Origin: Spirulina sp. CS-785/01
Lineage (GTDB): Bacteria > Cyanobacteriota > Cyanobacteriia > Cyanobacteriales > Spirulinaceae
Length of the DNA: 62,249 nt
Assembly: GCF_028330525.1 (NCBI RefSeq)
Contig: NZ_JAQMSD010000342.1
Span: 1 to 62,249, forward strand
Reading direction: 5' to 3'
Shown here: in pieces, positions 1 through 62,249 of the stretch
Layout: every line of letters starts with the position of its first letter
Position numbering within the stretch: position 1 is the stretch's first letter
The notes under the pieces: model-generated
The model's input: only the letters and a program-made list of their open reading frames with translations
What the model was told of the DNA's origin: nothing
The model's database searches: none
Made by a program: the position numbers and the translations under genes

Positions 1-13
1 GGTAATGGGTAAT

Positions 14-88
14 AGGGGAGATGGAGGAGATAGGGGAGATAGGGGAGATGGAGGAGATAGGGGAGATGGAGGAGATAGGGGAGATGGA
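14..88. repeat. Purine-rich 9-bp tandem repeat
   Basis: Eight consecutive nonamers alternate between AGGGGAGAT and GGAGGAGAT, with all G and A apart from the final T on this strand. The same purine-rich motif recurs at about 4461-4533 and, as the complement, at 31794-31842. This is a dispersed low-complexity repeat of the intergenic regions and encodes nothing recognisable. Confidence 0.85.
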
Positions 89-153
89 GAAAACTAACAA
101 TATTTTATTCCCTGTTCCCTGTTCCGGAGTTCCCTGTTCCCTTTTTCACAAAG

Positions 154-177
154 AACTATCAACTATCAACTATCAAC
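154..177. repeat. STRR heptamer AACTATC x3
   Basis: Three copies of the heptamer AACTATC (TTGATAG... on the minus strand) overlap the end of the minus-strand hydrolase gene and supply its stop codon. The same heptamer recurs around 8933-8955, at the end of dusA. Confidence 0.8.
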
Positions 178-1022
178 CGTCCTAACGACGTATGACTTAT
201 AAACGCTTTGACTCGTTGTATATAAGTCTCACCCCCACATTCAGGGACATGATCATGATCTGCCCCTGGCACAAAGTATAAATCCTTAATGGGAGTAATG
301 GCTGCCTCATAGAGTTGCTGACTCATGTAGGAGGGAACACGCTGATCTGCTTCCCCATGAATGAAAAACATCGGCAGATTGAGGGTTTTAACGCGACTGA
401 GAGAGTCAAACTCATAGCGCAATAACCAGTCAATGGGAAACAGTTTGTAAATTTTGTCATGGTCCGCCATATCGCGCATCCGGGTAAACGAACTTTGGAT
501 GAGTAACGCGGCCAAGTCAGGGTTGTGGGTTGCCAGGTGTAGGGCGATCGCGCCGCCCAAAGAATGACCATACACTAAAATATCCTGGGGACTGATCTGG
601 CGATCCTGGGTTAAATACTCTAACGCCCGTTGGGCATCCATGTAAACTTGTTGTTCCGTAGGAAACTGTTTCCCCTGACTTTTCCCATATCCCCGATAGT
701 CCACCATCAACACCGATAAACCCAAGCGATAAAACACCACCGCTTGCACTAAATTGAGAGAGGCACTCATATTCAGGCCATTACCGTGTAAAAATAGCAC
801 CGTCCCCTTCCCTAGCGTCTGGGGTATCCACCAAGCGTGTAACTTTTCTTGGTCATTGAGTGTTAACCAGACCTCCTCATAGGGCATCCCCATTGCTTGC
901 GGGGTGGAATAAGTCTCCTGAGTGGGGAGAAACACTACCCGGTTTTGCCATTTCCACAACGCAAAGCAAATAAAACCATAAAGAGGGATAACAACTGCTA
1001 AACCAAGCCAAAGAAGCTGCAT
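159..1022 (-). CDS. Alpha/beta hydrolase, membrane-anchored
   Basis: A serine hydrolase of the alpha/beta fold, 287 residues, resembling the BEM46/ABHD13-type group. Residues about 4-24 form an N-terminal hydrophobic anchor. The oxyanion region is FLHGNG (about 77-82). The nucleophile elbow is GHSLGG with Ser154. An Asp in HGEADQRVP and a His in GADHDHV are the likely acid and base. The substrate cannot be predicted beyond an ester, thioester or peptide bond. The last residues (VDS, then stop) are read from a heptamer repeat, so the C-terminus has been set by that repeat. The gene appears monocistronic. Confidence 0.85.
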   Translation of the reverse strand: MQLLWLGLAVVIPLYGFICFALWKWQNRVVFLPTQETYSTPQAMGMPYEEVWLTLNDQEKLHAWWIPQTLGKGTVLFLHGNGLNMSASLNLVQAVVFYRLGLSVLMVDYRGYGKSQGKQFPTEQQVYMDAQRALEYLTQDRQISPQDILVYGHSLGGAIALHLATHNPDLAALLIQSSFTRMRDMADHDKIYKLFPIDWLLRYEFDSLSRVKTLNLPMFFIHGEADQRVPSYMSQQLYEAAITPIKDLYFVPGADHDHVPECGGETYIQRVKAFISHTSLGRLIVDS

Positions 1023-1294
1023 GAGTATTTGTGAAACAGTAAGACACTCTGAATCATCTTAGTGGATTTTGCCACAGAGGGGAGGGGACTAGGGGGAATC
1101 TTAACCTCAAACTACCAATTCAGACTCAGTGAGCGCAACGCCTCAGTTTTCTAAGGGTGCGTTATCTCTCTCGCTCTCTCTTAATCCAACTGTGCTGTGA
1201 ACCTCTATAGCAATATGCTCTTATTGGTGAAAAACAATATGTTCAGACTCAATCTTTACAGAATGGGGATTCAGCAGACTCATGTTTACAAATT

Positions 1295-2209
1295 ATGTCC
1301 TATGCCATATACTTAATAAAAAATACTCAAATCCATTACGATACTATGCTTCTCTCCACTCTCAATTATTTTTTGCGTCTGGCTCGTGAAGTGGGTTATT
1401 TTAATTTTGTGTACCGTTATTCTTTAAGAAGATTGTATAAACTCCTCAAAATTGATCAAAAAATTCGCTTAATGAATAATATTGAAATGATTCTTCCTTG
1501 GTCTAGCCAGTTTGGAACAGAAGTTTTTTTAAAGAAAAATAAAGTGGATTGGGGGAGCGAAGCGATTTTACTTAATTTTTTAGAGCAGGATAAGTCTTTT
1601 TTAGATGTGGGAGCAAACATTGGCTATTATAGCTTGCTTGCTGCTCCATCATCTAAGGAAGTATATATTTTTGAACCCGATCCAAGAGTGGTAGAAAATT
1701 TAAAAAAAAATCTTACCCAGTTTTCCAATACTTTCATCATTCAAGAAGCCTTGTATTCCCAATCAGGAGTGATGAAACTCAATCTAAGTATTACACCGGA
1801 AGTGAATTCTTTGGTTCGGACTAACTCTCACGATAATTCTATAGAAGTTAAGGTAAATACTCTAGATAATTTAATGTCAGAGTATCCAAACTTGACAGTA
1901 TCCTGTATAAAAACGGATGCTGAAGGAGCAGACTTTGAGATTCTTAGAGGGGGAAAAAATTTAATACTCCGCGATCAACCTTTAATTCTTTCAGAAGCCT
2001 ATCCAGAAAAACAACTGCTGAAATTTATTGAATCTGTGAACTTTTCTTGCTTTGCATTTGTAAAGTCTAAGGATATCAGTCGTTCTCATCTACCGCCCCA
2101 GTTTGTCAAAATTGAGTCACAACCCGTTAATCATAAAGTTAAGATGATTTTTTTAGTCCCCAATCGACTGTTAGCAGATTTTGAAAGCCTCGTTAAATCA
2201 GAAGGATAA
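1295..2209 (+). CDS. FkbM family methyltransferase
   Basis: A SAM-dependent methyltransferase of the FkbM family, 304 residues, of the type that O-methylates sugars or glycan-linked groups. The SAM-binding motif I is FLDVGANIGYYS (about residues 106-117), followed by YIFEPDP, and the conserved IKTDAEGADFEILRG appears near residue 207. The N-terminal 17 residues may not be translated: a second ATG at 1346 (MLLSTLNYF) is equally plausible and neither start has a clear ribosome binding site. It is AT-rich and stands apart from the glycan cluster at 10-29 kb, which has an FkbM paralogue at 12084. Confidence 0.85.
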   Translation: MSYAIYLIKNTQIHYDTMLLSTLNYFLRLAREVGYFNFVYRYSLRRLYKLLKIDQKIRLMNNIEMILPWSSQFGTEVFLKKNKVDWGSEAILLNFLEQDKSFLDVGANIGYYSLLAAPSSKEVYIFEPDPRVVENLKKNLTQFSNTFIIQEALYSQSGVMKLNLSITPEVNSLVRTNSHDNSIEVKVNTLDNLMSEYPNLTVSCIKTDAEGADFEILRGGKNLILRDQPLILSEAYPEKQLLKFIESVNFSCFAFVKSKDISRSHLPPQFVKIESQPVNHKVKMIFLVPNRLLADFESLVKSEG

Positions 2210-2253
2210 CATTATTAATATTAACATTATTAACATTAACATTAACATTATTA
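2208..2253. repeat. AACATTATTA-type tandem repeat
   Basis: An AT-rich stretch of imperfect hexamers (ATTAAC) starts at the stop codon of the FkbM gene and runs into the intergenic region. Confidence 0.6.
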
Positions 2254-2270
2254 GATGTGTTTACCCCTAA

Positions 2271-2305
2271 ATTCTCCCCCTTTGCGAGGGAAAAAGGAGG
2301 AGAAT
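2271..2305. terminator. Hairpin between convergent genes
   Basis: An inverted repeat pairs ATTCTCC with GGAGAAT around a CCCTTT...AAAAAGG core. It lies between the convergent FkbM and GHL10 genes, where a bidirectional terminator would be expected. No long T tract follows, so the role is inferred. Confidence 0.45.
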
Positions 2306-2359
2306 CAAAGGAAATTAATGCTAGGGGTGGGACAAAACACCAACAACTGGCAACCCACC

Positions 2360-3802
2360 CTATAACTCACAAAACCGCCTCGCGTGGTCGATTTCGGGTT
2401 CTTGCCAAGAATAGGCAAAATGACTCACCGAATTGATCTCGGAGGCTTGACGGCGGATGGCTTGCATTTGGGTTTCTAAGGGGGGGCGGTCTTCATCCCA
2501 CCGTCCCCAATATCCGGCTAATGCGGGGACAATGCGCGTGTTGCCATTGGCCCGGTTAATGACCCGTTCTACCTCCTCTACAATGCAATTGGGACTGCCA
2601 CAGAGGGCATAGGACATGGGATGCCATTCTAAATTGGGGGAGAAACTATCCCAGGGTTGAAGGCGAGAGTCAAACCCTTGGCGGCCTACAGGTTTATTGC
2701 CACCTGGGAAAAAGACAGCCCCTGCTGGAATGCCAGCCCGCATCACCACCGAGGAGGCTTGGTCAAGAAAATTAATCACCCCTTGGGCTGCATGGGCTAA
2801 GGTGAGAGACCAGAGTTCCTGTTGTAAACTGCCGCCTCCTTTTCCCTGCCATTGGGGACTCCCATCGTTGGGGTATTGACGACGGACGGCTTGGACATCT
2901 GCCCCACTAATAGACCCTTGGTTGAGGAAACGGTTAATTAATTCTCGGCCTTGGTTATTGCGGGCCCGGTCCAGGAGGGCGGCGCGAGAGGCTGATCCAT
3001 AAATCCACAGGTCTTGGACATTGGCGGCCACCGAGTCGGTCCCTTCGCCTCTGGGGTAGCGAATATAGTCAAAGAGGACTCCATCGGGACGGCGTTCAAT
3101 CACTTCTCGTAGGATGCTGTAATAGTCTAGTTGGGCTTGGCGGTTGTAGGGGTCGATAAAGGCTTGGGACCCGTCGGGGACGTATTCGATGCTGGTTTGG
3201 CCTTTGCCGTTGCGGGCGAGGACATTTTGGCGGTCAGGCCGGGCAGAGTAGGCGTAACCAAAGTTCATGCTGAATAGCCAGGCATAGGGGCGGAGACCTC
3301 GGGCCCGGGCTTTTTGGAGGGCATCGGCAAAGAGATCGACATTTTCGGCCCCAGGAGACCGGACAACGGAGGGCCAGGGGGTGGGGTTATCGGCTTCGGG
3401 GAGTAGGACTTGGGAGTCGTAGAAGACTTCAATATAGACTTCGTTATAGCCTTTGTTGACAATATCATCGAGAACTTTGTCTAACGCCCCTGGTTTTGCG
3501 TCACAGGGGTAGAGACGTAGCCAAATGGCTTGTTGTCGAGGCCAATTACGTGATCTGCATTGTTGTAAGGCTTGGGCGTGTTGTTGTAGGAGGGTTTGAT
3601 ATTGGGTTTTGGCTTGGGCATTGCCTTGGAAGGCTTGTTGGCGGAGTTGTTCTTTGCGCGCGATCGCATCCTGAGAGAGACGACAATAGGCCCCTTGGGT
3701 TTGGGCTAAGGTCGGTAATATCCCCGTGAAGGGCCAAGCAAGGATACTGCTGAGGGCTAATCCTGATGTGATCTTGGTCCAGAAATGTTGTCCCCTTGTC
3801 AT
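2360..3802 (-). CDS. Secreted family-10-like glycosyl hydrolase (GHL10)
   Basis: A 480-residue protein of the GHL10/DUF187-type putative glycosyl hydrolases, with a TIM-barrel-like domain. Residues 1-33 form a signal peptide ending near LAQTQ. The family signatures are IWLRLYPCDA, EVYIEVFYDS, LRPYAWLFSMNFGY and DGVLFDYIRYPRGEG, where the acidic residues of the barrel lie. It probably acts on a polysaccharide or on peptidoglycan-linked sugar outside the inner membrane; the substrate is not established for this group. A paralogue with a membrane anchor is at 38985. It is downstream of psb27 on the same strand but separated by 192 bp, so co-transcription is uncertain. Confidence 0.85.
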   Translation of the reverse strand: MTRGQHFWTKITSGLALSSILAWPFTGILPTLAQTQGAYCRLSQDAIARKEQLRQQAFQGNAQAKTQYQTLLQQHAQALQQCRSRNWPRQQAIWLRLYPCDAKPGALDKVLDDIVNKGYNEVYIEVFYDSQVLLPEADNPTPWPSVVRSPGAENVDLFADALQKARARGLRPYAWLFSMNFGYAYSARPDRQNVLARNGKGQTSIEYVPDGSQAFIDPYNRQAQLDYYSILREVIERRPDGVLFDYIRYPRGEGTDSVAANVQDLWIYGSASRAALLDRARNNQGRELINRFLNQGSISGADVQAVRRQYPNDGSPQWQGKGGGSLQQELWSLTLAHAAQGVINFLDQASSVVMRAGIPAGAVFFPGGNKPVGRQGFDSRLQPWDSFSPNLEWHPMSYALCGSPNCIVEEVERVINRANGNTRIVPALAGYWGRWDEDRPPLETQMQAIRRQASEINSVSHFAYSWQEPEIDHARRFCEL

Positions 3803-3994
3803 GTTGGTTTTTCGGTAGGAATGAGTAGCGAACGATTTATTTTTCAGGGGTGATGAGCAAAACCCCTAAATCTCTGTTTTTTTCTAGTGTTGCTCGAAGC
3901 TAACCGCCATCCTAGCAGACACACAATAGAAAAAATTCCCTCCCAGTTGATTGCTGTGGAGGGAAATGGGAACTCATATTAAACGAGAATGGGG

Positions 3995-4402
3995 TTAAAA
4001 TCCGCGTTTGAGGGAGATTTCCACATCCCGGAATTCTTGTTTTAAGCGTTTTTTCAATTTGTCGGACAAGGGCCGTTCACCGTAGGTGCTATAAAAGCCC
4101 GCTAAACTATTGAGGGCGGTTTGCATGGTGGTGAAGGACCGCAGGCCAGAGACTTGGTTATCTCGACGATATTGGGCGGTATATTCGTTAATTTGCTGAC
4201 GGGCTGTGTCGCGGATATCTTCGAGTTTGGGGGAGTCTTCCGGGGTTTCGATTAAGGTGTTTAAATTTTCAATGACGGTAAGGGTATCTTGGCGATAGTT
4301 TCCGGTGAGTCCGGTTTCACTGTTCGTTCCGCATCCGGTTAAGGCGATCGCCGCCACTAAAGCCAAGGCAACAACACGAGAGAGTAATGATCGTATAGAC
4401 AT
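3995..4402 (-). CDS. psb27: Photosystem II assembly lipoprotein Psb27
   Basis: Psb27 is a small lumenal lipoprotein that binds CP43 during photosystem II assembly and repair, before the manganese cluster forms. The 135-residue protein has a lipoprotein signal with lipobox LTGC (Cys24). The mature part has the family pattern LTGNYRQDTL...LIETPEDSP..., QINEYTAQYRRD, SFTTMQTALNSLAGFYSTYG and a basic C-terminus. Length is normal. It is one of the clearest markers of a cyanobacterial host. Confidence 0.93.
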   Translation of the reverse strand: MSIRSLLSRVVALALVAAIALTGCGTNSETGLTGNYRQDTLTVIENLNTLIETPEDSPKLEDIRDTARQQINEYTAQYRRDNQVSGLRSFTTMQTALNSLAGFYSTYGERPLSDKLKKRLKQEFRDVEISLKRGF

Positions 4403-4460
4403 AAAATCTTCTCAAATCAATATTACTTCAGGATATGTTTTATCCTATCAGTGATTGAGC

Positions 4461-4533
4461 TTAGGGAGCAGGGGGAGCGTCGGGAGATGGGGAGATGGGG
4501 GAGTCGGGAGTCGGGAGATAGGGGAGATGGGGA
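4461..4533. repeat. Purine-rich GGGAGAT-type repeat
   Basis: Imperfect GGGGAGAT/GGGAGTC units lie between psb27 and the cyclase gene, of the same family as the repeat at 14-88. Confidence 0.6.
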
Positions 4534-4639
4534 GTAACAACTGTTCCCTGTTTACCAATTCCCCATGACCGATTACTGATTCTCCCCTAATGTGACAGAA
4601 TCGTAGATAAGATAAGTAGCGTCCCGGAATAACCTAATC

Positions 4640-6313
4640 ATGACTGATGCTCCAGCGACCGAGGAGAAAGGCATTATTTTGGTCGTTGATGATCTGCCCA
4701 ATAACTTGCGTTTATTGTCCTTTGTTCTCAAAAAAGCCGGATATGAGGTGCGTTTAGCTCCCAATGGCACAATGGCCTTGGCGAGTTTAGAACGATTTAC
4801 CCCCGATCTTATTCTGCTAGACATTATGATGCCTGATCTCGATGGGTATGAAGTCTGTCAACAACTGAAAGAGAATTCCAACACCCATGATATTCCTGTG
4901 ATCTTTTTAAGTGCGTTGACGGAGGGAGAGGATAAGGCGAAAGCCTTTCGTGCTGGGGGGGTGGACTATGTGAGTAAACCGTTTCAAACCGAGGAGGTGT
5001 TGGCGAGGGTGGAAAATCAGTTAATGTTACGATCGCTGCAAAAACAACTCCAGCAACAAAATGAAACCCTCAAGGGCCAAAATGAACAACTCCAACAAGC
5101 TCAACGGGAAACTCGTCTCCTGTTGGATGTGACTCAGGCGTTGAGTCGGGAGGAGTCGCTGAAAATTGCGATCGCGTCTATTCTAGAGTTAGTCTGTCAG
5201 TATATTCTCTGGGACTACGGCGAAGCCTGGCTCTCTAACCCCGATTCAACGACATTAACTTGTATTACCAGCAATCACAGCCATGATTCGTCCTTTGAAA
5301 CCTTCTGGCAATATAGCCAAACCCTCACCTTTAGGATAGGCTCAGGACTGCCAGGCCGGGTGTGGCAATCTCGCACCCCTGAATGGTTGGAAGATTGTTC
5401 CCGTGAACCGGAATCTGTGTTTCACCGTTGCCAAGTGGCGGCAGAAACGGGGTTAAAGGCGGCCTTTGGTGTGCCAATTTTAGCCGATGAGGAGGTAGTG
5501 GCGGTGTTGATTTTTTATCAAACCCAGGCCAGTCCCTATCAACCGCGAACGGTGGAATTAGTTGATGCGATCGCTACCCAACTGGGAGAATTAATCCAAC
5601 GGAAACAAATCGAAGAAGAACTCCAAGAACAAAAAGCCCAAACCGAACAACTCCTCCTCAATATCCTACCCCAAACCATCGCCAAACGCCTCCAACAGGG
5701 CGAAAGTCCCATTGCTGACCAATTAACGGAAGTCACGGTCTTATTTGCCGATTTAGTCGGGTTTACGGAGTTTTCCAGCCAAAAAACCCCTGCCGAATTG
5801 GTGGAAATTCTCAATGTAATTTTTTCCGAGTTTGATCAACTCAGTGATCAATACGGGCTAGAAAAAATCAAAACCATCGGAGACGCTTATATGGTGGTGG
5901 GGGGAGTCCCCACCAGTGTTGCCACGGAGAAGAATACAGAGGAGAATGAAGATATCGTCGTGTGTACAGCCTGCATGGCCTTGAAAATGCAGCAGGTACT
6001 CGCCCAATATAATCAGGAAACCGGGGAAAATATTGAAGTGCGCATTGGCATTCATGCCGGGGCCGTAGTCGCTGGAGTGCTAGGGTTGAGTAAATTTAGT
6101 TACGATCTCTGGGGGGATACGGTGAATATTGCCTCCCGCATGGAGTCGAGTAGTTTACCTGGAAAAATTCAGGTGACAGAGACAGTGTATGAACGCCTCA
6201 AAGACCAGTTTAGCTTTGAACCGCGAGGACTGGTGGACGTGAAAGGGAAAGGGGAGATGCAAACCTACTGGTTACAGAGGCAGTTACAGGGGCAGGAAAC
6301 CCTAAAGGGCTGA
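4640..6313 (+). CDS. REC-GAF-class III adenylate cyclase
   Basis: A 557-residue signalling protein that probably makes cAMP. An N-terminal receiver domain (about 12-130) has phosphoacceptor Asp61 in LILLDIMMPD. Coiled-coil segments follow, then a GAF domain (about 165-320), another coiled coil, and a class III cyclase domain (about 360-550). The metal-binding aspartates are Asp371 (LFADLVGF) and Asp415 (IGDAYM). The substrate-selecting pair is Lys411 (IKTIGD) and Asp493 (LWGDTVN), the adenine-type combination. Asn496 and Arg500 in the TVNIASRM stretch fit the transition-state residues. It thus couples a phosphorelay input and a GAF ligand to cAMP output. No cognate kinase is adjacent. Confidence 0.92.
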   Translation: MTDAPATEEKGIILVVDDLPNNLRLLSFVLKKAGYEVRLAPNGTMALASLERFTPDLILLDIMMPDLDGYEVCQQLKENSNTHDIPVIFLSALTEGEDKAKAFRAGGVDYVSKPFQTEEVLARVENQLMLRSLQKQLQQQNETLKGQNEQLQQAQRETRLLLDVTQALSREESLKIAIASILELVCQYILWDYGEAWLSNPDSTTLTCITSNHSHDSSFETFWQYSQTLTFRIGSGLPGRVWQSRTPEWLEDCSREPESVFHRCQVAAETGLKAAFGVPILADEEVVAVLIFYQTQASPYQPRTVELVDAIATQLGELIQRKQIEEELQEQKAQTEQLLLNILPQTIAKRLQQGESPIADQLTEVTVLFADLVGFTEFSSQKTPAELVEILNVIFSEFDQLSDQYGLEKIKTIGDAYMVVGGVPTSVATEKNTEENEDIVVCTACMALKMQQVLAQYNQETGENIEVRIGIHAGAVVAGVLGLSKFSYDLWGDTVNIASRMESSSLPGKIQVTETVYERLKDQFSFEPRGLVDVKGKGEMQTYWLQRQLQGQETLKG

Positions 6314-6461
6314 GACTCCCAAAGGGGGCGATGGCCTTTAAAATGGGAAAATAGCCAAAATCGATCCTATGCCATCGAAAACTGAGTATTGTATAACATT
6401 ACCGGGATACGTTCGAGCAGAGCCAACTCTGGAAAACCTCATGATTAAGGGCTGATCTCAC

Positions 6462-6498
6462 TGATTACTGATTACTGATTACTGATTACTGATTACTG
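6462..6498. repeat. STRR heptamer TGATTAC x5
   Basis: Five perfect TGATTAC heptamers end 4 bases before the gatB start codon, so the repeat fills the space where a ribosome binding site would lie. Confidence 0.9.
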
Positions 6499-6502
6499 TA
6501 AT

Positions 6503-7987
6503 ATGACTACAGCCGCACCCGTTAAAACCAAATATGAAGCCGTCATTGGGTTAGAAACCCATTGTCAATTGAACACCAAGACTAAAATTTTTAGTCCCAT
6601 TTCGACGGAATTTGGCGCACCCCCCAACACCAACGTCTCTCCCATCTGTTTGGGATATCCTGGGGTTCTCCCGGTATTAAACGAAAAAGTCCTCGAATAT
6701 GCCGTTAAAGCCGGACTCGCCTTAAATTGCCAAATCGCCCCTTATAGTAAATTTGACCGCAAACAGTATTTTTATCCCGATTTACCGAAAAATTATCAAA
6801 TCTCTCAATACGACTTACCCATCGCAGAACACGGATGGTTAGAAATTGAGTTAGTGCAAGACGATGAACCCATCCGCAAAAAAATCGGCATCACTCGCCT
6901 GCACATGGAAGAAGATGCAGGGAAATTAGTCCATGCAGGCAGCGATCGCTTGTCCGGGTCCACCCACTCCCTTGTCGATTTTAACCGCGCAGGAGTCCCC
7001 CTCCTGGAAATCGTCTCTGAACCCGATATCCGCACCGGAGAGGAGGCCGCCGAATATGGCCAAGAATTACGTCGCATTGTCCGGTATTTAGGCATTAGTG
7101 ACGGCAATATGCAAGAAGGGTCCCTCCGTTGTGATGTGAATATTTCTGTGCGGCCAGTGGGACAAACAGAATTTGGGACTAAAGTCGAGATTAAGAACAT
7201 GAACTCCTTTAGTGCCATTCAAAAAGCCATTGACTACGAAATCGAACGGCAAATTAAATGTCTTGAGGACAATAAACCCATCTTCCAAGAAACCCGCCTC
7301 TGGGAAGAAGGGAGTCAAAAAACTATCTCCATGCGGAGTAAAGAGGGATCAAGTGATTATCGCTATTTCCCCGAACCTGATCTCCCTCCCATCGAAGTCT
7401 CCCCCGAACAACTAGAACAATGGAAATCAGAACTCCCTGAACTCCCCGCCGAAAAACGCCATCGGTATGAAGAACAATTCGGGTTATCGGCCTATGATGC
7501 GCGAGTCCTCACCGATGACCGAACCACGACCGAATATTTTGAAGCGGCCATTGCCCTAGATGCTGACCCCAAACAAGTGGCGAATTGGGTCATGGGAGAC
7601 ATTGCGGCCTACCTCAACAGTGAAAAACTCACCATCACCGAAATTGCCTTAAAACCCGCCATTCTAGCCGAATTGGTGCAACTCATTGAGAAAGGCACAA
7701 TTAGCGGTAAAATTGCCAAAGAAATCCTCCCTGAACTCCTGACCACAGAAATTGAGTCCCTCGAAAAATTTGTCGAAAGTAAGGGAATGACCCAAATTTC
7801 TGACACAGGAGAACTAGAGAAAATGATCGATGAACTCCTCGCGGAAAATCCCGACAAAGTGGAGAAATTCCGCAACGGTAAAACCAAGTTACAAGGCTTT
7901 TTTGTTGGTCAAATCATGAAAAAAACCAGTGGCCGTGCCGACCCCAAATTAACCAACCAACTCCTCGGCAAAAAACTCAAAGGATAA
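6503..7987 (+). CDS. gatB: Asp/Glu-tRNA amidotransferase subunit B
   Basis: GatB is the kinase/transamidase subunit of GatCAB, which converts Glu-tRNA(Gln) and Asp-tRNA(Asn) to the amidated forms. The 494-residue length is normal. The N-terminal cradle begins YEAVIGLETHCQLNTKTKIF and includes the conserved DFNRAGVPLLEIVSEPD, GSLRCDVNISVR and KVEIKNMNSF motifs. The C-terminal YqeY-like tail ends in KTSGRADPKLTNQLL. There is no Shine-Dalgarno sequence: a heptamer repeat sits directly before the ATG. Confidence 0.97.
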   Translation: MTTAAPVKTKYEAVIGLETHCQLNTKTKIFSPISTEFGAPPNTNVSPICLGYPGVLPVLNEKVLEYAVKAGLALNCQIAPYSKFDRKQYFYPDLPKNYQISQYDLPIAEHGWLEIELVQDDEPIRKKIGITRLHMEEDAGKLVHAGSDRLSGSTHSLVDFNRAGVPLLEIVSEPDIRTGEEAAEYGQELRRIVRYLGISDGNMQEGSLRCDVNISVRPVGQTEFGTKVEIKNMNSFSAIQKAIDYEIERQIKCLEDNKPIFQETRLWEEGSQKTISMRSKEGSSDYRYFPEPDLPPIEVSPEQLEQWKSELPELPAEKRHRYEEQFGLSAYDARVLTDDRTTTEYFEAAIALDADPKQVANWVMGDIAAYLNSEKLTITEIALKPAILAELVQLIEKGTISGKIAKEILPELLTTEIESLEKFVESKGMTQISDTGELEKMIDELLAENPDKVEKFRNGKTKLQGFFVGQIMKKTSGRADPKLTNQLLGKKLKG

Positions 7988-8031
7988 TCGGTTTTCTCCC
8001 AAGGAGATTATCGTCTAAAATCCTTGTAAAT

Positions 8032-8059
8032 TAAGCCTTGGGTTTAAACCCAGGGCTTA
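8032..8059. terminator. Palindromic hairpin after gatB
   Basis: A near-perfect inverted repeat, TAAGCCTTGGGTTT against AAACCCAGGGCTTA (14 pairs, one G-T), lies between gatB and rnc. The same core (GCCTTGGGTTTTAACCCAAGGC in two halves) recurs at 40514-40535, so it is a dispersed repeat that may also act as a terminator. Confidence 0.55.
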
Positions 8060-8204
8060 CTACACACCGATCAATAATAGCTGAACAGTTACATCCCAAC
8101 TAGAACAATTACTTAATAATCAGTCAATATATTATAACTCAAGCAAACAATACCCCATGGTCTTGGGAATTGGGAAACTAAAGATAGCAAAAGGAATAAT
8201 AAAA

Positions 8205-8900
8205 ATGCCCAATTTACCAAAATTCAAAAACAAACAACTATTAGAAACCGCCTTAACTCATCGTTCTTACGTCAACGAACACCCCAACCTTGAAGATAAT
8301 GAAAGACTAGAAATCTTAGGGGATAGTGTTCTTAACTTTATTGTCACCTCTTACTTATATAAAACCTATCCTGACTTACCCGAAGGAGAAATCACTCGAC
8401 AACGATCAAAATTAGTCGATGAAGCCCAATTATTTTGCTTTGCCCAAGATTTAAACTTAGGGGATAAAATACAATTAGGGAAAGGTGCAGAACGGGATGG
8501 AAGCCGACAAAAACCGTCTGTATTAAGTGATACTTTAGAAGCTATTTTAGGCGCGTATTATTTAGACCAAGGGATAGAGGCCGTTAGACAATATTTAGAA
8601 CCTCTCATCGCTTCTGCTATTAAAACCGACGCAACCCCTAAACAGTATGAAGACTCCCCCCATATCGACCCCAAAAGCCGCCTTCAGCAATGGATGTTAA
8701 AATATATCAGTAAAGATAATCCCATCTACGAAATTATCAGCGAAACCGGCCCAGACCACGACAAAGAATTTACAGCGAAAGTAATGGTTGAGGGACAGGT
8801 GTATGGGAAAGGGAAAGGAAAAAGCAAAAAAGAAGCAGAAAAACAAGCCGCCACGAATGCCTTACGTCGGTTAGGACTAGATCGGACTGTTTTAAGTTAA
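8205..8900 (+). CDS. rnc: Ribonuclease III
   Basis: The standard RNase III that cuts double-stranded RNA in rRNA and mRNA processing. The 231-residue form starts at the ATG at 8205, chosen because AAAGGA lies about 9 bases upstream; an earlier in-frame ATG at 8157 lacks one. The catalytic domain has LETALTHRSY, NERLEILGDSVLNF and SDTLEAILGAYYLDQG, with all four acidic residues present. The C-terminal dsRBD ends in KGKSKKEAEKQAATNAL. It gives an intact comparison for the RNase III domain of the fusion at 52832, where one of these acids is changed. Confidence 0.93.
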   Translation: MPNLPKFKNKQLLETALTHRSYVNEHPNLEDNERLEILGDSVLNFIVTSYLYKTYPDLPEGEITRQRSKLVDEAQLFCFAQDLNLGDKIQLGKGAERDGSRQKPSVLSDTLEAILGAYYLDQGIEAVRQYLEPLIASAIKTDATPKQYEDSPHIDPKSRLQQWMLKYISKDNPIYEIISETGPDHDKEFTAKVMVEGQVYGKGKGKSKKEAEKQAATNALRRLGLDRTVLS

Positions 8901-8941
8901 TTGGGTTATTTGTTCTTGGTTCTTTTTTCAATTATCAACTA

Positions 8942-9943
8942 TCAACTATCAACTAATTCCAAAGCTGCTTTTACCGTGTCCACATTCGCACCAGGTAAAT
9001 GAGCATTTTCACTCAGATAGCGTTTCCAGGCTTTTGTCCCCGGTTGTCCCGCAAACAGTTGTAAATAATGACGCATCAAACTATTTAACTTCATCCCCTG
9101 ACCTAACCAATATTCCAGATAGGGAAACATAGCCTCCATCACCTCATGACGAGTCCGAGGGGGAGTTGTGTCTCCGTAAATCTCCTGATCTACTGTTGCG
9201 AGGAGATAGGGGTTATCATAGGCCGCACGACCGATCATCACTGCATCCACTTGCTGAAGATGCTGTTGAATTTGCGCTTTGGTGGTGATTCCTCCGTTAA
9301 TTTCAATGAATAGGTGGGGGAAGTCCTGTTTGAGTCGATAAACGTCCTCATAACGTAATGGGGGGACATTGCGGTTTTCTTTGGGACTTAATCCCTGTAA
9401 CCAGGCTTTTCGGGCATGGACGGTGAAACGCTGACACCCGGCTTCTGCTACAGTATGTACGAAGTTGGCTAGGTTTTGGTAGCGATCGCAGTCGTCCACC
9501 CCAATACGATGCTTGACTGTCACTGGGATAGAAACACGCTGCTGCATCGCGGCCACTGCTTCGGCCACGACTTCCGGTTGCTGCATCAAACAGGCCCCAA
9601 AATTGCCACTCTGGACTCGACTACTGGGACACCCGACATTGAGGTTCACTTCATCATAGCCGTATTCTTCGGCAATTTCGGCACAAATTCCCAGTTGTGT
9701 GGGATCATCCCCTCCAATTTGTAGGACAAGGGGTTTTTCTGCGGGGGAGAAGTCTAAGAGTTTTTTGCGATCGCCATGAATAATCGCCTGAGATGTTACC
9801 ATCTCCGTATAAAGCAGAGTGTGACGGGTAATCTGTCGCAGAAAATACCGAAAATGGCGATCGGTCCGATCCATCATGGGAGCGATACTCAAGGGGTTTC
9901 CCAGTTGGGTGACGGGAGGAGAAGCAACAGGAGCAATAATCAT
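8942..9943 (-). CDS. dusA: tRNA-dihydrouridine synthase A
   Basis: An FMN-dependent enzyme reducing uridine in the D-loop of tRNA, 333 residues. The TIM barrel starts PLSIAPMMDRTDRHFRY. It contains LNVGCPSSRVQSGNFGACLM with catalytic Cys105, the VKHRIGVDD segment typical of DusA, and the FMN phosphate-binding INGGI...DAVMIGRAAYDNP. The final residues (LVDS) and stop lie in a heptamer repeat, as for the gene at 159. Confidence 0.94.
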   Translation of the reverse strand: MIIAPVASPPVTQLGNPLSIAPMMDRTDRHFRYFLRQITRHTLLYTEMVTSQAIIHGDRKKLLDFSPAEKPLVLQIGGDDPTQLGICAEIAEEYGYDEVNLNVGCPSSRVQSGNFGACLMQQPEVVAEAVAAMQQRVSIPVTVKHRIGVDDCDRYQNLANFVHTVAEAGCQRFTVHARKAWLQGLSPKENRNVPPLRYEDVYRLKQDFPHLFIEINGGITTKAQIQQHLQQVDAVMIGRAAYDNPYLLATVDQEIYGDTTPPRTRHEVMEAMFPYLEYWLGQGMKLNSLMRHYLQLFAGQPGTKAWKRYLSENAHLPGANVDTVKAALELVDS

Positions 9944-10125
9944 ATTCGCTAGTTTTCGATTGCATTAACGATAAGACAAGAGGAAATGAAAATTTTTGTT
10001 TTCAGATCAGAGTAGATCGGATTATACTGAGAGGAAATTCCCAAAAGGGTGAGATAGACTCCTTAGATTCCCGTAGGGATCGGGGAAGACTATCAATTCT
10101 CTAGCGATCGTCAGCTAGGAATCCT

Positions 10126-10650
10126 ATGACCATTCAAAAAGTTGCCATATTTACCCATGGTTTAGACGGAGGAGCATTTACCAACTTAGGAACAACCTTA
10201 GCACGGGGGTTTACTGAGTTAGGGTATCACTGTGATCTGGTGCTGCTCAAGGTTACAGAAGCGGAAAAAGCACGCTATCCAGAGTTAAATCTGGTGTCTC
10301 TTAATGTACCACGAGCGATTAGCGCGATCGGGCCACTGGTTCGTTATATCAACACGCAGCAACCCGATGTTATTTTTCCCATGCCTTGGTATTTTAACGT
10401 AGTTGCCATTTGGTCGAAGTTGTTAGCCCGCACCTCCACCAAAGTGATCATTGGCGAACATAATATTATCAGCCTAGAGGCCGGGATTGAGCTTCGTCAC
10501 CAACTGCGAATGCGTTTTCTCCCCTTTTTAATGCGCTATACCTACCCCTATGGAGATGGTTTAATTGCAGTTTGTCAGGATTCCATAACCGATCTAGCCG
10601 AAAATTTAAATATTAAACCGAACATTCCTATGGAGGTGATTCCCAATTAA
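10126..10650 (+). pseudogene. Truncated GT4 glycosyltransferase (N-terminal half)
   Basis: The 174 residues match only the acceptor-binding half of a GT-B fold, family 4 glycosyltransferase: VAIFTHGLDGGAFTNLGTTLARGF, then PDVIFPMPWYFNVVAIWSK and IIGEHNII. It stops at MEVIPN, exactly where intact family members continue into the linker and the nucleotide-sugar domain. No nucleotide-sugar domain follows in any frame before the convergent gene at 10708. It is probably inactive, though a half-domain protein cannot be ruled out. It opens the glycan cluster. Confidence 0.75.
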
Positions 10651-10707
10651 AATTGAAATAACGTTCGCTTTTCAAAGTTACGCAAGTTTTCATTTTTTAG
10701 AGTACAT

Positions 10708-11628
10708 TCATATTATTCGATTAACCTTATTTTGAATTTTATCGAGTAGATTTTTTTCTTTCATAATTTTGTTATAAAATAGTCTGTCAAATTCTCGATC
10801 AACGGCTGTAAATTCATTCCATTTGTAAGGAGTTGATAAATTAGTATTCGGGATAGACAAATCTGAATTAGCAGATGCTGTATGTGTTGCATCTTCTGAA
10901 AATCCAATATTACGAATTAAATTAACAGCCGGTACAATAAATAGTCCAGATTGAACTAAATGTGCAAATCCCCACTGATAAGCCCACCAACTGATATTGG
11001 ACGAGTTATTGTAAGTTGTCCAATATATTTTCTCCATTGTTTTAAATTGGGTATCACTAGCTAAAACATCTCGAATGCGTTTACGGATTTCATCATCTAC
11101 CCATAGTTTGATCTGGTAATCAAAATATTGCCAAGCTCTTCTCCAAGAAGCCCAGCCCCAAATCCCTCCATAATAGGAAAAGTGATAGCTTTGGATATGT
11201 GATTTCCATTCCCCCAATAAATTACTACCGGAAATTGTCATGACTCTTCGATCTTCTCGATACTGATCAAGCATTTGCTCACAAAAGTAAAAAAAATCTA
11301 AGTTCGGTAAGCAATCATCTTCTAAGAAAATTGCTTCTTCTACTTGTTCAAAAACCCATGTAATACCGCTTGATATGCGACGACCACAGCCTAAATTTTG
11401 GTCGGCATAGTTTTTGACAACTTCGCAATTCCAATCAACACGATCAATAATAGCTTTTGCTGCTTTACATTTATCGATATCTTCTGGTTTATCCGGTCGA
11501 GGGCTGTCAGCAATAACAAAAAGTTTTGGGGGTTGAGCTTGGCGGATCGCTTCAAATACTCTCTCAGTCGTTTTGGGTCGGTTAAAGATAAAGAATGTTA
11601 CTGGGGTTTTTAGAGTCCAATCAGCCAT
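10708..11628 (-). CDS. GT-A type glycosyltransferase (family 2-like)
   Basis: A 306-residue GT-A fold enzyme, of the group often annotated as HlpA-like or GNT-I-like. The N-terminus TPVTFFIFNRPKTTERVFEAI is the nucleotide-binding start. The metal-binding acidic motif is LEDDCLPN (about residues 97-104). GGIWGWASWRRAW is the conserved acceptor-loop segment. It lacks membrane segments and probably transfers a sugar onto a glycan intermediate at the cytoplasmic face. The acceptor is unknown. It is oriented against the flanking genes. Confidence 0.75.
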   Translation of the reverse strand: MADWTLKTPVTFFIFNRPKTTERVFEAIRQAQPPKLFVIADSPRPDKPEDIDKCKAAKAIIDRVDWNCEVVKNYADQNLGCGRRISSGITWVFEQVEEAIFLEDDCLPNLDFFYFCEQMLDQYREDRRVMTISGSNLLGEWKSHIQSYHFSYYGGIWGWASWRRAWQYFDYQIKLWVDDEIRKRIRDVLASDTQFKTMEKIYWTTYNNSSNISWWAYQWGFAHLVQSGLFIVPAVNLIRNIGFSEDATHTASANSDLSIPNTNLSTPYKWNEFTAVDREFDRLFYNKIMKEKNLLDKIQNKVNRII

Positions 11629-11775
11629 AAATAGTCTCCTATTTTCATTGCATTATAGCGTTAACACTTACACAATATTCACCCTAAATTGCTTTTGGGA
11701 AGGGAACTTTTAGAATTTAGAACATTTGATCTGACGATTTAAAAAAGTCAATACAAACAACTTATCTAATTTAGC

Positions 11776-11820
11776 TAAGCTGTCGCACATTTAAATTGGG
11801 ATTTTTGCTCCCTAGACCCC
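11776..11820. repeat. 45-bp direct repeat, copy 1
   Basis: The repeat starts TAAGCTGTCGCACATTTAAA and ends CTCCCTAGACCCC. It matches 12004-12048 with one mismatch. In this copy, the sequence continues into a CCCTTG/CAAGGG hairpin and ends at about 11868 with ACAGCTTAG, the inverse of the starting CTAAGCTGT. The element is thus about 95 bp with short terminal inverted repeats. Confidence 0.85.
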
Positions 11821-12003
11821 TTGCCACAAGGGATTTGGGCTAAAAAAATAAATGAATAACAGCTTAGTTTTTTTGTACTAATCAAAGATAGAGGTTATAC
11901 GCTCTGTGGTCTTAGTCAGGCAAGAATAATTTTTGAAGGATTCTGAAAATGCGATATACAAAAAAAGTTTGACATTATATTCAAAACATAATAGCATAAT
12001 AGG

Positions 12004-12048
12004 TAAGCTGTCGCACATTTAAATTGGAATTTTTGCTCCCTAGACCCC
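12004..12048. repeat. 45-bp direct repeat, copy 2 (truncated)
   Basis: The second copy of the repeat at 11776 is cut off after CCCC, where the sequence becomes unrelated. It contains a TTG in frame with the downstream methyltransferase, which wrongly extends that reading frame by 20 codons. Confidence 0.85.
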
Positions 12049-12083
12049 GTTTTCAGTTCATAAAAATCAATCATAATCCAAAA

Positions 12084-12959
12084 ATGGTGATAGACTTCAG
12101 CTATATTAACACTCGCTGGAATGATTTAAAGAAACATCCAGCTTTTAAAAAAGCTCCTGCCATTACCTTGTGGCGATTAGGGACTTGGATGGTACATTGT
12201 ACGTTTGGGGTATCGGCGGTTATTAAGTTACCGAAATGGGGCTGTAAATTTTATGTACCGCCTAAATTTAGAAGGGCTGGTTCTACGGGAATTTTTTTAT
12301 TGCGAGAAGACTATGATCCTGAGTTAGCCTATATTCAAAAAACGCTCTCTGAAGGACAAGTGTTTATTGATGGGGGGGCTAACTTTGGCATTTATACCGT
12401 TTTAGCGAGTCAAGTGGTGGGAAAGTCGGGCAAAGTGTTTGCTTTTGAACCCGGTAATGAGTCCTTTGCTGTTTTGTCACGGAATAAGAAAATTAACCAG
12501 ATGGATAATACTAAGCTCTTTCAAGCAGCATTATCTAATCAAAAAGGGGTAACCCGTCTCTATCATATTGATAATGCTCCCAATAGTTATTCCATTGGAG
12601 GTGAAGCTCAATCCCAAGGTGAATTTGAAGAAGTGGCAACAATAACGCTTGATCATTTAGCGGCTGACGAAAACTTAGAGCGTGTTGATATGATCAAGTT
12701 AGATGTAGAAGGTGCTGAAGAATTGGTGTTACAGGGGGGGCAGATGATGCTAAAGGAAATGTCGCCTATTCTGCTGTTTGAAGTTAGTAAACGGGCAATG
12801 GGAAGACTGAATTTATCTAAGGAAGGTGTGACTCGCATTTTACAAGATTTAAACTATCATTTTTTTAAATTAAATTCTGTGGGAGAACTCGTAAAAGTAG
12901 ATACTCCTCAAACAGGAAATAACATCGCCATTCCTGCGAGTAAAGATTCCTGCGAGTAA
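12084..12959 (+). CDS. FkbM family methyltransferase
   Basis: A SAM-dependent FkbM-type methyltransferase, 291 residues from the ATG at 12084. The longer frame starting at a TTG (12024) lies in a repeat element and is unlikely to be translated. SAM motif I is FIDGGANFGIYTVLA, followed by VFAFEPGNE and the conserved IKLDVEGAEELVLQGG. It presumably O-methylates a sugar of the exopolysaccharide made by the surrounding glycosyltransferases. The decayed GT4 at 12987 follows it on the same strand. Confidence 0.87.
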   Translation: MVIDFSYINTRWNDLKKHPAFKKAPAITLWRLGTWMVHCTFGVSAVIKLPKWGCKFYVPPKFRRAGSTGIFLLREDYDPELAYIQKTLSEGQVFIDGGANFGIYTVLASQVVGKSGKVFAFEPGNESFAVLSRNKKINQMDNTKLFQAALSNQKGVTRLYHIDNAPNSYSIGGEAQSQGEFEEVATITLDHLAADENLERVDMIKLDVEGAEELVLQGGQMMLKEMSPILLFEVSKRAMGRLNLSKEGVTRILQDLNYHFFKLNSVGELVKVDTPQTGNNIAIPASKDSCE

Positions 12960-12986
12960 AGTAGGTGTATAGGGGGTCTGGGTTTT

Positions 12987-13662
12987 ATGAACAGTGCAGA
13001 ACGGTTCACCGCCCCTCAACAGTCCCTCAAAATTCTCCTATCTGCGTATTCTTGTGAACCGGGTCGTGGCTCAGAGCCGGGGGTTGGTTGGAACGTGGCT
13101 TGGAAAATTGCCCAATTTCATCGGGTTTGGGTGTTGACTCGACCGGATGAGAGTAAAGCTCAAATTGAGGCTGAGTTAGTCCGTCGTCCCAACCCGAATT
13201 TACAGTTTGTTTATTTTACCGTTCCGTTTTGGGCTGGAGGATGGCAATGGGGTTTAGGCCCTAGGAATGTTCACTATTATTTATGGCAATTGCAAGCGTA
13301 TTGGGTGGGTCGTCGCTTGCATCGTCAAATTGGTTTTGATTTGGTACATCATGTGACTTATGTTCGGTATTCAACGCCGAGTTTTTTGTCACTGTTACCA
13401 ATTCCTTTTGTTTGGGGGCCAGTGGGAGGTGGAGAAACAGTCCCTCAACCGTTTTGGCGAGATTTTAGTGGACGGGCAAAACTGTACGAGCGGTTACGGT
13501 GTTTGACTCATCGTCTTGGGGAGTTAGATCCGTTTACGCATTTAACGGTACGACAGAGCCAAGTGATTAAGGCGACGCGACGACTGAGGATACGGCCAGA
13601 CGCATTCGGGGTTTAGGGGGTCAGTCGGTTCAGGTAGAATCCGCGATCGCATTAACGGATAG
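12987..13662 (+). pseudogene. GT4 remnant, N-terminal part, frameshifted
   Basis: The first 190 or so residues are a close relative of the intact GT4 at 19824: ILLSAYSCEPGRGSEPGVGW, HHVTYVRYSTPSFLSLLPIP and GPVGGGE are shared. The frame breaks near 13577: after VIKAT the frame-0 product becomes unrelated and stops at 13616. Another frame continues the homology (TEDTARRIRGLGG) to about 13660. At about 13661 the sequence changes to the middle of a different GT4. It is therefore both frameshifted and truncated. Confidence 0.85.
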
Positions 13663-14429
13663 TGATTCATGCTTGTTATCGTCAAAGTCGAGCCGCTACA
13701 TTGACGACGGCTGCCATGTTGACCACTCACCGTTTGTGGGGAACTTGGCAGAATTTGGTGGATATATATATTGCGCTAACGGAATTTGCGAGAGAAAAGT
13801 TTATTGAGGGGGGATTACCAAGTGACAAAATTGTGGTTAAGCCGCATTTTGTCTTTCCTGATCCTGGGAGGGGAAATGGTCAAGGAGGATATGCTTTGTT
13901 TGTAGGACGGTTATCTCAAGAAAAGGGTTTAGATGTGTTGTTACAAAGTTGGGAATATTTGTCCTCTGATATTCCCTTAAAGGTGGTGGGTGAGGGGCCG
14001 TTAGTGGGATATGTGAAAGAAGTCGTACAACGGTGGCCTCAGGTGGATTATTTGGGTGGTTGTACTTTAGAGGAAGTGTATCGCTTGATGCAGAAAGCTA
14101 CAGTCGTGATTGTTCCGTCGGTATGGTATGAAACCTTTGGACGGGTGGTGATTGAGGCGTTTGCGGTAGGGACTCCAGTGATTGTCACGCAAATTGGCGC
14201 GATCGCAGAATTAGTGGAGGAAGGCCGCACAGGATTACATTTTGCCTTGGGGGATGCGGAGGATTTAGCGGCTAAGGTAGATTGGATATTCTCTCATCCT
14301 CAAGCAGTAGCACAGATGCGAAAAGAGGCTCGTTTCGCCTATGAAACTCACTATACAGCACAGGTGAATTATGAAAAGTTGCTGGAAATTTACGACTTAG
14401 CACGATCGCGCAAGAATCTCAGTAAATAG
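13662..14429 (+). pseudogene. GT4 remnant, C-terminal part
   Basis: The frame (GTG at 13662) encodes the C-terminal two thirds of a GT4 enzyme closely similar to the intact one at 26088: HACYRQSRAATLTTAAML, IALTEFAREKFIEGGLPSDK, FVGRLSQEKGLDVLL and the nucleotide-sugar motif VWYETFGRVVIEAFAVGTPV. The N-terminal acceptor domain is absent and replaced by the remnant of another GT4. It could still be translated from the GTG, but a lone half is unlikely to be active. Its end overlaps the convergent GT4 at 14397 by 33 bases. Confidence 0.8.
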
Positions 14430-15641
14430 TTGCTGATACTGCCGAGCTTGGTGTTGCAGGGTAAATTCTTGTTCGGTTTTAGTTCTAGCGCGATCGCCAA
14501 GTTGAGCATGACGTTGTTCATCGGCCAATACCCAACCAATCCCTTGGGCTAAATCCTCAGTTTCGTAAGGTTGTGCCAAATAACCATTTTGCTTATGTTC
14601 GATCATGTCACTCATTCCCCCAATCCCAAAGGCCACACAGGGAGTTCCACAGGCAATGGCTTCCATTACGGTATTAGATAAGTTTTCTTGGGTGGACGGT
14701 ACAACAAAGACATCCGCCGCGGCATAAACTAATGCAAGGGAGAGATCGTCTTGAAAGCGGCCTAAATAACGAGTCGAAAAGCCAAGTTGGGGGGGATTAG
14801 TGGGTTGAGAAGCTCCAAAAATTAGGAGTTCGATGGAGTCTGAGTGAGTCGTGTAGCTGAGTTTTTGTAACGCTTCCTGTAAATAGGAAAAGCCTTTACG
14901 GGGATCGCGGGTTGCTCCCATTGCACCAAACAGAATCAATTTTTTATTTGTTGGTAAGTTCAAAATCTGACGGACGAGAGAGCGTGTTATGGGTTTATAG
15001 ACTTGCGTATCAATGCCATTGGGAATAACTTTAACTGGGGTTTCCGCTAGGAGAGGACTGGTTTGAGCGCATTTTGCTAACCAATGACTGGGAGTGACAA
15101 TGGTGAGGTTGAGTTGGGGGAAAATTTTTGCTTTCCGTTGCCAAATCCATCGGGAGACATCCCAAGCAGAATTGCTCTGGAGGTGGGGACAATGGCCACA
15201 ATTTTGGGTATAGCGATCGCAATCTCGGCTATAATGACATCCTCCGGTAAACCCCCACATATCGTGTAACGTCCAAACCATGGTTTTTTTGAGCTTGGGT
15301 AAGGTTTCAAGTTGGAGATAACCGTTGTTGATCCAGTGTAAGTTGAGGATATCGGGTTGGAGTTGCGCGATCGCAGGAGTTATGCGATCGGGAAACCATT
15401 GACAGGAAAACATCGCCCGATCTCGCTGTGGATAAAACCGTAAGGGAAGGTGATCAAACTGTGATCCGAGACGTGCGATAGGGGTTTTATTGGCCACCAC
15501 CGTGGAATCCCCACTGAATTTAGCTCGGACTAACATTTGAGATGGAACATCAATGCTTTGTAACCCTCGATGCAGACGATAGCTGGCCTTCGCTGCTCCT
15601 CCATCAATATCCGAGGTACTAATAATTAAAGGGTGAACCAT
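14397..15641 (-). CDS. Family 4 glycosyltransferase
   Basis: A complete GT-B fold retaining glycosyltransferase, 414 residues. The N-terminus LIISTSDIDGGAAKASYRLH carries the glycine-rich acceptor-domain loop. TLHDMWGFTGGCHYSRDCDRY is a Cys/His-rich segment common in this subgroup. The C-terminal domain has LILFGAMGATRDPRKGFSYL and the nucleotide-sugar motif STQENLSNTVMEAIACGTPC. It probably adds a hexose during exopolysaccharide repeat assembly. It follows the pyruvyl transferase on the same strand with a 35-bp gap, so it is likely the last gene of an ABC-pyruvyltransferase-GT operon. Confidence 0.87.
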   Translation of the reverse strand: MVHPLIISTSDIDGGAAKASYRLHRGLQSIDVPSQMLVRAKFSGDSTVVANKTPIARLGSQFDHLPLRFYPQRDRAMFSCQWFPDRITPAIAQLQPDILNLHWINNGYLQLETLPKLKKTMVWTLHDMWGFTGGCHYSRDCDRYTQNCGHCPHLQSNSAWDVSRWIWQRKAKIFPQLNLTIVTPSHWLAKCAQTSPLLAETPVKVIPNGIDTQVYKPITRSLVRQILNLPTNKKLILFGAMGATRDPRKGFSYLQEALQKLSYTTHSDSIELLIFGASQPTNPPQLGFSTRYLGRFQDDLSLALVYAAADVFVVPSTQENLSNTVMEAIACGTPCVAFGIGGMSDMIEHKQNGYLAQPYETEDLAQGIGWVLADEQRHAQLGDRARTKTEQEFTLQHQARQYQQLFTEILARSC

Positions 15642-15676
15642 AGGATGTACTTAGGGGGGATTTAGCTGGATACTTT

Positions 15677-16663
15677 TCAAGATACAAACTGCTGCGTCCA
15701 AGTTTTGATATTCTCTTGGGGCAAGGTAATATGGGTTTCACTGGGGGTAGTAATCCAAGATGCGATCGCCTCTAAATCTTCGCGTCTAATGACAGGCAAA
15801 TTCGTATCATTAGCAATTTCTAAAGCGCGATTATCCACTGCTAAAATGAGGGTCCGTCGTTGGTGTTGTAGAGCGCGAATCCCAGCGTGTAATCGCGTCC
15901 CAATATAATCCACATCCTTCTTTTGCAAAAGCGTATCTAAAGCGTTGAGACTAGGACTCAAATAAATAACGCTTTCTCCTCCTAATGCCTGCATATGAGG
16001 ATAATCTTTGGGTTGTTGTGTCCAAAAATAGACGTTTTCGTATTTTGTCAACAGTAAATCTATTAATTTTCTATCGTATTCTTTTTTCTGATTATATTCC
16101 GTAAAAGTAACTAAAACTGATTCCGCCTTATTTTGGGGAATCTGCTGGCAATGTTCTTCATTTAACATCCACATTGTGGGACAAGCGGTATTAATAACAT
16201 TTTCAAAACCTACCGCTCTTAGCTGCTTTTCAGTATAACCATCTCGCACCGAATGTAGATAATCTTTACTTAAAATTCTCTGATATAAAATTTTTGTATA
16301 TAGGTTAGCTGATTTTTGATACTGCCACCAACCAACTCCCATTAAAATAATATCTCGAATAAATAATGAATCCCATAAACCCACCTTCCACTGATTATAG
16401 GAGTTCATATTTGATGATAAAAGATTTGTTCCCCCAACCAATGTAAAAGCACTTCGTTTAATTAACCCATAAGATGTTCTAAAGATCACATCATGGGTTG
16501 GCATCCGAATAAATAAGGCATCAGCAAATAATGGCTCTAGAATTTTATTGACTGAATCCATAATAATTTGGTCGCCCAAATTAGAGCTACAAATCGAAGT
16601 ATCTAAAACAGAAATTTGTTTCATGTTAATCTTTGAATTAGGCTTGAAGATTTGACTCACCAT
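15677..16663 (-). CDS. Polysaccharide pyruvyl transferase family protein
   Basis: A 328-residue member of the PS_pyruv_trans family (CsaB/WcaK-like), GT-B-like enzymes that transfer a ketal pyruvate from PEP to a polysaccharide sugar. SNLGDQIIMDSV is the N-terminal glycine loop and TLVGGTNLLS follows. VLVTFTEYNQKKEYDRKLID and DVDYIGTRLHAGIRALQH carry the conserved Arg/His of the second domain. The first codon overlaps the stop of the ABC exporter (TAATG), implying translational coupling; an internal ATG at 16624 (MKQISVL) is also a natural N-terminus. Confidence 0.82.
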   Translation of the reverse strand: MVSQIFKPNSKINMKQISVLDTSICSSNLGDQIIMDSVNKILEPLFADALFIRMPTHDVIFRTSYGLIKRSAFTLVGGTNLLSSNMNSYNQWKVGLWDSLFIRDIILMGVGWWQYQKSANLYTKILYQRILSKDYLHSVRDGYTEKQLRAVGFENVINTACPTMWMLNEEHCQQIPQNKAESVLVTFTEYNQKKEYDRKLIDLLLTKYENVYFWTQQPKDYPHMQALGGESVIYLSPSLNALDTLLQKKDVDYIGTRLHAGIRALQHQRRTLILAVDNRALEIANDTNLPVIRREDLEAIASWITTPSETHITLPQENIKTWTQQFVS

Positions 16664-18444
16664 TACTCGTGAGATTCCAACACCACTTCTTGATAAGTCC
16701 CTGATTTAATAATCTGGCCATGCTTCATTAAGTAAATGCGATCGCACTGTTCCACAGTAGATAACCGATGCGCAATAAAGATCATTGTTTTTGTCTTACT
16801 CACTTCATTAATCGCTTCCATAATTAAATTTTCAGTTTCATTATCTAAAGCTGATGTCGCTTCATCCAAGACCAAAACCTCTCGTTCATGATATAACGCA
16901 CGAGCAATCCCAATCCGTTGCCGTTGCCCACCAGAAAAACGGACTCCTCTTTCCCCAAGAATTGTTTGGATTCCATTAGGTAAATCATTGATCAGTTCAT
17001 CGAGTTGGGCAGATTTAATGGCTTTATCGAGTCGCTCCGGATCAATCAGATGTTCTGGAACACCAAACGCAATATTATTGGCCACTGTATCATCAATCAA
17101 GAAAATAGACTGAGGAATATAACCAATCATATTTTGCCAAGAACGCAGCTCATTATAGATAGACCAGCCATCGACTGTTATATCACCACTTTCTGGTGTT
17201 AATAGACCCAAAATAACATCCACCAAAGTTGTTTTACCAGCCCCGGATTTACCGATTAAGGCAATAGATTCTCCTTTTTTAATTTCTAAAGAAATGTTCT
17301 TTAACGCATACTGCTCTGCATTGGGATAGCAATAACTGATCTGATCGAGAATAACATTATCCTGTAATTTATGGGTTTCAGTTTTTTCAATTTTAGTAGA
17401 TGGTGCTGATGGATTCAGATTATCTGTTGAATGATTATCGATTTCTTTTAAGTCTAGATAAAGTTTATTAACTGTATAACTAGCACGTCTTAAACTACTA
17501 ACAGAACCAATTAAATTATTAACTGCTGGAATGAGTCTTATAGAGGCTAACGCAAAAACTCCTAAAAGAGGCGTTAATTGTTGTATGTTATCATTATAAA
17601 GCAAATAAATTGAAGTAAAACCTACTAAAAATATCACCAAAAAACCCTCTATAAGAACACGAGGTAGTAACTTAAAAGCATAAAAATTTCCCATTGCTTT
17701 TTCATGTTTTCGGGTTTCTACCAATAACTGCGCTTCAAAAAAAGGAGTACAACCAATCACCAATGTTTCTTTAATTCCCCCTAATGAATGATTCACAATA
17801 CGAACAATAGATTCAAGAGACTGAGAGGCTTGTTTCCCCCAAGCCTGAATTTTATGCCTAAACACATTCACCAATAATAACAATGGAAGAATAATCCCTA
17901 GGACTACTAGGACTGTAGCTTTATTAGTTATGGCTAGTAAAATTGTCAAACATATAATAATTATAACATTAGATATAGCCACCAATAAAGGGATTAAAGT
18001 GCCATCAGTATAGTTTCCGGTTTCATAAATAATATTTTGAATAATTAATGCACTATTTTTACTTAAATGAAACGTATAAGGGACTGTCATATAAGTGTGC
18101 ATCAATCGATTAATTAATTTTGCCTTCTGAACAAAACTGAATTTAAAAATAGAGATTTGTGCCAGCCAACCTAAAAATGCCTTGATTAAAAATAAAAATA
18201 CGATACATAAACCCATTACAGCAATAAAGGTATTTTTTTCTTGAAATTGCGTTTTTTGGTATAACCACTTTAAACGCTCATTATTTTCTACTACATCGGG
18301 ATTACTTGCTAAAGAAATGAATGGAGCAATTATCCCAATCCCAAATGCCTCTAAAATAGAAACGAACAAAAAAGCTAATAGCAATAAAACTAAGTTTCTT
18401 TTTCGACTCGGTAATATGTATAGAACTTTTCTAAGGTAGTTCAT
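16663..18444 (-). CDS. ABC exporter (flippase-type), fused permease-ATPase
   Basis: A 593-residue half-transporter with an N-terminal six-helix type IV exporter domain (about 15-325) and a C-terminal ATPase. Walker A is GKSGAGKTT, the signature is FSGGQRQRIGIARAL, Walker B is VLVLDEATSALD, and the H-loop is IFIAHRLST. It resembles PglK/MsbA-type lipid-linked oligosaccharide flippases, and the context (pyruvyl transferase and glycosyltransferases) suggests it moves a lipid-linked saccharide. It works as a homodimer by family precedent. Base composition is markedly AT-rich compared with the housekeeping genes. Confidence 0.9.
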   Translation of the reverse strand: MNYLRKVLYILPSRKRNLVLLLLAFLFVSILEAFGIGIIAPFISLASNPDVVENNERLKWLYQKTQFQEKNTFIAVMGLCIVFLFLIKAFLGWLAQISIFKFSFVQKAKLINRLMHTYMTVPYTFHLSKNSALIIQNIIYETGNYTDGTLIPLLVAISNVIIIICLTILLAITNKATVLVVLGIILPLLLLVNVFRHKIQAWGKQASQSLESIVRIVNHSLGGIKETLVIGCTPFFEAQLLVETRKHEKAMGNFYAFKLLPRVLIEGFLVIFLVGFTSIYLLYNDNIQQLTPLLGVFALASIRLIPAVNNLIGSVSSLRRASYTVNKLYLDLKEIDNHSTDNLNPSAPSTKIEKTETHKLQDNVILDQISYCYPNAEQYALKNISLEIKKGESIALIGKSGAGKTTLVDVILGLLTPESGDITVDGWSIYNELRSWQNMIGYIPQSIFLIDDTVANNIAFGVPEHLIDPERLDKAIKSAQLDELINDLPNGIQTILGERGVRFSGGQRQRIGIARALYHEREVLVLDEATSALDNETENLIMEAINEVSKTKTMIFIAHRLSTVEQCDRIYLMKHGQIIKSGTYQEVVLESHE

Positions 18445-18652
18445 AGATAAAGGTGTCCTCCTATATTTAGACTATATTTAGAATATAATCCAAAAATTTA
18501 TATGATATTAAGAACTTGAGTTTATAATATATCATGTGCTTGTATCGGAAATGGGTGAGTATATAATACCTAACACGTTATTCTTCGACCCATTATTCTT
18601 GCTTTTTCATTGTTTCTTCCTAAATCGATAATCATTGTATCTTGAGGATTGT

Positions 18653-19792
18653 ATGCAAAACATCCGTATTGCTTGGTTACTTAATACTGCCTTTTTTTAC
18701 TGGCAACCTCCTCTCAGTGAATTTACAAAGCTTTTCCCAAAAACCAAAGTTTTTACAGCTTGGTGGCGGGGTTATGCTCCGGGGTACGAAAAGTTATTTC
18801 CAGTAGAAGTGGTAGGAGATAGAAAAATTATATCCCTGAAACCTAATTCTACAAGCTATGGACTTAACTTTACTGCCCTCCCTCTTCATATTGTTCGTTA
18901 TTTATTCCACTTTAAACCCAACTTAATCTTTTCTAACTCCTTTGGAGTCTGGACAGTGTTGGCTATCTTACTCCAAGATATCGGTAATTGGCGAGTGGTC
19001 ATTGCTTACGAAGGCAGTTCCCCCGTAGTTGATTACCGCAACTCTCCCTTACGTTTAGCAGTAAGGCGTTGGATGGTGAAACAGGCCAAAGCCTGTATTA
19101 CCAATAGTCAAGCGGGACAGCGATATTTAACGGACATTCTGGATGCGGACACCGAGGAGGTGTTTGTTCAACCCTACGAAGTCCCTCACCCCAACTCTCT
19201 CTTACAAAATACCCCATCTCTAGTTGATTTTACTGAACTGTCTCGACCAATTTTTCTATTCGTTGGCAGTATTGAGCCGCGCAAGGGGTTAAATTTTTTA
19301 CTAGAAGCCTGTGCGAAGCTCAATGAGCAGGGCGATCGCAACTACACACTCCTTGTAGTTGGGGATGGAGAAGAACGGCCAAAACTGGAAACCTATTGTC
19401 AGGATAACCAACTCACCGAACAAGTCAAATGGTTGGGTAAGGTCCCCTATGGGGAGTTAGGCCACTTTTTCAGAAACGCTGATATTTTTATCCTGCCTAC
19501 CCTAGAAGACACTTGGGGAGTCGTAGTTTCCGAAGCCATGATTTTTGGCACGGGAGTCCTCTGTTCTCAGTATGCTGGAGCAGTCGAACTCATTGACGAA
19601 GGAGAAAACGGATATTCCTTTGATCCCCGTAATCCCGACACCCTCAGCGAACTTATGAGGCGTTGTATTCATGATCCCTCGTTAGGTTCCCAACTGGGCA
19701 CTAAATCTCAAGAAACCATGACAAAGTACACCCCGGAAACGGCTGCTCAATTTTTAGCCAAAGTGACTCACTTTGCCCTCGACCTCTCTTAA
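18653..19792 (+). CDS. Family 4 glycosyltransferase
   Basis: A GT-B fold retaining glycosyltransferase, 379 residues from the ATG at 18653. This start has GAGGA a few bases upstream; a TTG six codons earlier is less likely. The acceptor domain has NSFGVWTVLAIL and VIAYEGSSPVVDYRNSPLRL. The donor domain has FLFVGSIEPRKGLNFLLEAC and the motif TLEDTWGVVVSEAMIFGTGV. The gene starts the plus-strand run of glycan genes and its end is 31 bases from the next GT4 start. Confidence 0.87.
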   Translation: MQNIRIAWLLNTAFFYWQPPLSEFTKLFPKTKVFTAWWRGYAPGYEKLFPVEVVGDRKIISLKPNSTSYGLNFTALPLHIVRYLFHFKPNLIFSNSFGVWTVLAILLQDIGNWRVVIAYEGSSPVVDYRNSPLRLAVRRWMVKQAKACITNSQAGQRYLTDILDADTEEVFVQPYEVPHPNSLLQNTPSLVDFTELSRPIFLFVGSIEPRKGLNFLLEACAKLNEQGDRNYTLLVVGDGEERPKLETYCQDNQLTEQVKWLGKVPYGELGHFFRNADIFILPTLEDTWGVVVSEAMIFGTGVLCSQYAGAVELIDEGENGYSFDPRNPDTLSELMRRCIHDPSLGSQLGTKSQETMTKYTPETAAQFLAKVTHFALDLS

Positions 19793-19823
19793 AATTGGAA
19801 TAACTTTCACAGATGGCTCAAAA

Positions 19824-21092
19824 ATGGAAGCTCTGAACATTTTAATTTCTGCCTATGCCTGCCGCCCAAACATGGGGTCTGAACCCGGTGTGGGTTGGAA
19901 CATTGTCTGTGAATTAGCCAAATTTCACCACCTGTGGGTACTCACTCGTCAAGATAATCGCCCTTTTATCGAAGCCGCACTCCCCCAAGACTCCCCCAAT
20001 CTCCATTTTGTCTATTGTGATCTGCCGGGCAGTTCACTTTGGAAAAAAGGATTAGGTGGGGTTCATCTCCATTATTATCTCTGGCAAATTCGTGCTTATT
20101 TTGTAGCGCGTCAACTTTATCAAGAGAAACCGTTTGCCCTTGCCCATCATGTCACTTATGTACGCTATTCCACGCCGAGTTTTCTCTCTCTGTTGCCAAT
20201 TCCCTTGATTTGGGGGCCGGTGGGTGGGGGAGAAACGGCCCCTCGTGCCTTTTGGCAAGATTTTAGTTTTCGAGCTAAAGTGTACGAAATTTCGAGAACG
20301 CTATTGCGTCAATTGGGCGAAATCGATCCCTTTGTGCGTTTGACAGCGCGGCGGAGTCGTTTGGCCTATGCCACTACCCCAGAAACTGCCCAACGACTGT
20401 CGGCGTTAGGGGCTAAACAGGTGGAACTGTTGTCTCAACTGGGGTTATCTCAAGCTGAACTTGCTCACTTTCAAAAGTTGTCGTCCACCTCTATATCCGA
20501 TAAGTTTCGCTTGGTGAGTATTGGCCGTTTATTACATTGGAAGGGGTTTTATTTGGGGTTGAGGGCTTTTGCTCAAGCCCAGTTACCAGAAGCAGAATAT
20601 TGGATTGTGGGAGATGGGCCGGAGCGATCGCATTTGCAACAACTCGCCCAAGACTTAGGGATTGGGGAGCAAGTGAAATTTTGGGGGGAATTACCTAGAG
20701 GGGAGGCGATCGCCAAACTCACTCAAGCCCACGCCCTTGTTCATCCCAGTTTACATGACTCCGGAGGAGGTGTTTGTTTAGAAGCGATGGCAGTCGGTCG
20801 CCCTGTCATTTGTTTGGCCTTAGGTGGCCCTGATAGTCAAGTAACAGAAGAAACAGGCTTTAAAATTCCAGCTTGTACTCCCGAACAAGCAACCCAAGAC
20901 ATGGCAAAAGCGATGTTGCGTTTAGCGCAAGACCCCAAACTCGGTCAGCATCTTGGTCAGGCTGGAAGACAACGGGTACACAATTTGTATAGTTGGAGTC
21001 AACGGGGTAAGACCCTAGCCAATATCTATCAGATGTTGAGCGCGGAAACTGACAATCAAAACCCTAAAGAAGTTGAACGTTTATCCAGATAA
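19824..21092 (+). CDS. Family 4 glycosyltransferase
   Basis: An intact GT4 enzyme, 422 residues from the ATG at 19824; an upstream in-frame TTG at 19773 lies inside the preceding gene and was rejected. The N-terminal SAYACRPNMGSEPGVGWNIV and HHVTYVRYSTPSFLSLLPIP are the acceptor domain; FRLVSIGRLLHWKGFYLGLRA starts the donor domain; LHDSGGGVCLEAMAVGRPV holds the donor-binding acid. It is the full-length counterpart of the broken copy at 12987. Confidence 0.88.
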   Translation: MEALNILISAYACRPNMGSEPGVGWNIVCELAKFHHLWVLTRQDNRPFIEAALPQDSPNLHFVYCDLPGSSLWKKGLGGVHLHYYLWQIRAYFVARQLYQEKPFALAHHVTYVRYSTPSFLSLLPIPLIWGPVGGGETAPRAFWQDFSFRAKVYEISRTLLRQLGEIDPFVRLTARRSRLAYATTPETAQRLSALGAKQVELLSQLGLSQAELAHFQKLSSTSISDKFRLVSIGRLLHWKGFYLGLRAFAQAQLPEAEYWIVGDGPERSHLQQLAQDLGIGEQVKFWGELPRGEAIAKLTQAHALVHPSLHDSGGGVCLEAMAVGRPVICLALGGPDSQVTEETGFKIPACTPEQATQDMAKAMLRLAQDPKLGQHLGQAGRQRVHNLYSWSQRGKTLANIYQMLSAETDNQNPKEVERLSR

Positions 21093-21294
21093 ATCAAACG
21101 GTCACAAAACACTAACTTAGCTACAGTAGATCAACTCCGGTCACAATGACTTGAGAACAGCTTAGTAACTCTGTCTTGTTTTCTAAATTTATATACCATT
21201 GTCTAAATTTATAGGATATAGTAGTCGTTAATTTAAACCTCAAAGACTGCAAAATTCTCATTTTTGTTACAGTACGTACATTTAAGCAGCAATC

Positions 21295-21891
21295 ATGTTA
21301 AGTCCCTTATTCTCTAAAGCCGCCCATAAAATTGCTATAGTTCAGAGGAGTCTTGCAACATCGATTCGGAAATTAACGGGTAAAAGTGACTACAAAAAGT
21401 GGAGTCAACCCAATGAGTTATCTCCCGATTGGGATCGCAGAACCCAGAAAATAGCGACGCTAATTAAACCTCAATCTTCAGTTTTGGAGTTTGGTGCTGG
21501 AAGGATGATTTTAAAGCAATTTTTACCAGAAGGTTGCACCTATATTCCCTCTGATCTGGTAGATCGAGGACAAGACACACTGGTTTGTGATCTAAACAGC
21601 AATGCACTCCCACAATTTCCCACTTGTGATGTCGCCGTGTTTAGTGGTGTTTTTGAATATGTCCATGATGTTCCACGACTCATTTACCATATATCAAGTT
21701 ACGTTGATGTAGTCATCGCATCCTACGTAGTGAGCGACATTGAACCCACCAATCGCCGAATGCAAGGATGGGTGAATGATTATACATCTGAAGAAATCCT
21801 TCAAATCTTTGAGAGGTCTGGTTTCCTCTGTGACTATCAAGAGGAAGCATTTTCTCAAATAATTTATAGATTTATTAAAAAGAATCAATAA
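21295..21891 (+). CDS. Class I SAM-dependent methyltransferase
   Basis: A short 198-residue Rossmann methyltransferase. Motif I is VLEFGAGRMILKQFL, with an acidic residue in IPSDLVDR (motif II) and DVAVFSGVFEYVHD corresponding to motif IV. The C-terminus SEEILQIFERSGF resembles UbiE-like small-molecule methyltransferases. The target is unknown; it probably decorates the glycan or a lipid carrier. It is AT-rich and 201 bp from the preceding gene. Confidence 0.75.
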   Translation: MLSPLFSKAAHKIAIVQRSLATSIRKLTGKSDYKKWSQPNELSPDWDRRTQKIATLIKPQSSVLEFGAGRMILKQFLPEGCTYIPSDLVDRGQDTLVCDLNSNALPQFPTCDVAVFSGVFEYVHDVPRLIYHISSYVDVVIASYVVSDIEPTNRRMQGWVNDYTSEEILQIFERSGFLCDYQEEAFSQIIYRFIKKNQ

Positions 21892-22002
21892 ATCCTGTAT
21901 AAAAGAATTTAAAAATCCGATATTGTTTTGATTTTTCAAGTCCTAAAGATTCGTTTTAATTCACATAAGGCAAAAAAATAATTTATTTACGAGAGGCTCA
22001 AA

Positions 22003-22860
22003 ATGACTACACTCCAAGATAAATACAATCGTACTGAAGCACAAATTCGTCATCATTACGAAGTCGAGAAAGAACTCGCTAATCGTTTACGGAATTCGAC
22101 GAAAGAAGAACGTAAACATCTTTATAATGATGTTTATGATGAACTGTACCAGAAAATCCCCCATGAACCACTGGTAGAGCGCACTAATAACCCCGAAGCT
22201 CAAGCCTGGGTTGCCAACCAACGCCTAGAATTGTTAGGAGAGTTTTTAGCACCTGATAAAACCTATGGGGAAATTGGACCAGGAGATTGTTGTGTTTCGT
22301 TAGCTGTAACTCAATACGTTAAACAAGTTTACGCTATTGATGTTTCCCAAGAAATTTCTAAAAAAGTTAAAACGCCTGATAACTTTAAATTAGTTTTATT
22401 TGATGGTTGTAATATTCCTTTACCTGAAAATAGTCTAGATATTGTCTATAGCAACCAAGTGATTGAGCATTTACATCCTGAAGATGCTCTAGATCAAATT
22501 ACCAGTATTTTCCAAGTTTTAGCACTAGGAGGATTTTTAATCTGCATTACCCCTCACCGTTTATCTGGACCTCATGATATTTCACAATTTTTTGATCAAG
22601 TTGCTACCTGTTTTCATTTGAAAGAATATAGTATTAAAGAACTTTATCAAGTTTTGTATAAAGCAGGATTCGGAAAAATTTGGCTGTATAAAAGCTATAA
22701 AAAGACACATTTCAAGTTACCGTTAAATCCATTAACGTTAACCTTGGTAGGAGCAGTAGAAGGAATTGTTGGGAGTTTACCGTTTAAATTAAAACGGAAA
22801 GTAGCTCGCTTACCCCTTCTCTTCCGAGGAATTACCATGGTTGCTCAGAAAGGTACATAA
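22003..22860 (+). CDS. SAM-dependent methyltransferase
   Basis: A 285-residue class I methyltransferase with a long helical N-terminal extension (about 1-75) rich in Glu and Arg. Motif I is YGEIGPGDCCVSLAV, then VYAIDVSQEIS and IVYSNQVIEHLHPEDAL. ICITPHRLSGPHDIS is typical of the glycan-cluster methyltransferase group. A GAGAGG ribosome binding site precedes the ATG. The next GT4 follows by 12 bases, so the two are likely co-transcribed. Confidence 0.8.
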   Translation: MTTLQDKYNRTEAQIRHHYEVEKELANRLRNSTKEERKHLYNDVYDELYQKIPHEPLVERTNNPEAQAWVANQRLELLGEFLAPDKTYGEIGPGDCCVSLAVTQYVKQVYAIDVSQEISKKVKTPDNFKLVLFDGCNIPLPENSLDIVYSNQVIEHLHPEDALDQITSIFQVLALGGFLICITPHRLSGPHDISQFFDQVATCFHLKEYSIKELYQVLYKAGFGKIWLYKSYKKTHFKLPLNPLTLTLVGAVEGIVGSLPFKLKRKVARLPLLFRGITMVAQKGT

Positions 22861-22872
22861 TTTAATTAAAAT

Positions 22873-24015
22873 ATGCCTAACTCTAACTCAAATATTCTTT
22901 TTTTCTCAGGACGACTGCTTCCTGCATCAGAAACGTTTGTCAAAGCGCAGGGGGAACAGTTAAGAAAATATACTCCTTACTATGTCGGTTCTCGTCTAGT
23001 GTCGGGGTTAACGCTACCTTCTGAACAAACCCGAGTTGTTAATTCAGGGGGAATATGGGGAAAAGCTCAGGAAGCAGCTTTTAAATTATGGGGAGTTGCT
23101 CCTAGTTTTTATAACAACCTGAAAGCATTAAAGCCATGTTTAATTCATGCTCATTTTGGAGTCTGTGGGGGGTTAGCTTTACCTGTGCAGAAACAATTAA
23201 GAGTCCCTCTCATTACAACGTTTTATGGTTTGGATGCCACCATGACGGATGAGTATGCTAAAAAACATTCTCTTAGTACCAACGTTTATTTACAGCGTCG
23301 AGAACATTTAAAACAAAACGCCAATTTGTTTATTGCGGTTTCTGAGTTTATCAAGGATAAACTGCTAGCGCAAGGGTTTCCCGAAGATAAAGTGATTGCT
23401 CACTATTACGGTGTTGATACTCAGCAATTTCAAGCTGATCCCACTATCCCCCGTGAACCCATTGTTTTATTTGTTGGACGTTTTACTGAGAAGAAAGGAT
23501 GTGAATATCTCATTAAAGCAATGGCACAAGTCCAAGAACAAGAGAATGAGGCAGAATTAGTATTAGTGGGAGATGGGAAGTTAAAAGCGGAATTAGAATC
23601 TTTAGCTGCTCAGTGTTTACGTCGCTATCAATTTTTAGGCTTTCAACCCTCTTCAGTCGTTAAACATTGGATGAACCGTGCCAAAATTTTGGCCGTTCCT
23701 AGTGTAACCGCAGCCAATGGTGATTCAGAGGGACTCCCAACAGTTATTGTTGAAGCACAGGCCATGGGATTACCTGTTGTGGGGTCAATTCATGCTGGTA
23801 TTCCCCAAGCGGTTTCCCATGAAGAAACAGGGTTTTTAGCAGAGGAGCGAGATTGGCAATCTTTAGCTCAATATATTGTTACATTGCTCAAGAATGACGA
23901 AATTTGGGGGAATTTTAGTCAGAACGGAAAACAACGGATGCGAGAGCATTTTGATTTACAAAAACAAACTCAAAAACTCGAACAGATTTATGATTCTGTT
24001 TTATTAAAAGAATGA
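22873..24015 (+). CDS. Family 4 glycosyltransferase (WcaL-like)
   Basis: A GT-B glycosyltransferase of 380 residues, similar in plan to the colanic-acid WcaL group. The N-terminus has ILFFSGRLLPASETFVKAQGE. HAHFGVCGGLALPV and ITTFYGLDATM are characteristic of the subgroup. The donor domain has VLFVGRFTEKKGCEYLIKAM and GDSEGLPTVIVEAQAMGLPV. It is tightly packed between the methyltransferase (12 bp) and the truncated acyltransferase (4 bp). Confidence 0.88.
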   Translation: MPNSNSNILFFSGRLLPASETFVKAQGEQLRKYTPYYVGSRLVSGLTLPSEQTRVVNSGGIWGKAQEAAFKLWGVAPSFYNNLKALKPCLIHAHFGVCGGLALPVQKQLRVPLITTFYGLDATMTDEYAKKHSLSTNVYLQRREHLKQNANLFIAVSEFIKDKLLAQGFPEDKVIAHYYGVDTQQFQADPTIPREPIVLFVGRFTEKKGCEYLIKAMAQVQEQENEAELVLVGDGKLKAELESLAAQCLRRYQFLGFQPSSVVKHWMNRAKILAVPSVTAANGDSEGLPTVIVEAQAMGLPVVGSIHAGIPQAVSHEETGFLAEERDWQSLAQYIVTLLKNDEIWGNFSQNGKQRMREHFDLQKQTQKLEQIYDSVLLKE

Positions 24016-24019
24016 AAAT

Positions 24020-24541
24020 ATGGAAGACAAAACAGAAAATTTAGCGTTTAATCAGCGTATTTTTGCCCTTGACTTTCTCAAGGCAATTAGTATTGCTGCT
24101 GTGGTCTATTATCATTCTATGTTTTTTCCGATTTCAACGTATAGTCAAGTTGCGATCGCAGAATTAATTCTCTCAGCACCCCTCAGATTTTGTGTCCCGC
24201 TTCTACTCACACTTTCTTTTATTTTATTTGAGCATAAACTACAGAAAACAGAAACAGTTTTAAGATTAACTCGAAAACGCTTAAACCGAATTCTAATTCC
24301 TACAATTTTTTGGTTTTCTCTAGCCGCTATATTGCAACTAATTAAAGGAAATAGTTTTTTAAAAATTAGTCAAGCCGTTTCCTTACTACTTCGTAATTTT
24401 ATAAAAAATATTGATACGCTCAATTTTAATTTTTTTGAGCTACTGCTTATAAAAGGAATTAGTTGGATTTTTTTATTGGCAATATCTTTAAAATTGTCTA
24501 TATTACTAGAACGATGCCAATTAGCTAGTTGTGTTCGTTAA
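24020..24541 (+). pseudogene. Truncated acyltransferase 3 (OafA-like)
   Basis: The 173 residues are the N-terminal part of a membrane O-acyltransferase of the acyltransferase 3 family: ALDFLKAISIAAVVYYHSMF is the first membrane helix, with the His expected in this family, and RKRLNRILIPTIFWF is the conserved basic loop and third helix. Full-length members have around ten helices over 330-400 residues, while this product ends after about four. The tail ILLERCQLASCVR looks out of frame. It is therefore probably a remnant; the end runs into the next gene's upstream region. Confidence 0.7.
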
Positions 24542-24548
24542 AAACGAT

Positions 24549-25979
24549 ATGACTTTTAAAACACCACAAAAACCAAAAAGTAAAACTTACATTCAAATTT
24601 CAATTTTAGTTCTGTTTGCCTTTAGTTCAGCTTTTTTTTCTAGGGTTTTAGAATTAATCAAATTTCCTTCTATTATTAATTTAGTTCATTACGGAATTAT
24701 CCCTGCAATATGTCTATTTACGCTGATCAAAACCCGCGTTAAAAATCGCCAACAAATTTTTATTACTTATCAACTGCTAATTGCAATTATTTTATTTTTT
24801 TTGATCAATGTTGTTAGTGCTTTTTATAATAATGCCGGATTAATTAATGCTTGTCTGAATTTCCTATTTTTTGCAGAACATTTTTTGTTAGTGTTGGCAA
24901 TTGTTTGCTTACCTTTAACTGTTAAAAAGCTAAAACTTTTCAGAGCTTATATTATTTTTTCTTCTTTGATCAATATTATTTTTGCTTATATTCAATTTTA
25001 TGTTTTACAACTTCAATATCATCATGGCTTAAATGATAATATAAAAGGAGTTTTTGTCGGAGGAGGGGCGGGTCATGTTGTGGGGGCTTCTGTGGCTCTA
25101 ACCTTCAGTCTTTATTACTTTGCCGCCGCTAAAACACTACCAATTTGGTTTAGAGTTTTTATGGTTTTAGCTGCCTTTTGGCACATGAATATGGCGGATG
25201 CTAAACAAGTTATTTTAGCTTTAGGAGTGGCTGGAATTATTCTGTTATTTACAAAATTAAATAACCCAATAGAAGCGATTAAGTTGATTGGGGGTGGGGT
25301 AATTTTAGGCTATATTTTTTGGTGGGCAGTGCAGAATGTGGAAGCCTTAGATGCCTTTAATACTTGGATGCGACCTGAAATTTATGGGCCAGAAGGAGAA
25401 GCGACCTTGCTGAAATCGGCAACGTTTCGCATTGTCCCAGAGTATTATAACTCCCCCCTACATCCTTGGATTGGCTTGGGTCCAGGCCATACTGTAGGCC
25501 GCTTAGGAGGATGGATGTTAGCCCAATATTCTAGTCTCTTAGCTCCATTAGGATCAACTCAACATCCTGCTAGTGGTGCAGTATGGCAGGCGGTTGGGGC
25601 AAGTTGGCTAGGGGATCAATCGAGTATGTTTTCCCCTTTGTTTGGTTGGGCAGGAATTTGGGGGGACTTGGGGTGGTTAGGACTCGCTTCGTTTCTCTAT
25701 ATCTGGTGGGTGGTGTGGAATCGGTTGTGTGTGGATGATGTGTCGCGCTATATTGCTTTGACTCCTATGGTATTTGGGTTGATTTTCACGCAGATGGAGG
25801 AGCCAGGGTATATGCTTTATATTGGCTGTATTATTGCCCTGCGATGGCAAGAACACCACGTTCGGAAGCAGAGAGCCAAGTTAGGAAATACTGTACCACC
25901 TCCTTCTTTAGAAGAAATTAAACATCCTAAAACTCCTAAAGACTGGCTGAAAAAAATCTTACTACTGGATGCTCCCTAG
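24549..25979 (+). CDS. Wzy/O-antigen ligase-like membrane protein
   Basis: A 476-residue integral membrane protein with about 10-12 hydrophobic segments. A large extracytoplasmic loop lies at about 270-370 (ATLLKSATFRIVPEYYNSPLH, then GLGPGHTVGRLGG). This topology and the glycan context suggest a polysaccharide polymerase or ligase, but there is no strong motif and the family is highly variable. The ATG at 24549 was chosen over a GTG at 24531 that overlaps the preceding remnant. The C-terminal tail is soluble and basic. Confidence 0.7.
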   Translation: MTFKTPQKPKSKTYIQISILVLFAFSSAFFSRVLELIKFPSIINLVHYGIIPAICLFTLIKTRVKNRQQIFITYQLLIAIILFFLINVVSAFYNNAGLINACLNFLFFAEHFLLVLAIVCLPLTVKKLKLFRAYIIFSSLINIIFAYIQFYVLQLQYHHGLNDNIKGVFVGGGAGHVVGASVALTFSLYYFAAAKTLPIWFRVFMVLAAFWHMNMADAKQVILALGVAGIILLFTKLNNPIEAIKLIGGGVILGYIFWWAVQNVEALDAFNTWMRPEIYGPEGEATLLKSATFRIVPEYYNSPLHPWIGLGPGHTVGRLGGWMLAQYSSLLAPLGSTQHPASGAVWQAVGASWLGDQSSMFSPLFGWAGIWGDLGWLGLASFLYIWWVVWNRLCVDDVSRYIALTPMVFGLIFTQMEEPGYMLYIGCIIALRWQEHHVRKQRAKLGNTVPPPSLEEIKHPKTPKDWLKKILLLDAP

Positions 25980-26087
25980 AATGTGCCGGATCACTAGACT
26001 AAAGTAAGTAATAAGAGAGCGAGTTGTTAGGAGGCTTGTATACTCGATGACATTTCAAAATACTGTTGGTTGAACAAGGAGAGCTTC

Positions 26088-27254
26088 ATGCACATTTTGA
26101 GCGTGCATAATTACTATCAAATTCGGGGAGGAGAAGATGAGTCCTGTGATTCAGAAATTCGCCTTTTGCGGGACAATAATCACCAAGTTTCAGTCTATCA
26201 CGAACATAACGATCGCATCAAAAAATTATCCAGTCTAGAAGCCGCCCAACGCACCATCTGGTCACAGGAAGCCTATCGCCATATCCAACAAACTTTAGCT
26301 GAAAAATCCCTCGATCTCATCCACGTCCAGAACTTTTTTCCCCTTATTTCCCCCTCTATTTATTACGCAGTCCAAGAGAGTCAAACCCCTATTATTCAAA
26401 CTCTACGAAATTATCGTTTACTGTGTCCCAATGGTCTCTTTTTTCGGGATGGCCGGGTGTGTGAAGACTGTTTAGGGAAACCCATTCCTTACCCTGGGGT
26501 GCAGCATTCCTGTTATCGGGATAACCGCGCAGCGAGTGCGACAACGGCGTTAATGTTAACTGTACACCGTTTGCTCAATACTTGGTCAGACCGGGTTAAC
26601 CTCTACATTGCACTCACCCAGTTTGCGCGACAGAAATTTATTGAAGGGGGACTTCCGGCTGATAAAATTGTTGTGAAGCCCAATTTTGTTGCACCAGACC
26701 CCGGTATGGGGACGGGAAAAGGGGGATATGCCATTTATGTGGGCCGGTTGTCGGTTGAAAAAGGGTTAGATACCCTGTTGGCCGCATGGGAAAGGTTAAA
26801 GACTCCTTATCCCTTGAAAATTGTGGGGGATGGGCCATTGAGTGAGGTGGTGAAGGATGCAGAAACGCGAGTTGCGGGGGTGGAATGGGTGGGCCGTCGG
26901 CCTTTGGAGGAGGTGCATCAGTTGATGGGAGAGGCCACCATGCTGATTTTTCCCTCGAAATGGTATGAAACCTTTGGCCGGGTGGCCGTGGAAGCATTTG
27001 CGAAGGGGACCCCGGTTATTGCGGCCAATATTGGCGCGATCGCGGAATTAGTGCAAGATGGTGATACGGGGTTACATTTCCGGCCCGGAGATGCAGAAGA
27101 CTTGGCCAGTAAAGTAGATACGTTACTCTCTAACCCCCAACAACTCGGAAAAATGCGCGAAACCGTGAGAGCAGAATATGAACAGAAATACACGGCACAA
27201 CAAAATTATCATCGGTTAATGGAAATTTATCAACAAGCTAGGGATAATGGATAA
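26088..27254 (+). CDS. Family 4 glycosyltransferase
   Basis: An intact GT4, 388 residues. The ATG at 26088 has AAGGAG about 7 bases upstream; the in-frame TTG six codons earlier is rejected. The acceptor domain starts HILSVHNYYQIRGGEDES. QTLRNYRLLCPNGLFFRDG and the Cys-containing ...CEDCLGKPIPYPGVQHSCYR segment are typical of this cyanobacterial subgroup. The donor domain has IYVGRLSVEKGLDTLLAAWE and WYETFGRVAVEAFAKGTPVI. The C-terminal two thirds are duplicated in the remnant at 13662. Confidence 0.9.
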   Translation: MHILSVHNYYQIRGGEDESCDSEIRLLRDNNHQVSVYHEHNDRIKKLSSLEAAQRTIWSQEAYRHIQQTLAEKSLDLIHVQNFFPLISPSIYYAVQESQTPIIQTLRNYRLLCPNGLFFRDGRVCEDCLGKPIPYPGVQHSCYRDNRAASATTALMLTVHRLLNTWSDRVNLYIALTQFARQKFIEGGLPADKIVVKPNFVAPDPGMGTGKGGYAIYVGRLSVEKGLDTLLAAWERLKTPYPLKIVGDGPLSEVVKDAETRVAGVEWVGRRPLEEVHQLMGEATMLIFPSKWYETFGRVAVEAFAKGTPVIAANIGAIAELVQDGDTGLHFRPGDAEDLASKVDTLLSNPQQLGKMRETVRAEYEQKYTAQQNYHRLMEIYQQARDNG

Positions 27255-27355
27255 TGGATAATTGATAATGGAGAATGAAGAATTAAATGCTTAGGAGTTA
27301 AACCAACAACCAACAACAAATAACCACCAACAAATAACCAATAACCAAGTCATAA

Positions 27356-28291
27356 ATGAAATCTCATCTCCCCCGTGTTGCTCAGTTGAAACCGTATTTG
27401 CGTTGGTTGGTTTGGGGTGGAGTTAGCTTTTTTTTGGTGAAAACCCTACACACCCACTGGCAAACCGTAGTCAATACTGAGATTTCCGGGTTTAATTGGG
27501 GATATGCGATTCTAGCATTTCTTGTCACCCTTCTAGCCCATTGTTGGACAGGGTGGGTATGGGGGTTAATTCTCCGTTATTTAAATTATCCCGTCTCCGG
27601 GGTTTGGAGTATTCGGGTTTATCTGCAAACCAATATAGCCAAATATGTCCCCGGTAATGTGTGGCATTTTTATGGGAGAGTGAGAGCAGCACAACAACTA
27701 GACATTCCCTTACCTGTCGCTACATTAAGTGTATTACTCGAACCCCTGTTAATGTTGGCCGCAGCGTTACTGCTGGCCTTATTTACTTATCCCCAGGCTA
27801 ACTTATCCTTACAGTTGCTTATTTTAGGCGTTGTGTTGCTTGGTGTACATCCCGTCTGTTTGAATCCTTTGCTCCACTGGGCTGGTAAACTCAAGGGGAG
27901 GAAAAATTTGGCGCAACACCCCCCAGAAAACTCCCCACCGCAACCGGAGTCTATCTCAGTGAAATATTATCCCCTCATGCCGTTTCTGGGGGAATGTTGC
28001 TTTTTATGGTTGCGGGGGAGTGGGTTTTTGTTGACAGTGTTAGCATTGCAACCCCTTACTTGGGAGCAAATTCCCCCCTTGGTGAGTACCTTTAGTTTAG
28101 CGTGGTTATTGGGGTTAGTCGTCCCTGGGTCCCCTGGAGGGATTGGGGTTTTTGAGACAACTGCGATCGCGCTCTTACAAGGGAACTTTTTCCTCAGCAT
28201 CGCCCTCTATCGTCTCATAAGCACCCTCGCTGAAGCAATCGGGGCTTTTTTAGCCACAGTGAATGCGAAATCACGCACGCAACATGATTGA
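27356..28291 (+). CDS. LPG synthase TM / AglD-like membrane protein
   Basis: A 311-residue polytopic membrane protein of the lysylphosphatidylglycerol synthase transmembrane family (UPF0104, COG0392). The features seen are about eight hydrophobic helices, the conserved YLQTNIAKYVPGNVWHFYGR near residue 85-105 and the glycine-rich LLGLVVPGSPGGIGVFETTA. In this family, proteins without the catalytic C-terminal domain are often encoded next to glycosyltransferases and are thought to assist lipid-linked sugar handling. That fits the DPM1-like transferase immediately downstream. Confidence 0.85.
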   Translation: MKSHLPRVAQLKPYLRWLVWGGVSFFLVKTLHTHWQTVVNTEISGFNWGYAILAFLVTLLAHCWTGWVWGLILRYLNYPVSGVWSIRVYLQTNIAKYVPGNVWHFYGRVRAAQQLDIPLPVATLSVLLEPLLMLAAALLLALFTYPQANLSLQLLILGVVLLGVHPVCLNPLLHWAGKLKGRKNLAQHPPENSPPQPESISVKYYPLMPFLGECCFLWLRGSGFLLTVLALQPLTWEQIPPLVSTFSLAWLLGLVVPGSPGGIGVFETTAIALLQGNFFLSIALYRLISTLAEAIGAFLATVNAKSRTQHD

Positions 28292-28345
28292 ATAGAAAAC
28301 TGTCTGATTATCGTATGTCATACATACTATAAACTGGACCATTGT

Positions 28346-29392
28346 ATGGTTAACCTTGGCTTGCTGACAAATTGCCGATCATTGCCAATGAATTCTCCTC
28401 TCCTAACCCAAAACCAAGTCAACCCAGAGGCCGTTTCCCCCCTTCTTGATGTTTCTGTGGTCGTTCCCATTTATAATGAAGTAGAAAGCCTTCCTCGTCT
28501 CGTTGCAGCAATTAATGACAGCTTGCAGGATACAGACTTAAACTACGAAATCCTCTGTATTGACGACGGTTCAACCGATGGCTCAACAGCACTCTTGCGA
28601 GACTTAACGCAACAATATTCTACCCTACGTGCCGTAATCTTGCGCCGTAACTACGGGCAAACCCCCGCCATGGCCGCAGGGTTTAATCATGCGAGAGGCC
28701 AATCTATTATTACCCTAGATGGGGACTTACAAAATGATCCCGCAGACATCCCCATGTTGCTGGCCAAATTAGACGAAGGGTATGATCTAGTAACAGGATG
28801 GCGAAAAAATCGCCAAGATGCGGCCTTAACCCGGTTACTCCCCTCAAAAATTGCCAACTGGTTAATTGGCCGTATTACAGGGGTAAAAGTCCACGACTAC
28901 GGATGTTCCCTCAAAGCATACCGGGCCGAATTGGTGGCCGATATGAACTTATACGGAGAATTACACCGTTTTCTCCCGGCCCTCGCCTTTATTGAAGGTG
29001 CTAGAATTACAGAACTCCCCGTCCGTCATCATGCAAGACAATTTGGCAATAGTAAATATGGGTTAGGCCGGACTTTCCGAGTCTTATTAGACTTACTCAC
29101 TATTTTCTTCATGAAAAAATTTCTAACCCGTCCCATGCACGTTTTTGGCCTATTAGGAATTATCGCCACTGCATTAGGAATCCTGTTCGGATTATACCTA
29201 ACATTTCTCAAGTTTGGCATGGGTCAAGAAATCGGCGATCGCCCCTTACTCATCCTCGTCGCTGTCTTAATTTCCACCGGAGTCCAATTCTTCAGTTTAG
29301 GGTTACTCGGAGAACTCCTAATGCGCACCTACCACGAATCTCAAGGCCGGCCAATTTATCGCGTCAGGGAAATTATTAATAATAAACAATAA
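28346..29392 (+). CDS. DPM1/GtrB-like glycosyltransferase family 2
   Basis: A GT2 enzyme with two C-terminal membrane helices, 348 residues. The catalytic domain starts VSVVVPIYNEVESLPRLVA, with CIDDGSTDGS and TLDGDLQNDP (DXD-type metal site) and the acceptor-side TGWRKNRQDA. The C-terminal helices (about 255-330) match polyprenyl-phosphate glucosyl/mannosyl transferases such as GtrB and ArnC. It probably charges undecaprenyl phosphate with a hexose for glycan modification. An alternative ATG at 28388 would shorten it to 334 residues; neither start has a clear ribosome binding site. Confidence 0.9.
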   Translation: MVNLGLLTNCRSLPMNSPLLTQNQVNPEAVSPLLDVSVVVPIYNEVESLPRLVAAINDSLQDTDLNYEILCIDDGSTDGSTALLRDLTQQYSTLRAVILRRNYGQTPAMAAGFNHARGQSIITLDGDLQNDPADIPMLLAKLDEGYDLVTGWRKNRQDAALTRLLPSKIANWLIGRITGVKVHDYGCSLKAYRAELVADMNLYGELHRFLPALAFIEGARITELPVRHHARQFGNSKYGLGRTFRVLLDLLTIFFMKKFLTRPMHVFGLLGIIATALGILFGLYLTFLKFGMGQEIGDRPLLILVAVLISTGVQFFSLGLLGELLMRTYHESQGRPIYRVREIINNKQ

Positions 29393-29478
29393 ACAATAAA
29401 CAATAAACAATTGGCTTTTGTTATTGATGCTTTGTTCTTTGTTTCTCCCCCAACTCCCAACTCCCAACTCCCAACTCC
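29384..29478. repeat. STRR cluster: AATAAAC and CAACTCC heptamers
   Basis: The heptamer AATAAAC is repeated about four times from the end of the GT2 gene. From about 29450, CAACTCC is repeated four to five times. A following segment (29479-29510, TTTGTGTCCTTTGTGTC...) is the reverse-complement relative of the ACCACAGAGACACAG repeat at about 51201-51228. Confidence 0.75.
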
Positions 29479-29526
29479 CCTTTGTGTCCTTTGTGTCTTT
29501 GTGGTTTATTCCTCCCAACTTATTCT

Positions 29527-30975
29527 ATGACCCATTACCAATTACCCATAATAAATACCCTCAAAAAAGCAGGAGACAGGCCACACGCACCATTTTACGC
29601 CCCCGGCCATAAACGAGGACAAGGCATAGCACCGCAACTGCAAGACTGGTGGGGGAAAGCTGTCTTTCAGGCCGACTTGCCAGAATTACCAGAGTTTGAT
29701 AACTTATTTGCACCGGAAGGAGCAATTCTTGAAGCGCAAACCCTCGCAGCGCAAACCTTTGGGGCAGATTCTACTTATTTTCTCATTAATGGGTCAACGG
29801 GAGGCATTCTGGCGGCCATTTTAGCCACTTGTCACCCCGGAGATAAGTTAATTTTACCCCGCAACATTCACCAAGCAGCCATTTCAGGTTTAATCCTTGC
29901 TGGGGCAATTCCTATCTTTCTACAACCGGACTATGACCCCATCACCCATCTTGCCTATAGTATCACCCCAGAGGCAGTTTCTAGGGCATTAGAGGCGCAT
30001 CCCGACGCTAAAGGGGTCTTACTCCTTTATCCCACTTATCAAGGCGTAGGCGGCGATATAGAAGCCATTGCCAAGCTGACCCATGATTATCATATCCCCC
30101 TCCTCGTTGATGAAGCCCACGGGGCCCATTTTGCCTTTCACCCGGACTTACCTCCCTCTGCGCTGAGTGTCGGGGCGGATTTAACGGTACAATCAACCCA
30201 TAAAACCTTGGGGAGTCTCTCTCAAGCCTCCATGTTGCACACCCAAGGCAGTCGCATCAACCCCCAACGGCTACAAACTGCCCTACAACTCGTCCAGTCC
30301 ACCAGTCCTAATGCTCTCCTGTTGGCCTCCCTTGATGCAACACGGGAACAAATGGCCAGAGACGGCCAAACCCTCCTCTCCCAAACCCTGCAACTCGCCC
30401 AACTCGCCTATCAAAAACTGGCTACAGTCCCCGGAATTTCTTGTCTCTCTGCCCCCTCTGCGCCCTATAGAGGCTGGAAACACTTGGATTTGACCCGTTT
30501 AACCCTTTTGCTCTCTCAACTGCCCTTAAATGGCTTTCAAGCCGACGAGTTTTTATCGGAACAAGGCGTGATTGCGGAGTTACCCCTTGATCGTCAGCTT
30601 ACCTTTATTCTCAGTTTGGGCAATTCTCCCGACGATATTAACCGACTGGTGACAGGGGTGACTCGTTTAGTGGAACAATATCCCCCTCACGAGAATACAA
30701 CATCCGTAGCAATGACACCCCCTCCCCCACCGACTCTGGCTATCTCCCCCAGAGATGCCTATTTTGCCCCTCAGTCTCCCCTTCCCCTCCGTCAAGCGCA
30801 AGGCCGCATTAGTGCTGCGCTTGTATGTCCCTATCCTCCTGGTATTCCGGTGTTAATGCCGGGGGAAGTGGTGACGGAAAGCGCGATCGCATTTTTGCAC
30901 CAAGTCCAAGCGAACCGAGGCCGGATTACTGGGTTAAGCAATCCCACTCAACTGACTTTGAACGTTGTAGGATAA
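29527..30975 (+). CDS. Orn/Lys/Arg decarboxylase family protein
   Basis: A PLP-dependent basic amino acid decarboxylase-like enzyme of the aspartate aminotransferase fold, 482 residues from the ATG at 29527. The extension to 29482 comes from repeat sequence and is rejected. HAPFYAPGHKRGQG is the N-terminal family motif. INGSTGGILAAI binds the cofactor phosphate, VDEAHGAHF holds the PLP-ring Asp, and STHKTLGSLSQ contains the Schiff-base Lys226. The C-terminal domain includes CPYPPGIPVLMPGE. The likely product is a diamine or agmatine. cbiT follows by 65 bp. Confidence 0.92.
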   Translation: MTHYQLPIINTLKKAGDRPHAPFYAPGHKRGQGIAPQLQDWWGKAVFQADLPELPEFDNLFAPEGAILEAQTLAAQTFGADSTYFLINGSTGGILAAILATCHPGDKLILPRNIHQAAISGLILAGAIPIFLQPDYDPITHLAYSITPEAVSRALEAHPDAKGVLLLYPTYQGVGGDIEAIAKLTHDYHIPLLVDEAHGAHFAFHPDLPPSALSVGADLTVQSTHKTLGSLSQASMLHTQGSRINPQRLQTALQLVQSTSPNALLLASLDATREQMARDGQTLLSQTLQLAQLAYQKLATVPGISCLSAPSAPYRGWKHLDLTRLTLLLSQLPLNGFQADEFLSEQGVIAELPLDRQLTFILSLGNSPDDINRLVTGVTRLVEQYPPHENTTSVAMTPPPPPTLAISPRDAYFAPQSPLPLRQAQGRISAALVCPYPPGIPVLMPGEVVTESAIAFLHQVQANRGRITGLSNPTQLTLNVVG

Positions 30976-31040
30976 AGATAGATTCTCGGTCATATACGTT
31001 ACATTTCATTCATTTTTCTTCTTTTTTCTTTAACGCCTGA

Positions 31041-31643
31041 ATGCCTAAAAATATGCTCTGGCCTTACTCAACTCCCGGTATTCCGGATCATTTATTTGAG
31101 CGATTACCTGGTATCCCCCTCAGTAAACGGGAAGTCCGGTTGCTTCTGCTGTCTGCCTTACAGATGGAACACGACTCCGTGCTTTGGGATATTGGGGCAG
31201 GGACGGGTACAATTCCTGTTGAGGTCGGTTTGCTTTGCCCCGGTAGTCAAATTGTGGCCGTTGAACGAGATGAGGAAGTCGCTGCACTCATTCGACGGAA
31301 TTGTGAACGGTTTGGAGTCTTTAATGCGGAAGTCATAGAAGGCAGTGCGCCGGACTGTCTCACCCATGTCTATCCCCGTCCCAACCGCATTTGTTTAGAA
31401 GGGGGACGAGAGATGAAACCTATTTTTAAAGCGGTTTGGGAATACCTCCAACCCCAAGGTCATCTCGTCGCCACTGCGAGTAATTTAGAGAGTCTGTACA
31501 TCCTCTCGGAAACCTTCGCAGAATTGCAAGCTCGCAATATTGAGGTAGTCCAGTCGGCAGTCAACCGACTAGAAACCCGTGGCCGCCACCAAATTTTTGC
31601 AGCAGTGAATCCTATTTTTATTCTTAGTGGCGAGAAGTTTTAG
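31041..31643 (+). CDS. cbiT: Precorrin-6B C15-methyltransferase (decarboxylating), CbiT
   Basis: CbiT methylates C15 and removes the C12 acetate carboxyl in corrin ring synthesis for cobalamin. The 200-residue stand-alone form has the N-terminal GIPDHLFERLPGIPLSKREVR, SAM motif I LWDIGAGTGTIPVEVG and VAVERDEE, as in the family. No CbiE domain is fused here. No cobalamin riboswitch was seen upstream. It lies between the decarboxylase and cdsA on one strand. Confidence 0.9.
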   Translation: MPKNMLWPYSTPGIPDHLFERLPGIPLSKREVRLLLLSALQMEHDSVLWDIGAGTGTIPVEVGLLCPGSQIVAVERDEEVAALIRRNCERFGVFNAEVIEGSAPDCLTHVYPRPNRICLEGGREMKPIFKAVWEYLQPQGHLVATASNLESLYILSETFAELQARNIEVVQSAVNRLETRGRHQIFAAVNPIFILSGEKF

Positions 31644-31946
31644 GACAGTAAACAGCATCCGAAGGCAGATGGCAGATGGCAGATGTTGGAATAAGGAGGA
31701 AGTTAACCTAAGAAGAAGGACAGAAACTAATCAGAGTAAGGCTTTCAGCCTATTTTAAGTAATTTTAGTTTCACCGAGAGTAACCAGTTGTTACTCCCCA
31801 TCTCCCCCATCTCCCCCATCTCCCCCATCTCCTCCATCTCCCAAAGCTCAACCCCCGATGTTCCCAAAAAACAGATAACGGATTCTCGTTAACCTTTGAT
31901 AAGATTTCTTTAACCTTCTCTTACCCTACAGGGACATTTCTCGTCT
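31644..31946. other. Intergenic region with short repeats
   Basis: A 303-base gap between cbiT and cdsA. It holds three GGCAGAT heptamers at about 31662-31685 and the pyrimidine-rich ATCTCCCCC nonamers at 31794-31842, the complement of the repeat at 14-88. Nothing coding is seen. Confidence 0.6.
31794..31842. repeat. Pyrimidine-rich 9-bp tandem repeat
   Basis: Tandem ATCTCCCCC units, the complementary orientation of the purine repeat at 14-88 and 4461-4533. Confidence 0.75.
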
Positions 31947-32882
31947 ATGCCGTGGACTCGAATTTTTAGTGGAATTATTGCGATCGCGCTCGCCTTTGCT
32001 ATGATCTGGGCGGGGAGTTGGTATTTTACCGCCGGCTTTATGGCGATCGTACTCTTGGGACAACTGGAGTATTTCCGCATGGTACGCGCTAAAGGCATTG
32101 AACCCGCAGGCAAAACTACCCTCGTCCTCTCCCAAGTCCTCCTGATCATTGCCACTGTGATCCCCAACCTCACCGACGCGGTTTTCCCCATCAGTGGCAC
32201 AATGATTTGTTTTTATCTCCTCTTTCAACCCAAATTAGCCACCATTGCCGATATTTCTACATCAATTTTAGGGCTATTTTATGGGGGATGGTTGCCCAGT
32301 TATTGGATTCGCTTGCGAGTAGGGTTAGAGACTCAAAATTCTGTCTTGGTGGCCGCTAATTCGGTGACGACTAACTCAGCCACTGAACCCTTGATTCATT
32401 TCCCCTTAGAAGCCAATGTATCACTCCCTATTATTAACTTTAATTTTACCACAATTTCCCCGGCTTTAGCTATTACTTTACTCGCCTTTGGTTGTATTTG
32501 GGCTGCCGATATTGGGGCCTATTTAGTCGGCAAATATTTCGGACGCACCCGACTCTCCCAAATTAGTCCTAAGAAGACTGTAGAAGGTGCAGTTTTCGGG
32601 ATTCTAGGGAGTATTCTAGTGGCCACCATAGGGGCGTTTTTTTTACATTGGAATGCTTGGCCACTTAGTGGGATTTTATTAGGTAGTTTAATCGGTGTGG
32701 CCAGCTTATTAGGGGACTTAACCGAGTCAATGATGAAACGAGATGCAGGGGTTAAAGATTCTGGTCAAATTATACCCGGCCATGGCGGCATTTTAGACCG
32801 CACCGATAGTTATGTTTTCACTGCCCCCTTAGTTTATTATTTCGTCACCTTAATTTTACCTATCTTACCCCCAAGTTTATAG
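31947..32882 (+). CDS. cdsA: Phosphatidate cytidylyltransferase
   Basis: CdsA makes CDP-diacylglycerol from phosphatidate and CTP, the branch point to phosphatidylglycerol in cyanobacteria. The 311-residue protein has about eight membrane segments. The family signature near the C-terminus is present: SMMKRDAGVKDSG, then PGHGGILDRTDS with the metal-binding Asp residues. Length is normal for cyanobacterial CdsA. The reading frame begins MPWTRIFSGIIAIALAF. Confidence 0.95.
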   Translation: MPWTRIFSGIIAIALAFAMIWAGSWYFTAGFMAIVLLGQLEYFRMVRAKGIEPAGKTTLVLSQVLLIIATVIPNLTDAVFPISGTMICFYLLFQPKLATIADISTSILGLFYGGWLPSYWIRLRVGLETQNSVLVAANSVTTNSATEPLIHFPLEANVSLPIINFNFTTISPALAITLLAFGCIWAADIGAYLVGKYFGRTRLSQISPKKTVEGAVFGILGSILVATIGAFFLHWNAWPLSGILLGSLIGVASLLGDLTESMMKRDAGVKDSGQIIPGHGGILDRTDSYVFTAPLVYYFVTLILPILPPSL

Positions 32883-32981
32883 ACTGGACTAGGAATAATT
32901 TATAATGGAAAATAAAAGGTTTTAGTCGTTCAAAAACTAACCGGAAAACCCAAAAATTGCTAATTGTTTATTGTTAATTGT

Positions 32982-33773
32982 TCATTGTTTATTCTTCCTT
33001 GTCCACCGAGTCCATCGCCAAATAATAATTAACCAAGCACCCGATAATACTGCCCCTAAATTTAATTTAATAAAATTCTTAAATAAATTCGTTTTCTGAT
33101 TTTCCCATTGGGTTTGCAACTGAACGATTGCATTTTGTTCCGTCCCGTCAATTTGTTCCGCTAACTGCTGTTTCAGTTGGGGAATACTCTCATCAAACGC
33201 AAGGGGACGATTGAGAAACGCTGCAATCACATTTAAATCATCTATAGTATCAGCATCTTCTAATCGGTCGCGTAGAGTTTGAAATTGTTGCGCTTGTTGG
33301 GCAATTTGGCTATTATATTGACCCTCATTCAGTTGGTAAATGCGCCAAGTGTTGCCAATTCCAAGGGGAAGTAAGCCAAAATAGAAAAGGGCAAATAGTA
33401 ACGCTAACCAGGAGAGAAACCGCAATTGTCGCATTTGCGATCGCTCAATGCGTTCCTGACGATTATAAAAAATAAAAACAAATCCCAACAAAGGGGCCCA
33501 CACCCGTTCCACCAAATTGGTCATCACTTCAAACTGCCAAACCGGATCAGTCAGACGAGGGGGAAACAACAAATACACAAAATCGAGAACCGTAAAACTC
33601 AGCAACGCATAACCCGCCAGGGGAAGCATTGCCAAAGACTTAGAAAACGCCGAATCCGATAAAAAATAGCCCCCCTTCTTCCCCCGTGATGAGGATGAGG
33701 GACGTTGAGGGGTTTGAGTTTCCGAGGAGGAGGTCTGTACAGGGTCAGAAGATGATGTAGGATGATCAGCCAC
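32982..33773 (-). CDS. HpsJ-like membrane protein of the cyanoexosortase locus
   Basis: A 263-residue membrane protein with a Ser/Thr/Gln/Pro-rich N-terminal tail (1-40), hydrophobic helices near 50-70, 90-105, 122-142 and a last one near 240-255, and a coiled-coil segment (150-230, rich in Gln and Asp). This architecture matches HpsJ-like proteins found with cyanoexosortases and, in Nostoc, with hormogonium polysaccharide genes. The assignment rests on topology and neighbours rather than on a catalytic motif. It lies 35 bp downstream of the putative exosortase substrate on the same strand. Confidence 0.65.
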   Translation of the reverse strand: MADHPTSSSDPVQTSSSETQTPQRPSSSSRGKKGGYFLSDSAFSKSLAMLPLAGYALLSFTVLDFVYLLFPPRLTDPVWQFEVMTNLVERVWAPLLGFVFIFYNRQERIERSQMRQLRFLSWLALLFALFYFGLLPLGIGNTWRIYQLNEGQYNSQIAQQAQQFQTLRDRLEDADTIDDLNVIAAFLNRPLAFDESIPQLKQQLAEQIDGTEQNAIVQLQTQWENQKTNLFKNFIKLNLGAVLSGAWLIIIWRWTRWTRKNKQ

Positions 33774-33808
33774 AGGTCTTGTTTACTAAAAGCTCTAATC
33801 GCATTGGG

Positions 33809-34321
33809 CTATACCTCAACCGAGTCGTTTAAGGTAGTTTCTCGTTTCCGTGTCTTCCCTTGTTTCTTGAGATAGCCATACCCCAGAGGCAGCAACCCTA
33901 ATAATACACCAAGAGTAGGGTTAAAATCCCAAGGAGCAGCCGCCGCACCCCCACCGACAGGAGTAAAGTTAGCCGTACCACTAACAGTCTGGCCGCCAAA
34001 ATTAAATGTCCCCTGAGTCCCAGAAAACTGTAAAGTTCCGCCATTACTTCCGCTATAGTTGGCAGAAGTAATATTTCCCCCAGAAACGTTGAACGTGCCA
34101 CCACCCGGAAACGGCCCACCCCCACCAATAGAGGAATTAACAACATTGACTGACGATGCAACCCCTCCAGTAGTTGGCACCCCAAAAATCGTTCCGCTTA
34201 CATTTCCTGTCCCATTACTAAAAGAAAAGCTGAAATCTAAAGCCTGAGCGACAGTTGACCATCCCGCCACCGTCGCCGTCATGGCCAAAACGCCTAAGCT
34301 ATGAACTAACGCTGTTTTCAT
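33809..34321 (-). CDS. Putative cyanoexosortase substrate (PEP-CTERM-like)
   Basis: A 170-residue exported protein. The ATG at 34321 is preceded by GAGGGGGACGTG, a good ribosome binding site; an upstream GTG is rejected. The signal peptide ends near VAQALD. The mature part is Gly/Ser/Asn/Thr-rich and of low complexity (GGGGPFPGGGTFNVSGG). The C-terminus is tripartite: a short PWDFNPTLG motif, a hydrophobic helix (VLLGLLPLGYGYL) and a basic cluster (KKQGKTRKR). This is the plan of exosortase sorting signals. A 15-residue tail after the basic cluster is unusual. The gene is divergent from the exosortase at 34364, with 42 bp between the starts. Confidence 0.75.
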   Translation of the reverse strand: MKTALVHSLGVLAMTATVAGWSTVAQALDFSFSFSNGTGNVSGTIFGVPTTGGVASSVNVVNSSIGGGGPFPGGGTFNVSGGNITSANYSGSNGGTLQFSGTQGTFNFGGQTVSGTANFTPVGGGAAAAPWDFNPTLGVLLGLLPLGYGYLKKQGKTRKRETTLNDSVEV

Positions 34322-34363
34322 CACGTCCCCCTCGGACACAAATTCTGTTACTTTACATTAAAG

Positions 34364-35251
34364 ATGAGACAAAACAATTCTGCAAGAGGAAAGTTGAAGG
34401 CGTTAGATAAATTTTGGGGTCGTGCAGCCTCTCCCCTCAAAAAACGTTTGTCCTCTCTTTCCCCCCGTTTCTGGGGGTTGGGAGGACTTGCTGGACTATT
34501 ACTGATCCTTACCCTCGACTTACAAGGAAAAGCAGGACTCACCAGTTTTCAGATTACCACAGTCATTTTTACTCTAGCGTTAGGAATCCGCCTCCAGCGT
34601 AAACAATTTTTCCACCAACCGAGTCCTCCTATTTTACAAGCCCTAGGGGGATTACTCATTCTCGGTACATTAACCCTCAGTTACGGGAATTTTGCGAGCT
34701 TGAGTCCTTATGCTTTACCGCTTCTGTTAGGCTGTGGGTGGGCATTAATCGCCGTAGGGATTAAAAAATTAGCCCAGTATTGGCAAGAGTTTTTATTATT
34801 AGCCATTCTCACTATTCCAGTCGAATATTTAGTTCATCCGCTTAATAATACTTTGGGTATTAGTCAGGGAATGGCGAAGTTTTCTACTTTTCTCCTCTGG
34901 TATGTAGGGTTTAATGTTTCTAATCAAAATGATTATATTATTTTACCCAGTCGTGCCACTTGGATTGATCCCCATTGTACCGGGGTGGCAACGATGTTAT
35001 GGATGCTACAATTGGCTATTCTCTTTTTAGCTTTGTTCCCGACTTCTGTATTCCAAAAAATCCTTGTGCCGACTGTGGCATTAGGGTTAGTGGTGATTGT
35101 TAATGGAATTCGACTGGCGTTTTTAGCTTTCTTTGCGGCACATTATCAAAATTTATTTGACTATTGGCATTCTGATAATGCTCAAGTCTTTTCAACTATT
35201 CCGGTGGTTTTATTTGGATGGTTTTGTTATAAAATGATTGATGATGGGTAA
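34364..35251 (+). CDS. Cyanoexosortase (exosortase/archaeosortase family)
   Basis: A polytopic transpeptidase-like enzyme of 295 residues that cleaves C-terminal sorting signals at the outer face of the cytoplasmic membrane. The catalytic triad of the family is visible: Cys205 (HCTGVATM), Arg250 (VNGIRLAFLAFF) and His269 (YWHSDNAQVF). About eight membrane helices surround them. The pairing with an HpsJ-like gene and a single divergent substrate suggests the cyanoexosortase C type, but this subtype is an inference. The last codons lie in a GGGTAAT repeat that supplies the stop. Confidence 0.87.
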   Translation: MRQNNSARGKLKALDKFWGRAASPLKKRLSSLSPRFWGLGGLAGLLLILTLDLQGKAGLTSFQITTVIFTLALGIRLQRKQFFHQPSPPILQALGGLLILGTLTLSYGNFASLSPYALPLLLGCGWALIAVGIKKLAQYWQEFLLLAILTIPVEYLVHPLNNTLGISQGMAKFSTFLLWYVGFNVSNQNDYIILPSRATWIDPHCTGVATMLWMLQLAILFLALFPTSVFQKILVPTVALGLVVIVNGIRLAFLAFFAAHYQNLFDYWHSDNAQVFSTIPVVLFGWFCYKMIDDG

Positions 35252-35295
35252 TGGGTAATTTGTTTTATGCTCAACCCAATTATAATTACAAAAAA

Positions 35296-35817
35296 TTAGG
35301 TTTGGTTGCCATTTTGCCAATTTTTGCCGCCCACTAATTGAATTAGATGTTGATTCATTTCTTGGCGTAATTCTTTTGGGGAATAAATATAGGTCATTTC
35401 TAAGTAAAGTTGTGTTTTTTTGATTAAATTAACCGGGTCAATTTCTTTTTCTAATTGAAACGGACTATATTGACCTTGTAAAACCTCCTCACTGGCTTTG
35501 AATAAGGCTGAATCTAAGGCATTTTCTAAATATTCATCCCAATCTTCGGGTTTAATATAATAGGATTTCTTGTTGTCTTTTAAATTTAAATCTTGAATTT
35601 GTAAAACCGAGTCACGGATAGAAGAAGCCCAAGAATTGGTTAGTCTTTGTTCGACTTGATTTTTAATCAAATGGATTAATAAACGCACTAAAAAGGATTG
35701 AATTGTACGGATTACTGCTTTTTTGCTCATCCATTCTAACTCATCAACTAACTCTAAGGCTTCTTCATAGCGTCCTTCTATAATGTTTTGTCGCAGATCA
35801 ATTAGTTCTTGAACCAT
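35296..35817 (-). CDS. DUF29 family protein
   Basis: A 173-residue helical protein resembling the DUF29 family, common in cyanobacteria in many copies and of unknown function. The features are an N-terminal helical hairpin (LRQNIIEGRYEEALELVDEL), then HLIKNQVEQRLTNSWASSIRDS, where WxxSIxxS is the family-like core, and a C-terminal helix. There is no signal peptide. Upstream is a GGTAATG tandem repeat. A toxin-antitoxin or regulatory role has been speculated for such small proteins, but nothing here tests it. Confidence 0.65.
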   Translation of the reverse strand: MVQELIDLRQNIIEGRYEEALELVDELEWMSKKAVIRTIQSFLVRLLIHLIKNQVEQRLTNSWASSIRDSVLQIQDLNLKDNKKSYYIKPEDWDEYLENALDSALFKASEEVLQGQYSPFQLEKEIDPVNLIKKTQLYLEMTYIYSPKELRQEMNQHLIQLVGGKNWQNGNQT

Positions 35818-35861
35818 TTTTTTGGTAATGGGTAATGGGTAATGGATAATATATAATGGGA

Positions 35862-35926
35862 AGAAACCGGGTTTCTATCCAAATTTATAATCTTTTTTTA
35901 CAACTTTGAGGAGAAACCCGGTTTCT
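35862..35926. repeat. Palindromic AGAAACCCGGTTTCT pair
   Basis: Two near-identical 15-bp palindromes, AGAAACCGGGTTTCT (35862-35876) and AGAAACCCGGTTTCT (35912-35926), are separated by an AT-rich spacer. Each can fold alone and they can pair with each other. I regard them as a dispersed intergenic repeat, possibly acting as a terminator downstream of queD. Confidence 0.75.
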
Positions 35927-35997
35927 GGCCTACTTACTTAGATTATCAACACACAACAAACCACAAAGAACCAACAATAAATAACCAGCAACAAAAA

Positions 35998-36381
35998 TTA
36001 ATTAATTATTTTCCGATAGGTTGCCCCAGAGGTACAGGTTTCTTGAACCTCTACCGCTTGGAGGCCGGGGAGACCAGCTTTTTCTAGTTTCTCAAAAATC
36101 CATTTGGCTAAGGCTTCGCTGGTGGGGTTGGCTAACCCGGTGCTTTCGTTAAGGTAATAATGGTCTAAAAATTGCTCAAGGAGGGGTTTGAGGTAACGTT
36201 TCACTTCCCCAAAATCGACCAACATTCCTTGTTTTGCCCCAGTTTCGGTTAACTGGTGGCCTTGTACATACACCCGTCCCACCCAACTATGGCCGTGGAG
36301 TCGTTGACATTTGCCATCGTGGTGGGGGAGACGGTGGGCCGCCTCAAAGCGAAACTCCTTGTAAATGACCCATTCTTCCAT
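35998..36381 (-). CDS. queD: 6-carboxy-5,6,7,8-tetrahydropterin synthase
   Basis: QueD converts dihydroneopterin triphosphate to 6-carboxytetrahydropterin, the first dedicated step toward queuosine. The 127-residue protein has the zinc-binding His in [22 protein letters not shown], with catalytic Cys about residue 24, and the C-terminal [14 protein letters not shown] and [11 protein letters not shown]. Its start overlaps the end of queC by 38 bases, indicating translational coupling in a queE-queC-queD operon. Confidence 0.95.
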
Positions 36382-37075
36382 GTTCTGCTGATAATTTTTG
36401 TCCTGTTGGGGTGGCTAGTTCGGGTTTTCCGGCTTCAATTAAGGCAATATCTCGTAAACGACAGGCATCACACAACCCACAGGGTTGTTCTCCTCCTTGA
36501 TAACAAGACCAGGTTAACTCAATGGGAACACCTAAGCGTAGGGCCCGTTGCACGATCTCTGTTTTGGTTTCTCGGACTAGGGGGGCTTTGAGTTTTGGGG
36601 CTTTCCCTTCTAGGCCGACTTTAGAGGAGACATTGGCGAGGGTTTGATAGGCGGCTAAATATTCGGGGCGACAATCAGGGTATCCTGAATAGTCGATCGC
36701 ATTAATACCGAGATAGATAGCGGTGGCCTGTTTAGCTTCTGCGAGAGAGAGCGCGATCGCAATAAACACTGTATTCCGGCCCGGCACATAAGTCGAGGGA
36801 ATTTCCCCCTTTTGTACCCCGTCTTGCGGCACATCCAACCCTTCCTCCGTCAACGCCGACCCCCCCCACTGGGCCAAATTCACATCCACGGTATGATGCT
36901 CTGTAATCCCCAACTGTTGGGCAATAGCTTCAGCCGCCTGTAACTCCCGGTCGTGGCGTTGTCCATAGCGAAACGAAAGGGCAACCACCTCATAGCCATC
37001 TCTCATCGCTTGGGCCGCGACAGTCGCCGAGTCTAACCCACCAGAGAGTAGCACCACTGCTTTTCCCTTAGCCAT
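36344..37075 (-). CDS. queC: 7-cyano-7-deazaguanine synthase
   Basis: QueC makes preQ0 from 7-carboxy-7-deazaguanine, ammonia and ATP. The 243-residue protein starts with the PP-loop motif [17 protein letters not shown]. The zinc-binding cysteines near the C-terminus are in [34 protein letters not shown] is the other conserved block. It begins directly after the queE stop and overlaps queD. Confidence 0.96.
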
Positions 37076-37708
37076 TTAACGAACTCCCATTAACTTATGC
37101 GTCTGCAAACTAACTCGCCAGTCTGGATGACGGAGGACATATTCAAACACCAACTGCTGACTGTGGGGCGTATTCCATTCCGGTTGTAGGTATTTGATCG
37201 CCGTCAATGGCACTTGGTCAGCCTCCGTCTTGGCCCATTCTAGATCGTCCGCTTCCGCCACGACCACCTTTAACTCATCGACGCGCTCGTAAATACTTTT
37301 ATGGGGAGACTTATATCGCTTCGGTGAAAATGTCACCCAATCCCAATTTCCCGTCACCGGATGGGCCCCGGAGGTTTCTAAATGTACCCTTAACCCGGCT
37401 TGTTTTAACTCCGCAGTGAGGGGGAACAAATTGTGCATCAAAGGTTCTCCCCCGGTAATCACCACCATAGCGGGATTCGCTTCTTGGGCGATTTGGGTTA
37501 ACTCAGTAATGGACTGCTGGGGGTGGCCTTGAGTGGGCCAAGATTCCTTGGTATCACACCAAGGACAATGGACATCACACCCCGCCAAGCGGATAAAAAA
37601 GGCACTCACTCCCATCCACGCGCCTTCCCCTTGCAAAGAGTGAAAGGTTTCTACGATGGGATAGGTTTGGGTTGAACGGGTGGGAGACACCACAAGGGAA
37701 TCAGTCAC
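37076..37708 (-). CDS. queE: 7-carboxy-7-deazaguanine synthase (radical SAM)
   Basis: QueE is a radical SAM enzyme that contracts 6-carboxytetrahydropterin to the deazaguanine ring. The 210-residue protein binds its [4Fe-4S] cluster through CDVHCPWCDT (CX3CX2C) near residue 44. The substrate-side FHSLQGEGAWMG precedes it, and VVITGGEPLMHN is the SAM-binding GGE motif. It is the first gene of the operon. No preQ1 riboswitch was recognised in the 60 bases upstream. Confidence 0.95.
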   Translation of the reverse strand: MTDSLVVSPTRSTQTYPIVETFHSLQGEGAWMGVSAFFIRLAGCDVHCPWCDTKESWPTQGHPQQSITELTQIAQEANPAMVVITGGEPLMHNLFPLTAELKQAGLRVHLETSGAHPVTGNWDWVTFSPKRYKSPHKSIYERVDELKVVVAEADDLEWAKTEADQVPLTAIKYLQPEWNTPHSQQLVFEYVLRHPDWRVSLQTHKLMGVR

Positions 37709-37773
37709 GGTTTTTTCTCAGAATGGCCAATCTAGCCTTAATTTTAACGCTCAGAGGAGGGGACAGAGATGTT

Positions 37774-38586
37774 TCAATTCTCCAAAGTTAAAAACCGTTC
37801 TAACGCTTCAACCATACGCGGTGGCCAACGGCGGATATGTTCCAGCCAATCTAAGTTTTGATAGCGGGAGTCAATGCCAATAGCAGACACCCAGTTACTT
37901 TCGGCTTCTCCCTGCATTCCCTGTTCCCATAATACGGCGGTTAAGGCAGCCCGGGCATCGGGGAACATGGGGTATTTGCGGACAATATTACGGAGGTTAC
38001 GGAGGGCGGTTTGGGTTTGCCCGGTTTGGTATTGGATGAGGGCAGCGTTGGCCCGGGCAAAGGCAAAGTCGGGGGCGAGTTCAACGGCTTTTTGATAGTC
38101 TCTCAGGGCCGCTTCCCAGTTTCCTTGGCCGGCTTTGGCATTGCCTCGGTTATTGTAGGCGAGGGGGTCTTCTGGGGTGAGGTCTAGGACTTTTTCGTAG
38201 TCTGCGATGGCTTTATCCCATTCTCCCAGTCCTTCGTAGGCAATACCCCGGTTGAGGTAAGGATCAGGGGCATTGGGGGCCAGTTCGATGGCTTGGTTAA
38301 AATCTGCGATCGCCGCCTCTAATTTATTCTGACTCACTCGCGTATTCCCCCGATTACTCCACACCGCCGGATTGGTAGGAAACGCCTCGATCAATTCCCC
38401 CCAAATCGCCTCCGCTTTCTCGAAATCCCCCTGTTCAACCGCTTCTATAGCTTCTCCCGCCCGTTTTTCCCCCGCTTGTAACTGTTCCACCGTAAACGCT
38501 GCGGGGGCCGGAGGTTTCGCCCAAGCGGGAGACATCCCCCCCAAGAATATCCCCACACACAACACCAACACCAACCCAAATTTCAT
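37774..38586 (-). CDS. Exported TPR-repeat protein
   Basis: A 270-residue protein from the ATG at 38586, chosen because AGGAGAG lies about 8 bases upstream; a longer frame to 38646 lacks this. A signal peptide (about 1-25, ending SPAWA) precedes tandem tetratricopeptide repeats with the pattern AVWSNRGNTRVSQNKLEAAIADFNQA (first 20 positions shown by key residues N, G, A). Similar units PYLNRGIAYEGLGEWDKAI and AYNNRGNAKAGQGNWEAAL follow. TPR arrays mediate protein-protein contacts, here in the periplasm or thylakoid lumen. The partner is unknown. Confidence 0.85.
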   Translation of the reverse strand: MKFGLVLVLCVGIFLGGMSPAWAKPPAPAAFTVEQLQAGEKRAGEAIEAVEQGDFEKAEAIWGELIEAFPTNPAVWSNRGNTRVSQNKLEAAIADFNQAIELAPNAPDPYLNRGIAYEGLGEWDKAIADYEKVLDLTPEDPLAYNNRGNAKAGQGNWEAALRDYQKAVELAPDFAFARANAALIQYQTGQTQTALRNLRNIVRKYPMFPDARAALTAVLWEQGMQGEAESNWVSAIGIDSRYQNLDWLEHIRRWPPRMVEALERFLTLEN

Positions 38587-38639
38587 CAAATACTCTCCTA
38601 ATAGCCGTTGCATACTTAACATTCTCTCTACTTTGCCTT

Positions 38640-38966
38640 TTAACACAACATCAGACGAATTTTGCTCGAAAACGCTTCATCAAGTCGCTCTAGAATCGTA
38701 AATTGGCGATCCAATTCAGTAATTTCTAGCATATAGCGAACCGTAGGTTTCACATTCAGTAAATACAACAAACAGCTATGCTTTTTAGCCGCCCGACGAA
38801 TCCCCATCAGTGCAGTTAAGCCAAAATGATTCACCGAATTAACTTGCACTAAATCAATCACCCAAGCAGAGGGTTCTGAAGGGGGCAGCAAATTCAACAC
38901 TTTTTGTTGCAACAGAGAAGCCCCGCGAATATCCAAATCTCGCTGAGGACGTAATACAATATTCAT
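38640..38966 (-). CDS. STAS domain protein (anti-sigma factor antagonist-like)
   Basis: A single STAS domain of 108 residues from the ATG at 38966. The protein begins MNIVLRPQRDLDIRGASLLQ; the strand VIDLVQVNSVNHFGLTALMG carries the position where SpoIIAA-type antagonists have a phosphorylated Ser. Here the DxxxVxxVNHFG pattern gives Asn-His instead of the usual Asp-Ser, so regulation by Ser phosphorylation at the classical site is doubtful. It is divergent from the gene at 38985, 18 bp between starts. Confidence 0.78.
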   Translation of the reverse strand: MNIVLRPQRDLDIRGASLLQQKVLNLLPPSEPSAWVIDLVQVNSVNHFGLTALMGIRRAAKKHSCLLYLLNVKPTVRYMLEITELDRQFTILERLDEAFSSKIRLMLC

Positions 38967-38984
38967 AAATACAATTTTATTCTG

Positions 38985-40238
38985 ATGTCGCCTCAATCCC
39001 AACCAACCCCCCAAAAAACAAAAACTCAAGGATGTGGATGCGGGAGTATTCCCTTCTCTCTCATTTTATTATTATTGGGACTAGGGTATGGGGGCTATTG
39101 GTGGTTAACGGAAAAACAACAAGTTAAACTGAGTCGTTTGCTACCGGAGAAGCTACAACAGGCCATGCCCGCTTTAATGTCTGTTCTCGATTATTCTACA
39201 GTAGAACCTTCACCTGTTGCCAATTCTCCTAATGTAACTACTCCTCCCCCTCCTTCTCCCAGTCCATCCCCCACCCCCTCCGTTTCCCCCCAACTCCCCA
39301 CTCCTTCCCCCACTCCTTCCCCAACTCCCCAAGCAACTCCCCAAACCCCTTGGCATAAAAAAGAAATTCGGGGCATTTATTTAAGTCGCTATCAAGTCAC
39401 CAATAATGCCGATGAAGCCACCATTCGGGAAAGAGTTCGTTATTACAAATCTAAAGGATTTAATACTATTATTCACGGAGTTTGGGGCAATGGCTGTACC
39501 ATGTATCAAAGTCAAGTCATGCAGCAAAAATTGGGCTTTTCCAGTTGTCCTAACCAGTTTCAAAACCAATGGTTAACTTGGCTCATTGATGAAGCCCATA
39601 AACAGGACATGGAAGTTCACGCCTATTTTGAGAAAGGCATTAAAATTGATAAAAATAGCCCTATTTTTGATTTAGCGGTTTCTCGTAAATGGCTAGTCCC
39701 TGGCATTGATAAAACCTATAGTGACATTAATCATTACGTTCTCGATGTAGAAATTCCAGAAATTGCAGAATTTTTTAAAAATATCCTCGTTGAATTTGTC
39801 CAAAAATACCCTGAAATTGATGCCGTTCAATGGGATGATTATTTAGGCTATCACGCCGAATTACCGGGAAATGTTGACCGAACCAAGCACTTAACCAACT
39901 TTGTGCAAACCTTAATTACAGAAATGAAAAAAGCCAATAATACCGTCAGTTTTGATCTCTGTCATCATAACCCCTATTGGGCTAAACGCTATTTTGCAGC
40001 AGATTGGAAAAACTGGAATGTAGATCGGGTTTTCATTCAATCTTATCATGAAAATGACCGTAATTTCCGAGCGGAATTAAAATACGCCGAAAATTATCAA
40101 GGAATCGCCATTAGTGAAAGACAATTCAATCGTTTAGATGAATTAATTAACAACCAAAACCTAAAAAGTATTTTAGTGTTCCCCATCTCCGGAAAACCTA
40201 AAAAAGCCGCTTCAAAAGTGAATCAACTCATACAATAA
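38985..40238 (+). CDS. Membrane-anchored GHL10-like hydrolase
   Basis: A 417-residue protein. Residues 20-45 form a membrane anchor after a Cys-rich GCGCGS stretch. A Pro/Ser/Thr-rich spacer (about 72-123) follows, then a GHL10-like TIM-barrel domain: EIRGIYLSRYQVTNN, FNTIIHGVWGNGC, DMEVHAYFEKGIKI, IDAVQWDDYLGYH and TVSFDLCHHNPYWA. The acidic pair in QWDDYLG lies where the first paralogue (2360) has FDYIRYP. It probably acts on a cell-wall or sheath polysaccharide in the periplasm, but the substrate is unknown. Confidence 0.8.
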   Translation: MSPQSQPTPQKTKTQGCGCGSIPFSLILLLLGLGYGGYWWLTEKQQVKLSRLLPEKLQQAMPALMSVLDYSTVEPSPVANSPNVTTPPPPSPSPSPTPSVSPQLPTPSPTPSPTPQATPQTPWHKKEIRGIYLSRYQVTNNADEATIRERVRYYKSKGFNTIIHGVWGNGCTMYQSQVMQQKLGFSSCPNQFQNQWLTWLIDEAHKQDMEVHAYFEKGIKIDKNSPIFDLAVSRKWLVPGIDKTYSDINHYVLDVEIPEIAEFFKNILVEFVQKYPEIDAVQWDDYLGYHAELPGNVDRTKHLTNFVQTLITEMKKANNTVSFDLCHHNPYWAKRYFAADWKNWNVDRVFIQSYHENDRNFRAELKYAENYQGIAISERQFNRLDELINNQNLKSILVFPISGKPKKAASKVNQLIQ

Positions 40239-40387
40239 TCTAATTCTATAAGTTCGTAGTAAGCTCTAAAGAGCTTACATAACTTATAATAAACAGATAT
40301 CAACTAAGCTAAAACACTTTTAAACTGGTTTTCTTCAAGCGAGCAAAAAATACTCTAATCCCTTTCCCTATTCCCTCCTATCACATA

Positions 40388-40411
40388 CCAATTTAAATGT
40401 ACAACAGCTTA
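40388..40411. repeat. Inverted partial copy of the AAGCTGT repeat
   Basis: The complement of CCAATTTAAATG...AACAGCTTA reads TAAGCTGTTGTACATTTAAA, matching the first 24 bases of the repeats at 11776 and 12004 with two differences. This supports a dispersed family. Confidence 0.65.
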
Positions 40412-40485
40412 TCAACATTCCGAAGTTTATCTTAACTCCTTCACTTAACTCGCATTTTCCGCCAAGGCCATCTCAGAAGTCGATC

Positions 40486-40591
40486 AACCCGTTTTAACGG
40501 GTTTCAGCTATTAGCCTTGGGTTTTAACCCAAGGCATATACTATTACCCATTGAAATTGGGATACCGTAGCGACCAAGATGGTCGCACTAC
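40486..40591. repeat. Cluster of three hairpin repeats
   Basis: Three consecutive inverted repeats (40486-40503, 40514-40535, 40567-40591) lie downstream of the convergent GHL10 and TPS-CHAT genes. The middle one shares its core with the hairpin after gatB (8032-8059). They could jointly terminate transcription from both sides. Confidence 0.6.
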
Positions 40592-40654
40592 AGGATTTCT
40601 GGACTTCTTAATGTTTGAGTTTAGATGATGAACAGCTTACTGATCACTGATCAT

Positions 40655-43600
40655 CTACCAAGGAGTGCCCACCAAAGTAAACGCACTCCAAAAATAGGGA
40701 TGCGTAAACGCTAAATCCCCTAACTCCGCCAACTCCGGCGTTAACGGGAAACGGCCTTGGGGAGTAACTAACATCTCATCCTCAAACACAACCTCCCCCC
40801 GCATCATTGCTAACTGAGACTCTCGTAAGGCTTGAGCTTTAATAGGAGACTCATCGAGAAACTCATAAAACGTCGTCATTAACCCCATAGTCCCCGCATC
40901 ATTAGAATACCAAAGACTGCCTAACGCTGATTTGACCCCTGCCATCACCGCTAACCCGGCAAACCCTAACTCCGCTTCCGCACTACCGATCGCAGTTCGA
41001 CAGGCACTTAACACTAATAACTCCACCTTCGGATTATGTAAACTTAACTCCCGTAATTCATCTAGACTTAACGTGCGATCGCCCAATTGAATATAAGAAT
41101 CCTGGGGACTCCCAGAGCGAAATGTCCCATGAGTCGCCAAATGGACAATCCCATAAGGCTTATCCTGACGGGCCTCAATTAACCGTTGTTGCGTAAACCC
41201 CTCATTCAAATAAGACTCACCCGGCCACAACTCATTCGTTAAAACATCCAACTCCATCGACACCGCCGGAAGGGGAGGCAAATCACTATTTTCCGTCTTC
41301 TCAAACTCATCCATCCCCATGGCCAACACATTCATCTCTCGAACATCAGCATAACTCAAATCCGCCAGAGCTAAACTCGGCATCAGCGAAACACTATAAC
41401 GTTCAATTAAAAACTGCTCCCCATCATATAACGCCGCCAGAGGAATTAACCGCAGTCCCTCATCCAACAAATAAGTCAGATGAGTAATCTCATACTCCTC
41501 TAAAGTCTCCTCAATGGGCGCAACCAACCAATCATAAAGTTTTTGGCCAGGGCCCAAATAATCCTCTCGATGGGCATTCGTCACCGTGCGGCGAAACTGT
41601 CGGGCCACCTTCACCGCCATTTCTTGACTCACCGGGACTTGATGGAGTTTCGGTTTCCCCTCCGCCGTAATCAACAGTAAATATAACTGATGCACCGCAT
41701 TAGGAGGAGGGTTGGCGGCATCATCCACCTCAAACAACGGCACAAACAGCGCGTAAATCATCGCTGGTTTTTGCCCCGTGGCCTCAGTCACCTCTCGGAG
41801 ACGCTCTTGCAAGTTAACAAGCGTTAAATTCACTCGCTCATCGTCTTCCTCAGACGCACCAAAGAAATTACGAAACCCTCCCGACTCCGAAAGAGCTTTA
41901 TTGGCCGCGCTAGACGTGAAATAGTCCGCAAACTGACCGTTTAATTTCGCTTCAAAGGCTTGTAATGCAGCTTCTCCGGACTGTTGGCTAGTGATTAAGT
42001 CCCAAGGGGTATTGAAGACAAAATTGGCTGCAAAGTGAAAATCAATGGGGTTAAAATTGGGCAAGTCCGGGGTAAATGGACTCCCAGGAGGAGGAGAAGA
42101 AACAGGAGTTTTTCCAGGAGAGGGAGAAGGGGAAGGACTCGGAGGAAGAGGAGGAATAGGTGCAGCCACACTAATAATGCCGAGATTACCCGTTTGATAG
42201 GTGTAAAGGAAATCTTGCAACGGGTTAAGCGTCACTTCTCCCGTAGTCACTGCCGCCATTGTGCCGTTTACAGAGGCATCTCCCACCCGAAATGGCGTAA
42301 TACCTGCCCCACCATGGCGGAGGGTTAAATTCCCCCCCTGAGTCCCCCCTGCACTGGATAAACTGGCCAGGACTCCCTTTTGATCAGTGAATGTTCCCAC
42401 CCCTTGGAAAAATTGCTCTGTGGTGACGGCTATTGTGCCACCTTGTTGTCCCCCTTGACTGTTGAGAGTTTGTACTTGGATATTCCCAGGGGCAGTGAGA
42501 CTAATATTGCCCCCTGTAGTAGCATTCTCAGTGTTAATATTTCCTGTAGTAATCGTTCCGCTTTGACTGGTTAAACTCACCCCACGCCCCGAATTAAGAA
42601 TATCTTGGGTAATAATATTTTGTTGAGCATTAAGGGTAATCGTTGCGTCATCCGCCCCCGTAAGCGTATAACCTGCCGTGTTGATGGACGCTCCCCGCAA
42701 CCTTACAGGGTCCACAAACGTCATATCTTCAGCAAACGTAAGGGGACTACTATTTTGTCCCAATATTCTCTCACCAAAGCCATTTTGCACCCTAGCTAAA
42801 TCATTAGCATCTAAGTTAAGGGTATTATCCGCCACCGTCCCCCCCAAGGTCATAGTTTGAGTCGGAGAGAGAGGCTTAACGGTCAGCGTACCACTGCCCG
42901 TGAGTTGGCTTGTTCCCGTGAGGTCAATTTCATCGGCTGTGAGGCTGAGAGCCTGTTCCCCTTGTAGGATGCTATCCTCTACTGTAATGCCCAAATTACT
43001 AGGGCTACTGCCTTCTAGGGCAACATTACCATGGGTGGCATTAATTTGGGCCCCATTGTTGAGACGAATGCCTTGGTTGTTGGCTGTTCCCGTCCCCCCC
43101 GTCCCCGTAAGACGCACCGTTCCAGTTTGGGTGGTGAGAGATGTTCCGGCACTGCGTAGCCACACCCCGTAGTTAAACCCGGCATTATCCCCCCCTTGAC
43201 CATTGAGAATAATATCCCCTTGTTCCGTGCTGATAGTCGTCCCATCGCGTAAATGCACTCCACTATCATTGTTTGTACTTCCCCCTTGACCCTCAATAAA
43301 AACTTGTCCTGTTCCCGTGGTGGTCAGTTGGGAGTTGACAATATTAACCCCGTGGGCATTAACAAAGGCATTTCCCCCTTGGCCGCGTAGGGAAATATTA
43401 CCGCTTCCCGCATTTAAGGTCGTGTCATTTAAGTTAATACCATTGGCATTGGTAACAAGCCCACCTGGGTTGGTTGCAGGGTTGGCGGTGGGGTCGTTTC
43501 CTCCCCCCATAATAATATCACCGCCGTTGGTGGAGATCACTGAACCCGCAGTGAAGCCAATAGTGCCGCCAGTATTATCGGTATTGGCATTAAAAATAAC

Positions 43601-45148
43601 ACTCAGACCATCCCCACCCGCCACAGAATCGAAAATTTGTCCATTGAACGTAATATCATTTTTGGCTTCTAAGGTGAGGCTTCTCCCCGTCCCAATGCCG
43701 TCATAGTCGAGGTGAGCGTCTGCATCCCAAGTGATACTATCATTGGCTTGTAGGGTGACAGAACTACTGGCTAATAAGGTTTCTAGGGTATCAACCCCAA
43801 TAGTTTGATCTCCGGGGTTTTCGGTATAGTCCCAAAGGCCATCTCCCACTGTACCGGGGTCGGTGGCATTGTTTTCAATGGTAATGTTGTTGGGGTCGAG
43901 TAACAGTTGTCCGGCCTCTCCCAAGGGGGCAGAGGTGTCCACATGGCCGCGAAATATAAGGGTTTCCTTGCCACTCACTTCTACAAACCCCCCGTCGGAG
44001 TTGGTTTGGGTGGCACTGCCTCTGGCGGTTATGTCTCCGTAAAAGCGGGTGGTGTCATCAGCCCAAACCAGGACTCGGCCTGCATCTCCCCCGTCTAGGG
44101 CATCGGCGGTTATGCTGGAGTTGGGACTAATATAGGTTTGGGTGGCGTTGGGGATATTACCTTGGCCTTGGTAGTCCCCTCCTATGCGAACTACTCCCCC
44201 TCCGTTGAGTCCAGAGGCGTTAATATTTGCCCCCACCAGTCCCACTTGTTCCCCTAACAGGTTAATTTCTCCTCCGGTTGTCCCTTGGCTGTCTAATGTC
44301 CCGGAAACGAGGGTTGTTCCCGCGTCTTCGGGGAGGGGAATATCTGGGGGGTTGATGTCGCTTCCGGTGAGGAGGGTGGGTAAGTCGAGGGGGGTGACGG
44401 GGATAACTTCTCCGTTGAGGTTTCTGGGGGGTTCTATTTCGAGGCTGAGGAGGTGGCCGTCTTGGGAGAGACGGACGCGGGAGGTGTTGGGGACGGCGGT
44501 GAGGGTAATATTGCCCCCAGGTGCGCTTATTTTGCCTGTATTGAGGACTGTTCCCCCTAGGAGGGTGATATTTTGGTCTGGGGTAACGCTTAATTCTCCG
44601 GCGTTGATGATGGGGGATGGTTGGTTGAGATCAAAGGCAAATTGGCTCGGTGTGCCGATTAAGGTTTGATAGTCATTGTCCCCCCAGGCGTTGAACCAAT
44701 GACCGTTGGCAAAGCCTATTCCGGTGGCGGTGGTGGCGAGAAAGTCTCCGGGGACGTTGAGACGGGCATTGTTGCCAAAGACAATGCCTGCGGGGTTCAT
44801 GAGGTATAAGTTGCTCTGGCCTCCGATGACTTGAATTAAGCCGTTAATTGAGGATGGGTCGCCCCCAATGACGCGGGCTAAAATGTTATTAATTTCTGGT
44901 GAAGAAAGAAAATTGGCGACTTGTTCGGGGGAGAGGCCGAACTGTTGGAAACTATGAAAAAGGTTGGCCCCATCTTGGGAGAGTGTTCCCCCTTGAATTT
45001 CTAGGGTTTGTCCTTGTACATTGATAGTTGTACCTGTCCCGTCTGGGGCTGGGGTAACGGTTTGGGGGTGGGCGACTAATGGGACAGTATTAGCTCCGAG
45101 CCAACCCAGAAACGCGAGACTTAATGAGTGACTAGCGGAGAGTTTCAT
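40655..45148 (-). CDS. Secreted TPS adhesin fused to a CHAT peptidase
   Basis: A 1497-residue protein. A signal peptide (about 1-28) is followed by a two-partner-secretion/filamentous haemagglutinin N-terminal domain (about 30-260) with NVQGQTLEIQGG, SIINGLIQVIGG-like SSINGLIQVIGGQSNLYLMN and NPAGIVFG. A long Gly/Thr/Asn-rich beta-helix (about 260-1010) comes next, then a proline-rich hinge (PPLPPSPSPSPSPGK), then a C-terminal CHAT domain (about 1150-1497). The caspase-like dyad is His1340 (HLATHGTF) and Cys1383 (LSACRTAIG). It is probably exported through a TpsB porin not in this window, placing a caspase-fold protease on the surface or outside. Such fusions occur in cyanobacteria; their role is unknown. 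Confidence 0.9.
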   Translation of the reverse strand: MKLSASHSLSLAFLGWLGANTVPLVAHPQTVTPAPDGTGTTINVQGQTLEIQGGTLSQDGANLFHSFQQFGLSPEQVANFLSSPEINNILARVIGGDPSSINGLIQVIGGQSNLYLMNPAGIVFGNNARLNVPGDFLATTATGIGFANGHWFNAWGDNDYQTLIGTPSQFAFDLNQPSPIINAGELSVTPDQNITLLGGTVLNTGKISAPGGNITLTAVPNTSRVRLSQDGHLLSLEIEPPRNLNGEVIPVTPLDLPTLLTGSDINPPDIPLPEDAGTTLVSGTLDSQGTTGGEINLLGEQVGLVGANINASGLNGGGVVRIGGDYQGQGNIPNATQTYISPNSSITADALDGGDAGRVLVWADDTTRFYGDITARGSATQTNSDGGFVEVSGKETLIFRGHVDTSAPLGEAGQLLLDPNNITIENNATDPGTVGDGLWDYTENPGDQTIGVDTLETLLASSSVTLQANDSITWDADAHLDYDGIGTGRSLTLEAKNDITFNGQIFDSVAGGDGLSVIFNANTDNTGGTIGFTAGSVISTNGGDIIMGGGNDPTANPATNPGGLVTNANGINLNDTTLNAGSGNISLRGQGGNAFVNAHGVNIVNSQLTTTGTGQVFIEGQGGSTNNDSGVHLRDGTTISTEQGDIILNGQGGDNAGFNYGVWLRSAGTSLTTQTGTVRLTGTGGTGTANNQGIRLNNGAQINATHGNVALEGSSPSNLGITVEDSILQGEQALSLTADEIDLTGTSQLTGSGTLTVKPLSPTQTMTLGGTVADNTLNLDANDLARVQNGFGERILGQNSSPLTFAEDMTFVDPVRLRGASINTAGYTLTGADDATITLNAQQNIITQDILNSGRGVSLTSQSGTITTGNINTENATTGGNISLTAPGNIQVQTLNSQGGQQGGTIAVTTEQFFQGVGTFTDQKGVLASLSSAGGTQGGNLTLRHGGAGITPFRVGDASVNGTMAAVTTGEVTLNPLQDFLYTYQTGNLGIISVAAPIPPLPPSPSPSPSPGKTPVSSPPPGSPFTPDLPNFNPIDFHFAANFVFNTPWDLITSQQSGEAALQAFEAKLNGQFADYFTSSAANKALSESGGFRNFFGASEEDDERVNLTLVNLQERLREVTEATGQKPAMIYALFVPLFEVDDAANPPPNAVHQLYLLLITAEGKPKLHQVPVSQEMAVKVARQFRRTVTNAHREDYLGPGQKLYDWLVAPIEETLEEYEITHLTYLLDEGLRLIPLAALYDGEQFLIERYSVSLMPSLALADLSYADVREMNVLAMGMDEFEKTENSDLPPLPAVSMELDVLTNELWPGESYLNEGFTQQRLIEARQDKPYGIVHLATHGTFRSGSPQDSYIQLGDRTLSLDELRELSLHNPKVELLVLSACRTAIGSAEAELGFAGLAVMAGVKSALGSLWYSNDAGTMGLMTTFYEFLDESPIKAQALRESQLAMMRGEVVFEDEMLVTPQGRFPLTPELAELGDLAFTHPYFWSAFTLVGTPW

Positions 45149-45585
45149 GGTTTATGATACCAAGGCTATTGAGTTGTTGGTCTGTGCGCACCCCTATTTT
45201 TATTTTAATGCTATATTAGAAGGATACCTGAAAATAAAGTCCTACATTTTGCGTAATTTAAGGTCTTTTTTTGAGGGGAATTCATTCAGTGAATGTGTTT
45301 AGGTGGTTCTCGAAAAGTTGAGTCACAATTGGTTATTTTTGGACTGGTTATTTTTGGACTGGTTATTTTTGGACTGGTTATTTTTGCACAGAACCAACAG
45401 GGTAAATTCGTAGATTCCGGTATTTTTTTCTTTACGTCACAAGAAATCCGTAGAATTACGGAGTTTTTTGGGGTGTAAAGTTACGTGATTCTACGGTTGC
45501 GTTTTGTTCATTGGTTCACGTGCAGGCCTTACAAGGGGGTAAGGTTTGCCCTCTTATATGGGTTTCCAAAAAAGGGTTAGTTGCT
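45149..45585. other. Intergenic region upstream of the TPS-CHAT gene
   Basis: A 437-base gap holding the 15-bp tandem repeat at 45331-45390 and, further on, AT-rich sequence with TACGG-containing direct repeats (GTAGAATTACGG, GTGATTCTACGG) near 45449-45496. No gene or RNA was recognised. Confidence 0.55.
45331..45390. repeat. 15-bp tandem repeat, four copies
   Basis: GGTTATTTTTGGACT is repeated four times head to tail, the last copy ending GGTTATTTTTGCACA. It creates a short artificial open frame of VIFGL repeats that is not a gene. It sits about 180 bp upstream of the TPS-CHAT start on the opposite sense. Confidence 0.9.
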
Positions 45586-46434
45586 TCAATGGGGTTTGGT
45601 TGCGGTGAGGACTCCAAACTGGACTAACCCTTTCTGATATCCTTGACTCATTAACCCTAGGGATAATGCTCCTTGGATGGTATCCCATCCGCTTTGGAAG
45701 AGTTGGACCCAGGCTTGGGGGTTAAGGGCCGATTCTATGACGATATCCCAAAAGGGGGCGACTGCGCTAGACCAGTCATCAACGCGCAGGTTTTGGAAGC
45801 CGCAGTTTTGCGCGATCGCGCGATATCCAGAAAGTGAGATAACATAGGGGAGATGATACACGCGATAAATCTCCTCTAAATGACGTTTTTCGGCCTCACT
45901 CAAGGGTAACATCTCTGTAGGCCGATGACACCAAGTAGCCAAAATAAAGCGGCCTCCTGGTTGTAACACCCGATAACAGTTTTGCAGAAACTTGCCTTTA
46001 TCGGGCATATGCTCCCCACTCTCCAGGGACCAGACTAAATCAAAACTTGCATCAGGGAAGGGCATCTCCAGAGCATTGGCCACCTGAAACGTTACCTGCT
46101 CGCTTAAATTCGCTGCTTTTGCCCGTTCCTTCGCTCTCTCACATTGTACCGGACTGAGGGTAATTCCTGTGGCCTCCGCCTGAAATTGTTTCGCCAAATA
46201 GAGGGTACTTCCCCCAATACCACAACCCACATCTACAATATTTTGGGCCGATGTCACCCCAGACCAAGCCAATAATTCCTGCATCAGCAAAATTTGCGCT
46301 TGTCTGCGTTCAATTTTATATCTCCCCGACTTCCCGTAATAGCCGTGGTGCATATGTTCTCCCCAAATTTGCTCCCATAACCCACTAGACGCATCATAGA
46401 ATTGTTTAATTTCTTCGTAAATGGGGAGTGTCAT
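45586..46434 (-). CDS. Gamma-tocopherol methyltransferase-like enzyme
   Basis: A class I SAM methyltransferase of 282 residues. The N-terminus IKQFYDASSGLWEQIWGEHMHHGYYG and the central VWSLESGEHMPDKGKFL and FILATWCHRP closely follow what I know of cyanobacterial gamma-tocopherol methyltransferase, which makes alpha-tocopherol. SAM motif I is IVDVGCGIGGSTLYLA. The plant and Synechocystis enzymes carry an N-terminal extension that is missing here. Related MPBQ or sterol-type methyltransferases are a less likely alternative. Confidence 0.8.
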   Translation of the reverse strand: MTLPIYEEIKQFYDASSGLWEQIWGEHMHHGYYGKSGRYKIERRQAQILLMQELLAWSGVTSAQNIVDVGCGIGGSTLYLAKQFQAEATGITLSPVQCERAKERAKAANLSEQVTFQVANALEMPFPDASFDLVWSLESGEHMPDKGKFLQNCYRVLQPGGRFILATWCHRPTEMLPLSEAEKRHLEEIYRVYHLPYVISLSGYRAIAQNCGFQNLRVDDWSSAVAPFWDIVIESALNPQAWVQLFQSGWDTIQGALSLGLMSQGYQKGLVQFGVLTATKPH

Positions 46435-46567
46435 AGGGGTTGGGGATAAATGGATAGCGGACTACTTTTTCGGTTTAACCCCACTCAAGACGGGAGAGAG
46501 GGACATTCTACTTGACTACAATACACTACACCGATGAGCCGTCATCATTCTACCTTGTCAGCCCGTC

Positions 46568-47083
46568 TTATTGCTCATGCTCATCGGCTAAATCATTTTG
46601 ACAGGTTTCTAAAATTTGGTTATCCATTTCGCTGAGTTCGTCGAGACGGTGTAATCCCTCTAAGCTGAAGTTATTGGCGTTAACAGTTTCAGTAGAGGCA
46701 ATTAACGCTGCGTTTTCAATAGCAATGGCGTGGGTATATTGTTCTTGAGTATAACTATCTGTCACGGTTAAAGCAAGTTGTCCCTCTTGGGGAGTCCCTA
46801 CAAAGCAGTCAAAGGAGGAACGAGGCTGATAAAATGCGCCAATGACGTTATTATCTTCTACAGTGAAGACGAGGTAAAATGCGCCAATTTGGCCAGCTTC
46901 GGGGGACTCTCCGTAGAGATAGGTCCCATCGGGAAGGTTGGTGCTGAGGGTTTTGGGTTGCTGTTCTACGCGGGCCACGTCGTCGGATGCTAAACTGGGA
47001 CTGGCACTAACACTCATCCCCAAGGCAACGATGGTGGCTGCTAATGTAGAAAGAACCGGACGAATTTTAATTGCTCTGAACAT
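46568..47083 (-). CDS. Hypothetical exported protein
   Basis: A 171-residue protein with a signal peptide (about 1-32, ending SLASDD). The mature part has DGTYLYGESPEAGQIGAFYL and IGAFYQPRSSFDCFVGT, a pattern I associate with small cyanobacterial exported proteins of unknown function. It has two cysteines that could pair, one in FDCFVG and one in ETCQND. The C-terminus is acidic. No domain is recognised. Confidence 0.65.
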   Translation of the reverse strand: MFRAIKIRPVLSTLAATIVALGMSVSASPSLASDDVARVEQQPKTLSTNLPDGTYLYGESPEAGQIGAFYLVFTVEDNNVIGAFYQPRSSFDCFVGTPQEGQLALTVTDSYTQEQYTHAIAIENAALIASTETVNANNFSLEGLHRLDELSEMDNQILETCQNDLADEHEQ

Positions 47084-47638
47084 AACCTGTATAACTCCTC
47101 TCCTGATGTTTCTATCTTCTCTCGTTTCCCAGTTGCCTACCGTGATGCTTACCCCGACAAGGTGTGAAGTTGTACAGAGGTCTCCGTGATTGCAACCAAA
47201 GTTCGGGGTGATGAAAATAAAATATCTTTGTGATCTTCATCATAGCGAGTAGTTTTACGGAGGAGGCGGTTTTGAAGTAATATGTAATACTTTTTCTACG
47301 TTGGGAGGGAAAGGATGGTTCAGGACTCGCTACATATCTTTGCTGTTTTGTCAAGTCTCCTGTTTGGGGGAGGTTATAAAGTTTGTGTTTGGCTTTGCCT
47401 GTGGAATAGTCTTTGTCTGGGTATGGGGGACGGAGTGATGGGGGGTTGAGGAAGGGTTGAGGGGTGGGGGTACTAATACCCGCAGGAATTATATTAATTT
47501 TAGAATGGAATTCTATTCTACAGGAATGCCTCAAAGAACGCAAGCTCGTTGCTCGATTTGGTTATTTGTTGGGGTTACGTTTTGTAACTTTTGCAATTTC
47601 AATAGAATATATCAATTTTTGGGGATTTTTAAATAAGT
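47084..47638. other. Long intergenic region
   Basis: 555 bases between two minus-strand genes. I see no credible gene: open frames here are short and of low complexity. An imperfect palindrome TAGAATGGAATTCTATTCTA lies at about 47501-47520. G-rich tracts occur near 47425-47470. It presumably includes the promoter of the exported protein gene at 46568. Confidence 0.5.
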
Positions 47639-48181
47639 TTATATTATTCTATCTCCAGGGGCGACTAGAAAATAGGCTAATGTATAGGCTAGGGTACTGG
47701 CAACCCCAGCACTGGCAACTCCAACCCCTATGGCCAACATGGGTATAATGACAAGGTTGTTGTTATACCTGGGTTCTGGGTGGGTTGTTGTAGAATTGGG
47801 CCAGGTGGTCATGGTCGCCGGAATTAAGCCACTTAACCCGATCGTAACCCCCATGGCAACCATTTGAAACAGGAAGGGTATTCTATGACCGTAACAGGAG
47901 AGAATGGCCATTAAACTTGCACCTGCGATCGCGCCTGTATAAGCATAAAAGGGCAAAATCACAGGCAGAAAAACAAAACCGACAGCCTGAGATTCCATCC
48001 ACTCTCGTTGCAGGGTGTAGAGCCAAGAAACCCCTGAGATGAGAATGAAAATTGCCCCAAAAGCTGCCCCTAGCACCACCCCCACCAGCGAAAAAAGGGA
48101 TTGACTGTACAAATAGGCAATAGCCCCCGAAACAAGCAACGGGGCAACTAAAAGTAGGAGAAGCAGGTAACTAAACATCAT
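47639..48181 (-). CDS. Hypothetical membrane protein
   Basis: A 180-residue polytopic protein with about four to five hydrophobic segments (2-25, 30-52, 66-95, 100-123, 145-172). A polar loop TMTTWPNSTTTHPEPRYNNN lies at about 123-142. No family is recognised. Its gene ends in repeat-free sequence and starts 3 bases downstream of the WGR-DUF1963 stop region on the same strand, so the two are probably one operon. Confidence 0.6.
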   Translation of the reverse strand: MMFSYLLLLLLVAPLLVSGAIAYLYSQSLFSLVGVVLGAAFGAIFILISGVSWLYTLQREWMESQAVGFVFLPVILPFYAYTGAIAGASLMAILSCYGHRIPFLFQMVAMGVTIGLSGLIPATMTTWPNSTTTHPEPRYNNNLVIIPMLAIGVGVASAGVASTLAYTLAYFLVAPGDRII

Positions 48182-48184
48182 TAC

Positions 48185-50044
48185 TCAATAGCGGAGAAAA
48201 TAGGCTTCAATATTATTAAAATAGGCGTTTTCTAAGTCTTGGTCTTCAATAAAAAAATAAAAGTTGTCAGAACAATTAAATTCAGGTTGAAGTTCCAGCA
48301 ACAACCGTCCCCTTGCCCCTTCTAGGATTTCTGCTACAATAGAATGAGTTTCTGGATAGCCCCCCAATTTATTGATACGCCCCCTCTCACAAGCACAGTG
48401 CGTCTCATAGTCATAAATCCAGTCATCAAAGTCATCCCAAAGGTTTCGCAAGTCTTGGGGCATCTCTAAGGACGCATCCAACTCTTGACGAGCATACCAG
48501 AACACATCTTGCTGTGGGGAAAAAGTTAAAGTGTAAACGTCGTCATACCATTCTAAAGCCCTCGCTGTTTCTGCTAGAAAGCTAAAGTCGGTAATTAAGT
48601 CATTTTGCTCTTGAGAAATTTCGGGAAAGTAGAGGACGCGGTGTTGTTCGGGACTGAGTTTGCCCATAGGAACATTTAAGCCGATATAAAATTCTAGGAG
48701 TCCTTGACGGGGTAAGTTGAGTCCCTCGATAATGGGCAACTCTCCACAGTTAATCTGCATCAAAAACATCATCATCTGGCCAGTTTTAGAGTCGGCAGGA
48801 TAACTCCTCCCTTTAGGTAAATAGGGATGACCGCCAATTTTACTTTGCCACAGGTGGAGGGGGTCATCACACCAATCAATGGTGCGGTTAATTTGGGTGG
48901 GTTGCCCTACTCGGGTCATGGAAAATTTAATATAAGGGATTAAGTGGGCTTCTAGATGCGCTCTCAACGGCTCAAAGCGGGGCGGTAACTCCTGTAGGAA
49001 GTCTGGTATCTCTAAGGGGTTGGGCGGTGTCCTAGGGGCTTCTAGGGGTGGCTCAGTTGATGTTTGTGGTGAGGCTACTGTCTGTTTAGAATAACTTGTC
49101 TGTTGATCAGCCCCCCGTTTTTCTAATACTCTCAACAATTGTAGATGGATGGCTGCGGTGTCATAATTGAGTATCCCTTTGTTAATGGGCTGGGTGGGGC
49201 GATATTGGGGGGTGTACGGGAAGGGTTGATTATTCAGATACAAGATAAAATCCCCTTGAGCCGTTATCACCAGTACCAGTTGAAAGAGTTGCTGGGAGGT
49301 GAGGGTTTTGGGGAGAGGGACGGGTTTCTCGCTAGGTTTCTGGCCGAATGCCCCACTCGACTGTACCATTTGCCCTTCACTGGGGCGAAAACGCAAGCGA
49401 TAGGCGGTATCGTCTTGGGCTGATAAGGTGAGGGTAAAACTGCTTTGGGAGAGGTTTTTGAATGTGCCGACCATTTCTAAACAAAGCGGCGATCGCGGCA
49501 AAGAAAAAGTTGTGCTACGATACTTTAACTCGCGCAGGTGAAACCCAAGGGGATAGGTGGTTTGGCGGAGATGTGCTTTGGCCACGCGGGGAGGGGCAAT
49601 AGGTGAAACATTCAGCAAGGAAGGGGAAGGGGGAGGAAGTGCGGGTTGAGAAGGGGGTGGAGTCACCGTCGGATGGTCGGTTTCTGTCTTTTCTGTTGTT
49701 GTCTCTGTTGTTGTCTCTGTTGTTGTCTCTGTTGCTGTCTCTGTTGTTGTCTCTGTTGTTGTCTCTGTTGCTGTCTCTGTTGCTGTCTCTGTTGTTGTTA
49801 TTGTGGGCCGGGTGTACCCTTTTTGCAGCTTTTCGTTGATTTTTTGAGTCGCTTGGGCCTGTGCTTCCTCAACGGTTGCATAAGTTTTGCGAGATGAGCG
49901 GCCAGTTGTCCCAATGCGGCCATAGCGAAGGGTGACTCCGGTCCCTTGCACTGTCACCTCATAGAATTTATGGGATTTCTCGTGGGAAAATTCTAAGTAA
50001 ATAGTTTCTGAAGGGGTGTAATTTTCCTGCTCATCGGTACTCAT
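48185..50044 (-). CDS. WGR domain - DUF1963 protein
   Basis: A 619-residue protein from the ATG at 50044; a GTG six codons earlier is less likely. The N-terminus (about 12-75) is a WGR domain: YLEFSHEKSHKFYEVTVQG, LRYGRIGTTGRSSRKTY. A Thr/Glu repeat linker follows (about 82-125). The middle domain (about 165-300) is unassigned. The C-terminal half (about 360-619) matches DUF1963 (YwqG-like): IDWCDDPLHLWQSKIGGHPY, MMMFLMQINC, LLEFYIG. WGR domains bind nucleic acid in PARPs and accompany many cyanobacterial proteins. The combination suggests a stress or DNA-associated role, but no enzyme activity is evident. Confidence 0.82.
   Translation of the reverse strand: MSTDEQENYTPSETIYLEFSHEKSHKFYEVTVQGTGVTLRYGRIGTTGRSSRKTYATVEEAQAQATQKINEKLQKGYTRPTITTTETATETATETTTETTTETATETTTETTTETTTEKTETDHPTVTPPPSQPALPPPSPSLLNVSPIAPPRVAKAHLRQTTYPLGFHLRELKYRSTTFSLPRSPLCLEMVGTFKNLSQSSFTLTLSAQDDTAYRLRFRPSEGQMVQSSGAFGQKPSEKPVPLPKTLTSQQLFQLVLVITAQGDFILYLNNQPFPYTPQYRPTQPINKGILNYDTAAIHLQLLRVLEKRGADQQTSYSKQTVASPQTSTEPPLEAPRTPPNPLEIPDFLQELPPRFEPLRAHLEAHLIPYIKFSMTRVGQPTQINRTIDWCDDPLHLWQSKIGGHPYLPKGRSYPADSKTGQMMMFLMQINCGELPIIEGLNLPRQGLLEFYIGLNVPMGKLSPEQHRVLYFPEISQEQNDLITDFSFLAETARALEWYDDVYTLTFSPQQDVFWYARQELDASLEMPQDLRNLWDDFDDWIYDYETHCACERGRINKLGGYPETHSIVAEILEGARGRLLLELQPEFNCSDNFYFFIEDQDLENAYFNNIEAYFLRY
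49693..49798. repeat. 12-bp coding tandem repeat (Thr/Glu linker)
   Basis: Nine copies of a 12-bp unit (CTGTTGTTGTCT on this strand, with GTTGCTG variants) lie within the WGR-DUF1963 gene and encode TTTE/TATE repeats. Copy-number change keeps the frame. Confidence 0.88.
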
Positions 50045-50091
50045 ACAACACCATTTAGTCACTATATGACCAAGCTAACTTATGGATAGGA

Positions 50092-50523
50092 TTAAGACTG
50101 CTGAACCAGCGATCGCGCTTCCTTAACCCATTGTTGCACAGTTTGCAGCGAGGGGGCTAAATCCCGCCGTCGGGTAGTGGCCACCTGAAAGCGAATAATT
50201 TGCTGATGGAGACGGGGAAAGGAGGTTTGGGCCAGTTGGGAGGGGGAAATAATTCCCGCATGGAGAAGCAGGCCACAATACTCACATCCGACACTCTCAA
50301 GCTGGGCTAAATTGGCCATAACGACCCATTTCTTTAACTGAGGGGTAGGAATTTGTAATTGATTAGCAAGGGTTTCGATCGCTTTGGGGGTGGTACAGTG
50401 TTGTAGCAGTGTGTGGGTGTGGGTGAGGTTTGACGCTGCACATTTATCGGTTATTTCTTGGGGTATCCCTGGGAGTTGGGAGAGGGGGAAGCTATTTTTG
50501 GGGATGTTTTGGGTGTTTGTCAT
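50092..50523 (-). CDS. DUF4332 family protein
   Basis: A 143-residue protein from the ATG at 50523; a GTG extension upstream is rejected. The DUF4332 fold consists of helix-hairpin-helix-like repeats. The visible features are SQLPGIPQEITDKCAASNL, LQIPTPQLKKWVVMANLAQL and SVGCEYCGLLLHAGI, the last being the diagnostic block with CXXC. The function is not established for the family; HhH folds often bind nucleic acid. Confidence 0.75.
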   Translation of the reverse strand: MTNTQNIPKNSFPLSQLPGIPQEITDKCAASNLTHTHTLLQHCTTPKAIETLANQLQIPTPQLKKWVVMANLAQLESVGCEYCGLLLHAGIISPSQLAQTSFPRLHQQIIRFQVATTRRRDLAPSLQTVQQWVKEARSLVQQS

Positions 50524-50599
50524 GTTGGGAGGTTTGAAGGCTACAGCCTTCACTATGAATGTGATTTTTGGCAGGTTAAAGCCTTCACTACCAACTGTA

Positions 50600-51196
50600 C
50601 TACGAATGGGGATTAATGATTAAATCTAGGATGGGTTGTTGGGTTAAACAGAGCCAATGACAGGTTAGCAGATCGGGGGACTGAATGCCGAGGGAGGCAA
50701 TGCTGCTGGGGTGGGGGAAGGGAAATACGCGATCGAAAATAATTTCGTCTCCCGCTAGGTTAAATTGTAGGCTATATACTGCCGGGGAAGCGTTGAGATG
50801 GTTGAGTAACTCGTAACCTAGATGATAGAGGGGTTGTCGTTGTTGGTCCGGGAGATGGAAGGGTTGTTGATAGGTGTCCCCAGTTTGTTGGATGACTTCC
50901 CCATAGAGGGGCCCTTTAGCGGTTAAGACCATGGGCAACCAATATTGTCCCTTTCCGGTATTATAGTTGAGGTGCGTCTGTACCCAGTCTCGCAGGGATT
51001 CTACGTTTCGACAGGCCATAAAGAGGGGGGTTATGTGGGGGAGGTTGAAGGTGAGGGGGGAGTAAACGGCATCGGGGTTAACGGAGGTGGTGGGAGTCAC
51101 CACTTGGACTTGGGTTTGGGGGGTTAGGGTTTTTTGAAAGGCCGTGACGAGGGGGTTATTGTTTGGGGTGTCGGTGATGAGGAGGAGTTTTTGCAT
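50600..51196 (-). CDS. Conserved hypothetical protein
   Basis: A 198-residue protein beginning MQKLLLITDTPNNNPLVTAF at the ATG at 51196. The longer frame reaching 51322 is repeat-derived (ACCACAGAGACACAG family) and rejected. It looks like a small alpha/beta protein: a first strand LLLITD, then QVQVVTP, then a helical centre NVESLRDWVQTHLNYN. No motif I can name. Upstream lies the repeat and then the coiled-coil gene. Confidence 0.6.
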   Translation of the reverse strand: MQKLLLITDTPNNNPLVTAFQKTLTPQTQVQVVTPTTSVNPDAVYSPLTFNLPHITPLFMACRNVESLRDWVQTHLNYNTGKGQYWLPMVLTAKGPLYGEVIQQTGDTYQQPFHLPDQQRQPLYHLGYELLNHLNASPAVYSLQFNLAGDEIIFDRVFPFPHPSSIASLGIQSPDLLTCHWLCLTQQPILDLIINPHS

Positions 51197-51281
51197 TTTT
51201 GAACCACAGAGACACAGAGGACACAGAGAGAGGGAGGTTTGAGATAACCTCCCTGGAGTTGTTTGAGGGGTGAGTTTGGGG

Positions 51282-51833
51282 TTACATTGACCCGAAACTG
51301 GGGATGGGCCCAGAGAGGCCACGGGAGAATTCGGGGAGGTCCACTTTGTTGGTGGTGCGACGGGTTTTGACGGCCAGACGGTAACTGACGCTTTGCAATT
51401 CCACGTGGAGTTGTCGGTTTTCCCGTTGCAGTTGTTCGATTTTTTCTTGGACGGGGACCATGCGTTCCTCGAATTTGCGACGATAGATTTGGGGGAGTTC
51501 TTGTAAGGCTTGTTCTAACATACGATTGCGATCGCTGTATTCTTGGACCGACTGACGCAGTTGATAGATTTCTTGGTCCCGTCCAGCAATTTGCTGTTGA
51601 TAGAAGGTGACTTGTTCCTCGACTTCCTGTAATTGTTCCCGCATCATCCGCATCTCTGCTTTGTGACGTTCGGAGACTTCGGGTTGGGGAGTTAACTGGT
51701 TGTTTCCTTTGACTAAGCGGAAAAGTTCTTGCGACAACTGTTGCACCAGTTGGTCCCGCATTTGCAAGTCGTCTTTGAGTCGAGCAATTTCGCTGTGTAA
51801 GCTGTTGACGTTAGTGTTTTCGGTGATATTCAC
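51282..51833 (-). CDS. Coiled-coil protein (cyanobacterial)
   Basis: A 183-residue protein that is mainly coiled coil: SEIARLKDDLQMRDQLVQQL, MREQLQEVEEQVTFYQQQI and VQEKIEQLQRENRQLHVEL. A short disordered C-terminal tail ends in LSGPIPSFGSM. The pattern resembles an unnamed conserved cyanobacterial family, possibly Npun_F5560-type; I am not sure of that name. It is probably a structural or scaffold protein. Confidence 0.65.
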   Translation of the reverse strand: MNITENTNVNSLHSEIARLKDDLQMRDQLVQQLSQELFRLVKGNNQLTPQPEVSERHKAEMRMMREQLQEVEEQVTFYQQQIAGRDQEIYQLRQSVQEYSDRNRMLEQALQELPQIYRRKFEERMVPVQEKIEQLQRENRQLHVELQSVSYRLAVKTRRTTNKVDLPEFSRGLSGPIPSFGSM

Positions 51834-52330
51834 GGTTACAACTCCGGCTTTTTCTTATATTTAGGCAAATAACGGGGGATTTTACAGCTAATGGTATAAG
51901 CTCTGCTCCTTAATTTAACATTTTGCTAGGGTTTGTCTAGCTGATGCTTATGGGTTCAAGGGCAATGGGGGTTCATAGCAGTGTTCAAAAACTTGCTTAA
52001 ACTTCATCATTATGATAGATTGATACCAATAGTCAACGGTCTTTTCACCGTCGCCGAAAGAAGATACCCCCTCCAGCAATAAGCTATCTGGCGTTTGATA
52101 GACGTGCCACAGGCGAGGGATAAGCTCTGTAGCCAGTGAGAAGTTAGAAGCCTCACCATAATTGGAAAGCTATTTTTTTGCTTTTCGATACATACGAGCA
52201 TAGCTCAGGCTTGTAAGCCTACTGATGGAAAGGTCTCCGAAGATCCAAGGTAGGAAGTGAACATCAAATGGTTAAGTTTGAGTAAGTTTTACAGAGCGGA
52301 CAATGGGAGGGTGGTCTTTGCTTGGGAATT
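51834..52330. other. Intergenic region, possible transposon end
   Basis: A 497-base gap. The segment at about 52040-52160 (AAGCTCTGTAGCCAGTGAG, GAAGTTAGAAGCCTCACC) reminds me of the structured right ends of IS200/IS605-family elements in cyanobacteria, but no transposase frame accompanies it. A hairpin-prone CAACGGTCTTTTCACCGTCG occurs near 52034-52053. Confidence 0.35.
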
Positions 52331-52621
52331 ATGAATGCGATCGTCAATTTAGTCACATCTGGGATCATTGCTGCATGGTTGGTGGTTGTCGCAACCCTCT
52401 CCATTCAGAATATCCAACTGGTGTCCCTCCGCTTTTTCGTCTTTGAGTCAGTGGAACTCCCTTTGGGGGTGTTGTTGTCCTTTTCGGTGGGGGTGGGGTT
52501 ACTCTTAGGGGGAGTCCTCCCCCTTCTCTTACGGAGGAGAGGGAGTCAACCGGACAAACCCCGTCGGCCTCGTTACCGAGAGGAGGATGATCTCCTAGAA
52601 AACTGGGAGGAGTCACCTTAA
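52331..52621 (+). CDS. LapA family (DUF1049) membrane protein
   Basis: A 96-residue protein starting MNAIVNLVTSGIIAAWLVVV at the ATG at 52331; a TTG three codons earlier is less likely. Two membrane helices (about 5-25 and 42-62) flank a short loop, ending in a basic RRRGSQPDKPRRPR stretch and an acidic tail. This is the LapA/DUF1049 plan, linked in other bacteria to envelope assembly. A decayed copy of its last three quarters is at 54631-54858. Confidence 0.8.
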   Translation: MNAIVNLVTSGIIAAWLVVVATLSIQNIQLVSLRFFVFESVELPLGVLLSFSVGVGLLLGGVLPLLLRRRGSQPDKPRRPRYREEDDLLENWEESP

Positions 52622-52748
52622 TAATCCTTGGGTTAAACCTGTTAAAAACGGGTTCAAAGACCAACGAGGAACTTAAATAGCCGTTACATTGTCAGGGGTT
52701 AACTTACTAGATCAACAATATCTGAATGCTGACAGTGAAGTATCCTCT

Positions 52749-52786
52749 ATTATCCCCCATTTTAAGGGAGATAAGAGGGGGATAAT
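52749..52786. terminator. Hairpin between lapA and the HEPN-RNase III gene
   Basis: A perfect 10-bp stem pairs ATTATCCCCC with GGGGGATAAT across an 18-base loop. It lies between convergent genes, as expected for a bidirectional terminator. Confidence 0.65.
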
Positions 52787-52831
52787 TAGAAATATTTAGG
52801 GGACTCATCTAGTCACCCTAAATACTGACAA

Positions 52832-54028
52832 TTAAATTAATTGTAACCGCTTACAAGCATCATAGGCTGCTTGTTTTTGAGCTTCTTTTTTGCTTGTTCC
52901 ACTTCCTCGACCATAATTTTTATTTTTAACTTTTACTTGAAACTTAAATTCTTTAGCATGATCTTGCCCTGACTCCTGTAAAATGATATACTCAGGTTTA
53001 GCTTGGTATTTTTTAGCTGCCCAAGTTTGTAATATATTTTTGTAATCTTTCCCTCCGTTACCTTGTGAAATAGAATTGGATGAAGTTGATAAATTCTCTG
53101 CTGTTTGCTGCACTGACTCAAAAAACGGCTCTAAAAAGTCCTTCACCGCTTCAACTCCTGAATCTAGATAATATGCACCAATCAGGGCTTCAAATACATT
53201 GCTAAGTAAAGATTCGTCATTGTTATCTTGTTTTTCTCCTTTACCTCGTTTGACCCATTGAATTAAATTGAGTTGATGAGCGAATTTAGCTAACTGGGAA
53301 TTTCGCACCATTAAAGAACGATATTCTGTTAATTCCTGCTCTGAATAGTCCAAGGATTGATTATAGAGATAATCTCCGGCTAAAAAATTTAAGACCGAAT
53401 CCCCTAAAAACTCCAATTGTTCATTATCTCCTTGTGCCGCTTTTGGATTTTCGTAGAGATAGGACGTGCGAGTAAGAGCTAAATCTAAAAGCTCTACATT
53501 GTTAAAGGGAGCTTTTTGTAATAGTTCTTGTAATGCTTGTCTGAGTTGCTTTTCTTTGGGGGTTTGAGAGCGTTGAGACGGTTTAGACTGTTCTTTTAAG
53601 AGAGACTTGAGCGCAACTTGCTTATATTTTTCAGCTTTCTGCGCTTCTGTTGCATCAATTGCTTGTAATAAACGAGTTATGCTATCTAAAGCACGATAGG
53701 TATCTTCATTAGAAAAGCTCTTTTGATGCGCCCATTTATTACGGACATCAATCAATTCATCGACTAATCCTCGCTCTGCACGTGAAAAGTCTGCTTTTTT
53801 CTTAATTGAATCCCATTCACAGTTAACAACAGTCAATAATACAGATACATCTTCTTGTAGCGTTTTTTGGATGTCTTGTTTCGGTAATTGTTTGTGAGAT
53901 ACGCAGTCTTGCGCTTGTGAAAGCCAATTATTTCGGTAAACTGCTTTCATTTGTTGTTCCACATAGGGATATAACCCTTGAGAGAGAAGTCGTAAGGCTT
54001 GTCCAACTTGGTCTTCGTTACTGCTCAT
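52832..54028 (-). CDS. HEPN - RNase III - dsRBD fusion protein
   Basis: A 398-residue protein from the ATG at 54028, which matches the usual start of Swt1-type HEPN domains (VGQALRLLSQGLYPYVEQQM). A GTG-started extension to 54175 is less likely. Residues 1-125 form a Swt1-like HEPN domain with the RX4H ribonuclease motif RNKWAH (Arg96-His101). A linker (about 126-165) leads to an RNase III domain (about 168-310) with NEQLEFLGDSVLNF (Asp210). The block SNVFEALIGAYYLDSG has Asn277 where the active-site Asp normally lies, with Glu280 kept. A dsRBD (about 328-398) ends KKEAQKQAAYDACKRL. It could be a toxin-like RNase recognising double-stranded RNA. The small gene upstream overlaps its longer frame and may be its partner. 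Confidence 0.88.
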   Translation of the reverse strand: MSSNEDQVGQALRLLSQGLYPYVEQQMKAVYRNNWLSQAQDCVSHKQLPKQDIQKTLQEDVSVLLTVVNCEWDSIKKKADFSRAERGLVDELIDVRNKWAHQKSFSNEDTYRALDSITRLLQAIDATEAQKAEKYKQVALKSLLKEQSKPSQRSQTPKEKQLRQALQELLQKAPFNNVELLDLALTRTSYLYENPKAAQGDNEQLEFLGDSVLNFLAGDYLYNQSLDYSEQELTEYRSLMVRNSQLAKFAHQLNLIQWVKRGKGEKQDNNDESLLSNVFEALIGAYYLDSGVEAVKDFLEPFFESVQQTAENLSTSSNSISQGNGGKDYKNILQTWAAKKYQAKPEYIILQESGQDHAKEFKFQVKVKNKNYGRGSGTSKKEAQKQAAYDACKRLQLI

Positions 54029-54144
54029 GGCAGGATCGTCTAAACTCGATGTTACGTTGGGATTAACTACACCTATGGTATAAGTTATTCCAGACGTTAA
54101 CCCTTGATTTTGCCAAACCCCGTTAAGAGAGGGGGAGACGGTGT

Positions 54145-54546
54145 TTATTCTGGACTGAGAGTAGAGAGATAACACGCTAATACCTCCTCATCCTCAAGAA
54201 TATCTATCCAGTCTCCATTTATTTTAATTTTTTGCAGTCCCAGAGACTCAAGATATTGTGAAAACCGCCAACTGTCGATCTTTTGGGGATGGGTGAAGAC
54301 TTCATCATGAGCATCAATGATACGTCCTGATGTTTTACCTGTGAAGCAAATCCCTGTACCATGTCGCTGAAATGTCCAGACTTCCCCACACGCTATAATT
54401 TCGCCGTTTTTGGGACAATCTAAAAGCGGCCATTGAGGATTCACGTCTGAAACCTGTTCTCCAAACCTCTCCAGTAATTGTACTTGCAAGTTGACAAACT
54501 CCTTACAGAGTAGCTTGATCTCTTGCTCATCTTGAAGCAGTTCCAT
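54145..54546 (-). CDS. Small protein, possibly DUF6896
   Basis: A 133-residue acidic protein upstream of the HEPN-RNase III gene on the same strand. A helical N-terminus (EIKLLCKEFVNLQVQLLERF) is followed by GEVWTFQRHGTGICFTGKTS and GRIIDAHDEV. This looks like the DUF6896 pattern of small, possibly immunity-type proteins. The assignment is tentative. Order and small size fit an antitoxin or regulator for the downstream nuclease. The sequence before the ATG contains a TTGATAG-type heptamer instead of a clear ribosome binding site. Confidence 0.55.
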   Translation of the reverse strand: MELLQDEQEIKLLCKEFVNLQVQLLERFGEQVSDVNPQWPLLDCPKNGEIIACGEVWTFQRHGTGICFTGKTSGRIIDAHDEVFTHPQKIDSWRFSQYLESLGLQKIKINGDWIDILEDEEVLACYLSTLSPE

Positions 54547-54630
54547 TGAAGACTATCAACTATTATCTATCCTTGATTATACTCTGCTGCTTCTGCGGCC
54601 TCTTGTAGTAAGACATTGTATTGTTAGCAC

Positions 54631-54858
54631 TTGTCGCAACCCTCTCCATTCAGAATATCCAACTGGTGTCCCTCCGCTTTTTCGCATTTGAGTCCGTAGA
54701 ACTCCCCTTTGGGGTGTTTTTGTCCTTTTCAGTCGGGGTGGGGTGACTCTTAGAGGGAGTCCTCCCCCTTCTCTTACGGAGGAGAGGGAGTCAACCGGAC
54801 AAACCCCATCGGCCTCGTTATCGAGAGGAGGATGATCCTCTAGAAAACTGGGAGGAGT
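54631..54858 (+). pseudogene. Decayed partial copy of the LapA gene
   Basis: 228 bases align without gaps to 52386-52613 in the intact LapA gene, with about 15 mismatches by eye. The start and first helix are missing. In frame, TTA (Leu) of the intact gene has become TGA at 54744-54746, so no LapA product can be made. The two copies are direct repeats flanking the HEPN-RNase III module. Confidence 0.9.
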
Positions 54859-54921
54859 AGGGGTGATACGGTAAGGGTTAAGGGTACAATAGAGCTAATA
54901 TTCTGATGTCTATGAGTAACT

Positions 54922-56355
54922 ATGCCTCTCCCTACACCTCAAGGTCGTCAAAAAGAAGTTTTATATCTACCATCCCAAGGACACTTTGTTGTACTGGGAA
55001 CTGCGGGAAGTGGTAAAACAACATTAGCGATTCTCAGAGCAGCCTATTTATCTAATCCTAGAACTGAGCATAGAGGTAAAACGTTATTAGTGACTTTCAA
55101 TCGTACTTTAGTAACTTATTTACAATCTCTACAAAAGAGAGAAAAAAAATTAAATAATGTAGTTATCGAAAATTATCATAGATTTGCGAGAGGCTATCTT
55201 GCTTCTCGAAGAAAAATATCTCGAAATTCTATCCTTGATAATACACAAAAACTTAAATTAATTGAACAAGCACTTCAAAAAATAAAAAATCACTTTGCAG
55301 ACCATCCATTGGTTGATAAACCCGTTAGTTTTTTTGAAGATGAATTTCGCTGGATGTCACAGCAGGGAATTTTGACATTAGAAAACTATCAAAGGATTGA
55401 GAGCGATCAATTTTTAGGGACTCGTATATTACCACAATATAGAGATTTCTTGTTTCTTGCTTATCAACAATATCAGGAACTTTTATCTGATAGTAATTAT
55501 CAATATGATTGGGACAATATTGCAACAACTGTCTGTCAAGAATTAGAAGAAGATACCAGTACAAGACGTTACAAACATATTATTATTGATGAAGGACAGG
55601 ACTTTTCCCCAGAGATGATTCGTTCTTTATCACTCGCAATTCCTGCTGATGGTTCTTTAACCTTCTTTGGAGATATAGCACAACAGATTTATGGACATCG
55701 TATTTCTTGGCGAAGTGCAGGACTCAATGTTTCCGATTCAGAGATTTGGGAATTTGAAGAAAATTATAGAAACTCTAAACAAATTGCTCAATTAAGTTTA
55801 GCAATAGCTCAAATGTCTTATTTTAGAGGTGTTCCTGACTTAGTTGAACCTCAGTCCCCAAGTGCCGATGGCCCATTACCTACAATTGTTAAATGTAATT
55901 CTCGTATAGATGAAATTTCGCTAGTAGTTCAGCAAGCTATTCAAATTATTAAACAGTCTGAAACTGTGGCAATTTTATGTCGCGATCGCAAAGATGAAAA
56001 ACAGATAAAACAAGCTATTACAAGTCGAAGATATTTACCAGAAAGTGTGCAATTGCATAAAAAAATGCAAAGATTGGAACTGAATTCCCCAAAAATTTAT
56101 TATGGCACATATCATTCTGCCAAGGGGTTAGAATTTGATTTAGTGATTTTACCGTTTTGTAATAAACAGCGATTGCCAGACCCTCAAATTGTAGAAACTT
56201 TTGGAGAAACCGAAGCAATGAGTAGAGATGGACGTTTACTTTATGTCGGAGTGACTCGTGCAAAAAGTCGTTTATTAATTACTTATCATCAAGAATTGAC
56301 TGAGTTATTACCATTAAATCCTAATCTTTATCGTATTTTGCAACATTCTCAATAG
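54922..56355 (+). CDS. UvrD-like superfamily I helicase
   Basis: A short SF1 helicase, 477 residues against 650 or more for UvrD. Motif I is GTAGSGKTT (about 26-34), motif II IIIDEGQDFSP (Asp about 223), motif III TFFGDIAQQIYG, motif IV ENYRNSKQIA, motif V YHSAKGLEFDLVI and motif VI LLYVGVTRAKSRLLITYH. The shortened 1B/2B insertions are typical of helicases in defence and toxin loci. The gene begins 63 bases after the lapA remnant and is followed by the DarT-like gene after 2 bases, so the three genes form one operon. It probably unwinds or translocates DNA, supplying or processing the single strands that DarT modifies; this role is inferred. Confidence 0.92.
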   Translation: MPLPTPQGRQKEVLYLPSQGHFVVLGTAGSGKTTLAILRAAYLSNPRTEHRGKTLLVTFNRTLVTYLQSLQKREKKLNNVVIENYHRFARGYLASRRKISRNSILDNTQKLKLIEQALQKIKNHFADHPLVDKPVSFFEDEFRWMSQQGILTLENYQRIESDQFLGTRILPQYRDFLFLAYQQYQELLSDSNYQYDWDNIATTVCQELEEDTSTRRYKHIIIDEGQDFSPEMIRSLSLAIPADGSLTFFGDIAQQIYGHRISWRSAGLNVSDSEIWEFEENYRNSKQIAQLSLAIAQMSYFRGVPDLVEPQSPSADGPLPTIVKCNSRIDEISLVVQQAIQIIKQSETVAILCRDRKDEKQIKQAITSRRYLPESVQLHKKMQRLELNSPKIYYGTYHSAKGLEFDLVILPFCNKQRLPDPQIVETFGETEAMSRDGRLLYVGVTRAKSRLLITYHQELTELLPLNPNLYRILQHSQ

Positions 56356-56357
56356 GT

Positions 56358-57059
56358 ATGAATATTATTCACAATGAAGTCAAAAAACGGGGAATTACTC
56401 GTTTATGCCATTTCACACCATCCCGTAATTTAGTTCATATTCTGACAGGTGAAACTGGCATTTTAGCCACTCAGAAACTCCAAGAAGATGAACGGAATGT
56501 TTTTACTCAAACCGATTTAGAACGACTCGATCAACATGAAGGATATATTTGTTGTTCAATCGAGTATCCTAATGCTTGGTATTTTGATTGCGCACGAGCC
56601 AAGGATACCATCTTTCGAGACTGGGTTGTTCTTTTCATCAATTCAAGTTATCTTTGGGAACAAGGGACTCGTTTTTGTCCACGCAATGCGGCCTCTAGAT
56701 ATGGGAGGAATATAATTGCAGGAGAGCAAGGTTTTTTGTCTCTGTTTGCCAATTCCGTTCTTGGAAAATCTGGAAAAACCAGAACTCGTAATTTTCGGCA
56801 TTTAGCGTGTTGTCCCACCGATGATCAAGCAGAGGTACTGATCCCTGACCAAATTGCTAGTCGTGATATTGTAGCGATCGCAGTTCCTACAGAAACCCAA
56901 GCTAAAAACGAAGCAGCACGACTTGAGCTATTAGGAGTTAACCCAGATCAGTTAAATTTCGTAATAGCACCCACTCTATTTAAAAAACGTGAATTAAGTC
57001 AATTCATCAGAAAAGGCCAGCGACCCCAAGAAACACCTTGGAAAGCAAACGAGGTATAA
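56358..57059 (+). CDS. darT: DarT-like DNA ADP-ribosyltransferase (DUF4433)
   Basis: A 233-residue protein of the DarT (DUF4433) family, which attaches ADP-ribose from NAD+ to thymidine or guanosine in single-stranded DNA. The family blocks are in order: LCHFTPSRNLVHIL with His18, ERLDQHEGYICCSIEYP with Arg56, RDWVVLFINSSYLWEQ, FCPRNAA, and CPTDDQAEVLIPD with Glu159. His18 is the NAD-pocket position, Arg56 and Glu159 match the essential Arg and the catalytic Glu. The key residues are all kept, so the enzyme should be active and toxic without a counter-enzyme. The next gene, 3 bases downstream, encodes an ADP-ribosylglycohydrolase. Confidence 0.88.
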   Translation: MNIIHNEVKKRGITRLCHFTPSRNLVHILTGETGILATQKLQEDERNVFTQTDLERLDQHEGYICCSIEYPNAWYFDCARAKDTIFRDWVVLFINSSYLWEQGTRFCPRNAASRYGRNIIAGEQGFLSLFANSVLGKSGKTRTRNFRHLACCPTDDQAEVLIPDQIASRDIVAIAVPTETQAKNEAARLELLGVNPDQLNFVIAPTLFKKRELSQFIRKGQRPQETPWKANEV

Positions 57060-57062
57060 AAG

Positions 57063-58832
57063 ATGAAACAGTGTCAGTATCATAATCAATTATCACCACT
57101 CACTAAAGCGAAAGGAGCATTAGTGGGTGCAGCAGTTGGGGATGCACTGGGATGGCCGCAAGAATTCCCTAAAAAACGACTGGATCCACCCCCAAAGAAT
57201 CAAGAAATCCAAAAAGCTGTATTCCAAGAATGGAAACGTCGTTCAGGCAACCGCTATTTTCCCTATGAAGAGTTAATTCGTGCAGGAGAATATAGCGATG
57301 ATACACAACTCCTTTTATGCACTGCCAGAAGTCTCCTGTATGGAGAAAAATGGTATGGTCATTTTACCCAACGAGAGCTACCACTTTGGACAAAATATGA
57401 GCGAGGTGGTGGTGGTGCAACTAAGCGAGCAGTTAAATCTTGGTTAGAAGGGACACCCCCTTGGTTGTCTGACAAGAAAGATCGCTACTTTGAAGCGGGT
57501 GGCAATGGAGTAGCAATGCGAATTTTACCTCATTGTATATGGGGTATGAATGAAGATAATTTTCAGTCGATTGCCCAAAATATTATTTTAAATGGTATTG
57601 CAACCCATGGTCATCCTAGAGCTTTGTTAGGTGGTTTAGTTTATGGATATGCTGTTTGGTTAGCCTTAAAGAAGCAAGATACTTTACCATACGGTGAACT
57701 TATCCAAAGAGTAATATTAGAAAGTGAAGTTTGGTCTAAGTTTCCAGACCATCATCCAATCATGCCAAAAATAGCAAACTTCAATTCTGCTGAGTATAAA
57801 AATCAATGGGAAAAGACTATCGAAGAAATTCAACAGTTGTTACAAATAGCACAAGAGGGTTTAAGTCAAGGTGCGCTTTCTATTGAGAAAGCTATATTAG
57901 AAAAAATAGGATGTTTTGGAAAAGAAAAAGGATCAGGCACAATCACTTCTATTGCCTCAATTTTTCTGGCTTCTAGTTATGCTGTTGAACCGATCAATGG
58001 TTTAAAATTAGCTGCCTTTTCTCAAGGGAGTGATACTGATACTCTGGCTTCTATGACTGGAGGAATTTTAGGTGCAATTAAAGGAATCGAATGGTTAGGA
58101 GAGTTATCTAATCAGATACAGGACGCTCAATATCTCAGTTACATTCCTGAACTATTGCTCAAACATATACAAGTCCCTGAGCATTGTATGGATTATCCAC
58201 TAATTACGAAAAAAGATATTGATAATTTCTTGGAAACTTTGCAAAGTTCACAAGAAAGAAATTCAGTTATTTTACCCGATCAACGTCAAGCAATAATTAT
58301 TAGAATAATTCAACATCAACCGTTATCTCAAAGTACGGTAGCAACGTCTTGGATGCTAGATACTAAAGATCATCAACTTTTATATATTACTAAACTATTC
58401 AGAAAACGTATCTCTGATTTTAAGCCAGTAGAATCCCAAAATAAACTACATTTATCTAATAAAAAAGATAAAAATCAAGATATAAAATTTGAATCAGTCA
58501 ATGCTATTCGATTAGCAGTTAGAATTCCTGTTATTGATCTTCAAAAATCTAAAACATTTTACGAACAAGTATTTGGCTTGAAAGTGGATAAAGAAACTGA
58601 TACGCTAGTAACATTTAGTGGGATTGTCTTAGTGCAATTAAATTTGAATAATCAGCAATTTTCATCCCATGAAATTTATATTGAAGTACAGGATTTAGAA
58701 GCGGCATATAGAAATATAGAAAAGTATGATCCTGATCAAAAAATAGAAACCAAGCAAAGATACGGGAGAAGATACTTTAATTGTTTTGATCCCGATAAAA
58801 ATAAAGTTGAAGTAATTGAAATTGATTTTTGA
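57063..58832 (+). CDS. ADP-ribosylglycohydrolase fused to a VOC domain
   Basis: A 589-residue protein. Residues about 15-370 form an ARH/DraG-type ADP-ribosylglycohydrolase: AKGALVGAAVGDALGWP, then EYSDDTQLLL (residues 77-86) and FSQGSDTDTLASMTGG (Asp324, Asp326), which bind the two Mg2+ ions. GGNGVAMRILP and THGHPRALLGG are also present. A helical linker (about 375-476) leads to a C-terminal VOC/glyoxalase-like domain (about 478-589: AVRIPVIDLQKSKTFYEQVF, NKVEVIEIDF). The VOC lacks the usual first His, so it may not bind metal. It probably removes the ADP-ribose added by the DarT-like enzyme and so acts as the antitoxin. Confidence 0.88.
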   Translation: MKQCQYHNQLSPLTKAKGALVGAAVGDALGWPQEFPKKRLDPPPKNQEIQKAVFQEWKRRSGNRYFPYEELIRAGEYSDDTQLLLCTARSLLYGEKWYGHFTQRELPLWTKYERGGGGATKRAVKSWLEGTPPWLSDKKDRYFEAGGNGVAMRILPHCIWGMNEDNFQSIAQNIILNGIATHGHPRALLGGLVYGYAVWLALKKQDTLPYGELIQRVILESEVWSKFPDHHPIMPKIANFNSAEYKNQWEKTIEEIQQLLQIAQEGLSQGALSIEKAILEKIGCFGKEKGSGTITSIASIFLASSYAVEPINGLKLAAFSQGSDTDTLASMTGGILGAIKGIEWLGELSNQIQDAQYLSYIPELLLKHIQVPEHCMDYPLITKKDIDNFLETLQSSQERNSVILPDQRQAIIIRIIQHQPLSQSTVATSWMLDTKDHQLLYITKLFRKRISDFKPVESQNKLHLSNKKDKNQDIKFESVNAIRLAVRIPVIDLQKSKTFYEQVFGLKVDKETDTLVTFSGIVLVQLNLNNQQFSSHEIYIEVQDLEAAYRNIEKYDPDQKIETKQRYGRRYFNCFDPDKNKVEVIEIDF

Positions 58833-58855
58833 TCATTTCTACCGTTGCTCACAAT

Positions 58856-58978
58856 TTATAGGATTTGGTGATTTTGTCTGAGAAGTTGGCTGACTGCTCT
58901 CTCAGCTATTGCTTGCAACGATGAGTTAGCATCACTACTCCTGAGTAAAATATTAGTATCTAGTAAATATTTTTCCAT
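58856..58978 (-). pseudogene. Truncated VapC (PIN) toxin
   Basis: 40 codons beginning with MEKYLLDTNILLRSSDANSS, the N-terminus of a PIN-domain ribonuclease with its first catalytic Asp, then a stop at 58856-58858 after the HQIL. VapC toxins are about 130 residues. The start overlaps the antitoxin stop (TAATG), the standard VapBC arrangement. The rest of the toxin is gone, replaced by the end region of the VOC fusion gene. Confidence 0.85.
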
Positions 58979-59250
58979 TACTCGTAGATGTTTTCTCGTC
59001 GTAAGGCTTCATCAGATAAATTGGGACTATTTTTATTATTATGACTTCGTACCCACTGCTGCCAATGTTTCACTCGTTCTTCTGGACTTGCTGTAGCCCA
59101 AAAGGGTTGTTCGGGAGGTAGAGGAGATAAAATTAGACGGTTTTCGTTTTCTAGTTCTACCCGAAAACGAGTATGAGGGGATAGGAGTTGGACAAACTCC
59201 TTTGGGAGTTGCAATGTTCCGGTTTCACTTATTTCAACGATGGGAGTCAT
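58978..59250 (-). CDS. VapB-type antitoxin (AbrB/SpoVT-like)
   Basis: A 90-residue antitoxin with a swapped-hairpin AbrB-like DNA-binding domain: EISETGTLQLPKEFVQLL, then RFRVELENENRLILSPL. The C-terminal half (WATASPEERVKHWQQWVRSH) is the toxin-binding tail typical of VapB. Its toxin partner survives only as a 40-residue stub, so the antitoxin is orphaned. It may still repress its own promoter or neutralise another VapC. Confidence 0.8.
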   Translation of the reverse strand: MTPIVEISETGTLQLPKEFVQLLSPHTRFRVELENENRLILSPLPPEQPFWATASPEERVKHWQQWVRSHNNKNSPNLSDEALRRENIYE

Positions 59251-59426
59251 GGCGGTTCTTTGGATAGGGGTCTAGATTGATTGTACCGAAGGAGGGGAAG
59301 ACAGACTTTGGGAGGTTACTGGGTGTCCTGTCACCTCCTTTGGTTGGTCTGATACCACAACCCCTAAGCCTTCGTGTCACAATGAAACAAAGCAAGCTCT
59401 AGTAATATCGTTAACGTTACGCTCCT

Positions 59427-62102
59427 ATGGCTAAACCCGCTAAACCTAAAAAAAGCAAAACCCCTACCCTACAATCTCTCTCTGGGAATGAGATTCGTCA
59501 GAAGTTCTTGGAGTTCTATGAACAGAAGCAGCATAAAATCTTACCCAGTGCTTCCCTTGTTCCCGAAGACCCCACGGTTCTTCTGACTATTGCAGGGATG
59601 TTACCCTTTAAGCCGATATTTTTGGGACAACGGAAAGCCCCTTGCGATCGCGCAACAACGTCCCAGAAATGTATTCGCACCAATGATATCGAAAATGTGG
59701 GACGCACGGCACGCCACCACACCTTTTTCGAGATGTTGGGGAATTTCAGTTTTGGGGACTATTTTAAAGAGGAGGCCATTGCCTGGTCTTGGGAACTCTC
59801 GACGGAAGTATTCGGACTCCCCGCAGACCGTCTTTATCCGAGTGTCTATAAAGAAGATGATGAAGCGTTTGCCATTTGGCGAGATCAAATTGGAGTCCCC
59901 GAACATCGCATCCAACGCATGGGAGAGGAAGACAACTTCTGGAAATCTGGCCCCACAGGACCCTGTGGCCCCTGTTCGGAAATTTACTATGATTTCCACC
60001 CAGAACGGGGCGATAAGGACATTGACCTAGAAGACGATACCCGGTTTATTGAATACTATAACCTCGTCTTCATGCAGTATAACCGGGATGCAGACGGGAA
60101 TCTCACCCCCCTAGAAAAGCAAAATATTGATACGGGGATGGGGTTGGAACGGATGGCGCAAATTTTACAAGACGTTCCCAATAATTACGAGACTGATCTC
60201 ATTCTTCCCATTATTGACACGGCGGCGGAAATTGCGGGAATTGAATATAAAAAAGCGGATGAGAGTCAGAAAGTCTCGTTAAAAGTGATTGGGGATCATG
60301 TTCGCGCTGTGGTTCACATGATTGCCGATGGTATTATTGCCTCGAATAGCGATCGCGGTTATGTCTTACGTCGTCTCATTCGCCGTGTGGTGCGTCATGG
60401 CCGCTTATTAGGCATTGCAGGGGAGTTTACCCCAAAAGTAGCCGAAACCGCCATACAACTCTCAGAGGACGCTTATCCCAACACCAGAGAACGAGAAGCG
60501 GTGATCAAAGCAGAGTTACAACGGGAGGAGTCCCAATTCCTGAAAACCTTGGAACGCGGGGAGAAATTACTGGCCGAAGTCATCGAAGCGGTACAAAAGG
60601 CCAAAAAAACCGTAATTCCGGGGAGAGATGCGTTCAAACTCTATGATACCTATGGTTTCCCCTTAGAGTTAACCCAAGAAATTGCCGCAGAATACGGGTT
60701 AACGGTGGATATTGCTGGGTTTAATGCAGCGATGGAGGAACAAATTGCTACGTCGCAAGCGGCCCACGAAACTATCGATCTGACGGTACAGGAAAGTTTA
60801 GATAAACTCGCGGAAAAAATCCATCCGACGGAGTTTTTAGGCTATACTGACCCCCACTCTACGGCTAAAGTAGAGGCAGTTTTAGTGAACGGTCAAGGGG
60901 TTGAGCAAGCGGAAGCAGGAACAGAAGTGCAAATTGTCCTTAACCAAACCCCCTTCTATGCGGAGTCTGGGGGACAAATTGGCGATAAGGGATTTTTGAG
61001 TGGGGATACCTCGGTGGTCCGGGTGGAGGATGTCCAGAAAGAATCGGGGATTTTCATCCATTATGGTCGCGTGGAACGGGGGACGTTGCAAGTGGGCGAT
61101 ACGCTGAATGCAACCATTGACCGCGCTTGTCGTCGTCGGGCCCAAGCTAATCATAGCGCGACGCACTTGTTACAGGCGGCGTTGAAGAAGATTGTTGATG
61201 AGTCTATTTCTCAAGCGGGTTCGTTGGTTGCGTTTGATCATTTGCGCTTTGATTTTAATTTACCCCGTCCGGTGACTGGGGAGGAACTGGAACAAGTCGA
61301 GGCGCAAATTAATACTTGGATTGCGGAAGCACACGATGCCACGACGGATATTATGCCGTTGGAGGAGGCGAAGGCCAAGGGTGCGATCGCAATGTTCGGC
61401 GAAAAGTATGCGGATGAGGTGCGGGTGATTGATTTTCCGGGGGTTTCTATGGAACTCTGCGGGGGAACTCATGTGAAGAATACGGCCGAAATTGGCGCGT
61501 TTAAGATTATTTCTGAAGCGGGTATATCGTCGGGAGTCCGTCGTATTGAGGCGGTGGCTGGCCCGGCTGTGTTGGATTATTTGAATGTTCGGGATAAAGT
61601 AGTGAAGGAATTGAGCGATCGCTTCAAAGTCCAACCCGAAGCAGTCACCGAACGGGTCAACAAATTACAAGCGGAATTAAAGGCCACTCAGAAGGAACTG
61701 AACACGGTTAAAAATGAGTTAGCCTTAGCAAAATCCGACCAACTTTTAGCCGAAGCAGAACCCGTTGGCGAGTATAAAGTGTTAGTGTCTAATATGGGAG
61801 AATTAGACAGCAAAGCCTTACAAACTGCCGCCGAACGGTTACAACAAAAGTTAGGCGAAAGTGCGGTTGTTTTAGCCTCTATTCCCGCAGAAGGGAAGGT
61901 CAGTTTAGTAGCGGCCTTTAGTCCAAAAGTGAACCAAGAAAAGCAACTCCAAGCCGGAAAATTCATCGGCGGAATTGCCAAAATTTGCGGTGGAGGGGGC
62001 GGTGGCCGTCCCAATTTAGCCCAAGCGGGAGGCCGCGATGCCAGCAAGCTATCAGAGGCTTTAGACACAGCTAAAACCCAGTTAAAAGAGGCGTTAGCCT
62101 AG
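59427..62102 (+). CDS. alaS: Alanyl-tRNA synthetase
   Basis: A full-length 891-residue AlaRS. The class II core starts [20 protein letters not shown] and includes [14 protein letters not shown] and [18 protein letters not shown]. The editing domain has the zinc motif HSATH (residues in [14 protein letters not shown]) and [13 protein letters not shown]. The C-Ala domain ends in [18 protein letters not shown]. Length and all motifs are normal. It follows the accessory island with 176 bp of upstream sequence and marks the return to core genome. Confidence 0.97.
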
Positions 62103-62197
62103 AATTGTAGGGTGGGCAATGCCCACCCAGCCCTGTCAAGGTGAGAAATTGTAGAACGAGACACCGTTGTTTCAGACACTTGTGAGAGACATTTTCT

Positions 62198-62225
62198 CCC
62201 CCTCTCCCAAGGTTGGGAGAGGGGG
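62198..62225. terminator. Hairpin downstream of alaS
   Basis: A perfect 12-bp stem, CCCCCTCTCCCA against TGGGAGAGGGGG, with loop AGGT. It lies about 95 bases after alaS, followed by G-rich sequence rather than a T tract. It may be a terminator or a dispersed palindromic repeat of the cyanobacterial CTCTCCC type. Confidence 0.6.
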
Positions 62226-62249
62226 TTGGGGGGTGAGGGCGACTCCAAA

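Follow-up and report, generated by a model that had tools for sequence, protein, structure and literature searches.

The window analysed here, the whole 62,249-nucleotide contig NZ_JAQMSD010000342.1 of Spirulina sp. CS-785/01, contains what looks like a cyanobacterial sugar-polymer gene cluster. One stretch of it (12987-14429, plus strand) holds two neighbouring open reading frames (ORFs), each resembling only part of a GT4 glycosyltransferase, which raises the question of whether these ORFs are genes at all and, if not, how they came to lie head to tail. The initial annotation had described a head-to-tail chimera of two GT4 remnants, and the analysis, which is based on one assembly of 351 contigs, confirms this description. 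With a probability of roughly 85%, the stretch is a dead chimera (pseudogene) that arose through one internal deletion in a co-oriented pair of GT4 genes.

Anatomy of the remnant

Between 12987 and 13661 the stretch corresponds to the N-terminal half of a GT4 glycosyltransferase of one kind (here called the N type), and from 13662 onwards the sequence corresponds to another GT4 type (the C type). In a BLASTP comparison with nine proteins of the window, ORF 12987-13616 matched the product of ORF 19773-21092 with 58% identity over 186 residues (E = 4e-73), and ORF 13662-14429 matched that of ORF 26070-27254 with 62% identity over 249 residues (E = 5e-113), the latter match spanning residues 144-392 of the 394-residue protein. 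The crossed comparisons gave noise level for the N half against the 26070 gene (E = 3.1) and only generic GT4 similarity for the C half against the 19773 gene (E = 2e-7), and the other GT4 genes of the cluster reached far lower scores with ORF 13662-14429. A DNA search of the strain's own genome returned, besides the stretch itself, two matches, namely the 19773 gene (81% over 143 bases, 20145-20287) and the 26070 gene (67% over 537 bases, 26604-27140).

Comparison of reading frames with the relatives locates the lesions. The N-terminal half runs in frame 0 over 12987-13581, and at 13572-13581, where one 5-base word stands twice in tandem, the N-type homology switches from frame 0 to frame 2 (at about 13577-13581), which bears out the earlier view that this half is frameshifted. 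The homology continues in frame 2 over 13582-13661, to approximately residue 210 of the intact protein, and ends within the interval 13652-13661, to which the deletion junction and the second frame change are assigned. ORF 12987-13616 overruns the end of the frame-0 homology, with its stop at 13614-13616. The C-terminal two thirds of the C-type gene, identified by BLASTP, Pfam and relatives, occupy 13662-14429 from residue ~138 of ~387, with 255 stop-free codons in frame 0 and a Pfam Glycos_transf_1 domain (PF00534, E = 9.8e-32, profile positions 16-170 of 172). In every C-type relative compared, the homology starts at 13662, corresponding to residue 138 to 151 of the intact proteins; the coordinates first given for the stretch, and its switch point near 13661, are thus accurate.

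Because two frame changes and three frame-0 stops lie between the halves, 12987-14429 is regarded as a remnant rather than a working GT4 member, and no unbroken frame of the stretch contains both GT-B halves. Irrespective of how the 5-base repeat is judged, the junction joins the C-type sequence to the N-type gene out of frame. Under the general GT-B layout, which we take to apply here, the first half is without the donor-sugar domain and the second without most of the acceptor-side domain; judged from the sequence, neither half should yield a working enzyme. A GCGATCGC word is found at 13643-13650, immediately ahead of the junction interval. A role of this word or of microhomology in the deletion was considered and found no support: comparison with the DNA of relatives revealed no clear microhomology at the junction, and these relatives are too diverged in DNA to tell.

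Decay is hardly visible beyond the lesions. Changes at near-invariant columns were found in 0 of 34 for the N half and in 3 of 56 for the C half, compared with maxima of 6 and 7 among intact members (one N row and three C rows, partial or very distant, having been set aside for this count), and both halves show coding-type composition by codon position. Since the conserved residues and this composition are kept, the lesions are probably recent relative to the divergence from the relatives. An attempt to use decay as a clock gave no signal, the halves being as conserved as intact genes. The end branches in the tree are longer for the N half (0.45) and the C half (0.64) than for the intact paralogues (0.31 and 0.33), which fits some relaxation of constraint without proving it.

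Intact paralogues in the window and intact pairs in other genomes

BLASTP, Pfam and tree placement identify an intact N-type paralogue at 19773-21092 (plus strand, likely start 19824) and an intact C-type paralogue at 26070-27254 (plus strand, likely start 26088). Intact relatives are therefore present in the same cluster, as had been noted initially; on sequence grounds these two genes are paralogues of the halves, not demonstrated parents, the N half rejecting such parentage and the C half being unplaced (see below). Apart from these two paralogues, the strain's own genome contains no sequence related to the missing halves at family level. A probe for the lost N-type part retrieved the 19773 gene (60%) and 19 other matches of just 25-34% identity, one of which is the chimera's own C part, and a probe for the lost C-type part retrieved the 26088 gene alone (58%).

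Among 291 genomes, own genome included, the N type occurs in 113 (E = 1e-30 or better) and the C type in 64 (E = 1e-50 or better). In at least 25 of 80 named loci, a complete C-type gene comes immediately after a complete N-type gene in the same orientation; this is a lower bound, because the flanks extend to no more than 6 kb and are cut short in some contigs. The same adjacency is found in nine further-surveyed genomes (L084 to L092); the two sets overlap and are not additive, since L089/L162, L090/L148 and L092/L163 are probably the same contigs. L114 and L159 are likewise probably one contig. Compared with intact pairs, the stretch missing from the remnant amounts to ~1019 bases (L084), 1024 bases (L085) or 1202 bases (L114), as worked out by hand from coordinates.

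Among the closest comparators are Nostocales cyanobacterium HT-58-2 (L129), Tolypothrix sp. FACHB-123 (L130) and genome G093 (L084), in which intact genes of the two types adjoin each other with unchanged order and orientation; the G093 pair is 67% (N) and 61% (C) identical to the halves. These pairs differ from the remnant in that both genes are whole and the flanking genes are others. The version with both genes whole, which the initial annotation had suggested looking for, thus exists as adjacent pairs in other genomes, whereas a relative with the remnant's own flanking genes was not seen among the 59 genomes compared, which include no other member of the same genus, and the L-numbered and named loci (gene order was surveyed there except for part of L097 to L102).

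A full-length homologue with the same N/C combination, the finding that would have spoken for a real gene, was also sought. The 80 named loci, which are the best 80 of 412 from an alignment-based search of contigs, contain 699 ORFs of at least 150 residues, and none of them scored above 100 bits with both halves; the same both-halves test found none among ORFs of at least 200 residues in L024-L123. A contig scan with a single protein query returned no relative. Of these best 80 of 412 named records, 79 have titles without a non-cyanobacterial bacterial name, and the remaining one is a metagenome bin labelled Flavobacteriales. An 808-residue open frame in G111 was considered as a fusion of two whole genes and discarded, the L088 ORFs being separate (419 and 385 residues).

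Phylogeny of the two halves

Removal of repeats left 52 of 73 ORFs for the N type and 45 of 67 for the C type, among them the chimera's own halves (L054), which entered the trees under the name of the window. The N-type tree has 53 rows and places the N half in a clade of 34 (support 98/96) that excludes the 19773 gene, and a single clade of the N half with the 19773 gene is rejected (AU p = 0.0097). Inside this clade lies an open 24-row group (94/90) that contains both the N half and L084, a locus with an adjacent C-type gene; the same group also contains many N-type genes that have no adjacent C type, e.g., L106, L110 and L117-L121.

A second tree was built from N/C pairs, comprising 22 of 26 adjacent pairs from named loci and 13 hand-chosen earlier pairs, some of them non-adjacent. 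It left out L154 (a near copy of L159), L198 (a distant C gene), and L162 and L163, which are the same contigs as L089 and L092, the matching L089/L092 pairs being absent as well. This tree puts the N half in a 15-row clade (96/90) with 14 other members, all of them directly adjoining a C-type gene, a pattern that is partly by construction because adjacent pairs alone entered from the named loci.

The C half is less firmly placed. Neither its grouping with the 26070 gene (AU p = 0.199) nor that with the L084 C-type gene (AU p = 0.449) is rejected, and its grouping with L084 and L114 together is disfavoured (AU p = 0.038). Its long branch (0.85) in the pair tree arises from an open fork, and the highest identity of the C half is 63%, to L129. 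Given the p value of 0.199 and the open fork, the C half could still stem from a lineage close to the 26070 gene. Parentage by genes of this cluster is thus rejected for the N half and compatible with the data for the C half.

Origin of the chimera

Two features expected of a chimeric pseudogene made by deletion are found here: the parts come from two different genes, and the parent types are adjacent elsewhere, on the same strand and in the order head then tail. In the proposed ancestral state, an N-type GT4 gene would have stood at this place with a C-type gene next to it, downstream and in the same orientation. A deletion of ~1.0-1.2 kb, presumably a single event, would then have taken out everything from the middle of the N-type gene, across the gene border, to one third of the way into the C-type gene, and would have joined the remaining parts out of frame, probably with loss of function. 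The tandem repeat at 13572-13581 is a second lesion, which shifts the frame of the N half too.

The initial annotation had offered deletion fusion or recombination, of which the former is supported as the best reading and a recombination of the cluster's own genes is disfavoured. In such a recombination, partial copies of the 19824- and 26088-type genes would have been joined near 13661, and the presence of both types in the same cluster, together with the AU test that tolerates a grouping of the C half with the 26070 gene, speaks in its favour. However, the protein identities to these genes are just 58% and 62%, and the clade that would unite the N half with the 19773 gene is rejected. Moreover, no copying step is needed, because the N and C types are already adjacent elsewhere. 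Recombination among the cluster's own genes is thus considered unlikely.

Artefacts have also to be weighed. If the junction were created during assembly, the living strain would carry two whole genes, and the draft state of the genome lends this idea some plausibility; a misassembly should, however, leave the missing halves on some contig, but in the own genome the probes found such halves in the two paralogues only, and the neighbouring truncated GT4 gene at 10126 is decayed as well, which makes an assembly chimera very unlikely. A real single gene that contains one sequencing or assembly frameshift would agree with the uninterrupted C part and with the conserved residues kept in both halves, but it would have to accommodate two separate frame changes, one of them at the junction, and three frame-0 stops between them. 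Its halves, moreover, belong to two types found side by side, and no examined ORF combines them. With the junction itself out of frame, a single gene is hardly credible and is rejected. The preferred reading, a deletion within an adjacent N-C pair, carries a practical warning for annotation, namely that 12987-13616 and 13662-14429 are not to be listed as two genes.

A truncated third glycosyltransferase gene and a probable second cassette

The remnant is probably wider than first stated and takes in a truncated third GT4 gene at 10126-10650 (plus strand), recognised by Pfam Glyco_transf_4 and by relatives, which comprises the N-terminal 174 residues of a 374-385-residue protein. Its homology stops at residue 174-177 of the relatives, exactly at its stop codon; a Glycos_transf_1 domain was not found in the ORF, and the rest of a gene of this type gave no further match up to 13050. 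Homologues of the 10126 type occur in 8 of 290 other genomes (E = 1e-40 or better). In six of these (G125, G144, G153, G166, G181 and G199) the homologue immediately precedes an N-type gene; in G098 it precedes one on the same strand at a greater distance, and in G002 it is located elsewhere. Eight of the 80 named loci also contain it, and in 8 of 8 it immediately precedes the N-type gene; for this reason 10126-10650 probably belongs with the chimera. The two counts overlap, as L137, L162 and L163 are probably contigs of G144, G125 and G181. In the tree, the N types that adjoin 10126 homologues sit in the sister group of the group that holds the chimera's N half, so the link between 10126-10650 and the chimera is likely, not proven.

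From the sequence, 10126-14429 is best understood as what remains of a second cassette of three glycosyltransferase genes, to which the N-C pair would have belonged, while a homologous cassette at 18635-27254 appears to have been kept. Genome G181 (L092) has two cassettes in opposite orientation, one like 18635-27254 of the window and one in the order 10126 type, N type, C type, and by analogy this two-cassette arrangement is likely to have been the former state here. A more tentative idea, which we regard as possible and somewhat doubtful, is that the 10126, N and C types form a conserved cyanobacterial unit for one fixed stretch of a surface polysaccharide, and that this genome is losing the unit stepwise, with the 10126 type shortened and the N and C types fused, and the homologous cassette retained. 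If so, a comparison between the cassettes could reveal the sugars that each contributes.

This debris is broken up by an ORF on the opposite strand (10708-11628), two copies of a repeat and an FkbM-family methyltransferase gene. The last of these lies between the two remnants at 12084-12959 (plus strand), with its start placed from the L122 relative (the ORF is listed from 12024). Just before it stands a 49-base direct repeat, 96% identical (11772-11820 and 12000-12048), with a weaker 20-base match at 40389-40408 on the minus strand. The repeat was considered as the mark of a mobile element and dismissed, as the genome contains only two copies of it (44-base pattern, up to 3 mismatches). The ORF at 10708-11628 (minus strand, 306 residues) lies just past the truncated GT4 and has a low third-codon-position G+C of 0.27; it gave no Pfam or NCBIfam match at E = 0.001 and no relative in its own genome at E = 1e-10. 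In the kept cassette, the 173-residue ORF 24020-24541 covers only positions 3-126 of 326 of Acyl_transf_3 and is probably another truncated gene.

Comparison with known systems

In a literature search, the listings and the opening parts of abstracts contained no description of this remnant, which does not prove that none exists. The remnant is an ordinary trace of gene loss, made unusually clear by the intact pairs in other cyanobacteria. With these comparators, it illustrates how a set of glycosyltransferases may be lost when a deletion strikes within a gene pair, and not through recombination with the paralogues that survive.

Chimeric pseudogenes formed by deletion between adjacent genes are a known general kind. 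As in these, the front of one gene is attached to the end of the gene that follows it, the frame is lost and the DNA between is absent. The present case does not differ in kind; its parents are two GT4 types, and its junction is without a clear shared word. Gene remnants are also known in bacterial polysaccharide gene clusters of the O-antigen type, in which, as here, glycosyltransferase remnants are left while related intact genes stay. In contrast to those clusters, the relatives here are cyanobacterial, and it is the intact pairs of other genera that show the loss.
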